Positions 1 to 64,000 of a stretch of 64,000 bases of DNA are shown here, piece after piece. The notes under the pieces are model-generated. The model was not told the DNA's origin, made no database searches, and saw nothing but the letters and a program-made list of their open reading frames with translations. A program made the translations under genes and the position numbers. The stretch's first letter is position 1, and the number at the start of each line of letters is the position of its first letter. The DNA comes from Halorhodospira halophila (GTDB taxonomy: Bacteria; Pseudomonadota; Gammaproteobacteria; Nitrococcales; Halorhodospiraceae), in NCBI RefSeq assembly GCF_016653405.1, contig NZ_NHSN01000018.1, forward strand, positions 98,524 to 162,523, read 5' to 3'.

Positions 1-528
1 GAAGTGCACGCCCGCAGCACCGGCGCGGATCATCCCCTTCATCAGCTCGAAGGCGTTGAGCACACCGCCGAAGCCGGCCTCGGCATCGGCCACGATGGGC
101 TTCATGAAGTCGAACGGCGGGTTGCCCTCGGCGTGGTTGATCTCATCGGCGCGCAGCAGCGCGTTGTTGATGCGGTCCACCACCGCGGGGACCGAATTGG
201 CCGGGTACAGCGACTGGTCCGGGTACATGGTCTGACCCAGGTTGGCGTCCGCGGCCACCTGCCAGCCCGAGAGGTAGATGGCGTTGAGCCCGGCCTTGAC
301 CTGCTGCAGGGCCTGGTTGCCGGTCAGTGCGCCGAGGGCGTTGACGTAGGGCATCTCGTGCATGGACTTCCAGAGCTTCTCCGCACCCTGGCGCGCCAGG
401 CTGTACTCAACCTGCACGGTCCCACGGAGACGGACGACCTCATCGGCCCCGTAGCCCCGCTGCACCCCTTTCCAGCGCGGGTTCTCCGCCCAGTCACGCT
501 CAATCGCCGCTTGATCTTTCAACATCAT
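1..528 (-). CDS. aceA: Isocitrate lyase, N-terminal part (runs off the window)
   Basis: Encodes the first 176 residues of isocitrate lyase, which splits isocitrate into glyoxylate and succinate in the glyoxylate bypass. The protein begins [13 protein letters not shown] and continues with family-typical stretches such as [38 protein letters not shown] and [12 protein letters not shown], the last being part of the active-site barrel. The catalytic KKCGH region lies outside the window. Two adjacent ATG codons (528 and 525) follow a GGGAGGAG ribosome-binding site. The gene is divergent from a LysR regulator, and acnA, another citrate/glyoxylate-cycle gene, lies 3 kb away. Use for acetate photoassimilation is an inference. 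Confidence 0.95.
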
Positions 529-797
529 GCTCCTCCCAATCGGGCTGGTACGCCGTACCCCCGAAAATCCTGTATGACGGTCTCTTGCTGTCGGCCCGAG
601 GGGCCATCGCGGTTGCCCTCGTGGGGCACGAACCCCGGGCGGGGTTAACCCGGGGCCCAGAACCCGTACCGCTACGTTCGCCAGCCGCCGGCAGCCGGGT
701 GGCGTACTGCCGCGCCTGAATAACGCGTCACTGATAGTATGGCGCGCCGCAGCATTTGACAATATTTCCCAAACTATATTGCATATTGATCGGCCCA
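529..797. promoter_or_regulatory. aceA / lysR divergent intergenic region
   Basis: This 269-base region separates two divergent genes and must carry both promoters. The right end (about 750-790) is markedly AT-rich compared with its surroundings. It holds a TTGACA hexamer (756-761) and the inverted repeat described separately. The left part is GC-rich, with a CCCCGGGCGGGGTTAACCCGGGG-like palindromic patch near 636-656. I could not assign a convincing aceA promoter. Confidence 0.5.
760..781. promoter_or_regulatory. Perfect inverted repeat, probable LysR-family operator
   Basis: CAATAT (760-765) and ATATTG (776-781) are perfect inverted repeats separated by 10 bases, an AT-rich dyad in GC-rich DNA. 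It overlaps a TTGACA hexamer at 756-761 and ends 16 bases before the ATG of the LysR gene. LysR-type regulators typically bind AT-rich interrupted dyads in their own divergent promoter, so autoregulation and control of aceA are plausible inferences. No ideal -10 at 17-base spacing is visible. Confidence 0.6.
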
Positions 798-1805
798 ATG
801 GACGAAGATCGAGAAGCCTTGGATCACGAATCCCCCCGCCACTACTACCGCCACAACCGGCTCAAGCAGTTGCGCGCGTTCTGCCACGCCGCGCAGGAGC
901 GCAGCATCTCCCGTGCTGCCGAGCGGCTAGAGCTGAGTCAACCGTCGGTGTCGCTGCAGATCCAGGCCCTTGAGCGGGAGATGGGAATCACCCTGTTCGA
1001 GCGCCGGGGCCCCCGGATCCGGCTGACTCCGGATGGCGAGGGCCTGTACGAGGTTGCCGCACCACTCGTCGAGGGGATCGACTCCCTGCCCGAGCAGTTC
1101 GTGGCGCGCAACCGCCGGCAGCAGCTCGGTCATCTGGACATCGCCGCCGGCGAGTCGACCTCACTCTATGTCCTGCCCGATCTGCTACGCGCCTTCATGG
1201 AACACCACCCCAAGGTCCACGTCCGTCTGCACAACCTCATCGGTGAGGAGCAGATCCACGCCGTGCAGCAGGACCGCGTGGACATTGCCGTCGGGTCGAA
1301 TCTGGACCTGCCCGATGACGTGGTCTATCGCGCCACGCACACCTTCGAACTGAAGCTGATCACGCCCCTGAATCACCCGCTGGCCGAGAAGGAGGAGATC
1401 ACCCTCGAGGACCTGGCCGCCGGCGAGCTGATCCTTCCGCCACGCCAGCTGACCACCTGGCGCCTGGTGAACTTGATCTTCCAGCAGCACAGCGTGCCTT
1501 ACCAGGTGCGCCTGGAGGTCGGCGGCTGGGAGATCATGAAGCGCTATGTCGAGCTCGGCTTCGGGGTCGGCATCGCCAGCGCGATCTGCCTGACCGGGCA
1601 GGAGCAGCTGGCGATCCGCGACCTGCCAGCGATCTTCCCGCGGCGCACCTACGGCGTCATGCTGCGTCGCGGCCGCTACCTCTCCCCTCAGGCCCGTCGT
1701 TTCCTGGAGCTGATCGACCCCGAGGGCTTCGGCGAGGCGGCGGAGTGGGACGGCGTCCCGGGCAGCCAAGAGAGCGTGCTTGTCCCCGGCCGCGGCCCGG
1801 AGTGA
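798..1805 (+). CDS. LysR-family transcriptional regulator
   Basis: A 335-residue regulator. The N-terminal winged HTH (about residues 15-75) contains [20 protein letters not shown] and [16 protein letters not shown], the classic LysR signature. The remainder is a periplasmic-binding-like effector domain ending near residue 310. An in-frame TTG at 756 would add 14 residues but falls inside the promoter-like TTGACA and the dyad, so I chose the ATG at 798, although no strong SD precedes it. The gene is divergent from aceA and followed by a strong hairpin. The effector cannot be read from sequence; regulation of aceA is a guess from position only. Confidence 0.85.
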
Positions 1806-1813
1806 GCCGTGGC

Positions 1814-1839
1814 GGTCACCCCGGTCTACCGGGGTGACC
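1814..1839 (+). terminator. Strong hairpin after the LysR gene
   Basis: GGTCACCCCGG (1814-1824) pairs perfectly with CCGGGGTGACC (1829-1839) across the four-base loop TCTA. The 11-bp GC-rich stem lies 8 bases after the regulator stop and before mnmA. There is no T-run, so it may act as a weak or factor-assisted terminator or as an RNA stabiliser. Confidence 0.5.
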
Positions 1840-1889
1840 CGCGGACTGTGGTAGCCTCTCGGCCCGGGACACCTGATAGATCCGGCCCC

Positions 1890-3038
1890 ATGACTGAATC
1901 CCCCAAGCGAATCGTTGTCGGCCTCTCCGGTGGCGTGGACTCTGCCGTGGCGGCGCTGCGCCTCGTTCGCGCCGGTCACGAGGTGATCGGCCTGTTCATG
2001 AAGAACTGGGAGGACGACGACACGCTGATGCAGTGCTCGGCCGAGGACGACATCGCCGCGGCAGTAGAGGTGGCGGAGCACTTGGGCATCCCCATTCGAC
2101 GGGTGAACTTCGCCGTGCACTACCGGCGCGAGGTCTTCGAGCAGGCGCTGCGGGAGCTGCGCGCCGGGCGCACCCCGAACCCCGACATCCTGTGCAATCG
2201 GCACATCAAGTTCGACCGCTTCCTGCACCACGCCCGGGAGCAGTTCGCGGCGGACGCCGTGGCCACCGGCCACTACGCCCGCCTGGGACGCGCCAGTGAC
2301 GACGGGCCGGCCCTGCTGCGCGGCTTCGATCCGGACAAAGACCAGAGCTACTTCCTCGCCGGCGTATCCCGTACGGCCCTGGACACCGTGCGTTTCCCGC
2401 TCGGCGACAGCACCAAGGAAACCATCCGCGAAGAGGCCCGGTCCGCGGGGCTGCCCAACTTCGACCGCCCGGACAGCACTGGTATCTGCTTCATCGGCGA
2501 ACGGGACTTCACCCGTTTCCTGCAGCGCTACATCGACCTGGATCCCGGACCCATCCTCACCGAGGATGGACGAGAGATCGGCCGCCACCAGGGGCTCGCC
2601 TTCTATACGCTGGGCCAGCGCCGGGGGCTGGGGATCGGTGGCGACCCGGATCACGGCGCCGCCCCCTGGTATGTGGCCGATAAGGACGCCCATCGCAACG
2701 CGCTGCTCGTCGTCCAGGGGCACGATCATCCCTGGCTGCAGAGTGCCGCGGTGGAAACCGGCCCCTTTCACTGGCTGGCGCCGATCCCCGCGGAGGGGGC
2801 ACGGCTGCAGGCCCAGGTGCGTTATCGCCAGCGCCCCCAGGCCGGGGCGGTGGCGCACACGGACGACGGTGGCGTGCTGTTCCGCTTCGACGAGCCCCAG
2901 CGGGCGGCAACCCCCGGACAGTATCTGGTTCTCTACGACGACGATCAGTGCCTGGGGGGCGCGGCCATCGCCGCCGCGCACCCGGCGGACCGGGGTAACC
3001 CGCCGACCCTGCAGACGCATCCAACGGAGGTGGTGTGA
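1890..3038 (+). CDS. mnmA: tRNA-specific 2-thiouridylase MnmA
   Basis: A cytoplasmic enzyme of 382 residues that inserts sulfur at position 2 of the wobble uridine in tRNA-Lys, -Glu and -Gln, using ATP and persulfide delivered by the sulfur relay. The PP-loop ATP-binding motif SGGVDS lies near residues 14-19. The two catalytic cysteines are at Cys102 (NPDILCNRHIKF) and Cys200 (DSTGICFIGERDF), matching the known family pair. The ATG at 1890 gives the family-typical start MTESPKRIVVGLSGG; an in-frame extension upstream would run into the hairpin. It overlaps hflD by four bases (GTGA), so the two are translationally coupled. Confidence 0.97.
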   Translation: MTESPKRIVVGLSGGVDSAVAALRLVRAGHEVIGLFMKNWEDDDTLMQCSAEDDIAAAVEVAEHLGIPIRRVNFAVHYRREVFEQALRELRAGRTPNPDILCNRHIKFDRFLHHAREQFAADAVATGHYARLGRASDDGPALLRGFDPDKDQSYFLAGVSRTALDTVRFPLGDSTKETIREEARSAGLPNFDRPDSTGICFIGERDFTRFLQRYIDLDPGPILTEDGREIGRHQGLAFYTLGQRRGLGIGGDPDHGAAPWYVADKDAHRNALLVVQGHDHPWLQSAAVETGPFHWLAPIPAEGARLQAQVRYRQRPQAGAVAHTDDGGVLFRFDEPQRAATPGQYLVLYDDDQCLGGAAIAAAHPADRGNPPTLQTHPTEVV

Positions 3039-3664
3039 GCGATTCGCGCGAACAGGAACAGGCCCTGACCCTCGCCGTCATCATGCAGGCGGTGCAGTGC
3101 ATCCGCGAGGTAGCACGCACCGGGGATACCGAGGCGAGCCGGTATGAGCCTCTGATCGAGGGTCTGCTTGGGGAGTACGACGGCTGCACCGACGCCCTTT
3201 ACGGCGCAGCGCGCCTCGCCCCGGGGCTGCGGCGGGTGGTGGAGCAGCTCGAGGACCCCCAGGAGGCCGATACGACCCGTTACGTGGCGAGCATTTTTCA
3301 CCTCGAGCGGCGCCTCATGAAGCGTCAGGCGGTGCTTCAGCGCCTCGCCGAGGGCATCGAGCAGGCCCGCGGCCAGGCGGCCTATTTCGAGAGCCCCACC
3401 CATACCAGCGTCATCCACGGTATCGGTGACCTCTACAGCCAGACCATCAGCCAGATGGGACCACGGCTGATGATCCGCGGAGAGCAGCAACACCTGGAGA
3501 ACGAGCGCAATGCCGCCTTGATCCGCGCGCTGCTGCTGTGCGGCATCCGCGGCGCTAGCCTGTGGCGGGACAATGGCGGCGGCCGGATGACGCTGCTCTT
3601 CCGGCGCCAGGCGATCGCCGGAGCCGCCCGGAACCTGCTCGAGGGACTGCCCAGCGAGGCTTGA
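3035..3664 (+). CDS. hflD: HflD-family protein
   Basis: A 209-residue, largely alpha-helical protein homologous to HflD (YcfC), a membrane-associated protein of Gammaproteobacteria. In E. coli it was linked to lambda lysogenization through CII binding; its general cellular role is unclear. Recognisable stretches are [13 protein letters not shown] and [21 protein letters not shown]. It starts with GTG overlapping the mnmA stop, with a GGAGG site inside the end of mnmA. The mnmA-hflD pair is a standard gammaproteobacterial neighbourhood, which supports the call. Confidence 0.92.
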
Positions 3665-3729
3665 GCGACGCATCACAACCGATTCGATACACTATAAGAA
3701 GCGCTGATCGCACAACCACTGGAGGGACC

Positions 3730-6474
<2,745 letters not shown>

Positions 6475-6494
6475 GACCCCTCAGGCGTTGATAT

Positions 6495-6525
6495 GGGCGG
6501 GGGTTGGCCACAGGCCACCCCGCCC
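6495..6525 (+). terminator. Terminator-like hairpin after acnA
   Basis: GGGCGGGG (6495-6502) plus GGCC (6506-6509) pair with GGCC (6513-6516) and CCCCGCCC (6518-6525) around an ACA loop, leaving a small internal loop. It lies 20 bases after the acnA stop. No T-tract follows. Confidence 0.55.
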
Positions 6526-7073
6526 CCGGGTGCTCCCCCACCGCCCCTCATACGACGTGCAACGGCCGCTGTGGGCCGTCGCCACCGCGGTCCGTCCCAC
6601 CGGAAGAAGCTTTCGGGATCGCCCCCCTTTTTCCGAGACGGATTCAGTGTCGCACCCTCCGATGATTCCCATCGAGCGGTGTTTCCACCGGATATTCGAA
6701 AGCCTCCTCAGGCCGCGCCCGCCGGGATTTTCCGGGCGAATATCGATTCAAATCCCCGGTTTTTCGATAAAACCGCTCCAGCGGCTCCCGTGGCCGCCAA
6801 CAGCGGCGACCGATAAGGATTGGGCAAATCGCCGCACACCCTTCACAAACGGGCAGTTGGCGCGTACTTATACGTTTTTCTGCAGTAGCCGCGCAGGGTG
6901 GCGCGGCAAGGCAGCGCACCCCGTGCGGCACCGCGCCCCCGAGCGTTGACCGCCACCCGCCCTTCTTGTTTATCTAACCCTGCGACATTTGGATGGTGCC
7001 CGCTCCATCTCCGGTCCGGTTGATTGGGCGGGTGGTTCGGAGGCTAACGCCTTTCATAAAAGGAGTAGCTACT
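6526..7073. other. Long non-coding region upstream of the LH2-like operon
   Basis: About 550 bases without a convincing gene. It contains a small perfect hairpin CGGTTTT/AAAACCG (6757-6775, five-base loop) and a CCGGGATTT/AAATCCCCGG imperfect pair (about 6722-6759). The pyrimidine-rich stretch near 6622-6632 is of unknown meaning. The region next to the antenna genes holds the candidate promoter at 6946-6974. Small reading frames here lack ribosome-binding sites and recognisable composition. Long leaders are common upstream of antenna operons, so regulatory function is likely. Confidence 0.5.
6946..6974 (+). promoter_or_regulatory. Candidate sigma-70-like promoter of the LH2-like operon
   Basis: TTGACC (6946-6951) and TTTATC (6969-6974) are spaced by exactly 17 bases, about 100 bases upstream of the pucB-type ATG. 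The -35 is good and the -10 is mediocre (three of six). A TGT...ACA pair (6967-6987) overlaps the -10, but its spacing is 15, not the 12 of the CrtJ/PpsR consensus. Confidence 0.35.
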
Positions 7074-7253
7074 ATGAGAGATCGCGACGATTTCGTGGAC
7101 TTCGACGACCCGAACAGGGTCTGGCCGTCCGGGCTGACCCTGCCGGAGGCGGAAGAGCTGCACAGCTACGTGCTGGACGGCGCGCGCATCTTCTTCGGCA
7201 TCGCCGTGGTTGCGCACGTGCTGGCTTTCGCCTACTCGCCGTGGCTCGGTTAA
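7074..7253 (+). CDS. pucB: Light-harvesting beta polypeptide, LH2-like
   Basis: A 59-residue antenna beta subunit that binds bacteriochlorophyll a in the photosynthetic membrane. The segment [20 protein letters not shown] followed by [19 protein letters not shown] closely follows LH2 beta chains. It has the conserved His in AEELHSY, the bacteriochlorophyll-ligating His in VVAHVLAF and a C-terminal PWL. The first 20 residues are an acidic extension ([20 protein letters not shown]), unusual in length and typical of a halophile. A strong AAAGGAG site precedes the ATG. It is 14 bases upstream of the alpha gene in one operon. Local annotation may name it pufB; I favour puc-type on sequence. Confidence 0.9.
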
Positions 7254-7267
7254 GGGAGGATTAACAC

Positions 7268-7483
7268 ATGAACCAGGCTCGTATTTGGCTCGTAGTCAAG
7301 CCCAGCGTCGGCCTTCCGCTGTTCCTGGGTGTTGTGCTGCTGATCAGCCTGCTGGTGCACGGTGCTATCCTGACGAACACCAGCTGGTACCCCGCCTTCT
7401 TCGAGGGCAACGCCGCGGCCGAGATCCCGGCCTCGGAGATTGCCGAGAGCGACGCGCTGGCAACGCGCGAGTCGATGGTGTAA
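7268..7483 (+). CDS. pucA: Light-harvesting alpha polypeptide, LH2-like
   Basis: A 71-residue antenna alpha subunit. It begins [20 protein letters not shown], continues with the bacteriochlorophyll ligand His in LLVHGAIL, then [11 protein letters not shown]. This pattern matches LH2 alpha chains (IWxVVxPxxGxP... and WFPAYW-like) rather than LH1 alpha. The C-terminus carries an extra Ala/Glu/Ser-rich tail of about 24 residues after FFEG. Co-transcribed with the beta gene (14-base gap, GGGAGGA site) and followed by an excellent intrinsic terminator at 7525, so no further antenna, pucC or reaction-centre gene belongs to this transcript. Confidence 0.9.
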
Positions 7484-7524
7484 ATCCGCCTGCGCGGATA
7501 GCAGCCCATTGACGGCTCGACACT

Positions 7525-7555
7525 GGGGCGGGGTCCGCGGATCTCGCCCCTTTTT
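7525..7555 (+). terminator. Rho-independent terminator of the LH2-like operon
   Basis: GGGGCG (7525-7530) pairs with CGCCCC (7545-7550), with a further self-complementary GGTCCGCGGATC inside, followed by TTTTT. It lies 42 bases after the alpha stop and before def. Confidence 0.8.
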
Positions 7556-7572
7556 CTCGTCAGGACCCCTCC

Positions 7573-8061
7573 ATGACCACGCTAGACATCCTTGAACACC
7601 CCGACCCCCGCCTGCGAGAACCATCCGCGCCAGTGGAGACCTTCGACCAGGAACTCCGTGAGCTGGTCGATGACATGATCGAGACCATGCGCGCCGCCTC
7701 CGCCATCGGACTGGCAGCCCCGCAGGTGGATATCCGCCGGCGCATTGTCGTCTGTTGCACCGATCCGACACAGACGCCGCGCGTATTCATCAACCCGGAG
7801 ATCACCGGCAGCAGCCTGCCCGGTTACATCGAGGAGCGTTGCCTCTCGGTCCCCGGTCAGCAAGGCCTGGTGGTGCGCCCCACCCGGGTCAGTGTCCGCG
7901 CTCAGGACACCAGCGGTGAGCGGTTCCACTGCAAGCTGGAGAACCTCGAGGCCGTCTGCCTGCACCACGAGGTCGACCACCTGGACGGCACCCTATTCAT
8001 CGACCGACTCTCTTTCTGGCAACGGCTGCGGATGCGCGCCGGCCGCCTCCTTCGCCGCTAG
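7573..8061 (+). CDS. def: Peptide deformylase
   Basis: A 162-residue metalloenzyme that removes the formyl group from the N-terminal methionine of nascent proteins. The three family motifs are present. Motif 1 is GLAAPQ near residue 49. Motif 2 is EERCLSVPG with the metal ligand Cys90. Motif 3 is HEVDH with His132, Glu133 and His136. Motif 2 normally reads E-G-C-L-S; here Arg replaces Gly before the cysteine, an uncommon variant. It lies alone between two antenna operons rather than beside fmt, so it may be a second, specialised deformylase. Enzymatic activity is likely because all metal ligands are kept. Confidence 0.9.
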   Translation: MTTLDILEHPDPRLREPSAPVETFDQELRELVDDMIETMRAASAIGLAAPQVDIRRRIVVCCTDPTQTPRVFINPEITGSSLPGYIEERCLSVPGQQGLVVRPTRVSVRAQDTSGERFHCKLENLEAVCLHHEVDHLDGTLFIDRLSFWQRLRMRAGRLLRR

Positions 8062-8101
8062 CAGGCACCACGCAGACGCCATACAGGCGCTATGATTCGG
8101 T

Positions 8102-8245
8102 AGGGAATGGGTGCCCGGACGTAAAGGGCGCCCGGGCACCCCGCTTGGCTGGTGGAGGCCGGTATGGACCGGCCTACCCCCCGGAGGAGACAGGAGACTA
8201 ATGCGGACAGACAAAGAAAAACGGGGCATAAGCCCCGTTTTTCTT
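8102..8245 (+). ncRNA. Candidate GGA-rich small RNA (possible CsrA/RsmA-binding RNA)
   Basis: Between def and the pufBA terminator, a TATGAT -10-like hexamer (8091-8096) precedes about 143 bases. These form stem-loops at 8109-8141 (10 bp, GGGTGCCCGG/CCGGGCACCC) and 8156-8175 (8 bp, loop ATGG), then end in a perfect 14-bp stem with a T-run (8214-8245). Eight GGA trinucleotides lie in 8104-8207, including GGAGGA and ACAGGA (8190-8195) in the unpaired stretch, as in Csr/Rsm sponge RNAs. The -35 is weak, and it could be only a structured def 3' UTR. The function is an inference. Confidence 0.4.
8214..8245. terminator. Bidirectional rho-independent terminator
   Basis: AAGAAAAACGGGGC (8214-8227) and GCCCCGTTTTTCTT (8232-8245) form a perfect 14-bp stem with loop ATAA. 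T-runs follow on both strands. It can end the + strand transcript of def or the candidate sRNA and the - strand pufBA transcript. Confidence 0.9.
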
Positions 8246-8265
8246 CACAACCTGCCGCGTCTGGC

Positions 8266-8314
8266 AGGCTCTCCCGGGAGGAACCTCCCCCACTCCGAGA
8301 GAGCGGGAGAGCCT
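8266..8314 (-). other. 3' UTR hairpin of the pufBA transcript
   Basis: AGGCTCTCCCG (8266-8276) and CGGGAGAGCCT (8304-8314) are perfect 11-bp inverted repeats, with a small inner GGAGG/CCTCC pairing. It lies 23 bases after the pufA stop on the transcript and before the terminator. It resembles the stabilising hairpins known downstream of pufBA in other purple bacteria, where they protect antenna mRNA from 3' decay. That role here is inferred. Confidence 0.5.
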
Positions 8315-8337
8315 CCTACCTGACCCGGGAGCGGGTG

Positions 8338-8532
8338 TCAGACCTGCCGCGGGGGCAGAGCGGACACCTCTTCAGCGGACTCGCTCACCGAGCTGACCGC
8401 AGCACCGCCGACCCAGTTGAACCGATCAGTGCTGAGCAGGATGAAGTGGATCACCAGGGCCAGCACGGCCAGCCAGGAGAAGATGCCGATCAGGACGCGG
8501 CGCGGATCGTAAAGCTTCCAGAGTCTCCACAT
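8338..8532 (-). CDS. pufA: Light-harvesting LH1 alpha polypeptide
   Basis: A 64-residue LH1-type alpha antenna subunit. The signature [20 protein letters not shown], the ligand His in [16 protein letters not shown] and the single membrane span are those of LH1 alpha chains that ring the reaction centre. After FNW there is a polar tail of about 24 residues. It is preceded by its own AAGGAGAT site and lies 12 bases after pufB. It is followed by a hairpin and terminator instead of pufL, so it is an additional antenna copy or part of a split puf operon. Confidence 0.92.
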
Positions 8533-8544
8533 GGTTCTATCTCC

Positions 8545-8772
8545 TTAACCAGCAAGCGGCGCGATTTGGGAAACAGCGGCGGTCACGTTGTGAACACCCT
8601 CGATGACGGAGCCGTAGCCCTCGGCACCGGGGATCCACGGACGCCAGGCCCAAGCGAGGAAGTGGGCCACGACGGCCACCGCCGTGAAGATCAGGAAGCT
8701 CTGCATGAAGATGCTGTGGAACTCCTTAGCTTCCTCATCGCTAAGGCCCGTCAGCGACATGTTATCGGCCAT
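8545..8772 (-). CDS. pufB: Light-harvesting LH1 beta polypeptide with C-terminal extension
   Basis: A 75-residue LH1 beta antenna subunit. [20 protein letters not shown], the ligand His in [14 protein letters not shown] and the WRPW end motif are diagnostic. LH1 beta chains normally stop within a few residues of WRPW. Here about 29 more residues follow ([17 protein letters not shown]...). The reading frame is unambiguous and shares its operon with pufA. The start ATG follows GGAGGA at good spacing. The extension would face the periplasmic side and could contact neighbouring antenna or reaction-centre subunits; this is inference. Confidence 0.92.
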
Positions 8773-9114
8773 ACGTTTCGTCCTCCGTTCAGCGTTTCAG
8801 CCGGTACCGCGCTCTACCCCCGCGCGGTAGGGGGTGGTCGCCCACGCTAACGTGGGACTTCCCGTGCAGCCGGCACCTGGGTGCCGACCTTCCTCAAAGC
8901 GCTGGGTCGGTACGCTGGGCCCGCCCAGTCTTCGAGGTTCGTTCGTGTGCCGAGCCCTTGCCTATCTGGTCCAGCGCTCGACCTCCACGATGACCTAAAC
9001 ACTAACGCAGGAATGGGGGCGCTGTGTGGTGGCGTATAACCGCACCCCTGTACCCCCTTGTGGAATCCCTTTCCCTCCACTTCAGTTTCCCGCGCAAATG
9101 CCGATATGTTGGAC
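8773..9114 (-). promoter_or_regulatory. Structured leader and promoter region of pufBA
   Basis: About 340 bases between pufB and the divergent motY-like gene. Three successive hairpins lie upstream of the pufB SD: CTACC/GGTAG or CCCCC/GGGGG alternatives at 8814-8836, CCCACG/CGTGGG with a CTAA loop at 8841-8856, and CGGCAC/GTGCCG at 8871-8886. A TATACG -10-like element on the - strand lies near 9035-9040. I see no convincing -35 or regulator box. No coding sequence is apparent. Confidence 0.45.
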
Positions 9115-10083
9115 ATGATGAATCATCGTACCCGGACCCTTGCAATCGTTTTCGCCTGCGCTGCGGCAATTTGCGTAAGCGCCGGGGCTGTCAGCGGGCA
9201 GCAGACGCACCGCATGGACCCGCATGGCGCGCAATGGCACGCCTTCGAGGGGCGTTCCGGGTGCCATATGGCCCACGAAATCCCCGGAAAAGGGGTGGCC
9301 TTAATCAGCTACCGGCATGACGGTCGACAGTATCTGAGTTTCTTCGCCAATCGCCCTCCCCGGGAAGAAATCGAGGGGGATCTTTATATTGGCGAGCCAG
9401 CCTGGGGCGGGGATCGGCGCCGCCATGTCGAGCCGGTGCGTCTGCACCCGGACACGCGGACACTGCGTTTCAGCCGCCGGACGACGCAGTGGCTACTCGA
9501 CGCCCTGCGCGACGGGCGCGAGCCACAGATCCGCTACGAGGCCGGATACAGCGGGGAGCTGATCGAGATCGGGCTGACCCCGGCCGCCTTCCAGCGGGCG
9601 CTCGGCCACTACCGCGAGTGCATCGCCCGTCATGAGCGCGTCGACGCCGGCACCGCCACCCGCGGCCAGGTTATCCCTGGCCGCACCGGCGAACCCATGG
9701 CGGACAGTGACGGCCCAACCTGGGAGGGCAACCTCCCGCGCCTGCCGCGCGGGCCGCGCACCGAGGTCTACTTCGCCACGGGCAGCGACGACCTCACCCG
9801 CAACGCTCTAGACGAGATCCGGCGGTTCGTCCGCGCCGTCGAGGACAACCCGCACTGGGGCGTGGTGCTATCCATCGGCTATGCGGATACGCGGGGCAGT
9901 CCGGAGATCAACGAGCAACTTGCCGAAGCGCGCGCTGCGGCGGTCCGGGACGAGCTAGTGCACCTCGGCCTACCCGAGGACCGGATCGAGATCGAGGCGC
10001 GGCTTATCGACGAGGACAACGCTGAACAGGACATCCACGAGCTGGCGAGCAACCGCCGCGTGGAGCTGCGGACGGCCCTCTAG
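9115..10083 (+). CDS. MotY-like protein with OmpA C-terminal peptidoglycan-binding domain
   Basis: A secreted protein of 322 residues. An N-terminal signal peptide (about residues 1-30) is followed by a domain with QWHAFEGRSGCHMAHEIPG, RPPREE and PAAFQRALGHYRECI, resembling the MotY N-terminal domain. A C-terminal OmpA-like domain carries EVYFATGSDDLT and NRRVELRTAL. MotY is a T-ring component of sodium-driven flagellar motors in Vibrio and relatives and anchors the stator to peptidoglycan. The start is ambiguous among ATG codons 9106, 9115 and 9118. It stands alone next to the antenna genes, so the motility role is inferred from homology only. Confidence 0.75.
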   Translation: MMNHRTRTLAIVFACAAAICVSAGAVSGQQTHRMDPHGAQWHAFEGRSGCHMAHEIPGKGVALISYRHDGRQYLSFFANRPPREEIEGDLYIGEPAWGGDRRRHVEPVRLHPDTRTLRFSRRTTQWLLDALRDGREPQIRYEAGYSGELIEIGLTPAAFQRALGHYRECIARHERVDAGTATRGQVIPGRTGEPMADSDGPTWEGNLPRLPRGPRTEVYFATGSDDLTRNALDEIRRFVRAVEDNPHWGVVLSIGYADTRGSPEINEQLAEARAAAVRDELVHLGLPEDRIEIEARLIDEDNAEQDIHELASNRRVELRTAL

Positions 10084-10134
10084 CCACCCGTCTTGTGCTG
10101 GCGATGGCAACCGCCGATCCTTATGATCGCCACC

Positions 10135-10551
10135 ATGACGATCGAACTGCCCGAGCATCTGCCCTTCGCCACCGAGCTTTCGGTGCGCATCACCGACGTC
10201 AACTACGGCGGCCACCTGGGCAACGACGCCCTAGTCTCCCTGCTCCACGAGGCCCGGGTGGGTTTTCTGGCCCACTACGGCTTCAGTGAGGGGGACTGTG
10301 GCGGAGCCGGTATCGTCATCAGCGAGCTGGAGGTAGCGTACCGGGCCGAGGCTTTCCACGGCGACGCCCTGACCATCGCCGTCGGCGCCGGCACGATCGG
10401 ACGTAGTAGGGCCGAACTCTTCTACCGCGTCGAGCGCCCGGCAGACGCCAGGGAGGTCGCCCGTGCCCGGACGACCATCGCCTTCTTCGACTACACCGCA
10501 CGCCGGCCGCGCCGCACCCCGGAGCCCTTCCGCGAGGCCCTCAGCACCTGA
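10135..10551 (+). CDS. Acyl-CoA thioesterase-like hotdog protein
   Basis: A 138-residue single hotdog-fold protein of the 4-hydroxybenzoyl-CoA thioesterase type, expected to hydrolyse an acyl-CoA thioester in the cytoplasm. The N-terminal VRITDVNYGGHLGNDALV segment contains the catalytic-region Asp and the turn before the long central helix; ARTTIAFFDY is the last strand. An ATG earlier in frame (10123) is possible, but 10135 fits the family start better. It is convergent with the universal stress protein gene. The substrate cannot be inferred. Confidence 0.8.
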   Translation: MTIELPEHLPFATELSVRITDVNYGGHLGNDALVSLLHEARVGFLAHYGFSEGDCGGAGIVISELEVAYRAEAFHGDALTIAVGAGTIGRSRAELFYRVERPADAREVARARTTIAFFDYTARRPRRTPEPFREALST

Positions 10552-10566
10552 GATCCGCGCCGGCGC

Positions 10567-11469
10567 TCAGCCCTCGCCGCTGGTCAGCAGGACATCGCGC
10601 TCGCTCTCGTGGGCGACACGGCGGGCAACGCTGCCGAGCAGGGCACCCTGCCAGCGGGAGAGGCCCCGCGTCCCCATGGCAACCAGATCGACATCCGCCT
10701 CCTCGGCGAATTGACGGATCACCGTCGCCGGATCGCCGCCGCGGGCCTCGAAGTGGTCGACGCGATCCCGCACCGGCAACTCGTCCACGAGGCGACCCAG
10801 GGCCTCGGCGGTCTGCTGCCGCCCGTCCTGCAGGGCCGCCTGGAGCTCTGTAGCAGCCCCCTCGCCCGCCCCGTAGATCCGCTCCAGCGGTGTCGTATCG
10901 TGAACGCCGAGCAGCTGCAGCGCGGCGTCCGGGGCCAGGCGGGCGGCCGCTTCGACAGCGTGTCGCGAGCGTCCGGACCCGTCCACGGCCACCAGAACCC
11001 GCTGGTAACCGCCCTGCGGCGGGCGCTTGACCACCAGGATAGGCCCGGCGCGCTCGTGTGCCAGGCGCTCCGCGGTTGCGCCGAGGAACAGATCCCGTAC
11101 CACGCGCCTCCCGTGGGCACCAATCGTGACCAGATCGGCTCCCCACTCCCGCGCCTCTGCAGCGATCTCAGCCGCACCACGTCCCCACCGGCAACCGACC
11201 GACCACGCCGGGTCCGCCCCACCGCCGGCGATGGCACTGAGCTGCTCGTTCATTCGCGCCTCACTGGCCCGCTCCAGCTCACGGGTCGCCTGCTGCGCGC
11301 CGCCGCCCTGCTCGCGGAACAGCAGGCGCAAGGTCTCCTCCTCGAGATCGGCCTCGATGACGTGCAGCGCCCGCAGTTCGGCCCCGTGCAAGCGAGCCAG
11401 ATCCAGACTGCGCTGCGCCGCTGCCTCGGTCCGTTCGCTGAGATCGGTGGCATATAGGATCTTGCGCAC
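10567..11469 (-). CDS. Tandem universal stress protein (UspA family)
   Basis: A 300-residue protein made of two Usp domains, about residues 1-145 and 150-298. Both keep the ATP-binding type motif G-2X-G-9X-G-S/T: GAHGRRVVRDLFLGAT in the first and GTRGLSRWQGALLGS in the second. Usp proteins support survival under stress or growth arrest, often by binding ATP or adenylates. It starts with GTG at 11469 after a GGAGG site. The attH-type gene ends 11 bases upstream on the same strand, so it may be the last gene of the ABC transporter operon. Confidence 0.93.
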   Translation of the reverse strand: MRKILYATDLSERTEAAAQRSLDLARLHGAELRALHVIEADLEEETLRLLFREQGGGAQQATRELERASEARMNEQLSAIAGGGADPAWSVGCRWGRGAAEIAAEAREWGADLVTIGAHGRRVVRDLFLGATAERLAHERAGPILVVKRPPQGGYQRVLVAVDGSGRSRHAVEAAARLAPDAALQLLGVHDTTPLERIYGAGEGAATELQAALQDGRQQTAEALGRLVDELPVRDRVDHFEARGGDPATVIRQFAEEADVDLVAMGTRGLSRWQGALLGSVARRVAHESERDVLLTSGEG

Positions 11470-11480
11470 GACTCCCCCTC

Positions 11481-12647
11481 CTAATCGACGTAGCCAGTCA
11501 GTTCCGCATAGCCGACCGCGCTCACCGGGCGGCCGGCAGCCTCGCCACGACCGCGCAGCGCACCCTCCCAGTATCGAAACCCGTCGCGCAGCTCCTGATC
11601 CGCCAGCACAGGCTCGAGCTCCAGGGTCAACTCCTCCTCCGGGTATTCTAGCCGCCAGCGCGCCGGGTAGGTGGCCTCGCCGTCAGGGCTGGTCCAGTGC
11701 TCGAGCACCTCGAGGTGCACGTCGTCTCGAGTGACCACGCGGTGACGACCATCGGCCTCCACCCAGCCGCCCTTGCTTCTCGGATCGATGCTGCCATCTT
11801 CCCGGCGCAAGTGATAGAACATCAGTTCGCGGTCATCGTCGAGCTGAATCGAGAACCAGTCCCATCCGGTCTGCTCCTCACTCAGGGTGCTGCTGCCCCA
11901 CTCCCGATCGATCCAGGCGCTCCCCGAGACCGTGTGCTCGCCGTCGGGCACCGCCAGACGCCCAGCCGCCTGTAGCCGAGGGAGCGTGTAGTAGTAGGAG
12001 GCGTTACCGGGGTCGTCGCCCTTGCGGCTGTAGCCGTCCTCGCCCTGGAACACCATCGGCTTGCGCGCCCGCAGATCCAGTTCCAGCTCGACCCCCTCGG
12101 CCTCGAGCCGGGTCCGCAACCGGTTCAGCCCCTGGCCTGGCGCACCGCGGACTTCCCAGTCCTCCAACCACACCCGGAACGGGTCGGGTCGGGCCCCAGC
12201 CAGGCCGACAGCGCCCCGCGCCAGCCGCTCGAAGTGGTGGAAGGTCTCCCCCTCGGTGTCCGTCACGGCGAAGTGGGCCATCCACAACTGATTGGTCCCC
12301 CAGGCCGAACGGCGCGGGGCCGGCTCGGGGGACAGGGCGAAACGGAAGAAGGTGACCTGGAATCCGAAGTGACGACCGTCCTCGTCGAACACATTGCCCG
12401 TGATATACCACCATTCGTGACGGTAGTCGGGGTGCGGCCCGTGATCCCGGGGAAAGACCAGCGGCCGCGGCCCCAGGGCCCGGGCGAAGCCCTGCGCATC
12501 CTGTTCGCCGGAGAGCGCCCCGGCAACCGTGACCCCCTGCTGCCCGGCTGCGCCGTTTTGCTCCGGCGGATCCGTGCACCCGGCCAGCAGCAAGACCGTG
12601 ACGACAACCACGCCGCCGCGGAGTAACCTGCCGAGTCGCTCAGCCAT
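11481..12647 (-). CDS. AttH/CrtC-like lipocalin-domain lipoprotein
   Basis: A 388-residue predicted lipoprotein: the signal sequence ends in the lipobox LLAGC near residue 26. The body matches the AttH / hydroxyneurosporene-synthase-like family, with HEWWYITGNVF, SYYYTLPRL, GSAWIDREWGSS and QTGWDWFSIQL. Members are often described as predicted secreted hydrolases and are related to carotenoid 1,2-hydratase, but the activity here is unknown. The ATG at 12647 overlaps the permease stop by eight bases, so it is co-translated with the ABC transporter genes. This ABC-FtsX-AttH set is a recurrent operon in proteobacteria. Confidence 0.85.
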   Translation of the reverse strand: MAERLGRLLRGGVVVVTVLLLAGCTDPPEQNGAAGQQGVTVAGALSGEQDAQGFARALGPRPLVFPRDHGPHPDYRHEWWYITGNVFDEDGRHFGFQVTFFRFALSPEPAPRRSAWGTNQLWMAHFAVTDTEGETFHHFERLARGAVGLAGARPDPFRVWLEDWEVRGAPGQGLNRLRTRLEAEGVELELDLRARKPMVFQGEDGYSRKGDDPGNASYYYTLPRLQAAGRLAVPDGEHTVSGSAWIDREWGSSTLSEEQTGWDWFSIQLDDDRELMFYHLRREDGSIDPRSKGGWVEADGRHRVVTRDDVHLEVLEHWTSPDGEATYPARWRLEYPEEELTLELEPVLADQELRDGFRYWEGALRGRGEAAGRPVSAVGYAELTGYVD

Positions 12648-15171
12648 CCTCACGCATCGCCTCCCCCGGGGGTACTCTGGCTGCACGGTAGGCGGGATAG
12701 AGCCCGGCGAGCAAGGCGGCCACGGTCGCCAGGGCCACGGCCTGTGCCAGCACTGCCGGATCCACCTGGAACTGCAGGCTCCAGCCAAACGCGCGCTGGT
12801 TGATCACGTCGGTCAGGGCAAGTGCCAGGGCAAGGCCCGGCACGATGGCCAGAACGCCGGCAAACGCACCCAGCAATCCCGTGCGGGCCAGTTCCAGCGT
12901 CCAGACCTGCGCCGGCGTCAGTCCCAAGGCACGCAGGACCGCCACCTCGCCACTGCGCTCCAGGGCGAGCGCCAGCAGAGCACCGAAGACGCCGACAGCC
13001 GCGACGATGGTGGCCAGCAACTGCAGAACCCGCGTCACGGCGAAGGTGCGGTCGAACACGTCCAACGACAGGCGCCGAATCTCGGCATCGGAGCGGAAGG
13101 TGAGCACTCCGGCCTCGTCACCGGTGGCCTCGCGCAGAGCAGCGATCAGGGCGTCGGTGTCGATCCCCGCCCCGGCGTGGACGGCCAGGCCGTCGACGGC
13201 ATCGTCCTGCCAGTGCTCGTCGTAGAACCCCCGCGCCACGAACACAGCACCCTGACTCGTCGTGTAGTCGTGAACCACGGCGAGCACCGGGAGGTGCCGC
13301 TCGCCGGCGGGCGTCCGGATGGCCACCCGATCGCCGACCTCGAGATTGTGGTGGGCAGCGAAGGGCTCGGTGATGTAGGCGCCCTCTCCCCGCTCGAAAC
13401 GGTCCCAGGCCGCCGGCCCCCGCTCCTTGTACGCCATGCCGGCATCACCAACCGGACCGTGATCAAAGGCACGGAGCTGGATCTCGCCGAACTCGGAGGG
13501 AACCCGCAACTGGCGCGAGGTCGCCACCGACTCGACCCCTTCTACTTCGGCCAAACGCTCGTGCAGCTGCGGCGGCAACTCCGGCGGCGGCTCGCCGGTC
13601 TGGGACGGGGCGCTGACATAGACATCCGCCGACAGCGTGCTGTCCAGCCAGGTAGCCAGGCTGCCGCGGAAGCTGTCGATCATGACGCTCACCCCGATGA
13701 CCGCCGTCACCGCAACCACCAGCGCCACGGCCGCCACCCCGCTGCGCGACAGCCCGGCCGCCACGCCCCGCGCGGCCATGCGTCCCGGCGCCCCGAGCAG
13801 CCAACCGGCCGGACCGGCAAGCGCGCCGGCCAGCCCTCCCACGGCCCAGGGCACCAAGAGCGCCGCACCGACCAGCAGGGCAAAGACGCCACCGAAACCC
13901 ACCACCAGGCCGCCGCTGCCACCCCACAGGAGACCGACTCCGGCGGCACCGAGCAACAACCCGCCCCCGGCCAGCGGGCGCACCCAGCGACGTGCACGCC
14001 CCTCCAGCGTGGCGCGGTCCAAGGCCGTGCGCGGGGCAACCGAGGCAGCTTCCCAGGCCGGCGCGGCGGCCGCCAGTGCGGCCGCCACCACCCCCAGCGC
14101 CGCGGCCATGAAAAGCGCCGTGGGTGCAAGCGCAACCTCACGGACGTTGTGGACGAAGTAGAGGTCGGTGATGGTCCGTGTCACGAGTTCGAGCAATCCG
14201 TCAGCCAGCAGGTAGCCGAGGGGCAGACCCGCCAGCGTGCCGGCGATCCCGAGCACGACCCCCTCGGTAACCACCGCGCGGAACAGCCGCCCGCGACCGA
14301 CTCCGAGGGCTCGCAGCCGACCGATCAACGCCCGGCGCTGGACCACGGAGAAGGAGATTGCGTTGTAGATGAGCAGCGCGCCCACCAGCAGGGCCAGCAG
14401 GCTGAAGGCGGTCAGGTTGAGGCGAAAGGCCGCGGTCATTTCGTCGAGGGCAGCCGCGCCTTCCTGGGCCTCGCCGATCACTGCGCCATCGGGCAGTAAT
14501 TCCTGCACGCGAGCCAGGCGAACCGCTCCGGCTGCTCCCTCGGGGATCACCAGATCGATGCGGTCGAGGCGCCCGAGCCGGTCGAGCAGCTCCTGAGCGG
14601 TGGCCACGTCCACTACGACGGTATCCCGCAGCCCCTCAGCGGTCAGGCGATCCGGAGCCTCAACCACCGCAGCCACCTCCAGCCGGTGCTCGCGCCCGGC
14701 GACCTCCACCGCCAAGGGGTCTCCCTCGGTGACCCCCAGCCGCCGCGCATCGTCCCGGAAGAGCACCACCAGATCGTCCCGATCGAGCCAGAGGGCAGCA
14801 TCCACCGCACGAGCGGCACCGGCTACCGCCTCGCGGACCCCCGACTCGGCCCAGGGATCGATGCCGAGCACGCGCAACGGCCCGTCCGGACCTGTGACGT
14901 GTCCTTCGACCACCGGGGTCGAGGGGCGAATACCGGCATGCCGCAACCGGGTGTAAAGGCTTTCCTCCACCCCGGCGGTGCCGGCCGTGATCCGGTGGGT
15001 AGCCTGCCCGGTGAGGGCCTCCGCCGAACGCGTGAATGCCCGCTCCGAGGAGGCGTTGGCGAGTTCGACGGCAACGACCACCGCCACCCCGAGCGCCACG
15101 CCGAGGATCGCCAGCGCCGCCTGCCAGGGGTGGCGCAGGTGATGGCGCCATCCAGCCCGGGCCAGGATCAC
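12640..15171 (-). CDS. FtsX-family ABC transporter permease
   Basis: An 843-residue inner-membrane permease of the MacB/LolC/FtsX superfamily. It has an N-terminal membrane span (residues about 15-40), a large periplasmic domain, a first group of three spans around 255-375, a second periplasmic domain and a last set of spans at 720-830, with GEAMRED at the C-terminus. Such permeases usually move lipids, lipoproteins or peptides out of the inner membrane, or transmit mechanical force. It starts with GTG at 15171 overlapping the ATPase stop. It works with the ATPase encoded immediately upstream and probably serves the AttH-like lipoprotein downstream. Confidence 0.9.
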
Positions 15172-15959
15172 GCTGCAGACACCTCATCGAGCCGGCCACC
15201 CTGCAGTGCAACCACCCGATCGGCGGCGGCCGCCACCTCGCTGGCGTGGGTTGCGATCAGGGCGGTCATGCCACGCTCACGGCGGAGCTCATTGAACAAC
15301 CCGAGTACGGTTCGGGCCGTCTCCCTGTCGAGGCTGCCCGTGGGCTCGTCGGCAAGGAGAAGCCCGGGGCCGTGCACCAGGGCCCGGGCGACGGCAACCC
15401 GCTGCCGCTCGCCGCCGGAGAGGTGTTCCGGGAAGGTGCCCTCCCGTCCCTGCAGTCCGACGCGCTCCAGCAGCGCCCGGGCGTGGCGCCTTCCGTCCCG
15501 ATCCAGGGCCCCATTGAGCTCCAGCGGAAGGAGCAGATTCTCGAGCACGGTCAGCGTCGGGACGAGATTGAGCTGTTGAAAGATGAAACCGAGATGACGG
15601 CGCCGGAAGAGCGTTCGGGCGGTTTCGTCCAGCCTCGCCAGATCCATGCCGTCGAACCTCAGCGCCCCGCGATCCGGTGCCTCCATGGCCCCGATCAGGT
15701 TGAGCAGCGTGGATTTGCCCGAGCCGCTCGGGCCGATCACGGCCACGGATTCGCCGCGACGGATGGCCAGATCCAGATCCTCGAGGACCACGCGAACGGC
15801 TCCACCCTCCGGGTAGCCCTTGCACACGCCCTGCAACTGGATCAGCAGATCCTGCGCGGACCGTTCCGCACCGCCCTGCGCCGGCGATCGCAGCGGCTGC
15901 CGGCCCTTCGTCGGACAGGGGCCGGCAGCCTGGCCGTCAGTTGGAGAAGTGGCGGACAC
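15168..15959 (-). CDS. ABC transporter ATP-binding protein (LolD/MacB type)
   Basis: The ATPase partner of the downstream FtsX-type permease. It shows Walker [10 protein letters not shown]-loop [12 protein letters not shown], signature [15 protein letters not shown], Walker [13 protein letters not shown] and switch His in [11 protein letters not shown]. The start is uncertain. The first conserved residues ([14 protein letters not shown]) are preceded by no ATG or GTG until the GTG at 15959, which overlaps the DsrE-like gene by 23 bases. A CTG or TTG closer to the domain could be used instead. The gene is coupled to the permease through a GTGA overlap. Confidence 0.9.
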
Positions 15960-16374
15960 TCGGGTCAGCCATGTACTCGGCCACCTCCGGCGCCTCCGCC
16001 ACACCGACGCCCTCGATCAGGTCGTCCTCGGTGTAGTCGGTGTTGGGCAGGAAAATGGCGCAGACCTCGACCTGAACGCCTTCATCGATCAGGTTGCGCA
16101 TCATCTGCTGCGGATTGGCACCGGCCGGCTCCAGGGCATCGGCCGAGTAGTCGTCCGTGGCCATCTCGGCCCCGGGGCCGCAGAGCAGGATGCGTGGTTC
16201 CTGGCCCTGCTGCATACCCTGGGTGGCGAGGATCATGGACATGCCTTGGGTCTGCAGATCGTCAGAGGTCACGCTGACGAACAGCTTGTCCGGGCCGTGA
16301 CCGTCGGCCTGGGCCAGCCCTACCCCGGCAGCGGCCATTGCGGCCGCTGCCAAAACCTTGTTAAAAGCTCGCAT
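15937..16374 (-). CDS. Periplasmic DsrE-like protein
   Basis: A 145-residue protein with a clear signal peptide (cleavage expected after AQA at residue 23), followed by a DsrE/DsrF-like fold. Visible segments are DKLFVSVTSDDLQTQGMSM, RILLCGPGAE (Cys65) and GVQVEVCAIFLPN (Cys105). Cytoplasmic DsrE-family proteins pass sulfur as persulfide in sulfur oxidation; exported members are poorly characterised. Two cysteines at the expected strand ends suggest sulfur or thiol chemistry in the periplasm, fitting a sulfide-oxidising phototroph. A good AAGGAG site precedes the ATG at 16374. It sits between regA and the ABC genes and may begin that operon. Confidence 0.8.
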   Translation of the reverse strand: MRAFNKVLAAAAMAAAGVGLAQADGHGPDKLFVSVTSDDLQTQGMSMILATQGMQQGQEPRILLCGPGAEMATDDYSADALEPAGANPQQMMRNLIDEGVQVEVCAIFLPNTDYTEDDLIEGVGVAEAPEVAEYMADPSVRHFSN

Positions 16375-16403
16375 CTGGGCATCGCTCCTTGAGTTCACGG
16401 ATC

Positions 16404-16420
16404 GGGTCGCTCGGCGACCC
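16404..16420 (-). terminator. Hairpin between regA and the dsrE-like gene
   Basis: GGGTCGC (16404-16410) pairs perfectly with GCGACCC (16414-16420) across a TCG loop, in the 93-base gap after the regA stop. No T-tract follows, so it could be a weak terminator or a leader element of the dsrE-like gene. Confidence 0.4.
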
Positions 16421-16467
16421 TCCCCGGAACATATCGGAGCATTCACGCCCGTGCAAACAGCGCGCGA

Positions 16468-17004
16468 CTATTGCTTGACCGGTCGCTTGCTGAGCTTGCG
16501 CTGCAGCGTGCGCCGATGGATCCCGAGTGCCCGGGCCGCCGCCGAGATGTTGCCGTCGTGCTCGTTGAGCACCCGCTGGATCTGCTCCCACTCCAGCCGC
16601 CGCAGCGACATCGGCTTCTGCGGGGGCTTTTCCGGCTCTGCAGTGGGTTTGCCCTCCAGGGTGGCAAGCACGGTGTCCGCGTCCGTGGGCTTGGGCAGGT
16701 AGTTGTAAGCCCCGCGCTTGATAGCCTCCACGGCGGTGGGGATGCTGGCATACCCGGTCAGTACCAAGATGCGTGCCTGCGGCAGCGCATCCCGAAGTGG
16801 CTCGACCAGGTTCAGTCCGGAGTGCTCGCCGAGCTTCAGATCCAGCACCACGTACTGTGGCTGCTGACTGCGCGCCTTTTGCAGGGCGGTCTCCGGCTCT
16901 TCCGCCGAATCCACCTGACAGCCCCGGCGCGAGAGCGAGCGCCCCAGCACCTGGGAGAAGGTCGTATCGTCATCGATGATCAGAATCGATGGCCCGTTCA
17001 ACAT
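16468..17004 (-). CDS. regA: Redox response regulator RegA/PrrA/ActR
   Basis: A 178-residue two-domain response regulator. The receiver domain (about 1-120) has acidic residues in LIIDDD, phospho-acceptor Asp55 in YVVLDLKLGEHSG, and Lys in NYLPKP. A proline-rich linker (EKPPQKP) joins the Fis-type HTH NISAAARALGIHRRTLQRKL, almost invariant in the RegA family. In purple bacteria RegA controls photosynthesis, carbon fixation, nitrogen fixation and respiration genes according to redox state. It is 42 bases downstream of regB with a GAGGAGG site. Regulation of the two nearby antenna operons is a reasonable inference. Confidence 0.96.
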   Translation of the reverse strand: MLNGPSILIIDDDTTFSQVLGRSLSRRGCQVDSAEEPETALQKARSQQPQYVVLDLKLGEHSGLNLVEPLRDALPQARILVLTGYASIPTAVEAIKRGAYNYLPKPTDADTVLATLEGKPTAEPEKPPQKPMSLRRLEWEQIQRVLNEHDGNISAAARALGIHRRTLQRKLSKRPVKQ

Positions 17005-17046
17005 GGTCTACCTCCTCTCCTCCTCAAGCCTCACCGGCTCCCTCCC

Positions 17047-18357
17047 TCATTCAACGCCGCGGTTGTTGTCCGCCCGCAGCAGCTCGAGGGAGACTTCGAT
17101 CCTCGTTCGCGCACCCTGGCCCTTCGGCGAATCCATCAGGGTGACGCTCCCGCCGAAACGATCCACCGTGGCGTTGGCCAGCACCAGCCCAATGCCCATG
17201 CCCGACGGCTTCGTTGTCTGGACCACCCGGCCGGCATGGCGCACGCGCTCGGAATCGAGGCCTGTGCCCTCGTCGTCGATGACCAGGGTCAGTCTTTCAC
17301 CGTCGCTGCTGATCGAGACCTCGACCCCGCTGCGGTGATTCTCCAAAGACGCCTCGGCGGCGTTGTTCAGCAGGTTGAGCAGCGCATGCATGAGGGTCGG
17401 ATCCTGGCTGATCTCGACGTCCACGAAAGGCTCCTGGTACGTCACGCTCGGCTCGATCTTCGGGTGCATCAGGCGCCAAGTATCCACGATACGCGCCACA
17501 TGCCGCTGCAGAGAGACCGTGCGCCCGCCCTGATCGCTTCCGGCTGCGCCCGCGTCCTTCAGATCTTCCAGCGTTTCCTTGCACACCGCAAGCTGCGAAT
17601 GCAGCAGCTCGAGATCCTGCTGCAGCTCGGTATCGTCCCGGCGTTCCTGGCGCAACTCGTCGACGACCATGGACATCGTCGACAACGGCGTGCCCAGCTG
17701 ATGGGCGGCCCCGGCGGCCACCGTGCCAAGGGCCACGATCTGCTCGTTGCGCAGGGTATGCTCCCGGGCCCTGGAGAGGCGCCAGTCCTGGCGGCGCAGC
17801 ACCGAAGACATGAAACGGACGAACACCGTGATCATCCATGCAGAGATCACGAAGTTCACCCACATGCCGATCATGTGCAGGTTGAAATCCCCGCCGATGA
17901 TCGGGTGGGGCCCGTCCATGGGCAGATAGACCGCCAGCAGCAGGCCGTAGAGCACGACGCAGAGGATCGCCACCACCAGCGCCAGATTGGCCGGCATGGC
18001 GACGGCGGACAGCGCAACCGGGACGAGGTAGAGGGAGACGAACGGGTTCGAGGGCCCCCCGGTGAGCCCGAGCAGCACCGTCAGTGCCACGACATCGATG
18101 AGGACGTTGAACACGACCTCCGACTGGGAGATCTGCTCGGGGGTGTTGCGCAGACGCCAGAAAGCGAAGACGTTCCACGACGCCAGAACGGTGATGGTCA
18201 GCAGCAGGGGCACCAGCGGCAGGGTCAGGCCCAGTCCGAAGTGGACGAAGAGGACGGTGATCATCTGCCCTGTGGTGGCGGTGATGCGCATCCACGCCAG
18301 GATGCGTACCGCCTGGGCGGGCTCGAAACGCGGCACGCCCTCCTTTCCTGCGGCCAT
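17047..18357 (-). CDS. regB: Redox sensor histidine kinase RegB/PrrB
   Basis: A 436-residue membrane sensor kinase. Six membrane spans occupy roughly residues 25-185 and include the quinone-sensing heptapeptide GGPSNPF at 100-106. The H-box ALGTVAAGAAHQLGTPLS contains phospho-acceptor His219. The redox-active cysteine is Cys259 in LAVCKETL. The ATP-binding region has LNNAAEAS (N box), DDEGTGLD and GMGIGLVLA. All signature residues of RegB are intact, so it should sense the ubiquinone pool and disulfide state and phosphorylate RegA. Unlike the arrangement in Rhodobacter, senC/prrC is not adjacent. Confidence 0.96.
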   Translation of the reverse strand: MAAGKEGVPRFEPAQAVRILAWMRITATTGQMITVLFVHFGLGLTLPLVPLLLTITVLASWNVFAFWRLRNTPEQISQSEVVFNVLIDVVALTVLLGLTGGPSNPFVSLYLVPVALSAVAMPANLALVVAILCVVLYGLLLAVYLPMDGPHPIIGGDFNLHMIGMWVNFVISAWMITVFVRFMSSVLRRQDWRLSRAREHTLRNEQIVALGTVAAGAAHQLGTPLSTMSMVVDELRQERRDDTELQQDLELLHSQLAVCKETLEDLKDAGAAGSDQGGRTVSLQRHVARIVDTWRLMHPKIEPSVTYQEPFVDVEISQDPTLMHALLNLLNNAAEASLENHRSGVEVSISSDGERLTLVIDDEGTGLDSERVRHAGRVVQTTKPSGMGIGLVLANATVDRFGGSVTLMDSPKGQGARTRIEVSLELLRADNNRGVE

Positions 18358-18436
18358 GTTGTTCGCCTTCTGTCGACCCGTCGATGGCGGCTCAGTCTAA
18401 CAGGTAAGCGCGGTCCACCGGACAGGCCCGCTGCGG

Positions 18437-18772
18437 TCAGGTCGCGCCGGACGGCCCCTGCGGGGTCGCCGAGCGCATGCGGCCATCGACGCCGCAGACG
18501 GCATCACACAGATCGAACACGTGCGGGGCGGCAATCGCGAAGTAGGCCAACGTACCGCAGCTGCGCCGTCGAACCAGCCCGTGCTGGCGCAGCACGGCCA
18601 GATGCCGGGAGATGTTCGGCTGCGACGAGCCGGTCAGCGCCACCAGCTCGCCGACGCTCTTCTCGCCGTCGCGCAGGGCGTGGAGCAGCTGCAAGCGCAG
18701 CGGCTCGCCCAGAGCCCGGAACTGAGCCGCAATGAACGCCAGGGTCTCCGCGTCCGGTTCCGAATGTGCCAT
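18437..18772 (-). CDS. ArsR/SmtB-family repressor
   Basis: A 111-residue winged-helix regulator: FRALGEPLRLQLLHALRDGEKSVGELV and the recognition helix QPNISRHLAVLRQHGLV are typical of ArsR repressors. Cysteines at 72 (RRSCGTLAYF), 89 and 93 (DLCDAVCG) could bind a metal or respond to sulfide or thiols, but do not match the classical ELCVCD site. The ATG at 18772 has the better-spaced GAGG site; 18778 is the alternative. It is divergent from the RND exporter operon, with a perfect dyad in between, so it very likely represses that operon and itself. Confidence 0.88.
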   Translation of the reverse strand: MAHSEPDAETLAFIAAQFRALGEPLRLQLLHALRDGEKSVGELVALTGSSQPNISRHLAVLRQHGLVRRRSCGTLAYFAIAAPHVFDLCDAVCGVDGRMRSATPQGPSGAT

Positions 18773-18835
18773 GCCCATGACCTCGCTTTTCGCAGTGCGC
18801 CGGCCCGACGCAGGGCCTCATTGATGCGTGAACTC

Positions 18836-18859
18836 TAATATGCGTATACTCTCATATTA
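18836..18859. promoter_or_regulatory. ArsR-type operator upstream of the RND exporter
   Basis: TAATATG (18836-18842) and CATATTA (18853-18859) form a perfect 7-bp inverted repeat with a 10-base spacer, in a short AT-rich island between the divergent arsR and RND genes. The size and symmetry fit ArsR-family operators. It lies 40 bases before the RND ATG, so bound repressor would block that promoter. Confidence 0.75.
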
Positions 18860-18898
18860 TGGCGCTTGAATGCGAGCAGATCGAAAAGGGAGTTCCCG

Positions 18899-21496
18899 AT
18901 GGGCGAGAGGCTGGCACGCTGGTGCGTCGACCACCGGCGATGGATCTTCGCGGCGATGGCTCTGCTGGTGGTCACCCTGGGCGCCCTGATCCCGCGCATC
19001 CAGATCGATACCGACCCCGAGAACATGCTCCCGGCAGATCAGGCCGACCGCGTGCTCCACGACCAGGTCCAGGAGCAGTTCAACCTTCACGACATGATCG
19101 TCGTCGGCCAGGTCAACGACGACCACCCCGAGGGTGTCTTCAACCCAGACTCCCTCGCCGCCCACTACCAGCTCACCCGGGCTATCGAGCAGATCGACGG
19201 CGTCGTCCGGCGTGATCTGCTCTCCATGGCCGCCGTGGACAATGTCGAGCAGGCGGCACCGGGGACCATCGACTACGACTGGCTGATCCCGGCGCCACCG
19301 GAGAGCCAGGAGGAGGCCGACCGCATCCGCGCCGCCGTGGAGCGGCTGCCCATGTACCAGGGCACGCTCGCCTCCGAGGACGGCACCGCGGCGGGCATAT
19401 TCGTGCCCATCGAGAGCAAGGATCACAGCCACCGCATCGCCGGCGAGATCCGCGCCGCGGCCGAGGCGATCGGCGTCGAGGACGAACTCCACATTACCGG
19501 CCAGCCCGTCGCCCAGGACACCTTCGGCGTGGAGATGTTCCAGCAGATGGCCGTCTCGGCACCGCTGGCCGGGCTGATCATCTTCCTGGTGATGCTCTTC
19601 TTCTTCCGCAACATCCCGCTGGTCATCGCCCCCATGCTCCTGGCCCTGACCACGGTCATCGCCACCATGGGGCTGCTCATCGGCACCGGGTTCACGGTGC
19701 ACATCATGAGCTCGATGATCCCCATCTTCCTCATGCCCATCGCCGTGGTCGCCTCCATCCACGTGCTGTCGAACTTCGCCGACCGCTACCGACCCGGCGA
19801 TGACCCCCGTGCGGTGATGGCCGGCGTCATGGAGCGACTCTACAAGCCGGTGCTGTTCACCGCCCTGACCACCGGCGTCGGCTTCGCCTCGCTGATGTTC
19901 ACGCCGATCCCGCCGGTGCAGGTCTTCGGCGGCTTCATCAGCTTCGGTGTGCTGCTCGCCCTGGTGCTGACTCTCACCTTCATCCCGGCCTATGTCGGTA
20001 GCCTCTCGCGCAAGAACTTGGACCGCATGGCCGAGCGGGTCCGGCGCCAGCAAAACGACACGGAAGGATCCCCCATGTGCGCGGTGCTCGACGCCACCGG
20101 CCGCCTGGCCGTGCGCGGCCGGGCTTGGATCGTCGGCGCACTGGTGGGCTTGGTGGCCATCGCGGTCTTCGGCATCACCCAGATCCAGATCAACGACAAT
20201 CCAACCCGCTGGTTCAAGGCCAACCACGATATCCGTGTCGCCGACGAGGTCCTCAATGACCGATTCGCCGGGACCTACGAGGCGTACATCCGGCTGCGCC
20301 AGACCGGCCTCGAGGAGGTCGCCGAGCGGCTCGATGCCGAGGCGCAGGCGATCCTCGAGGCGGCCGAAGCCGAGGGATACGACCTGGCGGAGCGCTGGGA
20401 GCGGCTGCAGGCCGAGACGACCGACGAGGGCCCGATCGGCGACCGCATGGAGGCACTGGCCACCGAGATCGATGACCTGCTCTTCGAGGTGGATCGCGAC
20501 GAGGCCGAGCACTGGGAGGACCTGCTCGACGCCGTCGAGGCGGCCCGGACCGAGACCCGTGCCTTCCAGAACCCGGAGCACCTGGGCTGGATCGTCGATC
20601 TGCAGGAGCACCTCGTGGGGGCCGGCGTGGTCGGCAAGGCGAACTCGCTGGCCGATCTGGTCCGTACCGTCAACCGGGAGCTGATCAGCGGCGAGCCGGA
20701 GGACTACCGCCTGCCCGGGACCTCCGGCGGCGTCTCCCAGGCGATCCTGAGCTTCCAGGGCTCCCACCGCCCCCACGACCTGTGGCGCTTCGTGACCCCG
20801 GACTACACCGAGGCCAACGTCTGGCTCCAACTGCCCAGCGGCGACAACCAGGACATGGCCCGGGTGCTCGAGGCCGTGGACCGTTTCGTCGCCGACCAGC
20901 CGCCGCCGGAAGGCGTCGAGCTAGACTGGGCCGGCGCCACCTACATCAATCTGGTCTGGCAGGGCGAGATGGTCGAGGGGATGCTCTTCGCCCTGCTCTC
21001 CGCCTTCGCGGTGGTGCTGGTGATGATGATCGCCCTATTCCGCTCCCTGACACTGGGCCTGCTGGCGATGCTCCCGCTGACGGTCACCATCGCCTTCATC
21101 TACGGGGTCATGGGGCTGGTGGGCAAGGACTACGACATGCCCGTGGCGGTGCTCTCGTCGCTGTCTATCGGGTTGTCGGTGGACTTCGCCATCCACTTCA
21201 TCCAGCGCCTGCGCATGGCCCTGGAGCAGACCGGCGAGTGGCGCAGCGCCCTGACCCAGGTCTTCCGCGAGCCAGCCTGCGCCATCACCCGCAACACCAT
21301 CGTCATCGCCGTGGGCTTCCTGCCCCTGCTCGCCGCCCCGCTGGTGCCGTACATCACCGTCGGCACCTTCCTGGCCAGCATCATGGCCGCCTCGGCGCTG
21401 GTGACCCTGCTGGCGCTGCCGGCGATCATCAGCTTCGCCCCCGGCCTCTTCTTCCCCCACGCCCGGCAACCGGCGCAACCGCAACAGGAGGTGTAA
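18899..21496 (+). CDS. RND-superfamily exporter (MMPL/HpnN-like)
   Basis: An 865-residue inner-membrane protein with the duplicated RND layout. A span near residues 15-35 precedes a large periplasmic loop and five spans around 220-370 (including LIIFLVMLFFFRNIPLVI). A second span near 415 is followed by a second loop and five spans at 700-850, including LSSLSIGLSVDFAIHFIQRL. It belongs to the predicted RND-exporter group that transports lipids or hydrophobic molecules, not to the tripartite AcrB group: no membrane-fusion gene is present. The ATG at 18899 follows AAAAGGGAG. It forms an operon with the two downstream envelope genes and is controlled by the ArsR operator. Confidence 0.9.
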   Translation: MGERLARWCVDHRRWIFAAMALLVVTLGALIPRIQIDTDPENMLPADQADRVLHDQVQEQFNLHDMIVVGQVNDDHPEGVFNPDSLAAHYQLTRAIEQIDGVVRRDLLSMAAVDNVEQAAPGTIDYDWLIPAPPESQEEADRIRAAVERLPMYQGTLASEDGTAAGIFVPIESKDHSHRIAGEIRAAAEAIGVEDELHITGQPVAQDTFGVEMFQQMAVSAPLAGLIIFLVMLFFFRNIPLVIAPMLLALTTVIATMGLLIGTGFTVHIMSSMIPIFLMPIAVVASIHVLSNFADRYRPGDDPRAVMAGVMERLYKPVLFTALTTGVGFASLMFTPIPPVQVFGGFISFGVLLALVLTLTFIPAYVGSLSRKNLDRMAERVRRQQNDTEGSPMCAVLDATGRLAVRGRAWIVGALVGLVAIAVFGITQIQINDNPTRWFKANHDIRVADEVLNDRFAGTYEAYIRLRQTGLEEVAERLDAEAQAILEAAEAEGYDLAERWERLQAETTDEGPIGDRMEALATEIDDLLFEVDRDEAEHWEDLLDAVEAARTETRAFQNPEHLGWIVDLQEHLVGAGVVGKANSLADLVRTVNRELISGEPEDYRLPGTSGGVSQAILSFQGSHRPHDLWRFVTPDYTEANVWLQLPSGDNQDMARVLEAVDRFVADQPPPEGVELDWAGATYINLVWQGEMVEGMLFALLSAFAVVLVMMIALFRSLTLGLLAMLPLTVTIAFIYGVMGLVGKDYDMPVAVLSSLSIGLSVDFAIHFIQRLRMALEQTGEWRSALTQVFREPACAITRNTIVIAVGFLPLLAAPLVPYITVGTFLASIMAASALVTLLALPAIISFAPGLFFPHARQPAQPQQEV

Positions 21497-21499
21497 GCC

Positions 21500-22351
21500 A
21501 TGGACCGAACCCTGCACAGCCCCAAGGACTCCGTCCCGGCAGGCAACCCGCGCCGGCGCGGGCGGAACGCGCTGCTCACGACCCTGCTGCTCGCCTTCCC
21601 CGGGGTCGCCACCCTAGCCGCGGAGACGCCGGAGGTGGGGGACATCGTCGAGCGGGCCAACCTCGCCGCCTACTACGCCGGCGAGGACGGCCGGTCCGAG
21701 GCGCGCATGCGCATCGTCGACGAACGCGACCGCACCCAGACCCGGCAGTTCACCATCCTGCGCCGGGATGTCGAGGACGGCGGCGATCAGCAGTACCTGG
21801 TGGTCTTCAGTCGGCCGTCGGAGTTCCGCGGCGTCGTCTTCCTGGTGGAGAAACACCCCGGCGGTGATGACGACCGCTGGCTCTACCTCCCGGATCAGGA
21901 CCTGGAGCGGCGCATCGCTCCGGGCGACAAGCGGACCAGCTTCGTCGGCTCCCACGTCTTCTACGAGGACGTCTCCGGCCGCCACCTGGAGGACGACGAC
22001 CACGAGCTGGTGGAGGTCACCGACGACCATTACAAGGTGCGCTCTACCCCGCGGGATGGCGGGAATGTGGAGTTCGCGGCCTACACCACGTGGATCGACC
22101 GCGAGACCTACCTGCCACTGACCACGGAGTACAAGGACGACGATGGCACCGTTTACCGGCGCATCGAGAGCTCCGATGTGGAAGAGATCGACGGCTACCC
22201 GACACCGATGCGCATGCGCGTCGAGGACGAGCGCATGGGGGGCCACACCGAGGTCCAGTTCCGCGGCCAGGAGTACGACCTGGGCCTGCCGGAGAGCGTC
22301 TTCACCCAACGCAGCCTGCGCAACCCGCCCCGCGACTGGCTGAGGAGGTGA
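21500..22351 (+). CDS. Outer-membrane lipoprotein-sorting (LolA-like) protein
   Basis: A 283-residue exported protein. Residues about 20-45 form a signal sequence after an unusually long basic N-terminus, which may mean that the true start is downstream. The mature part has SEARMRIVDERDRTQTRQF, RRDVEDGGDQQYLVVFSRP, WLYLPDQDLERR and FVGSHVFYEDVSGR. These match the LolA/LppX-fold family annotated as outer membrane lipoprotein-sorting protein. Such proteins bind a lipid in an open barrel and often accompany MMPL-type RND exporters. It starts three bases after the RND stop. A periplasmic lipid shuttle between exporter and outer membrane barrel is inferred. Confidence 0.85.
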   Translation: MDRTLHSPKDSVPAGNPRRRGRNALLTTLLLAFPGVATLAAETPEVGDIVERANLAAYYAGEDGRSEARMRIVDERDRTQTRQFTILRRDVEDGGDQQYLVVFSRPSEFRGVVFLVEKHPGGDDDRWLYLPDQDLERRIAPGDKRTSFVGSHVFYEDVSGRHLEDDDHELVEVTDDHYKVRSTPRDGGNVEFAAYTTWIDRETYLPLTTEYKDDDGTVYRRIESSDVEEIDGYPTPMRMRVEDERMGGHTEVQFRGQEYDLGLPESVFTQRSLRNPPRDWLRR

Positions 22352-22357
22352 GCGAGG

Positions 22358-23707
22358 ATGAGCCCGGCACACGCGAGAAGCGTCCGTCTCCGCCGACGCC
22401 ACGCCCTGCCCGGCTGGCTGGCCGGCCTGGCCCTGGCGGCCGGGACCGGCACACCGGCCCTCGCCGACTGGGACGACGACCCGTGGGCCGATGACCCCTG
22501 GGAGGAGGAGGAGGAGCAGTGGCTGCCCTTTGAAGTGGACGGTTTCGTGGAGCTCGCCGGCGGTCACCACCTCCGGGACAACCGCCTCCTCGACAAGGAC
22601 TACAACCTGGCCGAGGCCCGCCTGCGCCTGGAGGCACGGGGCGACTGGCGCCGCTTCGATCTCCGCGTCCGCGGCGACGCCGTTGCCGATCAGGTCACCG
22701 AGGAGGTACGCGGGGAACTGCGCGAGGCCCGGGTGGCCTTCCCGCTTGGGCAGCGACTGGACATGCGCGTCGGCCGCCAGGTGCTGGCCTGGGGCACCGG
22801 CGACCTGCTCTTCATCAACGACCTCTTCCCCAAGGATTTCAACTCGTTTCTCACCGGCCGCGACGAAGACTATCTGCAGGGTCCGTCCGACGCGGTACGC
22901 GGCACCTGGTACGGCGACAACGTGACCCTCGACCTGGTCTGGACCCCGGTCTTCGAGCCCGACGACTACCCCGACGGGGAGCGGCTGAGCTTCTTCAATC
23001 CGTTAGACGGCGAGAGAACGGCAACATCCCCCGCCGCGGACGACCCAGACACGTTCCCCGACGACGGCGAGCTGGCGGCACGGCTGACCCACCGCATCGG
23101 CAGCACCGAGCTGGCCGGGTACTTCTACCGCGGCTTCTTCCCGCAGCCGGAGCAGCGGCTCAATGACCGTTTCACCCACGCCCGGCTCAACGCCTACGGC
23201 GCCAGCATCCGCGACCGGATCGGGCCGGGCATCGCCAACGCCGAGGTCGGTTACTACGACTCGGTGGACAACCGCGACGGGGAGCGCAGCGGCGACGTGC
23301 CCAACTCGGAGGCGCGCCTGCTGCTCGGCTACACGTGGGAGGCGGTCACCAATCTGGACGTAGGCCTGCAGTACTACCTGGAGTGGCTGCAGGACCACGA
23401 CGACCTCGAATCGGCCTGGAAGGACCAAAACCGAGACATTGATCGTCTGCCCGAAGAGTACCGCCAGGTGGTCACCACGCGGCTGACCTACAGCATGTGG
23501 CGGGACAACCTGACCTGGTCGCTGTTCGCCTTCTATTCACCGGACGACGCCGATTACTACCTGCGTCCGTCCGTGCGCTACCGCGCCTCCGACGCGCTCA
23601 CCTACTCCGTGGGCGGGAATCTGTTCGGTGGCGATAACGAGCACACCTTCTACGGCCAGTTCGAGCGGGATTCCAACCTCTACGCCCGGGTGCGCTATCG
23701 CTTCTGA
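22358..23707 (+). CDS. Predicted outer-membrane beta-barrel protein
   Basis: A 449-residue protein with an N-terminal signal sequence ending near ALA at residue 36. A very acidic stretch follows (repeated DDDPW and a run of Glu), then alternating polar/aromatic strands and a terminal aromatic residue in the last strand (LYARVRYRF), typical of outer-membrane barrels recognised by BamA. WGTGDLLFINDLFPKDF resembles the DUF1302/alginate-export-like barrel group. It is the third gene of the RND-LolA-like-barrel operon, seven bases after the second gene. The likely role is the outer-membrane end of a lipid or hydrophobic-compound export route; the substrate is unknown. Confidence 0.8.
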   Translation: MSPAHARSVRLRRRHALPGWLAGLALAAGTGTPALADWDDDPWADDPWEEEEEQWLPFEVDGFVELAGGHHLRDNRLLDKDYNLAEARLRLEARGDWRRFDLRVRGDAVADQVTEEVRGELREARVAFPLGQRLDMRVGRQVLAWGTGDLLFINDLFPKDFNSFLTGRDEDYLQGPSDAVRGTWYGDNVTLDLVWTPVFEPDDYPDGERLSFFNPLDGERTATSPAADDPDTFPDDGELAARLTHRIGSTELAGYFYRGFFPQPEQRLNDRFTHARLNAYGASIRDRIGPGIANAEVGYYDSVDNRDGERSGDVPNSEARLLLGYTWEAVTNLDVGLQYYLEWLQDHDDLESAWKDQNRDIDRLPEEYRQVVTTRLTYSMWRDNLTWSLFAFYSPDDADYYLRPSVRYRASDALTYSVGGNLFGGDNEHTFYGQFERDSNLYARVRYRF

Positions 23708-23723
23708 ACCCTCCCGTGCACTC

Positions 23724-23765
23724 GCCGGCGTGGCCCGCCCCGCAACCGCGGCGGCCCATGCCGGC
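23724..23765. terminator. Hairpin between convergent genes
   Basis: GCCGGCGTGG (23724-23733) pairs with CCATGCCGGC (23756-23765) with one G-T wobble, and an inner GC-rich stem is possible. It lies in the 72-base gap between the barrel gene and the SqrR-like gene, which run toward each other. There is no T-run. Confidence 0.45.
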
Positions 23766-23779
23766 GGCTGCGGGGTGCT

Positions 23780-24139
23780 CTACGACTGCTGGCAGAAGAG
23801 TTCGTAGAGGCGCTCGAGCAACGCCTCGGTCTCGGGGCTGGCCAGGCGGTAGTAGATGGTTCGCGACTCGCGCCGGGTGGCCACGATCCCCTCCTCGCGC
23901 AGGCGCGCCAGCTGCTGGGATAGCGCCGGCTGGCGCATCTTCAGGAGCTGTTCCAGCTCCCCGACGGAGCGCTCGCCGGCGACCAGATGGCAGAGGATCA
24001 TCAACCTCCGCTCGTTGGCCAGGGCCTTGAGGAAGGTCGCGGCCTCGGCGGCCCGCGAGTCCATCTCCGTCGGGTCCGGGATCACGCCCTCATCGGGGGC
24101 GCTGCTCTGGATCTCTGGCTGCACGGTTTCCGTCGACAT
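23780..24139 (-). CDS. SqrR/BigR-like ArsR-family regulator
   Basis: A 119-residue winged-helix regulator. The core LKALANERRLMILCHLVAGE, RSVGELEQLL and QPALSQQLARLREEGIVATR closely follows SqrR/BigR/YgaV repressors. Two cysteines, Cys50 (MILCHL) and Cys116 (ELFCQQS), lie 66 residues apart, the same spacing as the sulfide-sensing pair Cys41/Cys107 of Rhodobacter capsulatus SqrR. In that family a tetrasulfide link between them relieves repression of sulfide-oxidation genes. The ATG at 24139 has a well-placed GGAG. No sulfide quinone reductase gene is adjacent, so targets lie elsewhere or include the sulfur-type genes nearby. Confidence 0.85.
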   Translation of the reverse strand: MSTETVQPEIQSSAPDEGVIPDPTEMDSRAAEAATFLKALANERRLMILCHLVAGERSVGELEQLLKMRQPALSQQLARLREEGIVATRRESRTIYYRLASPETEALLERLYELFCQQS

Positions 24140-24177
24140 GGTCGGCTCCGGACTGCTTCGCGAATACAACGCGGCTC

Positions 24178-25044
24178 TCAGCCGTCAATGACATTGAAAT
24201 AGTATCCGAGGTGATCCTGCTTTTCGGGATCGTCATCCACAAAGCGCAGGGTCATGCGCAGGATGTCGGTGTCCTGACGCTTCTCGCCCGCCTGCAGGGC
24301 GTGGATGTAGGCGTTCATCCGGGATGTCCGCCCGTCCTCCTCGGTGGTGAAATCGAAGGTGGCCTGCTCGAGCAGGGTCGGCATGCGCTCGGGGCGCTTG
24401 AAGACCACCACGACCTGGTTGAAATCGATCTCCTTGACCAGGCAGCCGATCGTCCCGCCTGAATGGCGCACTTGGGCGATGACCTTGTCGCGGGGCACCG
24501 CACGTTCCTTGCGGGCGCCGCTACCGCCGGCACCGGTCTCCAGCCGTTCAGCGATATTCAGATCCCCGGAAAGCCCCCCGGCGAGCACCGCCGCCGAGTC
24601 GCCGCCCTGCACCTGGGTCTCGCCCCCGCCGAGCTTTTTCAACGCCTTGGCGGAGACACCCAGCGACTTGGTCAGTGCACGGGTGACGACTTCGTAGAGC
24701 TTTTCGTTGGTAAACGGCTTGACGATGTAGTTGGTGGCGCCACGCTCCACCGCCTGGACCACGTGCTCCCGGTCCCCGCGGCTGGTGATCATCACGAAGG
24801 GCACCTCGGCCAGGTTCTCGTCGGCGCGCATCCATTCGAGAACCTCGAGGCCACTCACCTCGGGCATCTCCCAGTCACACAGCACCAGATCAAAGCCGCC
24901 CGTGGTCAGCTTCGCCTGCGCCTGCCGTCCATTGGCGGCCTCGTGTACGACGAACCCAGGGTAGCCGAGCTTGACCCCCTTTTTCACCAGATCCCGGGTA
25001 AAGGTCGCGTCGTCCACGACCAGGATGTGGAGTTTCTTCGCCAT
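24178..25044 (-). CDS. Response regulator with C-terminal PilZ-like domain
   Basis: A 288-residue protein. Residues 1-125 form a CheY-like receiver with acidic pocket VVDD, phospho-acceptor Asp57 in LVLCDWEMPEVSG, Thr/Ser in VMITSRG and Lys in NYIVKPF. A Gly/Ala-rich linker (about 130-180) leads to a C-terminal beta-rich domain (185-288) that looks like a PilZ-type or related domain; the assignment of this part is tentative. No DNA-binding motif is present, so the output is probably through protein or nucleotide binding, for example chemotaxis or surface behaviour. A strong AGGAGG lies four bases before the ATG and can be buried in a leader hairpin. Confidence 0.8.
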   Translation of the reverse strand: MAKKLHILVVDDATFTRDLVKKGVKLGYPGFVVHEAANGRQAQAKLTTGGFDLVLCDWEMPEVSGLEVLEWMRADENLAEVPFVMITSRGDREHVVQAVERGATNYIVKPFTNEKLYEVVTRALTKSLGVSAKALKKLGGGETQVQGGDSAAVLAGGLSGDLNIAERLETGAGGSGARKERAVPRDKVIAQVRHSGGTIGCLVKEIDFNQVVVVFKRPERMPTLLEQATFDFTTEEDGRTSRMNAYIHALQAGEKRQDTDILRMTLRFVDDDPEKQDHLGYYFNVIDG

Positions 25045-25049
25045 GGCGC

Positions 25050-25102
25050 CTCCTACGGGTGCCAGGTCAGCTTATCAAATCCCTGACCCTTTTCCGTAGG
25101 AG
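25050..25102 (-). promoter_or_regulatory. SD-sequestering leader hairpin of the response regulator gene
   Basis: On the - strand transcript CTCCTACGG (25102-25094) pairs perfectly with CCGTAGGAG (25058-25050). The second arm includes most of the AGGAGG ribosome-binding site (25054-25049) of the gene starting at 25044. A nested stem GGTCAG/CTGACC (25088-25083 with 25070-25065) extends the structure. The structure starts 34 bases after the rpoS stop. This geometry would hide the ribosome-binding site, so translation may depend on temperature, a ligand, a protein or translation from rpoS. It lacks the T-run of an intrinsic terminator. Confidence 0.6.
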
Positions 25103-25136
25103 AACGCCTCGCGTCCCAGCTCGATTGCCTGACGCG

Positions 25137-26150
25137 CTAGCCGAAGACCGCCTCCTGGGAGTAGCCATCCCGCTCCATGAGTTCACGCAGGCGCCGCAGG
25201 GCATCGATCTGGATCTGACGGACCCGCTCGCGCGTCACCCCGACCTGCGCGCCCACCTGCTCAAGGGTGTAGCGTTCGTGTCCGTTGAGCCCGAAACGCC
25301 GCTCCAGCACGGCGCGCTGCTTGTCGGTGAGGACCGAGAGCCAGTCCTCCAGGTGCTGCATAACCTCGCCATCTTCCAGCGCGCTGTCCGGCACGCTCTG
25401 CGTCTCGTCGGGGATGGCATCGAGCAGCACCCGGTCGGAGTCCTTGCCGATGGGGACATCCACCGAGGTGGTCCCCTCGTTGAGGCCGCGCATCCGCCGG
25501 ACGTCCTCCGCTGAGCGGCCCATGGCCTCGGCGATCTCGTCGACCGTAGGCTCGTGATCCAGTGTCTGCGTCAGCCGCCGCTGGGTGCGCAGGTACTGGT
25601 TGATCTCCTTGATGACGTGGATCGGCAACCGGATGGTGCGGGTCTGATTCATGATGCCGCGCTCGATGGTCTGCCGGATCCACCAGGTGGCGTAGGTGGA
25701 AAACCGGAACCCGCGCTCGGGGTCGAACTTCTCCACGGCACGGATCAGCCCCAGGTTGCCCTCTTCAATGAGGTCGAGGAAGGCGAGCCCGCGGTTCATA
25801 TAGCGCCGGGCGATCTTGACCACCAGACGGAGATTGCTCTCGATCATGCGAGCCCGGGCCGCCGCGTCGCCCTGCTGGACTCGACGCGCCAACGTGACCT
25901 CTTCCTCGGCGGTAAGCAAAGAGGCGTGCCCGATCTCGTTGAGGTAAAGCTGCGTGGCGTCCAGCGCCGTCCGGCACTCGGCACTGGATCGATTCCTGCT
26001 GCGAGGCCGGCGTTCCGGCTCGGGCTCGCTGGCCCCATCCATGCCCCCGGGCTGCATCAGCTCCATGGGGTCTTCCGTCATCGGGGTATCCTGCTCCGTC
26101 TCCGAATCAGCGTACGGGTATACGCTGCCAACCGCGGTATCGAGGGTCAT
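25137..26150 (-). CDS. rpoS: RNA polymerase sigma factor RpoS
   Basis: A 337-residue group-2 sigma-70 factor for general stress and stationary-phase transcription. Region 1.2 has [21 protein letters not shown]. Region 2 has [19 protein letters not shown] and [15 protein letters not shown]. Region 3 is [14 protein letters not shown]. Region 4 is [20 protein letters not shown]. The N-terminal 60 residues are acidic and Pro-rich, and longer than in E. coli. Its place at the end of surE-pcm-yqaA-nlpD is the classic rpoS locus. A GGGAGG site precedes the ATG. The structured leader and a possible own promoter between nlpD and rpoS suggest control separate from the upstream genes. Confidence 0.96.
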
Positions 26151-26347
26151 CGCGGACCTCCCAGTGGTCTCTGCAGAACCGCTCGCCGGGCTTCCAAGTC
26201 CGGCTCCTTGGGCAGCCGACGGGGGATCGGCTCCTTGTCAACTCCCGGTGCTAGCGCACCGCCCCCAAGAACCCTTTGCCGAGGAGACCTAACCCCTTGT
26301 TTTGATGATCGTTATTTGAAACGGAATCAACTCGGCCTATGGTTAAG
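26151..26347 (-). promoter_or_regulatory. Structured rpoS 5' leader
   Basis: About 200 bases from the candidate promoter to the rpoS ATG. On the transcript it can fold into CGGTGC/GCACCG (loop GCTA), AGCCGA/TCGGCT and GCCGG/CCGGC hairpins. AAGGAGCCG occurs twice (26236-26228 and 26209-26201), and several further GGA triplets are present. GGA-rich leaders can be bound by CsrA/RsmA, and rpoS leaders in enteric bacteria are translationally controlled; either mechanism here is inference. Confidence 0.45.
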
Positions 26348-26376
26348 TTATTACCAAACCATCGCCAGCGCAACAA
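26348..26376 (-). promoter_or_regulatory. Candidate rpoS promoter
   Basis: On the - strand TTGTTG (26376-26371) and TAATAA (26353-26348) are spaced by 17 bases, in an AT-rich patch that stands out from its GC-rich surroundings. It lies just after nlpD and about 200 bases before rpoS. The -10 matches three of six consensus positions. Confidence 0.4.
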
Positions 26377-26402
26377 GAAAAGTGTGAACCGTTAACCCCT
26401 TT

Positions 26403-27143
26403 TCACAAATCGCGCGCAGGCAGGTAATCCTCCGGGTCGACCACCTCTCCGTCGATGCGGATCTCGAAGTGCAGGCTGGCCTCATCAGCCCCAGGGGCTC
26501 GCCCCATCTCGGCGATGGGGTCGCCGCCGCTGACCCGCTCGCCCTCCGCCACGTTCAGGGCTCGGTTGTAGCCATAGGCCGACAAGAAGCGGTCATCGTG
26601 CATGACGATGACCAGGTTGCCGTAACCACGCAGACCGCTGCCACTGTAGACCACTTCACCATCGGCCGCGGCGCGCACCGTGTCCCCCTCCGAACCGCCG
26701 ATCTGGATGCCACTCTTGCCACCGCTGTCGGTGGCGTAGGAGCGCCGCACTTCACCGTCGGCCGGCCAGACCCAGCCGAGTTCGTAGTCCGGCGCATCGT
26801 CCGGCGGCGGGGGCGGCTCCCGGGTCGTATCCTCGGTCTGCCCCGGGGCCGTATCCGCTGCGTGCCCTCCCGCAGCACCCTCGTCGCTGGGCGGATTGAG
26901 CACCAGGTAGGCCCCGGCCTGGATCTCGTCCGGGTTGGCCAGCTCGTTCCAGCGCTGCAGCTGCTCGACCCGCAGCCCGTGCCGCCAGGCGATGCGGCCG
27001 AGCGTATCGCCTGGCTGCACCTCGTAGAGATAGATACGACGGTGTCCGTCCTCTTCCCAGTCCCCGTCCCAGAGCGTCGCGCACCCGGGCATCAGCAGGA
27101 AGATCAGTGCCCAGGCCAGCGCTCGCGACGGGTTGCCCACCAT
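26403..27143 (-). CDS. nlpD: Murein hydrolase activator NlpD
   Basis: A 246-residue outer-membrane lipoprotein (lipobox LMPGC near residue 21). It has a LysM peptidoglycan-binding domain (about residues 38-85, YEVQPGDTLGRIAWRHGL), a Pro/Asp-rich linker and a C-terminal LytM/M23 domain (WPADGEVRRSYATDSGGKSG, IAEMGRAPGADEASLHFEIR). In the M23 domain the zinc-binding His residues are largely missing, as in the degenerate, non-catalytic NlpD/EnvC group that activates amidases during cell division. The ATG at 27143 is eight bases after the yqaA stop. It is in the surE-pcm-yqaA-nlpD-rpoS cluster. Confidence 0.92.
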   Translation of the reverse strand: MVGNPSRALAWALIFLLMPGCATLWDGDWEEDGHRRIYLYEVQPGDTLGRIAWRHGLRVEQLQRWNELANPDEIQAGAYLVLNPPSDEGAAGGHAADTAPGQTEDTTREPPPPPDDAPDYELGWVWPADGEVRRSYATDSGGKSGIQIGGSEGDTVRAAADGEVVYSGSGLRGYGNLVIVMHDDRFLSAYGYNRALNVAEGERVSGGDPIAEMGRAPGADEASLHFEIRIDGEVVDPEDYLPARDL

Positions 27144-27150
27144 GGGACGG

Positions 27151-27732
27151 CTATCCGTATTTGACCCACAGCATTCCGAGCAGCAGCAGGACGACACTGA
27201 TCCAGCCGATCCGCTCGACGTGGCGCAGGAGCCAGGGCTCAAGCCGGGCTCCTCCCCAGGCTACCAGCCCCGCTACCAGGAAGAACCGTGCCCCACGCCC
27301 GAGCAGCGACGCGACCACAAACGGAACCAGGGCAACCCCGGTGGCACCGGCCGCCACGGTAAAGACCTTGTAGGGGATCGGCGAGAAGCCCGCCACCAGC
27401 ACCACCCAGAAGCCCCAATCCTGGAACCAGTCCACCGCCGTCCGATAGGCCTGCTCGTAGTCGGCAGCCGCGATCCAGGGCTCAACCAGATAGAGGGCGA
27501 AGTGGCCCAGGGCGTAGCCGATCAATCCACCGAGCACGGACCCCACCGTGGCGATCAGGGCGAAGGCCGCCGCCCGGTTCGGCCGCGCCAGGGACATCGG
27601 CGCGAGCAAGACATCCGGCGGGATCGGAAACACCGACGACTCGGCGACGCTGAGCCCACCCAGGGCCCAGGGGGCCCGGCGGTGACCCGCCCACCGTACC
27701 GTCCAGCTGTACAGCGGTCCGAACAGTCGCAC
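27151..27732 (-). CDS. yqaA: YqaA/DedA-family membrane protein
   Basis: A 193-residue inner-membrane protein with about four or five hydrophobic spans. SVAESSVFPIPPDVLLAPM, GSVLGGLIGYALGHF and FSPIPYKVFTVAAGA are typical of the SNARE-associated/DedA fold in its YqaA branch. DedA-fold proteins take part in lipid transport across the bilayer and membrane homeostasis; the role of YqaA itself is not settled. It starts with GTG at 27732 directly after the pcm stop, within the surE-pcm-yqaA-nlpD-rpoS order also found in other Gammaproteobacteria. Confidence 0.88.
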   Translation of the reverse strand: MRLFGPLYSWTVRWAGHRRAPWALGGLSVAESSVFPIPPDVLLAPMSLARPNRAAAFALIATVGSVLGGLIGYALGHFALYLVEPWIAAADYEQAYRTAVDWFQDWGFWVVLVAGFSPIPYKVFTVAAGATGVALVPFVVASLLGRGARFFLVAGLVAWGGARLEPWLLRHVERIGWISVVLLLLGMLWVKYG

Positions 27733-28395
27733 TCAGATCCGCCCCTCAAGCATCGGCACGAAAGAGACCCCGGCCGCCCGACGCTGCTCGTACTCGTCGC
27801 CACGACGATCCACCACCAGCAGCTCCTGGTAACCGGCCCCGCCAATCGGCGCCACCAGACGTCCCCCGTCGGCAAGCTGCTCAAGCAGCGCCTCCGGTAG
27901 CGCCTCCGGCGCCGCGGTCACGATGATGCCGTCGTAGGGGGCGTACTCGGGCCAGCCCTCGTAGCCGTCCCCGTGGCGGAGCTGGCAGTTGAACAGGCGG
28001 GCGGTGTGCAGCCGCTCGCGGGCCTTGCGCAACAGCGAGCCGATACGCTCGACGCTGTAGACCCGAGGCACGAGCCGGGCCAGTACCGCCGCCTGGTACC
28101 CCGAGCCGGTCCCCACCTCCAGCACGCGCTCCGGCACCCCTTGTTCGAGCAGCAGTTCCGTCATCCGCGCCACCACCCAGGGCTGGGAGATGGTTTGCCC
28201 CTCGCCGATGGGCAGCGGGGTGTTTTCGTAGGCGCGGCTCTCCAGGGCCTCGTCCACGAAGAGGTGGCGGGGTACCTCGCGCAGCGCCGCCAGCACCCGT
28301 TCATCGTGGATCCCCTGGGCGGCCAGCGCTTCCACCAGCCGGTCCCGGGTCCGCTGAGACGTCATGCCGATACCGGTTGCATTCCGCTCGCGCAT
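27733..28395 (-). CDS. pcm: Protein-L-isoaspartate O-methyltransferase
   Basis: A 220-residue enzyme that methylates L-isoaspartyl residues with S-adenosylmethionine, starting repair of aged proteins. The AdoMet-binding motif I is [16 protein letters not shown], the substrate-region motif is [16 protein letters not shown], and post motifs include YDGIIVTAA and GGRLVAPIG. The start is the ATG at 28395, overlapping the surE stop as TGATG; a GTG at 28398 and an ATG at 28365 (which aligns with shorter homologues) are alternatives. It is in the stress locus with surE and rpoS. Confidence 0.95.
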
Positions 28396-29150
28396 CACCA
28401 GGTCACCCCGTCCAGCCAGCCGCGGACCTGCTCCAGCCCCTGGTGCCGGGTCAGGTCGACCTGAATCGGCGTCACCGAGACGAAGCCGTTGCGCACCGCG
28501 TAGAAGTCGGTCCCCGGGCCGGCGTCCTGTTCCGAGCCCGGTGGCCCCACCCAGTAGATGGTGCGACCGCGCGGATCGTGCTGCTTGATCACCGGCTCGG
28601 CCCGGTGGCGGCAGCCGAGCCGAGTGGCGTGGAAGCCCTGGATCTCATCCCAGGGCAGATCCGGCACGTTGACGTTGAGGATGCTATCCGGCGGCAGCGG
28701 ATCATCCTGGATCTGCTCGAGCAGCTTGACGGCCACCCGCGCCGCCGTGTCGTAGTGGACCGGCGCCCAGGTCCCGGCCAGGGAGATGGCCACCGCCGGC
28801 AGCCCCAGGTAGCGCCCTTCCATGGCGGCCGCCACCGTGCCGCTGTAGAGCACGTCGTCGCCCAGATTGGCACCGGCATTGATGCCGGAGAAGACCATGT
28901 CCGGATCCTCCTCCAGCAGCCCGGTGAGCGCCAGGTGCACACAGTCGGTCGGTGTTCCCTGGACCCGGTAACGGTGGGGCTCGATCTGATTGACCCGGAT
29001 GGGGTCCTCAAGCGTCAGCGAATTGCTGGCTCCGCTGCGGTCCCGTTCGGGCGCCATCACGGTCACCCGCGCCACGGTGCCGAGCCGTTCGGCCAGGGTC
29101 AGGATCCCCTCGGCCTGGTAACCATCATCGTTGCTGATCAGAATGTACAT
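28395..29150 (-). CDS. surE: 5'/3'-nucleotidase SurE
   Basis: A 251-residue survival protein with nucleoside-monophosphate phosphatase and exopolyphosphatase activity in its family. The N-terminal metal site [13 protein letters not shown] contains the invariant Asp-Asp pair; later motifs are [22 protein letters not shown] and [19 protein letters not shown]. It starts with the ATG at 29150 after GGAGCGAG and is the first gene of the surE-pcm-yqaA-nlpD-rpoS operon. It is divergent from the Smr-domain gene, with an 88-base shared promoter region. Confidence 0.96.
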
Positions 29151-29238
29151 CTCGCTCCTGCAGGCGCAGCCTCGAACACACAGTTGCCGCCAAGATTGGC
29201 AGTATAACGTGTCGGGGAGCACCACCGTGGGGTTGGGC

Positions 29239-29802
29239 ATGAGCAACGGGCAAGACGACAGCGGCGACTCCCGCGACCCGGCGGACGAGGCGGCCGTGTT
29301 CCGCCGGGCCATGGCCGGCGTGCGCCGTTACGAAAACGACCGGGCCGATACGCGACCGCCTCCCCCGCCGCCCCGCCCTGCCCAGCGTGAAGCCGACGAA
29401 CGCCGGGTTGTCGAGAGCCTGCTCGATCCCCCGCCCGACCCGGCGGAGGTCGAGACCGGCGAGGAACTGCTCTACTACCGCGCCGGGGTCCAGCGACGCG
29501 TGATCCGACAGTTACGCCGGGGGCACTACCCGCCGGCGGCCCAGCTGGATCTGCACGGGCTAACCCGGCGCGAGGCCTACCGTGAGCTGGTGCTCTTCCT
29601 AGCGAGCGCCGCTGATCGCGGTTTGCGTTGCGTGCGTATCATCCACGGCAAGGGACGCGGCTCGCGACAGCCGCAACCGGTGCTCAAGGTTTCGGTGGAT
29701 CAATGGCTGAGGCGCCGCGACGACGTTCTGGCCTTTGCCTCGGCCCCGGAGAGCGATGGCGGCACCGGAGCCGTCTACGTGCTGCTGCGCAACCGGGGCT
29801 AG
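29239..29802 (+). CDS. Smr-domain endonuclease-like protein
   Basis: A 187-residue protein. The N-terminal half is charged with a Pro-rich run (about residues 35-44). The C-terminal half (about 100-187) is an Smr domain with the motifs [17 protein letters not shown] and IIHGKGRGS. Stand-alone Smr proteins such as SmrA/SmrB are nicking endonucleases; SmrB cleaves mRNA at collided ribosomes. An in-frame GTG at 29227 has the better-placed SD (GGGGAG, seven-base spacing) and could be the true start, adding four residues. It is a monocistronic gene ending in a strong convergent hairpin. Confidence 0.88.
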
Positions 29803-29805
29803 GAG

Positions 29806-29832
29806 CCGCGTCCCCGGCCGCCGGGGACGCGG
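29806..29832. terminator. Perfect 12-bp hairpin between smr and truD
   Basis: CCGCGTCCCCGG (29806-29817) and CCGGGGACGCGG (29821-29832) form a perfect stem with a three-base loop. It fills nearly all of the 33-base gap between two convergent genes, so it can serve both transcripts. It has no T-run. Confidence 0.65.
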
Positions 29833-29835
29833 GCC

Positions 29836-30849
29836 TCACTCCTCCGCGGTATCGAGGATCTCAGCGACCACTGTGGTGGCGTAAGCCCCGGCGGTCAGGG
29901 TGAACTCAAGCGAGAGGGTATCCGGCGCGGGCCAGTGCCAGGCCAGCCGCCGAGGCATCAGGCGCAGCGGCCGCCGGTCGGCGCGAACGCCCCGCTGGGC
30001 GAGCGCGCCGAGCAGCTCTGGCTCTTCGGACAGGACCTCGGACTCGAGGGTGGCCACCTCGCCTCTCGGCCCGTCGCCCTCGACCCCCGGCAACGGCCCA
30101 GTGGGGTGGACATCACCCTGGACAACGCGGCGACGCAGCGCGGCGTCAAGCACCTCCACGGGGAAGTGACTGCCGGTGCCATCGAGGGCTGCTCGCTCTC
30201 CGGGCCGCACGACATCCCAGCTACCCGCCGCCACTCGCCGCGCCAGCACACGATTGAACAGGTCCGAGCGCACCGCGGAGATCAACAGCCCCCGCACGGT
30301 GCGCCCCCGCACCGGCTCGCCATCGAGCAGCCAGGCACGGGCCTGCTGCAGATTGCGGCCCCCGCGCCCGAACCGCTGCGGGCCGAAATAATTGGGCACC
30401 CCGCACCGGGCAATGGCCAGCAACCGCCGCTCCACCGCCCGGCGCGGCGCGGACACGTTGCGCATAAGCAGGCTGAAGCGGTTGCCGCTGAGCGCTCCGC
30501 GCCGCAGCTTGCGGGCATTGCGTGTGGCGCTGACGACCTCCAGGCCGTCGTCCAGGCAGCCCGGCGCGAGGGCCGGGCATGGCTTCGGCGCGTGAACGGA
30601 GAACCACTGCGTGGTGACCGCGTGCCGGTCCTTGAGGCCGGCGAAGCTCACCGCACCCCGCGCCACGCCGGCCTGGGATGCCAGCAGCCGGGCGACCGCC
30701 TCGGTGGTCCAGCCCCTCTTGCGAATCTGGAGCAGGCAGTGCTCTCCACCGCCGGAAGGCCGGAACGGGAGGATTTCATCCACCCGGAAGTCCTCGGGAC
30801 AGGCGCGCAGTCGCGCCGTACCCAGGGGACCGCCGAAGGCCCGGATCAA
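29836..30849 (-). CDS. truD: tRNA pseudouridine(13) synthase TruD
   Basis: A 337-residue enzyme that makes pseudouridine 13 in tRNA-Glu. The catalytic motif [15 protein letters not shown] contains the nucleophilic Asp, and [15 protein letters not shown] is the second TruD signature. The C-terminal half carries the TRUD insertion domain. It probably starts with TTG at 30849, which overlaps the ispF stop as TTGA; the next residues match the family ([22 protein letters not shown]). The ispD-ispF-truD order is conserved in Gammaproteobacteria. Confidence 0.95.
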
Positions 30850-31337
30850 CCCCGCCCCGGGGCCGATTCCACCAGGACAACGGCCATCGCGGCGACCCCC
30901 TCGCCACGCCCGGTGAAACCGAGCCGCTCGCTGGTGGTCGCCTTGACGTTGACCGCCCCGGGCGCCAGCTCCATGGCATCCGCCGTGGCCTGCCGCATGG
31001 CATCGATGTAGGGGGCCAACTTGGGGGCCTGGGCAATCACGGTGCCATCAACGTTCACCGGCACCCATCCAGCCTCCGCGGCCAACCGCAGCGTCGATGC
31101 CAGCAGCCCGGTGCTGTCCGCATCCCGCCAGCGCGGGTCGTCGTCCGGAAAGTGGCGGCCGATATCCCCCAGTCCACACGCTCCGAGCAGGGCATCGGTG
31201 ACCGCGTGCAAGAGCACATCGCCGTCCGAGTGGGCCTCCAGCCGCTTGTGGTACGGAATGGCCACCCCGCCCAGCCGAAACCCCTCGCCCTTGCCGCCGA
31301 AGCGATGAACATCAAAACCCTGCCCGACACGAATCAC
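30846..31337 (-). CDS. ispF: 2-C-methyl-D-erythritol 2,4-cyclodiphosphate synthase
   Basis: A 163-residue enzyme of the non-mevalonate isoprenoid pathway, releasing CMP and forming the cyclodiphosphate. It shows the zinc-binding GFDVHRF and [16 protein letters not shown] motifs plus [16 protein letters not shown]. It starts with GTG at 31337, overlapping ispD by four bases. With ispD upstream and dxr at 60.8 kb, three steps of the pathway that feeds carotenoid, quinone and bacteriochlorophyll side-chain synthesis are in this window. Confidence 0.97.
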
Positions 31338-32062
31338 GCCGTTCGCTCCCTCTCTGTGGCCGCCCGCTGCGCCGCGAGCACGGCGGCAGCCAGATCCAGG
31401 TCAGCCTGGTGAGTGATCTTCAGATTGCCGGCCTCGCCGGTCACCAGACGCGGGTGACCGCCGTGCCACTCCACAGCCTGCGCCTCGTCGGTGACGGCGA
31501 CACCGGCCGCAAGGGCCGCATCCAGTGCCGCGGAAAGACGCTCCAGCGGGAAAAGCTGCGGCGTCTGCGCCTGCCATAGCCCGTCCCGAGAGACGGTGGC
31601 ATCCACGCACCCCGCGGCGGCACGCTTGAGGGTATCGCGCACGGGGGTCGCCAGCAGCGCCCCATCGGCGGCCGGGCCACCCTCCTCGATCAGCCGGTCC
31701 AGCTCCGCCGCGCTGAGACAAGGACGCACGGCATCGTGGACCAGCACGCGGTCCTCCGGCCCGGCGATCCCGCTTAGGTAATCCAGGGCCGCCCGCACCG
31801 AATCGCGCCGCTCGGCGCCTCCATCAACACGGTGCACGGGCTTGTCCGGCAGCTCGTCGGCCAGGCCCAGGGCATTCCAGTAGCCGTCGTCGGCAGCCAG
31901 CGCCACGACAGCCCCGGCTACCTTTGGGTGCCCGAGCAGGCGCTCCAGGGCCCAGCCGATAACGGGCCGACCCAACAGCGAACGGTACTGCTTGGGGCCA
32001 TCCCCGCCCCCCATACGCCGACCGACACCCGCCGCCGGTATCACCGCCCAGTAGCGCGCCAT
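31334..32062 (-). CDS. ispD: 2-C-methyl-D-erythritol 4-phosphate cytidylyltransferase
   Basis: A 242-residue enzyme that transfers CMP from CTP to methylerythritol phosphate. The nucleotide-binding loop is [20 protein letters not shown], followed by [23 protein letters not shown] and [10 protein letters not shown]. The ATG at 32062 shares bases with the ftsB stop (TGATG) and follows GGAGGA; a GTG one codon upstream is possible. It is in the ftsB-ispD-ispF-truD transcription unit. Confidence 0.97.
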
Positions 32063-32334
32063 CACTCCTCCACGACCTGGTAGAAGACCTCATCCTGACG
32101 GATCATGCCGAGCTCATAGCGTGCCCGCTCCTCGAGGGCCTCCGTGCTCTCCTTGAGGTTTTCCACCTCGGCTGCCAGGGCCTCGTTGCGCGCCTCGGCC
32201 CGCTCGTTCTCCGCCTGCTGCGCGGCGACTGCGCTGCGCAGCTCAAGCAGGCCGGGGATGCTGGCCTGCCCGAACCAGAGCTGGCCCTGCAGCAGGATCA
32301 GCAGCACGCCGAGCAACCCGTTCACCCAACGCAT
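32062..32334 (-). CDS. ftsB: Cell division protein FtsB
   Basis: A 90-residue bitopic inner-membrane protein of the divisome. A hydrophobic segment at residues about 4-22 (VNGLLGVLLILLQGQLWFG) is followed by a periplasmic coiled coil rich in Glu/Ala/Leu (about 30-70) and a C-terminal ARYELGMIRQDEVFYQVV typical of FtsB, which joins FtsL and FtsQ. The ATG at 32334 follows GGGAGGG. The eno-ftsB-ispD order is standard in Gammaproteobacteria and supports the call for such a short protein. Confidence 0.93.
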   Translation of the reverse strand: MRWVNGLLGVLLILLQGQLWFGQASIPGLLELRSAVAAQQAENERAEARNEALAAEVENLKESTEALEERARYELGMIRQDEVFYQVVEE

Positions 32335-32373
32335 GGCGCCCTCCCGCGACGGCCCCACGCGGTGGTCACCGGC

Positions 32374-33663
<1,290 letters not shown>

Positions 33664-33675
33664 TCAGTCGCTCCT

Positions 33676-36231
<2,556 letters not shown>

Positions 36232-36244
36232 CGCACCCGGCGGC

Positions 36245-36688
36245 TCAGGAGTCTCCGCCACGCGGCCCTTCGTCGGAGCCGAAGCAATCGCTCAGGACGT
36301 TGATGAGTTGGTCCACGGCGGCCCGCGAGGTGACGTCGAGCCGACGATAGACCGAGATCAGGCGCACCTCCCCCTCATCGAGAGTGAAACGGGACGCCGA
36401 ATACTCGGCACCACCCGACTCGGCCAGCACCTCACCGGGGTGCATCGGCCCCTCGCCGTACTCCAGCCAGCCGTGGCGCACGCCCAGCGCCCGGGCGAGA
36501 AGGGCGATGTGCTCCCGGGTGGGGAAGTTCTGGCCCTCGAGCCAGCCGCGCGCCGCCTGCTTGGATACCCCGACCATACGACCCAGCCGGGCATACTCCC
36601 GCGGACCGACTCCACACCGGTGGAGGGCTTGGCGGAGTCGTTCGGCGAACTGGGCCCGCGCGTCTTCAGATCCAGGATGACATGCCAT
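36245..36688 (-). CDS. XRE-type HTH regulator
   Basis: A 147-residue protein with an N-terminal lambda-repressor-like HTH (about residues 12-75): FAERLRQALHRCG, YARLGRMVGVSKQAARGWLEG and PTREHIALLARALGVRHGWL. The C-terminal half includes ASRFTLDEGEVRLISVYRRL, a helix pair resembling those after HTH domains in phage-repressor-like or plasmid regulators, but no protease dyad is visible. It lies between pyrG and a divergent M1-like peptidase gene, which it may control. It interrupts the common pyrG-tilS neighbourhood and is probably an acquired gene. Confidence 0.75.
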   Translation of the reverse strand: MACHPGSEDARAQFAERLRQALHRCGVGPREYARLGRMVGVSKQAARGWLEGQNFPTREHIALLARALGVRHGWLEYGEGPMHPGEVLAESGGAEYSASRFTLDEGEVRLISVYRRLDVTSRAAVDQLINVLSDCFGSDEGPRGGDS

Positions 36689-36801
36689 CGTCGCAGGCTA
36701 AGGAGGGCGGTCGAAAAAGGCAGTTGCCATCGACAACCGCTGCTTGTCGTCGGCAGCCGGCACGGACGACGCGCCCAGCCAGGGTGCGCTATGATGCCCG
36801 C

Positions 36802-38784
36802 ATGTGCAGGCTCGCCCGCATCCTCGCCGCTGCCCTGCTCGCCACCCTGCCGGTGGCGGCTGCCAGCTCGTGGCCCGATGACCCACAGGCCGAGATGGAT
36901 GTCCGCCTGCACCCCGACGATGGCCGGCTCGAGGGGCGCCTGACTCTGCAACTTCCGGACGAGGGACCATTCTCCCTGGCTGTCGGGCCGGGATACCGCA
37001 TCGACGAGGTGGCGCTCGACGCCGGTAGCGCGGAGAAACTGGGCCAACGGGGGGTCATCCTGCGCCCCGGGGAGGCCACTGAAGCCCGGCTGCGCTGGTC
37101 CGGCGAACCCGGCGAGGAAAGCCGGGGTGCCCACCTGCGACCCGAGGGCGCCTGGCTCGCCGCGGAGGCCGGCTGGTACCCCCGCCCGGCGGAACGGCGT
37201 ACGGGCTACCGGCTGAACGTCACTGTGCCGGAACCTCTCCAGGTGGTGGCCGAGGGAACGCGCGTCGATGAGCGCATTTCAGACGGCCTGCGCCGCGTCG
37301 AGTTCCGCCATCCGGCGCCAGCGCGTGGCATCACCCTGTTCGCCGGCGAATGGGAGCAACGCAGCCGATCCGTCCGTCACGGGACCGTCCACACGTTCTT
37401 CCCTGAACACCTCGCGGAGCACCACGACCTCTACCTGGAGAAGACCGGGGCCTACCTGGACGAATACAGCGACTGGATCGGCCCGCCACCGCACGAGACC
37501 TACTCGGTGGTCGCCGCACCATACCCCGTGGGCCTGGCTTTTGCCGGATTCACCGCCCTCGGCGAGCAGGTCATCCCCCTGCCCTTCATCCCGGAGACCT
37601 CGCTGCCCCACGAAGTCGTCCACAACTGGTGGGGCCGCGGTGTCTACACCGACTACGACGAAGGGAACTGGAACGAGGCCCTGACCTACTACATGGGCGA
37701 TTACCACCAGGCCGCGCAGCGGGATACCGAGCAAGCGCAGCGCCTGCGAGGAGACTGGCTGCGCAGCCAGGCCGCGCTCCCCGATGCGGCTGACTACCCG
37801 CTCAGCGAGTTCCGGCACAACCGGGGGACGGTCGACGAGATCATCGGCTACCAGCGCGGCGCCCAACTCTTCCATACCCTGCGCCGAAGCCTCGGCGAAG
37901 CGGCTTTCGACCAGGCAGTGCGCCGGTTCTACGCCCGGCACGCCCACCAGGAGGCCAGCTGGTCGGAGCTCGAGACCGCCTTCGCGGGAGCTGCGGAGGA
38001 CGAGGGCGCGGACGCCGAAACCGTCCCTGCGCTGTTCGAGTGGTTCCTTTCGGCCACCCGCGCCCCGGATCTGGAACTGGATGAACGCACGCTCGAGGTC
38101 GCCCACGAGGGGGACGACCGCTTTCGGATCCGGGTAGACATTGCCTGGGATGAGGACGGCTACCCGGTCTCTGTCCCCGTCGTGCTTAAGGGCGAACACG
38201 GCCGTCTGGACGAACGGGACATCCGCCTGCAACCGGGGGAGCGAACCCGGATCGAGTTCACCAGCGAGACCGCTCCCCGCTACCTACAGGCCGACCCGGA
38301 CCACCACCTGTACCGCCAGCTGGCCCTCGGTGAGGGAGTCTCCATCCTGCGCGACACCCTGCTGGCCGAGTCCGTGACCCTGGTCGCTAGCTGGGACGGC
38401 CTGGAAGCAGCCGCCGAGCGGGCGCTGCGCGGCGAGGTCGAGCCCGGCGCCCCGGATCGCGACCGCCCCCTTCTGATCGTCGGCCCCAGGGAAGCGGTCA
38501 GCGAACACCTCGAGGCGATCAAGGCCTGCGTCACTGATCGGATCCGGCCGGTGGACCGTTCCCCCGTCGCCTGGGCCAGCACCACCGGGGGCGGACAACC
38601 GCTGATCGCCCTCGCCGCCGAGGACGCCGAAGAGGCTCGCGAGGCGCTGCAGCGTCTGGCGCGCTACGGCCGGCACAGCTACGTCGGCTTCGGTAGCGGC
38701 CACGATGCCGAGACCGGGCTCTACAACCCCGCCGACCGCCACGGGCTGCGCCTGCCCCTGGCCGATCAGCTGGACGCCGACTGA
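36802..38784 (+). CDS. M1-like zinc peptidase, exported
   Basis: A 660-residue protein with a signal peptide (cleavage near AAA-SS at residue 21). The N-terminal beta domain is followed by the zinc motif HEVVHNWWG, then GNWNEALTYYMGDY, which provides the third zinc ligand Glu; the spacing is 17 residues rather than the usual 18 of M1 enzymes. The last 200 residues form a separate domain that includes LLIVGPREAVSEHLEAI, suggesting a non-catalytic accessory domain. It probably cleaves peptides in the periplasm. Its end overlaps the convergent tilS by 19 bases. Confidence 0.82.
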   Translation: MCRLARILAAALLATLPVAAASSWPDDPQAEMDVRLHPDDGRLEGRLTLQLPDEGPFSLAVGPGYRIDEVALDAGSAEKLGQRGVILRPGEATEARLRWSGEPGEESRGAHLRPEGAWLAAEAGWYPRPAERRTGYRLNVTVPEPLQVVAEGTRVDERISDGLRRVEFRHPAPARGITLFAGEWEQRSRSVRHGTVHTFFPEHLAEHHDLYLEKTGAYLDEYSDWIGPPPHETYSVVAAPYPVGLAFAGFTALGEQVIPLPFIPETSLPHEVVHNWWGRGVYTDYDEGNWNEALTYYMGDYHQAAQRDTEQAQRLRGDWLRSQAALPDAADYPLSEFRHNRGTVDEIIGYQRGAQLFHTLRRSLGEAAFDQAVRRFYARHAHQEASWSELETAFAGAAEDEGADAETVPALFEWFLSATRAPDLELDERTLEVAHEGDDRFRIRVDIAWDEDGYPVSVPVVLKGEHGRLDERDIRLQPGERTRIEFTSETAPRYLQADPDHHLYRQLALGEGVSILRDTLLAESVTLVASWDGLEAAAERALRGEVEPGAPDRDRPLLIVGPREAVSEHLEAIKACVTDRIRPVDRSPVAWASTTGGGQPLIALAAEDAEEAREALQRLARYGRHSYVGFGSGHDAETGLYNPADRHGLRLPLADQLDAD

Positions 38785-40088
38785 CCCGCGACACGAGGCG
38801 GTTGCCACAGCAGTCGCACCCCCGGCATGGCCCGGCACGATGGGGCCACGCCGTAGCCCGGCACGGCGATCGGGCGATGACCGGAGAAGACCACCGGAAC
38901 CCGGCTGCGCTCCCAGGGCGGGACACCCAACCGCTGATACAGGCGCTGCAGCCTGCGCCGGGCATCCGCATCCAGCACTGCGGCACGGAAGACCACCGTC
39001 ACCCCCTGCGCAAGGAGTTGTCCGTCGATACCCCGCGGGCTCCACCGCGCTGACAACGTGCCCCCGGCCAGGCTCAGCGCCCCCCGGCCAAACCAGGAGC
39101 ACGGCTCCGGATCGGGATCCGCGCCCAACGACTCGGCGGGCAGCAAGTGGAGCCGCCCCCGGTAGCGGCGGATGCACCCGTCCGGCCAACGCAACTCCGG
39201 CTGAGCCCCTTCGCCCGATTCAAGTAGCGCCTGCACGCCGACGGCCAGCCGCCGGCCCGGCGGCGGACGGTGCCCGGAACGAACCAGCCAGTGGCGAAGC
39301 ACGGCCTGACGCCGATACGGCGCCAGTCGCAGCAGCTCAGCTACCGCCGGGCGCCCGTCGGCGGCACGCGCCGCCGCCAGATCGCTGTCCAGGTAGCCAT
39401 CCAGCAAGGCCTGATCCGCCTGCAGGGCAGCCACCCCCGCCTGCAGGCGGCCAGCTGCATCCGGCCAGCGCGCCGCCAACGCCGGCAGCACATGCTCGCG
39501 CAGATAGACCCGGTCATGGGCAGGATCCCGATTGGCCGGATCCTCGATCCAGTCCGCACCACGGGCCTGCAGGTAGGCCGTCAAAGAGGCACGCGGCACC
39601 TCCAGCAGCGGCCGCGCCAACCGACCCCGCCCCAGCGGTCGGGTTGTCGGCATGGCGCACAGCCCGTGCAGCCCCCCCCCGCGCAGTGCCCGGAGCAGGA
39701 AGGTCTCGGCTTGATCCTCGGCGTGGTGCGCCAAGACAAGGCACTCGCCGGGGGCCACCAGGGCACTGAAAGCCCGGTAGCGCGCCTCCCGGGCGGCGGC
39801 CTCCAGGCCCTGACCGACGGGGGAAGGCACATCCACGCGGCGGCACTCGAGTGCCACCCCCAGGCGCTGGCACACGGCCCGGCAATGCTCCGCCCAGCGG
39901 GCCGATCCGGCGTGCAGGCCGTGATCGATATGGACTGCACCCAGCGGCGCTGGCAACTCATCGCGGCCTTCGGCCAGGGCGTGAAGCAGTGCCGTGGAAT
40001 CCCGCCCGCCGCTGAAGGCGACCCGGTAGCCCGCGGCCGCGGGGGCCAAGGCCAACAACCGCGCCACCAGCGCCCCGGGGTCGAGCAC
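38766..40088 (-). CDS. tilS: tRNA(Ile)-lysidine synthase
   Basis: A 440-residue enzyme that attaches lysine to the cytidine wobble base of tRNA-Ile2, changing AUG to AUA decoding. The PP-loop AFSGGRDSTALLHAL carries SGGRDS. VHIDHGLHAGSARWAEHC and LAHHAEDQAETFLLRALRGGG are the other catalytic motifs. The C-terminal domain (about 340-425) is the TilS substrate-binding domain. It starts with GTG at 40088, five bases after accA. The accA-tilS pair is a conserved gammaproteobacterial order. Confidence 0.95.
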   Translation of the reverse strand: MLDPGALVARLLALAPAAAGYRVAFSGGRDSTALLHALAEGRDELPAPLGAVHIDHGLHAGSARWAEHCRAVCQRLGVALECRRVDVPSPVGQGLEAAAREARYRAFSALVAPGECLVLAHHAEDQAETFLLRALRGGGLHGLCAMPTTRPLGRGRLARPLLEVPRASLTAYLQARGADWIEDPANRDPAHDRVYLREHVLPALAARWPDAAGRLQAGVAALQADQALLDGYLDSDLAAARAADGRPAVAELLRLAPYRRQAVLRHWLVRSGHRPPPGRRLAVGVQALLESGEGAQPELRWPDGCIRRYRGRLHLLPAESLGADPDPEPCSWFGRGALSLAGGTLSARWSPRGIDGQLLAQGVTVVFRAAVLDADARRRLQRLYQRLGVPPWERSRVPVVFSGHRPIAVPGYGVAPSCRAMPGVRLLWQPPRVAGQSASS

Positions 40089-40093
40089 GCAGG

Positions 40094-41050
40094 TTACCCC
40101 TGGGGCTGACCGATCCCCGCAAGCCGCCGGTGCCGGTCGGCCACGAGCTCATCCGGGCTCATCTGCGCGACCCGCCCCCACTCCTCGCGCAGCACCTCGC
40201 GCACGCTCTCGGTCATCGCGTCGTAGTCCCGGTGGGCGCCCCCGAGCGGCTCGGGGATCACGCGATCGACGACCCCCAGGTCGTGCAGCCGCTCGGCCGC
40301 CATCTGCATGGCCTCGGCCGCATCCGCGGCCCGCTCGGAACTCTTCCACAGGATCGAGGCGCACCCCTCTGGCGAAATCACCGAATACACCGAGTAGCGC
40401 AGCATCAGCAGTCGATTGCCAACGCTGATCGCCAGCGCGCCGCCCGACCCGCCTTCACCGATCACGGTGCAGATCACCGGAACGCGCAGCTGTGCCATCT
40501 CGGCCAGATTCCGCGCAATGGCCTCACTCTGTCCGCGCTCTTCGGCGCCGACGCCGGGATAAGCGCCCGGCGTATCGATGAACGTAAAGATCGGCAGACC
40601 GAAGCGCTCCGCCATGCGCATCAGCCGAAGCGCCTTGCGATACCCCTCCGGTCGGGGCATGCCGAAATTGCGCCGCACCTTCTCCTTGGTATCCCGCCCC
40701 TTCTGCTGCCCGATGACCATCACCGGGCGGCCGTCGAAGCGCGCCAGGCCACCGGCGATGGCGGCATCGTCGGCATAGGCTCGGTCACCGTGAAGCTCCT
40801 GGAAATCGGTGAAGATCCGCTCAACGTAGTCGAAGAAGTAGGGGCGCTCGGGATGACGGGCCAGCTGCACGATCTGCCAGGCGCTCAGCGAGGAGAAGAT
40901 CTTCTCCGTCAGCGAGCGGCTCTTGGCCTCGAGGCGCTGGATCTCCTCGTTAATGTTGACCTCGGAATCCTGGCCGACGTTGCGCAGCTCTTCGATCTTG
41001 GCTTCTAGCTCGGCGATCGGCTGCTCGAAATCCAGAAAGTTCTTGGTCAT
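40094..41050 (-). CDS. accA: Acetyl-CoA carboxylase carboxyltransferase subunit alpha
   Basis: A 318-residue subunit of the carboxyltransferase that moves CO2 from carboxybiotin to acetyl-CoA, the first step of fatty acid synthesis. The start [19 protein letters not shown], then [38 protein letters not shown] and [11 protein letters not shown], are diagnostic. It partners with AccD, which is not in the window. It has an extended -10 promoter element at 41114 shared with pyrG. In most relatives dnaE directly precedes accA; here about 9 kb of other genes intervene. Confidence 0.98.
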
Positions 41051-41113
41051 GAGCTCCCCGTTGACCTCTCCGATGGGCGGGCGGATACCACAGGCTAAAT
41101 GCGTCGTGGGCGT

Positions 41114-41126
41114 ACCTTACCAGAAG
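41114..41126 (-). promoter_or_regulatory. Extended -10 element upstream of accA
   Basis: CTTCTGGTAAGGT on the - strand (41126-41114) contains TGGTAAGGT, an extended -10, 63 bases upstream of the accA ATG. It is identical over 13 bases to the element upstream of pyrG. The -35 region is weak. Confidence 0.5.
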
Positions 41127-41155
41127 CGAAACTCCTGTGGGGACGCCGGCTTGGC

Positions 41156-41545
41156 CTAACCAAGGCGGCGCCGGTAGACACTGAGCAGCTGCCCCGGCCC
41201 GGGTCGTCCTCGGGTGGTGACGATCAGCGTCTCGCGCTCGGCCAGATGGGCACCACACTCGCGCACAAGGGTCTGGTAGACCGCGTGGACCACCCCCGAC
41301 CCCTCCAGCGCCAGCAGATCGCTTCGCGGGATACGTACCTCGACCCGGCACCCGGCGACGCTGGTCAGCGCCAGCACATACTCCGTCCCCGCCTGCGCGT
41401 CCCCTTCCGCTTGGTAGCGCTGGGCGACGCCGTCGGCACCCGCGTCCAACGGGGCGAGCAGCGGATCGGCAAAGGCCGCCGCCATCCGCCGGACCGCTTC
41501 CAGCGTCGCCCGTTCCAGGGCATTGTCGCCACTTTCATCGTGCAT
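41156..41545 (-). CDS. Hypothetical protein
   Basis: A 129-residue protein that I do not recognise. The N-terminal helix is rich in Ala, Glu and Arg. Beta-like segments follow, such as TEYVLALTSVAGCRVEVRIPRS and VVHAVYQTLVRECGAHLAERETLIVTTRGRP, with two cysteines and no signal peptide or membrane span. Codon use is like that of its neighbours, and the coding frame is open over its full length. It sits between accA and the divergent FAH-family gene at the edge of the block inserted between accA and dnaE. The frame could be chance, but composition favours a real gene. Confidence 0.55.
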   Translation of the reverse strand: MHDESGDNALERATLEAVRRMAAAFADPLLAPLDAGADGVAQRYQAEGDAQAGTEYVLALTSVAGCRVEVRIPRSDLLALEGSGVVHAVYQTLVRECGAHLAERETLIVTTRGRPGPGQLLSVYRRRLG

Positions 41546-41657
41546 GCCGCCCCCCGATCCGCATCATCCGACCGATCACCGTCGACGACCGGCCCCAAAT
41601 GCGGGACAATGCGGGGCCGACAGGCTTGACCGCAACCCCCAAGGCGGAAACGGCAGC

Positions 41658-42512
41658 ATGCGCATCACCACCGTTGTTCACCAGGGCGTCACCCGGGTCG
41701 CCATCCACGAACAGGGCGACCGCTGGGCCGTCTCACCCGTCGCGGGTGATCTGGGCGGACACCTGTGCGCCGGCACCTTACCCGAGGCCGGCTACGACTG
41801 GCCGCGGGTCACGGCCGAGGCCCTGACGTTCCTGGCTCCGCTGCCGCAGCCACCCCGCAACATCATGTGCCTGGGCCTGAACTACGCCGACCACGCCCGA
41901 GAGTCGCAACAGGCCAAGGGTGACGAGCTGGCGCTGCCCGAGGCGCCGGTGGTCTTTACCAAGGCAACGACCACCGTCGCCGGCCCATACGCGGACTTCC
42001 TCCTCGACCCAGCCGTCACCCGGGAGTTGGACTGGGAGGTGGAGCTCGGCGTGGTGATCGGCCGGGGTGGCCGGCACATCCCGGAGAGCGAGGCACTACA
42101 GCATGTCTTCGGCTATACGGTGATCAACGACCTGTCGGCACGTGACCTGCAATTCCGGCACAAGCAGTTCTTCCTCGGCAAGTCGGTGGACGGCAGCTGC
42201 CCGATGGGGCCCTGGATCACCACCGCCGACGCGGTACCCGATCCCCACGGCCTTGCCCTCTCCTGTCAGGTCAACGGCACCACCCAGCAACAGTCGCATA
42301 CCGGCGAGATGGTCTTCTCCATCCCCGCGGTCATCGCCACGCTCTCGCGGGTCATGACCCTGGTTCCCGGGGATATCATCGCCACCGGCACGCCGGCCGG
42401 CGTCGGTTTTGCCCGCACCCCGCCCCGCTTCCTGCAGGCCGGGGACATCGTCACCTGTGAGGTCGAGGGGCTCGGCACCCTGCGCAACCGCATCGTGGCA
42501 CCGGACCCGTGA
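41658..42512 (+). CDS. Fumarylacetoacetate hydrolase-family enzyme
   Basis: A 284-residue protein of the FAH superfamily, whose members hydrolyse or decarboxylate beta-diketo acids, or tautomerise oxaloacetate. MCLGLNYADHARES, PVVFTKATTTVAG, metal ligands in DWEVELGVVIGRGG and NDLSARDLQF, and VPGDIIATGTPAGVGF follow the 2-hydroxyhepta-2,4-diene-1,7-dioate isomerase/YcgM type. The exact substrate is unknown; an acylpyruvate or oxaloacetate is likely. The position near frd genes would fit oxaloacetate tautomerase, an inhibitor-removal role for succinate dehydrogenase proposed for FAHD-type enzymes. This is inference. Confidence 0.85.
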   Translation: MRITTVVHQGVTRVAIHEQGDRWAVSPVAGDLGGHLCAGTLPEAGYDWPRVTAEALTFLAPLPQPPRNIMCLGLNYADHARESQQAKGDELALPEAPVVFTKATTTVAGPYADFLLDPAVTRELDWEVELGVVIGRGGRHIPESEALQHVFGYTVINDLSARDLQFRHKQFFLGKSVDGSCPMGPWITTADAVPDPHGLALSCQVNGTTQQQSHTGEMVFSIPAVIATLSRVMTLVPGDIIATGTPAGVGFARTPPRFLQAGDIVTCEVEGLGTLRNRIVAPDP

Positions 42513-42522
42513 GCTAACCCCT

Positions 42523-44619
42523 GTGAAAGACGACGTGGTTCCCCCAACCACTCCGGCCCCGGCGCTCTCGAGCAGCCTGACGCAGACCCTCTTCCTGCAC
42601 AGCGAAGACGGGATGCTGATCCTGCGCGATGGGCACTTCATCGCCTGCAACCCGGCGGCTGCCCGCATGCTGGGCTGGGAGGATCCGCAGCAGCTGATCG
42701 GCCTGCGCCCGGAGGCCATCTCCTCGCAACTCCAGCCGGACGGATCGTCGGCGGCGGAGCGGGCACAAAACCTGCTCGAGACCGCACTCATCGAGGGCGC
42801 CCAACGTTTTGAGTGGGTGCACGTTACCCCGCAGGGCGAACACCTTTGGCTGGAGGTGGTGCTCACCCCGCTGCACCTGGAGGACGAGACCCTCTGCTGC
42901 GCCACGCTGCGTGACATCTCTGGGCGCAAGGAGATGGAACGACGCCTGCAGCTGTCGGCCAAGGTCTTCACCGCCACGCGGGACGGGATCCTGATCACCG
43001 ACGCCGAGAGCCGCATCCTCCAGGTCAACGACGCCTTCGCGCGAATGACCGGCTACACCGAGGACGAGCTCATCGGGCTGACGCCGCGGATCCTGCAGTC
43101 GGGCCACCACAACGACGACTTCTACCGGGCCATGTGGGAGTCGATCCAACGGGAGGGTAGCTGGTCCGGCGAACTCTGGGACCGCTCCAAGTACGGCACC
43201 CTGCAGCCGAAGTGGGTGACCATCAGCCGTGTCACCGGGGCCTACGGCGAAGTCGTCAACTACATTGCCGTCTTTAGCGACCTGACCGAGCTCAAACGTT
43301 CCCAGGAGCGGCTGCAGTTCCAGGCCTACCACGATGCGCTCACCGGCCTCGCCAATCGCCTGCTGTTCAAGGACCGCATGGCCCGCGCCCTGGAGCGCTC
43401 GCGACAGTCCGGTGAACAGCTAGCCGTGCTGTTCATCGACCTCGACCACTTCAAGGACGTCAACGACAGCCTCGGTCATACCGCCGGCGATCGCGTCCTC
43501 CGCCAGGTGGCTCACCGCCTCCAGGCGCGCCTCGGCGCCGATGACACCCTGGCGCGACTGGGTGGCGACGAGTTCAGCATCTGCCTGGCCGAGATCCGCG
43601 ACCACCGGGACGCTCTCGCCTGCGCTGAGACCGTCCACCAGGAACTGGAGCGACCGTTCCAGTACAGCCGCCGCTGGTTCCAGTGCCGGTGTAGCATCGG
43701 CATCAGCATGTATCCGGACAACGGCGAGACCGTCGAGGCGCTGGTCCGCAACGCCGACTCGGCGCTGCACAAGGCGAAGGCCGACGGACGCAACACCACG
43801 TGCTTCTACGCCGAGGAGCTGACTGAACATGCCCAGCGCCGGCTGGATCTCGCCCAGGAGATGCGTCAGGGCCTGCAGCGCGGTGAACTGGTCCCCTATT
43901 TCCAGCACCAGGTCGAGCTGCAGACCGGTCAGATCGTGGGCATCGAAGCCCTGGTCCGCTGGCACCACCCGGACCGGGGGCTACTGGCCCCGGGCGCCTT
44001 CATCTCGGTCGCCGAGGAGGTCGGAACCATGGCGGCGCTGGGGGAGGACATCCTCCACCAGGCCTGTCAGCAAGGGCGCACCTGGCTGGACCAGGGACGC
44101 GAGTTCGGGCGCATCGCCGTCAACCTGTCCGGGGCCCAGTTCCACAACGGCAACATCGAAAAGACGGTCCTGCGTACGCTGGAGCAGACCGGCCTGCCGG
44201 CACGGCACCTGGAGCTGGAGATCACCGAGTCGACCATCATGGATCTCAGCCCCCGCACCCTGGAGCGGCTGGCCGCCCTGCGCCGGGCCGGAGTGTCGCT
44301 GAGCATCGACGACTTCGGCACCGGCTACTCGTCCCTGCTCTACCTCAAGCGCCTGCCCATCAACCGGGTCAAGATCGACCGCGGCTTCATCTGGGACATG
44401 GAGACCACGCCGGAATCCCGCTCCATCGTGGAGACCATCCTGCAGCTCGCCCATGTCCTCGGGCTTGAGGTGGTGGCCGAGGGGGTCGAGACCCTGCAGC
44501 AGCGCGACCAGCTCATCGATGCCGGGTGCCGCGTCGGCCAGGGATTCCTCTGGGCACGGCCGGAGCCCCACCCGCGGCTACGCTGCTGTCGCCCCCAGGC
44601 GCCCAACGACCCGCCCTGA
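42523..44619 (+). CDS. PAS-PAS-GGDEF-EAL cyclic-di-GMP enzyme
   Basis: A 698-residue cytoplasmic signalling protein. Two PAS domains (about 20-140 and 145-265, the second with DGILITDAESRILQVNDAF) precede a diguanylate cyclase domain with intact GGDEF at about residues 347-351. The EAL phosphodiesterase domain follows, with EAL near 475, DDFGTGYSSL and KIDRGFI. Both catalytic motifs are intact, so it may make or degrade cyclic di-GMP depending on PAS input. The GTG at 42523 was chosen because the next ATG would lose part of the first PAS domain; no strong SD is visible. It is 11 bases after the FAH gene and likely co-transcribed. Confidence 0.92.
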   Translation: MKDDVVPPTTPAPALSSSLTQTLFLHSEDGMLILRDGHFIACNPAAARMLGWEDPQQLIGLRPEAISSQLQPDGSSAAERAQNLLETALIEGAQRFEWVHVTPQGEHLWLEVVLTPLHLEDETLCCATLRDISGRKEMERRLQLSAKVFTATRDGILITDAESRILQVNDAFARMTGYTEDELIGLTPRILQSGHHNDDFYRAMWESIQREGSWSGELWDRSKYGTLQPKWVTISRVTGAYGEVVNYIAVFSDLTELKRSQERLQFQAYHDALTGLANRLLFKDRMARALERSRQSGEQLAVLFIDLDHFKDVNDSLGHTAGDRVLRQVAHRLQARLGADDTLARLGGDEFSICLAEIRDHRDALACAETVHQELERPFQYSRRWFQCRCSIGISMYPDNGETVEALVRNADSALHKAKADGRNTTCFYAEELTEHAQRRLDLAQEMRQGLQRGELVPYFQHQVELQTGQIVGIEALVRWHHPDRGLLAPGAFISVAEEVGTMAALGEDILHQACQQGRTWLDQGREFGRIAVNLSGAQFHNGNIEKTVLRTLEQTGLPARHLELEITESTIMDLSPRTLERLAALRRAGVSLSIDDFGTGYSSLLYLKRLPINRVKIDRGFIWDMETTPESRSIVETILQLAHVLGLEVVAEGVETLQQRDQLIDAGCRVGQGFLWARPEPHPRLRCCRPQAPNDPP

Positions 44620-44621
44620 GT

Positions 44622-44978
44622 TCACCACCACAGGGCAACAACCGCGCCCACACCGAGCACCCCCGCGACACCGGCGCCGCCGTAGCAGACCCACCAGGTA
44701 CCGCGCCCTGCCGGAATCCCGAGATCGCGCAGGGTATGGTAGATGCGGTGAGCGGCGTGGCAGAGCACCAGCCCCAGCGCGAGGGCCACTGGCACCCCCA
44801 CCACCGGCCGGGCGAACAGCTCGCGGGATGCGTGGTAATCCAGTACCTCGATGCCATGCTCTGCAGCCACGGGCATCACGACGCCGGTCAGCAGGATCAG
44901 CGCCGGGGCGAGCAGCGCGGCGAGTAGGCCCCCGGCACCGAAGAGCAGCCACAGCGGCGGTTCGTGCGAACGCCTCAT
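44622..44978 (-). CDS. frdD: Fumarate reductase membrane subunit D
   Basis: A 118-residue membrane anchor with three hydrophobic spans (about 10-35, 60-80 and 98-117). LLFGAGGLLAALLAPALILLTG and VLCHAAHRIYHTLRDLG match FrdD, including the His-rich span end. FrdC and FrdD bind menaquinone and carry no haem in the E. coli-type enzyme. The ATG overlaps the frdC stop as ATGA, so all four frd genes are coupled. The 3' end abuts the GGDEF-EAL gene with a two-base gap. Confidence 0.92.
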   Translation of the reverse strand: MRRSHEPPLWLLFGAGGLLAALLAPALILLTGVVMPVAAEHGIEVLDYHASRELFARPVVGVPVALALGLVLCHAAHRIYHTLRDLGIPAGRGTWWVCYGGAGVAGVLGVGAVVALWW

Positions 44979-45373
44979 CGGACGCCTCCCAGGAGATAGA
45001 GCCACACCCCGCCCGAGAGGGCCACCGAGACCACCCAGGCACCCCGCACGACCGCCCGGTCGGTGGGCCTGCGGCCCCGCCAGCGCAGGACCGGCAGCGT
45101 CAGGGGCAGCAACCGGAACCAGGTGACAGCGTGGTAGGCGGCGGCCAACAGAGCGGCCAGGTGGAGGCCGAACAACCAGGGGCTGCCGTGCAGGTCCCGC
45201 CACCCTTGGTAGGCGGCTTCCCCAGCAGCAAGGGCCAACAGTCCGGCAAGCAGCCAGAGCGCATAAAGGCCCAGCAGGACGCTGCTGCCTTCGCGCAACA
45301 GGTAGCGGCGGTAGGCCGGATGCCGCTCCCACCAACCGCGCATGGTCGGACGGTAGACGCGCGCTCGGCTCAT
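44975..45373 (-). CDS. frdC: Fumarate reductase membrane subunit C
   Basis: A 132-residue membrane anchor. The polar N-terminus YRPTMRGWWERHPAYRRYLLREGSS is the FrdC signature and holds the conserved Arg residues near the quinone site. Three hydrophobic spans lie at about 30-52, 65-88 and 108-129. It begins with ATG overlapping the frdB stop. A two-peptide haem-free anchor indicates an E. coli-type quinol:fumarate reductase rather than a succinate dehydrogenase with SdhC/SdhD. Confidence 0.92.
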   Translation of the reverse strand: MSRARVYRPTMRGWWERHPAYRRYLLREGSSVLLGLYALWLLAGLLALAAGEAAYQGWRDLHGSPWLFGLHLAALLAAAYHAVTWFRLLPLTLPVLRWRGRRPTDRAVVRGAWVVSVALSGGVWLYLLGGVR

Positions 45374-46134
45374 TCCGATCCCTCCTGTCGACGACGACCG
45401 GGCCGCAGCCAGTCGAGCAAGTACCGCGCGCTGCTGCCGGGCTTGTTCTGATTGATGGCCCGCGCGGGATCGACCCCCTTGGGGCAGACCTCGGAGCAGT
45501 GGCCGACCAGCGTGCAGCCCCAGACCCCCTGTTCGGCATCAACCACCGCGTGCCGCAACTCGCTACCTGCGTCACGGCTGTCCAGGTTGTAGCGCTGGAG
45601 TAGCGCCAGGGCCCCGGGGCCGACAAAGTCCGGATGCCAACCGTACTGCGGGCAGGCGGCATAGCAGAGCAGGCAGTTGATGCACTGGGCGTACGCGTAG
45701 TAATCCGTCATCTGCTCCGGCGTCTGCCGATAGGTCCCCTCGGCCGCCGTCCGTTCCCCGGCCGGGATCAGGTAGGCGTGCACCGTCTCGAGCTTCTCGA
45801 GGAAGTCGCTCTGATCGATGACCAGATCCCGCTGCACGGGGAAGTGGTCCAGTGCCGACACCCACACCGGCCCCGGCGCGTAGTCGCGGAGGAAGACATG
45901 GCAGGCCAGCTCGGGTTCGCCGTCGATCATGCAGCCACAGCTACCGCAGATCGCCATGCGACAGGACCAGCGGAAGGTCAGGCTGCCATCGAGGTGATCC
46001 TTGATGTACTGCAGCCCCTCGAGCACGGACATATCCGGCGTGTACGGCACGGCATAGCGCTGCCAGCGCGGTTCGGCGTCCTGTTCCGGGTGGAAACGCT
46101 GCACCGCCAGAGTGATCCGCTGCGATTCGCTCAT
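45370..46134 (-). CDS. frdB: Fumarate reductase iron-sulfur subunit
   Basis: A 254-residue subunit. An N-terminal plant-ferredoxin-type domain has the [2Fe-2S] cysteines in SCRMAICGSCGCMIDGEPELAC. The C-terminal domain has CINCLLCYAACPQY and CTLVGHCSEVCPKGVDPA for the [4Fe-4S] and [3Fe-4S] clusters. It passes electrons from quinol through FrdCD to FrdA. The ATG overlaps the frdA stop. Confidence 0.96.
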   Translation of the reverse strand: MSESQRITLAVQRFHPEQDAEPRWQRYAVPYTPDMSVLEGLQYIKDHLDGSLTFRWSCRMAICGSCGCMIDGEPELACHVFLRDYAPGPVWVSALDHFPVQRDLVIDQSDFLEKLETVHAYLIPAGERTAAEGTYRQTPEQMTDYYAYAQCINCLLCYAACPQYGWHPDFVGPGALALLQRYNLDSRDAGSELRHAVVDAEQGVWGCTLVGHCSEVCPKGVDPARAINQNKPGSSARYLLDWLRPGRRRQEGSE

Positions 46135-47903
46135 GCCTGCGCCTCCCCTTCAGCGCCGTAGGCCCGCCGCCGCGGCGCAGAGCGGGTAACGGTCACCGGC
46201 GCATGGTCGATCACGGGGCCCGTCCCGTCACCGGGGTAGGCCAGGGTATGAACCAGATAGCGCTCGTCATCACGCTCGCTATAGGCGTCATCGCGCACGT
46301 GGGCGCCGCGGGACTCCTTGCGTGCCCGCGCCGACCAGGCCATCGCCTCAGCCACCTGCAGGCTGGCCCCGAACTCCATCGCAGTCAGCCACTCGGTGTT
46401 GTATGTCCGGCTGCGGTCGTCGAGGCGGATGCCGCGTCGCAGGCGCTCGCGCAGCGCCGCCAGCGTCGTGCACGCCTGCTCCAGGCCGGCCTCGTTGCGA
46501 AAGATCCCCACCCCCTGTTCCATGGCCCGATTGAGATCCGCGCGCAGCGTAGCGAGCCGCTCGCCCCTGTCGTTGCGCAGCAGTTCAAGCCGCGGCGCCA
46601 GGGCCTCGGTAGCGAGCTGCTCCACCACGCGCTGCGGCCGCCGCGGTGCCTCGCGGGCGTACTCGGCGGCCGCCTCTCCTGCCGCCCGGCCGAAGACAAG
46701 GAGTTCCGCGAGCGAGTTGGAACCGAGCCGGTTGGCTCCGTGAATCCCGGTGCTGGCGCACTCCCCGGCAGCAAACAGCCCCGACAGGGGGGCGGCACCC
46801 CGGACGTCGGTGGGAATCCCCCCCATGGTGTAGTGGACCGCCGGACGGACGGGGATCGGCTCCCGAACCGGATCCACTCCGGCGTAGCGGCGAGCCACCT
46901 CGGTGATCATGGGCAGCCGCTCTAGGATGCGGTCCTCGCCCAGGTGGCGTAGATCCAGCTGGACTGCCGTGCCCTGCGGCGTGGGCACGGTCCGGCCCGC
47001 CTGGTCCTCGTACCAGAAAGCCTGGGAGAGCCGATCCCGCGGCCCCAGCTCCATGGCTTTCGGACGCGGCCACGGTTCGGTGGGCCCGAGACCGTAGTCC
47101 TGCAGATAGCGACGATCATCCCGGTTGGTCAGGACGCCGCCCTCGCCCCGGCACCCTTCCGTGATCAGGATGCCACTGCCGGGCAGCGTGGTGGGGTGCC
47201 ACTGAACGAACTCCATGTCGCGCAGGGGCACCCCCTGGGCGTGCGCCATGGCCATGCCCTCGCCGGTCACGATGCCGGCGTTGGTGTTCTGCCCGTAGAC
47301 CCGCCCGGCCCCGCCGGTGGCCAGCACCACCGCCGGTGCGCCGAAGCGCACCGGCTTGCCGCTGGCGATCTCCAAGGCCAGTACGCCACAGACCACCCCG
47401 TCGTCGACCAGCAGATCTGAGCAGAAGTATTCGTCGTAGCGCTGAATCCCCGGATAGCGCAGGGAGGTCTGGAACAGCGTATGCAACATGTGGAAGCCGG
47501 TCTTGTCGGCGGCGTACCAGCTGCGCTGGGTCGTCATGCCCCCGAAAAACCGGACATGTACCTGGCCGTCCGCCTGTCGGCTCCACGGGCAACCCCACTG
47601 TTCGAGACGGACCATCTCGCCAGTGCACTCGGCGACAAAGCGTTCAACCACGTCCTGGTCGCACAGCCAATCCCCCCCGGAGACGGTGTCGTTGAAGTGC
47701 CCGTCCAGGCTGTCATCCGCCCGGGCCACACCGGCAGCGCCCCCCTCCGCAGCGACGGTGTGGCTGCGCATGGGCACCACCTTGGAGATCAGCGCGATCC
47801 GCAGCCCAGGGTCGCGCTCGGCCGCCGCGATAGCGGCCCGCAACCCGGCCCCGCCGCCACCAACAACAACCAAGTCGCACTCAATGTCTTCGATCGCCTG
47901 CAA
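46131..47903 (-). CDS. frdA: Fumarate reductase flavoprotein subunit
   Basis: A 590-residue flavoprotein. The FAD dinucleotide fold is DLVVVGGGGAGLRAAIAA. The covalent-flavin histidine lies in MRSHTVAAEGGAAG. Substrate-site motifs include HPTTLPGSGILITEGCRGEGG and HYTMGGIPTDV, and ANRLGSNSLAELLVFG closes the active site. I place the start at the TTG at 47903, preceded by GGGAGG, since the frame upstream has no better codon with a site. As part of frdABCD it reduces fumarate with quinol or, in a phototroph, may work as succinate oxidase feeding the quinone pool. Confidence 0.94.
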   Translation of the reverse strand: MQAIEDIECDLVVVGGGGAGLRAAIAAAERDPGLRIALISKVVPMRSHTVAAEGGAAGVARADDSLDGHFNDTVSGGDWLCDQDVVERFVAECTGEMVRLEQWGCPWSRQADGQVHVRFFGGMTTQRSWYAADKTGFHMLHTLFQTSLRYPGIQRYDEYFCSDLLVDDGVVCGVLALEIASGKPVRFGAPAVVLATGGAGRVYGQNTNAGIVTGEGMAMAHAQGVPLRDMEFVQWHPTTLPGSGILITEGCRGEGGVLTNRDDRRYLQDYGLGPTEPWPRPKAMELGPRDRLSQAFWYEDQAGRTVPTPQGTAVQLDLRHLGEDRILERLPMITEVARRYAGVDPVREPIPVRPAVHYTMGGIPTDVRGAAPLSGLFAAGECASTGIHGANRLGSNSLAELLVFGRAAGEAAAEYAREAPRRPQRVVEQLATEALAPRLELLRNDRGERLATLRADLNRAMEQGVGIFRNEAGLEQACTTLAALRERLRRGIRLDDRSRTYNTEWLTAMEFGASLQVAEAMAWSARARKESRGAHVRDDAYSERDDERYLVHTLAYPGDGTGPVIDHAPVTVTRSAPRRRAYGAEGEAQA

Positions 47904-47959
47904 TGCGCCTCCCGGGATCCAGGGCCACGACGGAGGTCCAACCGTCGCGGACGCGGGTG

Positions 47960-49288
47960 TCACTCCAGATCCAGTGCCGCCATCTGTACCTTGCCGAGCA
48001 TGGTATCCGCCTGCCGTCGCTCAGCATCGGCCTCCTCAGTGCCCAGCTCCTCGGCCAGTTCCGTGAAGAGTTCGGCGAGCTGCTCAAAGTGAGGCAGGGC
48101 CGCCTCGGCGCCCTCGGCGGCGAGCACCGCCATGGCCAGGCGCTCCTGAGCGATCCCGAGAGCCCGGCGCGCCTGCGGTGTGTCCTGCTGCTCGACCAGC
48201 GCCCCGCGCACCTCGAGGGCGTGGCGGTAGGTCTCCACCGTCTCGGCCAACCCCTCCACGGCCTCCTGGACCGCACCGCAGCGCTCCAGCGCCAGCGCCC
48301 AATCCTGGTAGGCATCCGCGCTCTGCCGCTCGCGGACGATGTCCTCGCGCAGTTCGATCACCTGCCGGTAGTAGGGTAGTGCCACCTCGGCCCCCTCCTC
48401 GACCAGCACCCCCTGGCCGTAGCGACCCAGCGCAACGCTCCAGTCCCGAAGCGACTGCGCCGTGGCGTGTTCGGTGGCCAGGGCCTCGGCGAGTTCACAC
48501 CAAGCCTCATAGCAGGGCAGTGCGGCACTCGCCCCCTCGGCCTCGAAGAGCGCATCGCCCAGGCGCTCCAGGGTGATCCCCCAGTCGCGGCGCGCGGCAT
48601 CTCCCCCTTCACCGGCGCTGATCGCTGCATCCAGATAGTCGAGTGCCTCCTGGTAGATCGGAATAGCCGCCTCGGGACCCTCGTCGTCGTAGACGGCATC
48701 GCCCTGATCGGCGCGTTCCAGGCCGACGGCAAGCAACTCGGCTGGATCGCCCTCCGTCTCGAGGCCGGCGTGCGGCTGCACATCTAGCTCGACCCCCTCC
48801 TCCTCGGGCACCCCGCCCTCGGGAGCCGGGTCGACGATCACCTCGCCGTCCGCCGATGGGGCCACCTCGGCCGGCTCTTCCGCCGGCTCGGGTTCGGCCC
48901 GCTCGGGCGCCCCCTCCCCAGCCTCCGCAGCCGTGTCCGCGGGGCGCTCCAAGACGCGCTTGCCGGCCAGCCGGTGCGCTTGGCTACTCGCCGGCCTGCT
49001 CCGGGGACCGGCCTTCGCCGTCTTCGAGCGCTTCCCGGACCCCGCCGCGGACGCAGCAGCGCCAGGGCTCTTGCCCTGCTGCCTGCCTCCCGGGCCAGCG
49101 CTGCGCCGATCTGCAGCCCCGGTGCGCCGCTCGCTGGTCTCCTGCCGGTCCTCCTGGTACCAGCGGCGGATCGTCTTGGCCGCCGGCTCGTAGGTCCGTG
49201 CCAACTCTTGCGGGGTGTGCCCCGCCTCGACCAGTTCGACCAGCTTGCGCCGGAACTCCGGCGAATATTTCGGGCGACCCTCAGCCAT
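47960..49288 (-). CDS. Transposase-type HTH fused to 47-residue helical repeats
   Basis: A 442-residue intact protein of unusual architecture. Residues 1-50 (KYSPEFRRKLVELVEAGHTP, ELARTYEPAAKTIRRWYQED) match the HTH of IS3/IS911-type OrfA transposases. Residues 51-110 are basic and disordered and 115-180 strongly acidic. Residues 184-421 are TPR-like helical repeats; four consecutive copies start at 234, 281, 328 and 375, exactly 47 residues apart, with a shared core EGAxxALPxY. No integrase domain or inverted repeats are visible, so it is a domesticated DNA-binding adaptor candidate, not an IS. It lies 57 bases upstream of frdA on the same strand. Confidence 0.85.
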   Translation of the reverse strand: MAEGRPKYSPEFRRKLVELVEAGHTPQELARTYEPAAKTIRRWYQEDRQETSERRTGAADRRSAGPGGRQQGKSPGAAASAAGSGKRSKTAKAGPRSRPASSQAHRLAGKRVLERPADTAAEAGEGAPERAEPEPAEEPAEVAPSADGEVIVDPAPEGGVPEEEGVELDVQPHAGLETEGDPAELLAVGLERADQGDAVYDDEGPEAAIPIYQEALDYLDAAISAGEGGDAARRDWGITLERLGDALFEAEGASAALPCYEAWCELAEALATEHATAQSLRDWSVALGRYGQGVLVEEGAEVALPYYRQVIELREDIVRERQSADAYQDWALALERCGAVQEAVEGLAETVETYRHALEVRGALVEQQDTPQARRALGIAQERLAMAVLAAEGAEAALPHFEQLAELFTELAEELGTEEADAERRQADTMLGKVQMAALDLE

Positions 49289-49430
49289 GCAGTGCTTTCC
49301 TCCGGATCATGCGGATACGGCGAGTCCGTCGACGCGGTTACTCCAGCCCGTTTTCCCGGACGGGTCAAGAACCCTAAGATGATAACGCCGGCACCGCCAC
49401 GGACCCGACACCCCTGGAGAACGGAAACCC

Positions 49431-50156
49431 ATGCAAGCGCTGCTCTTTGACGTCGATGGCACCCTGGCCGACACCGAAGGCGCGGGCCACCTGCCCGCCT
49501 TCAACGCCGCCTTCGAGGCATTCGGCCTTCCCCACCGCTGGGATGAAACCACCTATCGACGCCTCCTGAACGCGGTCCCGGGCGGCCGGGAACGACTGCA
49601 CGACACCCTGACCCGGGAACCGCCCCCGCCCGGGCACGGCGATATCAATACGCTCGCGCGGCGACTGCACGAGGCCAAGAACCGCCTCTACGCCGAGCGC
49701 CTCAGCACCGGCTCCATCCCGCCCCGGCCGGGGATCGAGCGAATCCTTGCCGAAGCGCGAGAGCGGCAGGTGCGCCTGGCCGTGGTCACGACCAGCGCCC
49801 GCGCCAACGTCGAGGCCCTGTTCAACGGCGTGCTACCCGCCGAGTTGCAACCGGCCTTCGAGGTCTGCATCTGTGGCGACGACGTCAACGCCAAGAAACC
49901 CGACCCCGAGGCCTACCTGCAGGCCCTGCGATCACTGCGGCTCGCGGCCGAGGACTGCCTCGCCGTGGAGGATTCGGTCAACGGGCTGCGCGCCGCCCGC
50001 GCGGCCGGGATCCCGACGCTGATCACCCGCAACCGCTGGACCCGGGACGACGCATTCCCGGGTGCCGCAGCGGTCATTGATGACCTGGACCACGGACCCG
50101 ACGGCACCGCCGTGGGGATCGATGACCTGATCGCCATTCACCGCGAGAGCCGCTAG
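49431..50156 (+). CDS. cbbY: CbbY-like HAD-family phosphatase
   Basis: A 241-residue HAD hydrolase of the beta-phosphoglucomutase-like subfamily. Motif 1 is FDVDGTLADTEGAG with the nucleophile Asp, motif 2 is AVVTTSARANVEAL, motif 3 is the Lys in NAKKPDPEAYLQAL, and motif 4 is AVEDSVNGLRAA. The pattern fits CbbY, which removes xylulose-1,5-bisphosphate, an inhibitor by-product of Rubisco, in autotrophs; other sugar phosphatases of this family look similar. It is divergent from the HTH-repeat gene and its end overlaps dnaE by four bases. Confidence 0.82.
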   Translation: MQALLFDVDGTLADTEGAGHLPAFNAAFEAFGLPHRWDETTYRRLLNAVPGGRERLHDTLTREPPPPGHGDINTLARRLHEAKNRLYAERLSTGSIPPRPGIERILAEARERQVRLAVVTTSARANVEALFNGVLPAELQPAFEVCICGDDVNAKKPDPEAYLQALRSLRLAAEDCLAVEDSVNGLRAARAAGIPTLITRNRWTRDDAFPGAAAVIDDLDHGPDGTAVGIDDLIAIHRESR

Positions 50157-53100
50157 CGGGGGTACTCGACCCCCACACGGTCATCGACCACCGACTCAAG
50201 CCGCTTGATCAGGTCATCGCTGGGCGTCACCGTCCAGTTGCGGCCTAGGACGACGCGCCCCCGGCCCCTTGGGTGGCGGTAATCGACATGGACCGGACTC
50301 TCCCCAGCGTAGCTGCTGAGGACCTGGCGCAGCTCGGGCACCAGACCGTTAGCGGCACGAGCCGCGGTTACCGGAATCACCAACCGACCGGCTGCCCGCT
50401 CGCGGGCCCGGGCGATGTCCAGCACCTCTTCGCCGGTGATCCGGTACCCGCCACTGAAGTCGTCGTAGTCGAGACTGCCGCGCACCACCAGCAGCGCATC
50501 CTTCTCAACGGCATGCCGGTATTTGCCGAACGCCTCGGGGAATAGCACCACTTCGATCCGGCCCGTGCGGTCATCCAGGGTCAGGGTGGCCAGGCGGCCG
50601 CCAGTGGAGGTGCTGCGCACCCGCAGCGCGACCACCAGCCCAGCCGCGGTAACCGTCCGGCCTCGGCCCCCATTGCCGTCTCCGCCATTGCCGCCGGCGC
50701 CACTGGACAGCCGCTGCAGGCGATCCGTAGCCAGATACGGAAGCTCATGCTCGTAACGGTCGATCGGGTGCCCCGTCAGGAATAGACCCAGTGTGGCCTT
50801 CTCCGCGGCCAGGCGTTCTTCCTCCGGCCATTCGGGCTGCTCGGCAACCTCTTCGCCCTCGCCACGGGAGGCGATCACCGCCTCTGCAGGGCCACCGAAC
50901 AGATCGGTCTGCCCGGCGGCCTGGTCGCGCGTCGCCTGCTCGGCAGCCGCCAGCGCCGCCGGGATCTGTGCCATTCCCGTGGCGCGGTTGGGGATCAGGC
51001 GATCCAGGCTCCCCGAACGACACAGGGCCTCCAGCACGCGACGATTGGCGCGGCCGGTGTCGACCCGGCGGCACAGGTCGAAGATATCCCGGAACGCCCC
51101 GTTGGTATCGCGCTCGCTCAGCACCGCATCGAGCGCCGACTCCCCCACCCCCTTGATGGCACCCAGACCGTAGACGATGGTCCGCTCGTCCACCGCCCGG
51201 AAGGGCTTGTCACTGCGGTTGACGTCCGGCGGCAGCACCTCCAGCCCCATGGCCCGGGCCTCATCCAGGAAGATCACCACCTTGTCGGTGTTGTCCATGT
51301 CCGAGGAGAGCACCGAGGCCATGAACGGCGCCGGGTAGTGACACTTGAGCCAGGCGGTCTGGTAGGAGAGCAGCGCGTAGGCCGCCGAGTGCGACTTGTT
51401 GAAGCCGTAGCCGGCGAACTTCTCCATAAGGTCGAAGATGCCGGTGGCATGGTCCTCGGACAGACCCCGGGCCTTGGCCCCTTCCAGGAACTTGGCCCGC
51501 TGCTTGGCCATCTCCTCGGGCTTCTTCTTGCCCATGGCGCGGCGCAGCAGATCCGCCTCGCCAAGGCTGTAGCCGGCCAGGACCTGCGCGATGCGCTGCA
51601 CCTGCTCCTGGTAGAGGATCACCCCGTAAGTAGGCTGGAGGACCGGCACCAGGTCCGGATGGTGCAGCTCGCGGGTTGGGTAACCGGCGACCGCCGAACG
51701 GCCATGCTTGCGCTCGACGAAGTCGTCGACCATGCCCGACTGAAGCGGCCCGGGCCGAAACAGCGCCACCAGTGCCACGATATCCTCGAAGCTATCGGGC
51801 TGAAGGCGCTTGATCAGCTCCTTCATCCCGCGGGATTCCAGCTGGAAGACCGCGGTGGTGGCACAGCGCTTGAGCAGCTCGAAGGTGGCGCCGTCATCCA
51901 GGGCGATGGCATCGATATCCAGCGCCGGGTCTCCCCGCTGCTCGAGGATGCGGTTCACCGCCTGGACGGTCCAGTCGATGATGGTCAGCGTGCGCAGACC
52001 CAGGAAGTCGAACTTGACCAGACCCACCGCCTCGACGTCGTCCTTGTCGAAGTGGGTGGCCACCTTCCAAGCCTCGGCGTCGTCGCGCTCCTCCGGGTCG
52101 CGGTAGAGCGGCGAGAAATCGGTCAGGTCCGTGGGCGCGATGACGACGCCTCCGGCGTGCTTGCCGACGTTGCGCGCCATCCCCTCCAGGCTGCGCGCGG
52201 TGTCGATCAACTCGCGGATGTTTTCGTCGTTGTCGTACTCGGCGCGCAGGTCCTCTTCCTGCTCCAGGGCCCTGTCCAGGGTCATGCCGATCTCGAAAGG
52301 GATCAGCTTGGCGATCCGGTCCATGTAGCCGAAGGCGTGACCGTAGACCCGGCCCACGTCGCGCACCACGGCCCGGGCCGCCATGGTGCCGTGGGTGGCG
52401 ATCTGCGAGACCTTCTCGGCGCCGTAGCGGTCCGAGACGTACTCGATGACCTCGTCGCGGCGCTCCATGCAGAAGTCCACGTCGAAGTCGGGCATGGAGA
52501 CCCGCTCCGGGTTGAGGAAGCGCTCGAAGAGCAGGTCATAGCGCAGGGGGTCGAGGTTGGTGATGCCCAGGGCATAGGCGACCAGCGATCCCGCACCGGA
52601 GCCGCGCCCGGGGCCAACCGGGATGTCGTTCTCCCGCGCCCAGCGGATGAAGTCGGCGACGATGAGGAAGTAGCCGGGGAACCCCATCTGCTCGATGACG
52701 GCCAGCTCGTGCTCGAGGCGCTGCCGGTAGGTCGCCTCGACCTCGCCGGTATCCTCGTCCTCAGTCAGGCCGCGTTGTTCGAGCCGCTGCGCCAGGCCGC
52801 GCTCGGACTCGGCGCGCAGGAACGAGGCCACCGTATGGCCCTCGGGCACCGGAAAGTCCGGGAGATAGTTGGTGTCGAGTTCCAGATCCACGCTGCACCG
52901 CTCGGCGATACGCAGGGTGGTCTCGAGCGCCTCGGGCAGATCGGAGAAGCGCTCGGCCATGTCCGCAGCGTCGGCAAAGTACTGCTGTTCCGTGTAGTGG
53001 CGTGGCCGGTTGGGGTCGTCCAGGGTACGCCCCTGATGGATGCAGACACGGACCTCATGGGCGTCGTAATCCGCCGGGCGCATGAAGCGCACGTCATTGG

Positions 53101-53704
53101 TGGCCACCACCGGCACGTCCTCGTCGGCGGCCAGCGCCACCGCGGCATGCAGGTGGCGCTCGTCGCCCGGCCGGCCCAGACGGTGGAGCTCCAGATAGAA
53201 GCCGTCCTCGCCGAAGGTCTGCCGGTGCTGCTCGAGGTAGCGCCGCGCGGTGGCCTCATCACCACGCAGCAGGGCCTGACCGATATCCCCCTGGACCCCG
53301 CCGGAGAGGGCCAGCAGCCCGCCGGCATCCGCTTGCAACCACTCCCGCCGGATGACCGGGATATCGCCGCAGGCACCCTCGCGATAAGCGCGGCTGAGCA
53401 GCCGCGACAGCGCACGGTAGCCGCCGCGATCCCGGCAGAGCAACGTCATCCGGGCGTAGCCGAGTTCCAAGGTATCGTCCGCCAGCCACACGTCGGCTCC
53501 GATGATCGGCTTGACTCCGGCGGCTAGCGCGGCCCGGTAGAACTTGACCATGCCGAACAGGTTGGCCTGATCGGTGATGGCCACCGCCGGCATGCCGGCG
53601 TCCCGCGCCGCGGACACCGCCTCCTGAATGCGGACGATGCCGTCGACCAGCGAGAACTCGCTGTGCAGACGCAGATGGACGAAGGACGGTGGGGCTTCAC
53701 TCAT
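50153..53704 (-). CDS. dnaE: DNA polymerase III alpha subunit
   Basis: The 1183-residue replicative polymerase. The N-terminal PHP domain begins FVHLRLHSEFSLVDGIVRI. The polymerase palm contains catalytic aspartates in MPDFDVDFCMERRDEVIEY. The fingers region has GYGFNKSHSAAYALLSYQ, and an OB-fold and C-terminal tau-binding region follow. A stretch of about ten Gly/Asn/Asp residues near residue 1010 (GAGGNGGDGNGG) is an insertion compared with most relatives. It is in its usual place downstream of rnhB but lacks accA immediately after it. Confidence 0.98.
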   Translation of the reverse strand: MSEAPPSFVHLRLHSEFSLVDGIVRIQEAVSAARDAGMPAVAITDQANLFGMVKFYRAALAAGVKPIIGADVWLADDTLELGYARMTLLCRDRGGYRALSRLLSRAYREGACGDIPVIRREWLQADAGGLLALSGGVQGDIGQALLRGDEATARRYLEQHRQTFGEDGFYLELHRLGRPGDERHLHAAVALAADEDVPVVATNDVRFMRPADYDAHEVRVCIHQGRTLDDPNRPRHYTEQQYFADAADMAERFSDLPEALETTLRIAERCSVDLELDTNYLPDFPVPEGHTVASFLRAESERGLAQRLEQRGLTEDEDTGEVEATYRQRLEHELAVIEQMGFPGYFLIVADFIRWARENDIPVGPGRGSGAGSLVAYALGITNLDPLRYDLLFERFLNPERVSMPDFDVDFCMERRDEVIEYVSDRYGAEKVSQIATHGTMAARAVVRDVGRVYGHAFGYMDRIAKLIPFEIGMTLDRALEQEEDLRAEYDNDENIRELIDTARSLEGMARNVGKHAGGVVIAPTDLTDFSPLYRDPEERDDAEAWKVATHFDKDDVEAVGLVKFDFLGLRTLTIIDWTVQAVNRILEQRGDPALDIDAIALDDGATFELLKRCATTAVFQLESRGMKELIKRLQPDSFEDIVALVALFRPGPLQSGMVDDFVERKHGRSAVAGYPTRELHHPDLVPVLQPTYGVILYQEQVQRIAQVLAGYSLGEADLLRRAMGKKKPEEMAKQRAKFLEGAKARGLSEDHATGIFDLMEKFAGYGFNKSHSAAYALLSYQTAWLKCHYPAPFMASVLSSDMDNTDKVVIFLDEARAMGLEVLPPDVNRSDKPFRAVDERTIVYGLGAIKGVGESALDAVLSERDTNGAFRDIFDLCRRVDTGRANRRVLEALCRSGSLDRLIPNRATGMAQIPAALAAAEQATRDQAAGQTDLFGGPAEAVIASRGEGEEVAEQPEWPEEERLAAEKATLGLFLTGHPIDRYEHELPYLATDRLQRLSSGAGGNGGDGNGGRGRTVTAAGLVVALRVRSTSTGGRLATLTLDDRTGRIEVVLFPEAFGKYRHAVEKDALLVVRGSLDYDDFSGGYRITGEEVLDIARARERAAGRLVIPVTAARAANGLVPELRQVLSSYAGESPVHVDYRHPRGRGRVVLGRNWTVTPSDDLIKRLESVVDDRVGVEYPR

Positions 53705-53768
53705 GGTCGCGTCAGGATATCAGGGTCGCGGTGGTCAACGGGTCAGCCAAGCGCGTGCGGTGCGCGCC

Positions 53769-54353
53769 TCAGCCGCCGAGCATCCTGCGCACCGGGGCAA
53801 AGCTGCGCCGGTGCGCGGCGCACGGGCCGAGGCGCTCGAGGGCGTGGCGGTGCTCGGCGGTCCCGTAGCCCTTGTGCCGGGCAAAACCGTATCCCGGGTA
53901 GGTCTCCTCGAGCGCCACCATCTCGGCATCACGTAGCGTCTTGGCCAGGATGGATGCCGCCGAGATGCTCGGCTCCAGGGCATCGCCACCGACCACGGCC
54001 CGCGCTGGAGCGGGCAAATCCTCCGGCATCTCGCGCCCGTCCACCAGGATTTCGGCGATCCGCGCGGTGCTGGCCACCGACGCCACCGCACGGGACATGG
54101 CCAGGAAGGTGGCACGACGGATGTTCAGTGCATCGATCTCGGCGACCTCTGCCCGCCCGACCCCCCAGGCCACGGCCTCGCTGCGGATCAGCCCAGCGGC
54201 CTGCTCGCGGCGCCGCGCCGACAGCCGCTTGGAGTCGGTGACACCGGCGATGGGCTCGCGCAGGATGACCGCGGCGGCCACCACCGGCCCGGCCCACGGC
54301 CCACGGCCAGCCTCGTCGACACCCACCTGCCACGCGCCGCCGTCGCCGCTCAC
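53769..54353 (-). CDS. rnhB: Ribonuclease HII
   Basis: A 194-residue enzyme that cuts RNA in RNA-DNA hybrids and removes misincorporated ribonucleotides. The catalytic Asp/Glu pair is in [19 protein letters not shown], the third acidic residue is in DGREMPE, and [14 protein letters not shown] and [14 protein letters not shown] complete the signature. It begins with GTG at 54353, overlapping the lpxB stop. It lies between lpxB and dnaE as in E. coli. Confidence 0.96.
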
Positions 54354-55489
54354 CGCAGGATCTCCAGAACGGCCTCTGCCGCCCGGGCATCAGCCCCGCG
54401 GGCTAGTGAGGCGTGGAGCTCCCGGAAGCGGCGGACCAGCTGTAGCCGGGCCGGGGCCTCATCGAGCCAGTATGCGGCCGCCTCGGCCAGGACCTGCGGC
54501 GTGACGTCGCCCTGGAAGTACTCCGGGACCAGGGGCTCGCCGGCAAGCAGATTCGGCTGCGATACCCAAGGGACATGGATCAACCGGCGGATGATCTGAT
54601 AGCTCAGCGGCGACAGACGGTACGCCACGACCATCGGACGCTTGGCCAGCATGACCTCCAGGGTTGCCGTGCCCGAGGCGGTCAGGGCCACATCCGCCGC
54701 AGTCGCCGCGGTCGCCGTGTCGCCGTCCAGCAGCCGCGTGCGCAGGCGGACCTGGTGCCGATCCACGGCCGCCTCGATCCGCTCGCGCAGCCGCGGTGCG
54801 GCCACCGGTATGACAAAGTCCGGCGCATCCGGCCGCTCCGCCAGAAGCGCTGCCGCCCCGAGGAAGGGCTCGAGCAGGCGGTCGATCTCGCTGCCACGGC
54901 TACCGGGCAGCAGGGCGACCACCGTGGCGTCCGTATCCAGCCCCAGCCTCCGGCGCGCCGCAACGGTATCCGGCTGCAGCGGGAATCGATCAGCAGCCGG
55001 ATGACCGACGCAGACCGCGTCGACGCCGCTGTCGGCGTAGAACTGCTCCTCGAAGGGATAGAGGGTCAGCATCCGGTCCACCGAGCGCCGGATGCCCCGC
55101 ACGCGCCCACGACGCCAGGCCCAGATGGTGGGGCTGACGTAGTGGAGCGTGGGGATCCCGGCCGCACGCAGGCGCCGGGCCAGACCGAGGTTAAAATCGG
55201 GTAGATCGACGCCGATGAAGCAATCCGGCGGATCCTCCCGCCAGCGCCGGGCCAGATCAGCGCGCAGGCGAAGAAGCCCCGGCAGATGCCGCACGATCTC
55301 GGTCAGCCCCATCAGCGAGAGCCGCTCCATGGGTACCAGCGACTCAAGCCCCTGGGCTGCCATCGCCGGCCCACCAACCCCCTCGAAACGCACACCGGGG
55401 CACCGGCCCCGAAGCTCGCTCATCAGGCCGGCGCCGAGGACGTCACCGGAGAGTTCACCGGCGAGAATCGCCACCCTGGGACTGGCCAT
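54350..55489 (-). CDS. lpxB: Lipid-A-disaccharide synthase
   Basis: A 379-residue GT19 glycosyltransferase that joins UDP-diacylglucosamine and lipid X in lipid A synthesis at the inner membrane. Motifs: [71 protein letters not shown] and [14 protein letters not shown]. The ATG at 55489 gives the standard start; a longer frame upstream has no support. It is 32 bases after lpxA. Confidence 0.97.
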
Positions 55490-55521
55490 TGGCGGACCCC
55501 CCTGCGCCGTCCGACGGCAGT

Positions 55522-56298
55522 CTAGCGCAACAGACCGCGCTGGCTGCTGTCGATGAAATCGACCATGCCCTGCACGTCCGCGGAGTGGCCGAGCTGCTGG
55601 CACAGCGCCTCGCGCGCATCGTCGAGACGCAGCCCCTGTCGGTAGATCATGCGGTAGGCGCGCTTGATATCCCGGATGCGCTCCCGCGAGAAGCCGTGCC
55701 GGCGCAGCCCCACCGAGTTGATCCCGTGCGGCACCGCCATCTGTCCGGAGACTGTGACGAACGGCGGTACATCCCGATTGATCCCGCTGCCGAAACCGCA
55801 AAAGGCGTAAGGACCGATGCGGCAGAACTGGTGTATTAGCGCGAAGCCGCCCAAGGTGGCGTGATCACCGACATCCACATGCCCGGCCAGCGACGCGGAG
55901 TTGGCGAACAGCAGATGGTCGCCCAGCCGGCAGTCGTGGGCAATATGGCAGTACGCCATCAGCCAGTTGTGATCGCCGATGCGGGTCTCGCCCCGCCCCT
56001 GCGCTGTGCCGCGGTGGCAGGTGACGAACTCGCGGATGGTATTGCCGTCGCCGATCACCAGTTCCGTGGGCTCGCCCTGATAGCCCTTGTGCTGCGGGGC
56101 CTCCCCCAGGGCGGCAAACTGGTAGATGCGGTTATCCCGGCCGATGCGGGTCGGCCCTTGGATGACCGCGTGCGGGCCAATCCAGGTCCCCTCGTCGATC
56201 TCCACATCCGGCCCGATCACGCTGAAAGGCCCCACCTCGACGTCCTCGCCGAGGCGGGCCTTGGGGTCGACCAGGGCGTTCGGATGGACTCGACTCAA
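55522..56298 (-). CDS. lpxA: UDP-N-acetylglucosamine acyltransferase
   Basis: A 258-residue left-handed beta-helix protein that transfers a 3-hydroxyacyl chain to UDP-GlcNAc, the first step of lipid A synthesis. Hexapeptide repeats run through the first 180 residues. NTIREFVTCHRGT and the catalytic His in YCHIAHDCRLGDH are present, and the C-terminal helical domain follows (GINSVGLRRHGFS). It starts with TTG at 56298, overlapping the fabZ stop as TTGA; this is a weak start coupled to fabZ translation. Confidence 0.97.
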   Translation of the reverse strand: MSRVHPNALVDPKARLGEDVEVGPFSVIGPDVEIDEGTWIGPHAVIQGPTRIGRDNRIYQFAALGEAPQHKGYQGEPTELVIGDGNTIREFVTCHRGTAQGRGETRIGDHNWLMAYCHIAHDCRLGDHLLFANSASLAGHVDVGDHATLGGFALIHQFCRIGPYAFCGFGSGINRDVPPFVTVSGQMAVPHGINSVGLRRHGFSRERIRDIKRAYRMIYRQGLRLDDAREALCQQLGHSADVQGMVDFIDSSQRGLLR

Positions 56299-56756
56299 AC
56301 CGTACGCACCGTGCAGCGGATCTCACACTCGGCCGCCAACTCGCCATCGACACTTCCGCGTGCCTGGAAGATCCAAATCCCCCGAGCCACACGACGCACC
56401 GAGACATCGTGTCGAAGCTGATCACCGGGCTGAACCGGCCGCTTGAAGCGCGCCTTGTCGATCCCCACCAGGTAGAGGACGTCGTTGTCCGTGAGGGTGT
56501 CCTGAACACTCTTGAACGCGAGCATGCCACAAGCCTGGGCCAGCGACTCGAGGATGAGCACCCCCGGCATTACGGGCTTTTGCGGGAAATGGCCGACGAA
56601 GAACGGCTCATTGATGGTGACATTCTTGATGCTGGCCAGATGCTCGTGGGGCTGGAACTCTAGCACCCGGTCGATGAGCAGCATCGGATACCGGTGCGGC
56701 AGCAGGTTCATGATGCCTTCGATATCCGTTGCCCCCTGCGCGTCACTCTCGCTCAC
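56295..56756 (-). CDS. fabZ: 3-hydroxyacyl-ACP dehydratase FabZ
   Basis: A 153-residue hotdog dehydratase of fatty acid elongation. The active-site stretch contains VGHFPQKPVMPGVLILES with catalytic His and Glu; LPHRYPMLLIDRV is the N-terminal signature. The GTG at 56756 is placed seven bases after GGAGG and is preferred to the GTG at 56762. It shares the hydroxyacyl substrate pool with lpxA directly downstream. lpxD, usually upstream, is missing. Confidence 0.96.
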   Translation of the reverse strand: MSESDAQGATDIEGIMNLLPHRYPMLLIDRVLEFQPHEHLASIKNVTINEPFFVGHFPQKPVMPGVLILESLAQACGMLAFKSVQDTLTDNDVLYLVGIDKARFKRPVQPGDQLRHDVSVRRVARGIWIFQARGSVDGELAAECEIRCTVRTV

Positions 56757-56974
56757 GCTCACTCCTCCGTGGTCTGATCCGGTTACTCCCGGCACCGTGC
56801 GCCTCGTGCCATCCGCAGGCCGCGGACGACCCCATAAGCGGCAGAGCCTATCACACCGGGCGCTCGGATGAACTCGGCCACCCTCCCCCGGGAGATCACG
56901 GATCGACCGGGCGTCCGGGACGGTCCAGGGGGCTGCCGCCTTCTGCATTCGGCCCTGCCCGCTTCGCGACAGCC
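56757..56974 (-). other. Short spacer where skp and lpxD are expected
   Basis: Only 218 bases lie between bamA and fabZ. I see no remnant of skp/ompH or lpxD in any frame. It must hold the fabZ promoter or leader; GGAGG for fabZ is at its left end. GC-rich dyads are present, but none is convincing as a terminator. Confidence 0.6.
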
Positions 56975-59329
56975 CTAGAATTCCGTCCCGAGCGAGAACT
57001 GGAAGGTCTCGGTCTCGTCGTCCCGCGACTCATTTAAAGGTTCGGCAAGACTGAATGTCAACGGACCGACCGGGGACATCCAGATCAGAGAGATACCCGC
57101 CGCAGCCCGGAGTTCGCCGAGATCCACGCGGTCCAGTCCCTCCGGAATGATCTTCTCAGTGTTGGACCCAAAGTCGTAACGATCCAGTCGCGTATTGAAA
57201 ACCTGCCCGGCGTCGACGAAAGCGGCCATGCGCACCGACTGCGACTCCGGCGTGGGTGGGAAGATCACCTGCGCCTTGGTCAGCACCCGGGCGTTGCCGC
57301 CGATCGGATCACCCCCCTCCTCGCGCGGCCCGAGGTAGTTGCCGCGGTAACCGCGGACGGTCCGCACACCGCCGGCGTAGTAGTTCTCGAAGAACGGCAG
57401 GCGGTCGGTATCGCCGTAGCCGTCGCCGTAGGAGACCTGCCCCTCCACTGAGAACGTCGTGCGGTCACCGAGCCAGCGCAGCGGCCAGTAGCGCCGGTTC
57501 TCGTAGGTGAGCTTGTAGAACTCCAGGTCATCACCGGGGACGGTCCCCTCCAGCGACAGCCGCTGACGCCCGCCAGCGGTGGGGAAGACGCCGCGATCCC
57601 GGGTGTCCCGGTTCCACGACAGCCGCGGCTTGATCATAGTGAAGCGATCGTCGCTCTGATCCTCAAGGAAGTTACGGATCCAGCCCGGCGTATCGGAGCG
57701 CTTATCGATGCCGATGCGTTCCAGCCGCAGCCGCGCCGCCAGTCGGTCCACCTCGGTGACCGGCACGCTGTACTCCACCGAGGCGTGCCCTGAGGTCAGG
57801 TCGTAGTCGGACAGGTCGGCGCGGCGCGCGCGGGTCTCGCGGTAGCCGGCCGACAACGTCTGGGAGACACCCTCCTGGGTGTGGTAGCGGTCGGTGTACG
57901 AGACGTTGTAGATCGTCGAAACGCTGGAGTTGTTCACCGTCATGCTCAGCCGGTCGCCGGTGCCGAGCAGGTTGTCCTGAGAGACGGAGAAGTTGACCAG
58001 CAGTCCCTGGACATCGCCGTACCCGACGCCGGCCTGCAGCTGCCCGGTCATGCGCTCCTGGACACTGACATCCACGTCCACCCGATCGTCCTCGCCCGGC
58101 ACCCGGGGGGTCTCGACGTTGACGAAGTCGAAGAAACCGAGCCGGTTGAGCCGGGTCTGGGAGCGCTCCAGGGCCTCGCTGGACAGTGGCGCCCCCTCAA
58201 GCTGGCGAAGTTCGCGCCGGATGACCTCGTCCTGGGTGCGCTGATTGCCGGTGATATTGATCCGCCGCACGTAAACCCGCGCCCCGGGGTCCACCACATA
58301 GGTCAGATCGACGACCTGTTCGTCCTCGTCGACCCGCGGGCGCACGTTGACGTTGCTGAAGGCGTACCCCTCCTCCGCCAATCGCGAACGAATGGCCGAG
58401 GAGCCGGCGTTGACGCGGCTGCGCGAATAGAGTTCGCCGGGCTCGGCCGTGATCAGCTCCCGCAGCTCCTCCGGCGGAACCACCAGATGCCCCTGGACGT
58501 CGATACTGCCGATCTCGTACTGCTGACCCTCGGCGACATTGACGGCGATATGGACATCGCGCCGGTCGGGGCTGATGGAGACTTGGGTCGAGGTCACGGC
58601 GAAGTTCAGGAAGCCACGATCCAGGTAGTACCCGCGCAGGCTCTCCAAGTCGTTGGCGAGCAGATCACGGGCGTAGCGGTGCCGCTGCGACCACGGCGCC
58701 CACCAGCGCCGAGCCTGCTGCTCGAACACGCCGCGCAGCTCGCGGTCGGAATAGGCCTCGTTGCCGGTGAAGTGGATCTCGCGGATCTCGGCAACCGGGC
58801 CCTCCTCGATGTCGATCCGGATGGCCACCCGGTTGCGCTCCAGCGGCGAGACGGTGCTCTCCACGGAGACATCGTACTTGCCCTGGGCAAAGTACTGCTG
58901 GCGCAGTTCCCGCTCGATCTCCGCCAGCTGCGCACGGTTGAAGACCTGCCCTTCGGCCATCCCCGCGCTGCGCAACGCCTCGCGCAGGTCCTCGGTACGG
59001 ATCTGCTCGTTGCCCTCGAACTGGAGCCGTGCGATGGACGGCCGCTCCTGCACCCGCACGATCAGGTCATCGCCGTCCCGAGCCAACTCCACGTCGCGGA
59101 AGAAGCCGGAGCGGTAGAGTTCACGGATCGCCTCCGCGACCTCGCCGCTGCCCACGCGATCACCGGGCTCGACGGGCAGATAGCTGAAGACCGTGCCTTC
59201 GTCAATGCGCTCCAGTCCTTCCACGCGGATCTGCTCGGCGACGAAGGAGTCCGCCCTGGCCGTCGCGACCGTGGCCGCGCCCAGCAGCAGCAGCGCGACA
59301 ACCGCATTGCGCCCCCAGCGTCGAATCAA
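56975..59329 (-). CDS. bamA: Outer membrane protein assembly factor BamA
   Basis: A 784-residue Omp85 protein. A signal peptide (about residues 1-26) precedes five POTRA domains (about 27-420); each begins with a segment like EQIRVEGLERIDEGTVFSYL. A 16-strand barrel ends in FQFSLGTEF with the terminal aromatic residue. The barrel has the conserved VRGYRGNYLGP motif of loop 6. I place the start at TTG 59329 after AAGGGGG because it gives a proper signal peptide; no ATG is available nearby. It inserts outer-membrane barrels and is next to rseP as in E. coli. Confidence 0.96.
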   Translation of the reverse strand: MIRRWGRNAVVALLLLGAATVATARADSFVAEQIRVEGLERIDEGTVFSYLPVEPGDRVGSGEVAEAIRELYRSGFFRDVELARDGDDLIVRVQERPSIARLQFEGNEQIRTEDLREALRSAGMAEGQVFNRAQLAEIERELRQQYFAQGKYDVSVESTVSPLERNRVAIRIDIEEGPVAEIREIHFTGNEAYSDRELRGVFEQQARRWWAPWSQRHRYARDLLANDLESLRGYYLDRGFLNFAVTSTQVSISPDRRDVHIAVNVAEGQQYEIGSIDVQGHLVVPPEELRELITAEPGELYSRSRVNAGSSAIRSRLAEEGYAFSNVNVRPRVDEDEQVVDLTYVVDPGARVYVRRINITGNQRTQDEVIRRELRQLEGAPLSSEALERSQTRLNRLGFFDFVNVETPRVPGEDDRVDVDVSVQERMTGQLQAGVGYGDVQGLLVNFSVSQDNLLGTGDRLSMTVNNSSVSTIYNVSYTDRYHTQEGVSQTLSAGYRETRARRADLSDYDLTSGHASVEYSVPVTEVDRLAARLRLERIGIDKRSDTPGWIRNFLEDQSDDRFTMIKPRLSWNRDTRDRGVFPTAGGRQRLSLEGTVPGDDLEFYKLTYENRRYWPLRWLGDRTTFSVEGQVSYGDGYGDTDRLPFFENYYAGGVRTVRGYRGNYLGPREEGGDPIGGNARVLTKAQVIFPPTPESQSVRMAAFVDAGQVFNTRLDRYDFGSNTEKIIPEGLDRVDLGELRAAAGISLIWMSPVGPLTFSLAEPLNESRDDETETFQFSLGTEF

Positions 59330-59399
59330 AGCGCCCCCTTGTCTACCGTGTGCCGCATCGGGCCGGCTCCTTGTCCGCCTCGTATCGTCGCCGCCGGGC

Positions 59400-60767
59400 T
59401 CAACCACCGAGCAGACGCTCAAAATCGTTGTAGAAGGCCAGTGCCATCAATCCGAGCAGGATGACGATACCCACCTGCTGCCCGATCAACTGCGTCCGTT
59501 CCGAGACGGGCTTGCCGCGGATGGCCTCGGTCAGGAAGTAGAGCAGATGGCCACCGTCGAGGATCGGGATGGGCAGCAGGTTGATGATGCCCAGGCTGAT
59601 GCTGATGACCGCCAGGAAGGTGAGGAACGGCACCACCCCCATGGAGGCGGTATCCCCGGCGAACTGGCCGATGGTCACCGGGCCACCGATATTCTTCAGC
59701 GACGCCTCGCCCATGACCATACGCACGAGCATCTTGACGGTCACCACGGTGGTGTCCCAGGTGCGCTCCACGCCGTAGGCGACCCCGGCCACTGGCCCGT
59801 GGCGAACCTCCCGTTCCATGCGCTCCTGATACCCCTCGGGGATGGCCGGCCCGACACCGAGCATGCCGACCTCGGCTTCGCCGCGCTCCTGCGCGCCCAG
59901 AGTGAGCGTAACCTCGCGGACTTGGCCTTCCCGCTCGTAGGTCAGGGTCACTGGCTCGTTGGCGCGTGGCTCGACCCGTTCAACCAGCTCAAGCCAGGAA
60001 CCGACCGCCTCGCCGTCGATGGCGCGGATCCGATCCCCCTCGCGCAGGTCCGCCTGCGCTGCCGCCCCCCCCTCGGCGAGACGGCCGATGGTCGCCGGCA
60101 GATCCGGCGTGTAGGCGCGCAAGCCAATGGTGCCGAGGATATCGGTGGTGTCCTTGAGCCGGGGCTCGGCGCGCAGATTCAGGGAGCGTTCCAACTCGTT
60201 GCCGGCCTCATCGCGTACCGTGACCGGGACATCCTCGCGGTTGAACCCGGCATTCATCAGCCCCATAGCCACCCGCTGCCAGGTGGGGGTATCGCGGCTG
60301 TCGATGGCCACGATCTCCTCCCCCCGCTCGAAACCGGCCATCTCGGCCGGTGAATCGGTGATGGGCTCGTCGACGATGGGCCGCATTTCGACCATGCCGA
60401 GCACCGCCACCAGCCAGTAGGCCACCACCGCGAACAGGAAGTTGGCCGCGGGCCCCGCGGCGACGATGGCCGTGCGCTGTCCCAGGGGGCGATTGTTGAA
60501 GGCGCGGTGGCGCTCGGCGGGATCGACCTCGCCCTCGCGCTCATCGAGCATCTGTACGTAACCGCCGAGAGGGATGGCCGACAGGCAGTACTCGATGCGG
60601 TCCGGGCCGCGCCCGCGCCAGCTCAGCAGCGGGCGCCCGAAGCCGACCGAGAAGCGGCGCACGCGGACGTTGCACCAGCGCGCGACGAGGTAGTGACCGG
60701 CCTCGTGGACCGTCACCAGGATCGCGATGGCGACCAGGAAGGCGATGATGCTCCAGACGATGGTCAT
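59400..60767 (-). CDS. rseP: Site-2 intramembrane zinc protease RseP
   Basis: A 455-residue inner-membrane protease that cleaves anti-sigma factor RseA and signal-peptide remnants. The first span carries the zinc motif VHEAGHYLVARW, followed by RFSVGFGRPLLSW. Two PDZ domains (about 115-200 and 205-290) have GFERGEEIVAIDS and LREGDRIRAIDGE. The last active-site Asp is in NLLPIPILDGGHLLYF. The ATG at 60767 is eight bases after dxr. It sits beside bamA, matching its role in envelope stress. Confidence 0.97.
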   Translation of the reverse strand: MTIVWSIIAFLVAIAILVTVHEAGHYLVARWCNVRVRRFSVGFGRPLLSWRGRGPDRIEYCLSAIPLGGYVQMLDEREGEVDPAERHRAFNNRPLGQRTAIVAAGPAANFLFAVVAYWLVAVLGMVEMRPIVDEPITDSPAEMAGFERGEEIVAIDSRDTPTWQRVAMGLMNAGFNREDVPVTVRDEAGNELERSLNLRAEPRLKDTTDILGTIGLRAYTPDLPATIGRLAEGGAAAQADLREGDRIRAIDGEAVGSWLELVERVEPRANEPVTLTYEREGQVREVTLTLGAQERGEAEVGMLGVGPAIPEGYQERMEREVRHGPVAGVAYGVERTWDTTVVTVKMLVRMVMGEASLKNIGGPVTIGQFAGDTASMGVVPFLTFLAVISISLGIINLLPIPILDGGHLLYFLTEAIRGKPVSERTQLIGQQVGIVILLGLMALAFYNDFERLLGG

Positions 60768-60774
60768 AGTCGAA

Positions 60775-61947
60775 TCAGTCCGCGATGCGCCGCACGGCCT
60801 CTTCGGCCTGGCGGCGGGCCCGCGCGTCGATCCCACGGGCCGAATCCAGATCCTGGGGGGGCGGTGGGGTTTCCGCCGCCAGGGCCTCCTCGATCACTGG
60901 CGCGATGCGGTCGAAACGGAGACGCCCGTCGAGGAAGGCATCCACCGCAATCTCGTTGGCCGCATTGAGCACGGCACAGGCACCGCCGCCGGTACGCAGC
61001 GCCTGATAGGCCAGGCGCAGGCACGGGAAACGGCGCTCGTCCACAGCCTCGAAGTCGAGACGACCCGCCGCAGCCAGGTCGACCAGATCGACGCCGGAGG
61101 CGATCCGCTCGGGATAGCCCATGGCGTAAGAGATCGGCACCCGCATGTCCGGCGACCCGACCTGCGCCAGGTAGGAACCGTCACGGTAGCCCACAAGCGC
61201 ATGCACCAGGCTCTGTCGATGAATGACCACATCGACGCGCCGAGGTTCCAGGTCGAAGAGGTGGCAGGCCTCGATGACCTCCAGGCCCTTGTTCATCATC
61301 GTGGCCGAATCCACGGAGATCTTGCGACCCATGGACCAGTTCGGGTGCGCCACAGCCTCCTCCGGCGTGACCGCAGCCAGGGTATCGGGATCGCGATCGC
61401 GGAACGGGCCGCCGGAGGCGGTGAGCACGATGCGCTCGACCCCCGCCGTGGCATCTGCACCGGCCGGCAGTCCCTGGAAGACCGCGTTGTGCTCGCTATC
61501 CACGGGCACGATCCGGGCTCCGAAACGCTTCGCCGTCGCCATGAACAGCTCCCCGGCGACGACCAGTGTCTCCTTGTTGGCCAGCAGGATCCGCTTGCCG
61601 GCGCGGCAGGCCGCCAGCGAAGAGGCCAGACCCGCGGCGCCGACCACCGCCGTCACCACGGCGTCCACGTCGCTATCCGCCGCCAGGGCGGCCACACCCT
61701 CCTCGCCGGCATCGACCTCGATGTGCTGCAGCCCCTCGTCCCGGAGGCGATGGCGCAGTTCGTCCGCCGCCGCCGCATCGGCAAGGGCCGCGCGTGCTGG
61801 ACGGTGCTCGCGGCAGATCCGCAGCAACCCCTCCCAGTCCCGGCCGGCGGCCACCGCGTGGACGCCGAACCGTTCCGGATGCCGGGCCGCGACATCCAGG
61901 GTGCTCGTGCCGATGGAGCCGGTGGCCCCGAGTACTGCCAGCTGCAT
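60775..61947 (-). CDS. dxr: 1-deoxy-D-xylulose 5-phosphate reductoisomerase
   Basis: A 390-residue enzyme that makes 2-C-methyl-D-erythritol 4-phosphate with NADPH, the committed step of the non-mevalonate isoprenoid pathway. The NADPH fold is LAVLGATGSIGTSTLDV; LLANKETLVVAGEL, VPVDSEHNAVFQGL, LTASGGPFRD and HPNWSMGRKISVDSATMMNK are diagnostic metal and substrate motifs. The start ATG shares bases with the cdsA stop (TGATG). Confidence 0.98.
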   Translation of the reverse strand: MQLAVLGATGSIGTSTLDVAARHPERFGVHAVAAGRDWEGLLRICREHRPARAALADAAAADELRHRLRDEGLQHIEVDAGEEGVAALAADSDVDAVVTAVVGAAGLASSLAACRAGKRILLANKETLVVAGELFMATAKRFGARIVPVDSEHNAVFQGLPAGADATAGVERIVLTASGGPFRDRDPDTLAAVTPEEAVAHPNWSMGRKISVDSATMMNKGLEVIEACHLFDLEPRRVDVVIHRQSLVHALVGYRDGSYLAQVGSPDMRVPISYAMGYPERIASGVDLVDLAAAGRLDFEAVDERRFPCLRLAYQALRTGGGACAVLNAANEIAVDAFLDGRLRFDRIAPVIEEALAAETPPPPQDLDSARGIDARARRQAEEAVRRIAD

Positions 61948-62771
61948 CAGATTCCGCTCTGCCACCACGCTAACCCCGCTGCTAGAACCGGCGCCGCCGC
62001 AGTCAGGCTGTCGATGCGATCGAGGATCCCGCCGTGCCCCGGCAGGATGCCGCCGCTGTCTTTCACGCCGCGCTGACGCTTGAGCATGCTCTCGAAAAGA
62101 TCCCCCACCACCGAGGCAACAACGACCGCCACCGTCAGCAGGGCCAGCGCTCCCAGCCCCGGGGCCTGCGGCTGCAGGGCGAGCACCAGCAGCCCGCCTC
62201 CGAGCAGCGCAGCGGCACCCCCACCGAGCGCCCCTTCCCAGCTCTTGCCGGGACTGATCCGCGGTGCCAGCCGGTGGCGGCCCCACGCCCGACCGGTGAA
62301 GTAGGCGCCGGTGTCCGCCGCCCAGACCAGCACCAGCAGGAATGTATGCCAGAACGGCCCCCAGGGCGTGCTGCCGTGGAGGTAGACCAACGCCAGCCAG
62401 CACGGCCACAGCACCAACCAACCCACCAGGGCAGCCCGCAGGGGCGAAGGCGCCGGGAGGTCACGCCGGCTGTAGAGCAGGAGCCACACCAGGGCCCCGA
62501 CCCACAGACCGGCCACCACATAAAGAATACCGCCAGCCGCGACACCGGCTTCCAGAAGCAACCACCCCGGCAGCAGGGTGGCGGCGAACCCGCCCACGAT
62601 GGCCGCCCTACGCGCCGTGTCCTGAACCCCGATCAACGTGGTCCACTCCCAGGCCGCAAGGGCCGCCGTGGCCCCCAGCAGCACGGCGAGCACCCCGGTG
62701 GGGAGCAGCCAGATGGCGGCGAGTAATAGGGGGCCCAACGCCAGTGCCGTCAGCACCCGTGCCTTAAGCAT
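61947..62771 (-). CDS. cdsA: Phosphatidate cytidylyltransferase
   Basis: A 274-residue inner-membrane enzyme that forms CDP-diacylglycerol from CTP and phosphatidic acid for phospholipid synthesis. About seven hydrophobic spans are visible. The C-terminal signature includes ISPGKSWEGALGG, DLFESMLKRQRGVKDSG and PGHGGILDRIDSL. The ATG at 62771 overlaps uppS by eight bases. The order uppS-cdsA-dxr-rseP-bamA matches related bacteria, with dxr after cdsA. Confidence 0.97.
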   Translation of the reverse strand: MLKARVLTALALGPLLLAAIWLLPTGVLAVLLGATAALAAWEWTTLIGVQDTARRAAIVGGFAATLLPGWLLLEAGVAAGGILYVVAGLWVGALVWLLLYSRRDLPAPSPLRAALVGWLVLWPCWLALVYLHGSTPWGPFWHTFLLVLVWAADTGAYFTGRAWGRHRLAPRISPGKSWEGALGGGAAALLGGGLLVLALQPQAPGLGALALLTVAVVVASVVGDLFESMLKRQRGVKDSGGILPGHGGILDRIDSLTAAAPVLAAGLAWWQSGI

Positions 62772-63543
62772 GGCGCACCGACTTCAGCGAACGGGAGGAT
62801 ACGGCGCCAAAGCGGCGATCCCGCCCGGCATAGTCCTCGATGGCGCGGGCTAGCTCCTCGGTGCCGAACTCCGGCCAAAGCGTCTCGGCGAAGTGGAGCT
62901 CGGTATAGGCCATCTGCCAGAGCAGGAAGTTGGAGATGCGTCGCTCGCCCCCGGTGCGGATGAACAGATCGGGATCGGCCACATCCGGAAGGGACAGCGC
63001 GCCGCGGAAGGCCTCCTCGTCGATGGCCTGCGGATCGACCTCTCCGCGAGCCGCCGACGCCGCCAGGTGGCGGGCCGCCTCGGCGATCTCCCAGCGTCCG
63101 CCGTAGCTGGTGGCCACGATCAGATTCAGCCCGGTATTCCCGGCGGTCAGCGTCTCGGCGTCGACGAGCCGCCGTTGCAGGGCCTTGTCGAATTGCGCCC
63201 GATCGCCTATGAAGCTCAGGCGCACCCCGTTGTCGTGGAGCCGCTGCAGCTCCTCATCGAGCGTGGTCCGGAACAGCTCCATCAGCACGCGGACCTCGCC
63301 GCGGGGGCGACGCCAGTTCTCGCTGCTGAAGGCGAAGAGCGTCAGTGCCTCGAGTTCCAGGCGCCCGCACGCCTCGACCACCTCTCGCACCGAGCGCGCG
63401 CCAGCCCGGTGGCCGGCGTAGCGCGGCTGCCCACGCCGCTGCGCCCACCGCCCGTTGCCATCCATGACGATGGCGATGTGGCGCGGCAACTCGACACCGG
63501 CTAATCGCTCGGCGATCTGCGCTGGCCCGTTCGTCTCCGCCAT
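62764..63543 (-). CDS. uppS: Undecaprenyl diphosphate synthase
   Basis: A 259-residue cis-prenyltransferase that makes the C55 carrier lipid for peptidoglycan and LPS. HIAIVMDGNGRWAQRRGQPR carries the Asp that binds the diphosphate. GARSVREVVEAC, LTLFAFSSENWRRP and DLFIRTGGERRISNFLLWQ are the other conserved regions. The ATG at 63543 is nine bases after frr. Confidence 0.98.
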   Translation of the reverse strand: MAETNGPAQIAERLAGVELPRHIAIVMDGNGRWAQRRGQPRYAGHRAGARSVREVVEACGRLELEALTLFAFSSENWRRPRGEVRVLMELFRTTLDEELQRLHDNGVRLSFIGDRAQFDKALQRRLVDAETLTAGNTGLNLIVATSYGGRWEIAEAARHLAASAARGEVDPQAIDEEAFRGALSLPDVADPDLFIRTGGERRISNFLLWQMAYTELHFAETLWPEFGTEELARAIEDYAGRDRRFGAVSSRSLKSVRHA

Positions 63544-63552
63544 ACGACCCGC

Positions 63553-64000
63553 TCAGACCTCCATGAGCTCGCGTTCCTTCTCCTCGAGCAGGTCGTCGAC
63601 TTGCGCCACGTACCGGTCGGTGAGCTTCTGAATGGCCTCTTGGCCGCTGCGCTCCTCGTCCTCGGTGATGTCCTTGCCCTTGGCCAGGTCCTTGAGGTCC
63701 GAGTTGGCATCCCGGCGGACGTTGCGGATGGCGACGCGGGCCTGCTCGGCCTCGTTCTTGACCAGGCGGACCATCTCCTTGCGGCGGTCCTCGGTCAGTG
63801 AGGGCAGCGGCACCCGGATGACCTGCCCGGCCGTAACCGGACTCAGCCCCAGGTTCGAGGCCATGATCGCCTTCTCGATGGCGGGCACCATGTGCTTTTC
63901 GAAGGGCGTAACGGCGAGCGTGCGCGAATCCTCCACGCTGATGTTGGCCGCCTGCTTGATGGGCACCTCCATGCCGTAATACTCGACATTCACCTGATCA
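63553..64000 (-). CDS. frr: Ribosome recycling factor, C-terminal part (runs off the window)
   Basis: The C-terminal 149 residues of the ribosome recycling factor, which splits post-termination ribosomes with EF-G. Diagnostic segments are GQVIRVPLPSLTEDRRKEMV, ARVAIRNVRRDANSDLKDL and the terminal ERELMEV. The usual N-terminus (about 35 residues) and start lie beyond base 64000; the frame stays open to the window end, so GTG 63993 is not the true start. Confidence 0.96.
   Translation of the reverse strand, partial: DQVNVEYYGMEVPIKQAANISVEDSRTLAVTPFEKHMVPAIEKAIMASNLGLSPVTAGQVIRVPLPSLTEDRRKEMVRLVKNEAEQARVAIRNVRRDANSDLKDLAKGKDITEDEERSGQEAIQKLTDRYVAQVDDLLEEKERELMEV

Follow-up and report, generated by a model that had tools for sequence, protein, structure and literature searches.

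A conserved Halorhodospira protein joining a transposase-type helix-turn-helix to a TPR superhelix is probably a regulator, yet no dedicated switch for the adjoining fumarate reductase genes

The window, a 64,000-nt stretch of Halorhodospira halophila DNA, contains on its minus strand a gene (47960–49288, ATG start at 49288) for a 442-aa protein that joins a transposase-type helix-turn-helix (HTH) to a TPR-type superhelix. The gene is supported by the ORF call and by its orthologs, its frame is open throughout, as stated in the original prediction (which left the strand unstated), and a GGAGGAAAG motif lies at 49295–49303, ahead of the ATG. Its GC3 of 0.828, against 0.839–0.874 in four neighbouring genes, agrees with the host-like codon use proposed earlier. 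By Pfam, the flanks are a divergent HAD hydrolase gene (49431–50156, plus strand), present in 9/9 genomes of the genus, and, downstream on the minus strand, frdABCD of the quinol:fumarate reductase type (44622–47903), a patchy neighbour that is not part of the unit; as had been noted, no OrfB lies beside the fusion gene. For frdA we adopted the TTG at 47903, 56 nt past the fusion stop codon, which is also the start of the 590-aa FrdA in L034 and L035; the alternative GTG at 47963 would overlap the fusion gene.

Residues 1–57 (49118–49288, minus strand) constitute the HTH. Pfam HTH_Tnp_1 covers residues 4–51 (E 6e-06, 26.8 bits versus a cut-off of 24.1), AlphaFold2 places helices at residues 10–21, 26–32, and 37–59, and the nearest relatives are IS3-family OrfAs, in line with the IS3/IS911 OrfA-like HTH first read from the sequence. 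The IS3 assignment rests on these nearest relatives, because NCBIfam whole-transposase models all match far below cut-off and rank IS66 TnpA (E 0.014) and IS630 (E 0.034) above IS3 (E 0.14), and because IS66- and IS630-type HTHs were left out of the tree described below. A plasmid search with the HTH matched 67 records, and among the 20 listed, 40–58% identical, five are annotated as IS3 family transposase and two more as transposase. OrfAs inside the genus are 42–51% identical to the window HTH, and the two tested (L044 and L045) are each paired with an adjacent orfB that encodes rve and HTH_21.

In a tree of 29 HTHs over 60 columns, built from hand-chosen rows with IS66/IS630-type HTHs excluded (21 IS loci were hand-picked and 20 retained, L022 being the same place as L045), the nine fused HTHs group together as a single clade (98/91 support), with one change of the fusion label required. 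The HTHs of two long orthologs do not reach E ≤ 0.001 with HTH_Tnp_1; they align with the window HTH (E 3e-14 for L039) and fall inside the fused clade. Residues T39, I40, R42, and W43 are invariant in 9/9 fused HTHs. Residue 42, within the recognition helix, is Arg in all nine, whereas 14 of the 19 IS OrfAs counted (the fusion of G265, described below, excluded) have Asn and 2 have Arg, and residue 44 is Tyr in eight of the nine fusions versus Val in 12/19 IS OrfAs. The alignment reveals no leucine zipper after the HTH, where residues 57–177 are modelled as disordered and are poorly conserved. Inverted-repeat searches around four IS OrfA loci, carried out for binding-site guidance, gave no clear element ends.

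The linker that follows (residues 58–181; 48746–49117, minus strand) is basic over residues 58–111 and acidic over 112–181, and is assigned as disordered from AlphaFold2 confidence (pLDDT < 50 at residues 57–110 and 114–177), charge pattern, and fast drift. Its net charge of +12 up to residue 111 and −20 afterwards reproduces the basic-then-acidic order of the original prediction. By sign, this order is kept in 8/8 orthologs, with the split point picked to maximise the contrast, which is weak in the two long orthologs (+8/−3 and +5/−10).

Residues 182–440 (47969–48745, minus strand) are modelled as a TPR-type superhelix of five 47-residue hairpins and a C-terminal capping helix. AlphaFold2, given an 8-row ortholog alignment, yields eleven long helices with a block pLDDT of 95–99. 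The helix-A motifs begin at residues 233, 280, 327, and 374, exactly 47 apart, and the self-similarity of residues 184–442 is highest at offset 47 (0.70 per residue) and offset 94 (0.62), whereas none of 1000 residue shuffles exceeded −0.22 at offsets 46–49. Of the four repeats claimed earlier, the spacing therefore holds, while the count understates the repeat number, because the model has five hairpins and a cap. The proposed shared core EGAxxALPxY occurs at residues 251, 298, and 392 but not in the copy at 345 (EGLAETVETY); a related EGPEAAIPIY is found at residue 203.

The closest solved structures to this model are the TPR domains of LGN, kinesin light chain, and Rap, the best fold match by VIA-align being 5a7d_G (Z 20.4, rmsd 3.1, 219 aligned). 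Among the matches listed by Foldseek, TM-scores are modest, with TMq reaching at most 0.43 and TMt 0.61, partly an effect of including the disordered linker in the query length. A sequence-profile search of solved structures returned one match, to a TPR protein, that is not significant (E 0.86). Pfam TPR models score far below cut-off on the window protein (TPR_12, 8.8 bits versus 30.1) and above it on the long orthologs (TPR_12 37.0 and TPR_1 33.5 in L039; TPR_1 in L040). Together, the model and fold comparison, and Pfam in the two long orthologs, support a predicted scaffold of the TPR type. The share of invariant residues is not significantly higher in helices A (54/134) than in helices B (32/108; p = 0.10), so the idea of a conserved TPR groove was dropped.

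The repeat motif resembles TPR units elsewhere in the class that we label "RDLSVS-type", whose repeats of about 47–50 residues, e.g., in the DUF4062-TPR protein of G328, have the same helix-A motif (RDLSVS/RDWSVA); unlike the fusion, the G328 protein has a DUF4062 N-terminus and no transposase HTH. TPR relatives were found in 6/369 class genomes, own included. Among the five others (L068–L072), none of the three with a scoring ORF has this HTH at its start, the true N-terminus in G335 lying outside the sequence examined, and L071 and L072 gave no scoring ORF at the threshold used.

Among 54 genomes of the order searched, the HTH part is present in 9/9 genomes of the genus of the window and the whole fusion in eight of them, own included (G000, G001, G002, and G004–G008); G003 shows the first 261 bases of the gene before its contig ends. 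The named relatives are four Ectothiorhodospiraceae MAGs and Halorhodospira abdelmalekii DSM 2110. The possibility that a sequencing error had joined two separate genes is answered by these eight whole copies: there is no assembly error. The fusion is missing from the 45 remaining genomes of the order, six of which match near the N-terminus only. By synteny in the nine genomes, the gene occupies a single locus across the genus, flanked in all nine by dnaE and the HAD gene. G010, which belongs to another genus of the family, keeps the order rnhB, dnaE, accA, tilS, has other genes separating dnaE from accA, and shows no HTH-TPR or HAD match at this dnaE locus; in the piece of G009 sequence examined, dnaE is the sole match.

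Over six ortholog pairs, dN/dS is 0.06–0.24 for the HTH, 0.52–1.05 for the linker, and 0.07–0.24 for the TPR region, and in two of these pairs the neighbours give 0.05–0.08 (dnaE), 0.09–0.11 (frdA), and 0.14–0.17 (HAD). The HTH and TPR regions are under purifying selection, and the linker drifts with its charge order kept. The two long orthologs, in G002 (L040:1325–3667, 780 aa) and G008 (L039:7856–10156, 766 aa), have two TPR arrays each; in G008 these are ~46% identical, in the same order, and span about residues 208–438 and 512–765 in the AlphaFold2 model. With two arrays beside a single HTH, the scaffold was therefore doubled, or halved, as a block.

A set of paralogs with the same HTH and different C-termini had been suggested; no such set was found in this genome, and one fusion with a similar HTH exists outside the genus, in G265. 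In the own genome, the sole other PF01527 (HTH_Tnp_1) match is below cut-off (L043:2218–4478, G000:C18) and is followed by an IS66-family transposase (DDE_Tnp_IS66, 5.8e-83), while in an HTH-only search two places came up besides the fusion gene, a fragment of 43 codons at E 0.004 and a 647-codon frame whose match, at E 0.14, is not significant. HTH profile searches at E ≤ 1e-6 matched 15/369 class genomes and 7/398 phylum genomes, the own genome being included in each. ORFs were read at some of these wider loci and, judged by frame lengths, one match other than the fusion gene sits in a long frame free of interruptions (G265, 1088). A 345-codon frame in G042, a genome of the order, with an OrfA after what reads as another transposase, was taken as a mobile-element chimera and not counted, and a stop-interrupted locus in G384 was left as found.

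The G265 fusion (L092:6837–10070, minus strand, G265:C217) has an HTH 52% identical to that of the window over 44 residues (profile E 2.2e-17), which HTH_Tnp_1 does not match at E 0.001, followed by ~290 residues of Pro-rich linker with internal repeats and then by Wzz (marginally below cut-off), GNVR, and AAA_31 matches of the tyrosine-kinase type. None of 55 other genomes searched around G265, one of them of the same genus, has this fusion; since one genome in 56 carries it, it may be recent or rare, and it is apparently independent of the Halorhodospira fusion.

Searches for mobile or defence associations of the window protein found no PADLOC defence match and no phage match, the long ortholog matching only a generic TPR model in PADLOC. 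With the whole protein, 25 plasmid records matched, 0 with ≥80% coverage, and the 20 listed among these 25 align in the HTH region only. Upstream, the fusion gene shares with the HAD gene a divergent intergenic region of 142 bp (49289–49430), in which an inverted-repeat search confined to the region found one 9-nt, 89% pair, and promoter and terminator scans found nothing. Operator-like dyads exceeding chance were absent upstream of the orthologs: in each of the nine regions, between 26 and 191 of 200 simple base shuffles had a dyad at least as long as the longest one observed. An autoregulatory operator is not claimed, despite a partly conserved block, which could be overlapping promoters.

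There is good support for the capture of a transposase HTH by a host protein. The exaptation proposed in the original prediction stands as far as it concerns a stable host protein with a transposase HTH, given the single clade, purifying selection on HTH and TPR, the dnaE/HAD flanks, and the TPR scaffold, and falls in its link to frd. We consider it somewhat better than an even chance that the protein is a domesticated DNA-binding adaptor or transcription regulator, its HTH acting on chromosomal sites and its TPR superhelix binding a partner, and we give the same modest preference, jointly with this reading, to capture of the HTH from an IS3-type OrfA in the ancestor of the genus. As a plausible mechanism, the HTH would have been taken up leaving behind the leucine zipper and orfB found in its IS relatives, and placed ahead of the long charged linker and TPR superhelix. 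The HTH and the basic half of the linker would hold the protein at chromosomal sites, with a DNA specificity changed from that of the IS ancestor, and the superhelix, at the end of a flexible tether, would bind a partner protein or peptide, thereby controlling or recruiting an activity at the bound sites. From the alignment, the changed recognition helix (R42 and Y44 where IS OrfAs usually have N and V), together with the invariant T39, I40, R42, and W43, suggests specificity. We infer that the HTH still binds DNA in a sequence-specific manner and that transcription is the output; because the leucine zipper is missing, tight binding would need another dimerisation route.

A more specific role, as dedicated regulator of the downstream frdABCD operon, is very improbable. 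The genes lie 56 nt downstream on the same strand, frdABCD adjoins the fusion gene in G000, G004, G005, and G006 (in the same order in the latter three), and no terminator-like site was found between the gene and frd by a scan that expects only 0.6 in shuffles. Co-transcription may occur where frd follows. However, the fusion gene keeps its place by dnaE and the HAD gene in G001, G007, and G008, where the contig continues past it without frd, into a convergent FAA-hydrolase gene in G001 and G008 and a convergent GGDEF-EAL gene in G007. Fumarate_red_C (frdC) is present in 5/12 genomes tested (G000, G002, G004, G005, and G006) and was not found anywhere in G001, G007, and G008, nor in G003, where the fusion is visible for its first 261 bases only; given completeness of 83% for G001, 93% for G007, and 99% for G008 (a single contig), the genome-wide absence is weaker evidence in G001. 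In G002, frdC is on another contig than the fusion gene, with no frd match within 1.3 kb beyond the gene. The fusion gene therefore does not depend on frd, and the regulation of the frd operon proposed originally is rejected as a dedicated role, since co-occurrence across relatives fails and the gene persists where frd is absent. The window gene is probably a regulator, yet no dedicated switch for the adjoining genes. As an observation on the operon itself, frdABCD is patchy in the genus, at this locus in four genomes, elsewhere in G002, and with frdC not found in four.

The remaining alternatives differ in what the HTH does. The protein could be a nucleoid-associated or DNA-tethering scaffold in which a low-specificity HTH and basic tail hold the DNA and the TPR region brings a partner, with no particular promoters regulated; we regard this as unlikely, with a small but real share of the probability. 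It would fit the basic segment behind the HTH in 8/8 orthologs, the lack of an operator-like dyad upstream of them, the doubled TPR array that enlarges the scaffold in two genomes, and the fixed site beside dnaE and the HAD gene in 9/9, although position beside dnaE may mean nothing, and the conserved recognition helix with its lineage-specific change suggests specificity instead. Distinctly less probable is an HTH that no longer binds DNA and serves as a protein-interaction knob on the TPR scaffold: loss of the leucine zipper of IS OrfAs and the similar HTH on a Wzz-like protein in G265 would agree with it, and on such a predicted membrane-type protein a regulator role is less obvious, but four recognition-helix residues are invariant in 9/9 fusions, the HTH dN/dS is low, and the basic tail is retained. 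The N-terminal similarity to IS3 OrfA might also point to a transposase relic, mis-assembly, or frame artefact without function, a reading of negligible probability that is refuted by the orthologs, with the gene whole and open in eight genomes, under purifying selection and in fixed synteny.

The adaptor or regulator that we favour can be set beside known systems. Its N-terminal 57 residues, with the HTH_Tnp_1 domain, resemble IS3-family OrfA (IS911 type), which has an HTH, a leucine zipper, and an OrfB, whereas the fusion has a long linker and a TPR superhelix and occupies one locus in the genus. The RNPP regulators PlcR, PrgX, NprR, and ComR combine an Xre-type HTH and TPR with a peptide pheromone. 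They share with the fusion the order HTH then TPR; however, its HTH is of the transposase type (Pfam gives HTH_Tnp_1 and HTH_Tnp_IS630, no HTH_3) and is followed by the long disordered linker. MalT/LAL regulators likewise have a DNA-binding domain and a TPR domain, with a nucleotide-binding module between them. In both these and the AfsR-type regulators, this module takes the place of the disordered linker of the fusion, in which no NTPase (NOD/STAND) family is above the Pfam cut-off (MeaB, 12.4 bits versus 23.1, on the TPR helices). AfsR is described as having a DNA-binding domain and a TPR domain (PMC10936776). In IS911, the specific DNA-binding domain of OrfAB is its HTH, which the C-terminal part presumably masks when the protein is full-length (PMC2909936), and in Rap proteins the helical bundle attached to the TPR rearranges once a peptide binds there (PMC3601965, PMC5131891). 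The IS911 and Rap comparisons serve as analogies, with no whole-protein homology.

Titles and abstract openings, with most subscription journals outside the scope, yielded no bacterial IS3-HTH/TPR fusion. In animals and plants, transcription factors are known to have been built from transposase DNA-binding domains. The genus's own IS3 OrfAs and the fixed fusion with its changed recognition helix form a testable before/after pair, and annotation by the HTH alone would label a conserved host gene as a transposase. More tentatively, and with considerable doubt on our part, IS3-type OrfA HTHs may be portable DNA-binding modules that bacteria have joined on more than one occasion to a long disordered linker and an unrelated scaffold or effector, of the TPR kind in Halorhodospira and of the Wzz/tyrosine-kinase type in G265. 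They would then define a class of regulators derived from transposons, whose Halorhodospira member has a TPR partner switch.

A separate observation concerns the dnaE flank. While the other aligned dnaE copies, two of them partial, have no such intein split, the G003 dnaE (L041:203–5122, G003:C140; 1639 codons) is interrupted in frame by an intein that includes a LAGLIDADG domain (Intein_splicing, 1.6e-16).
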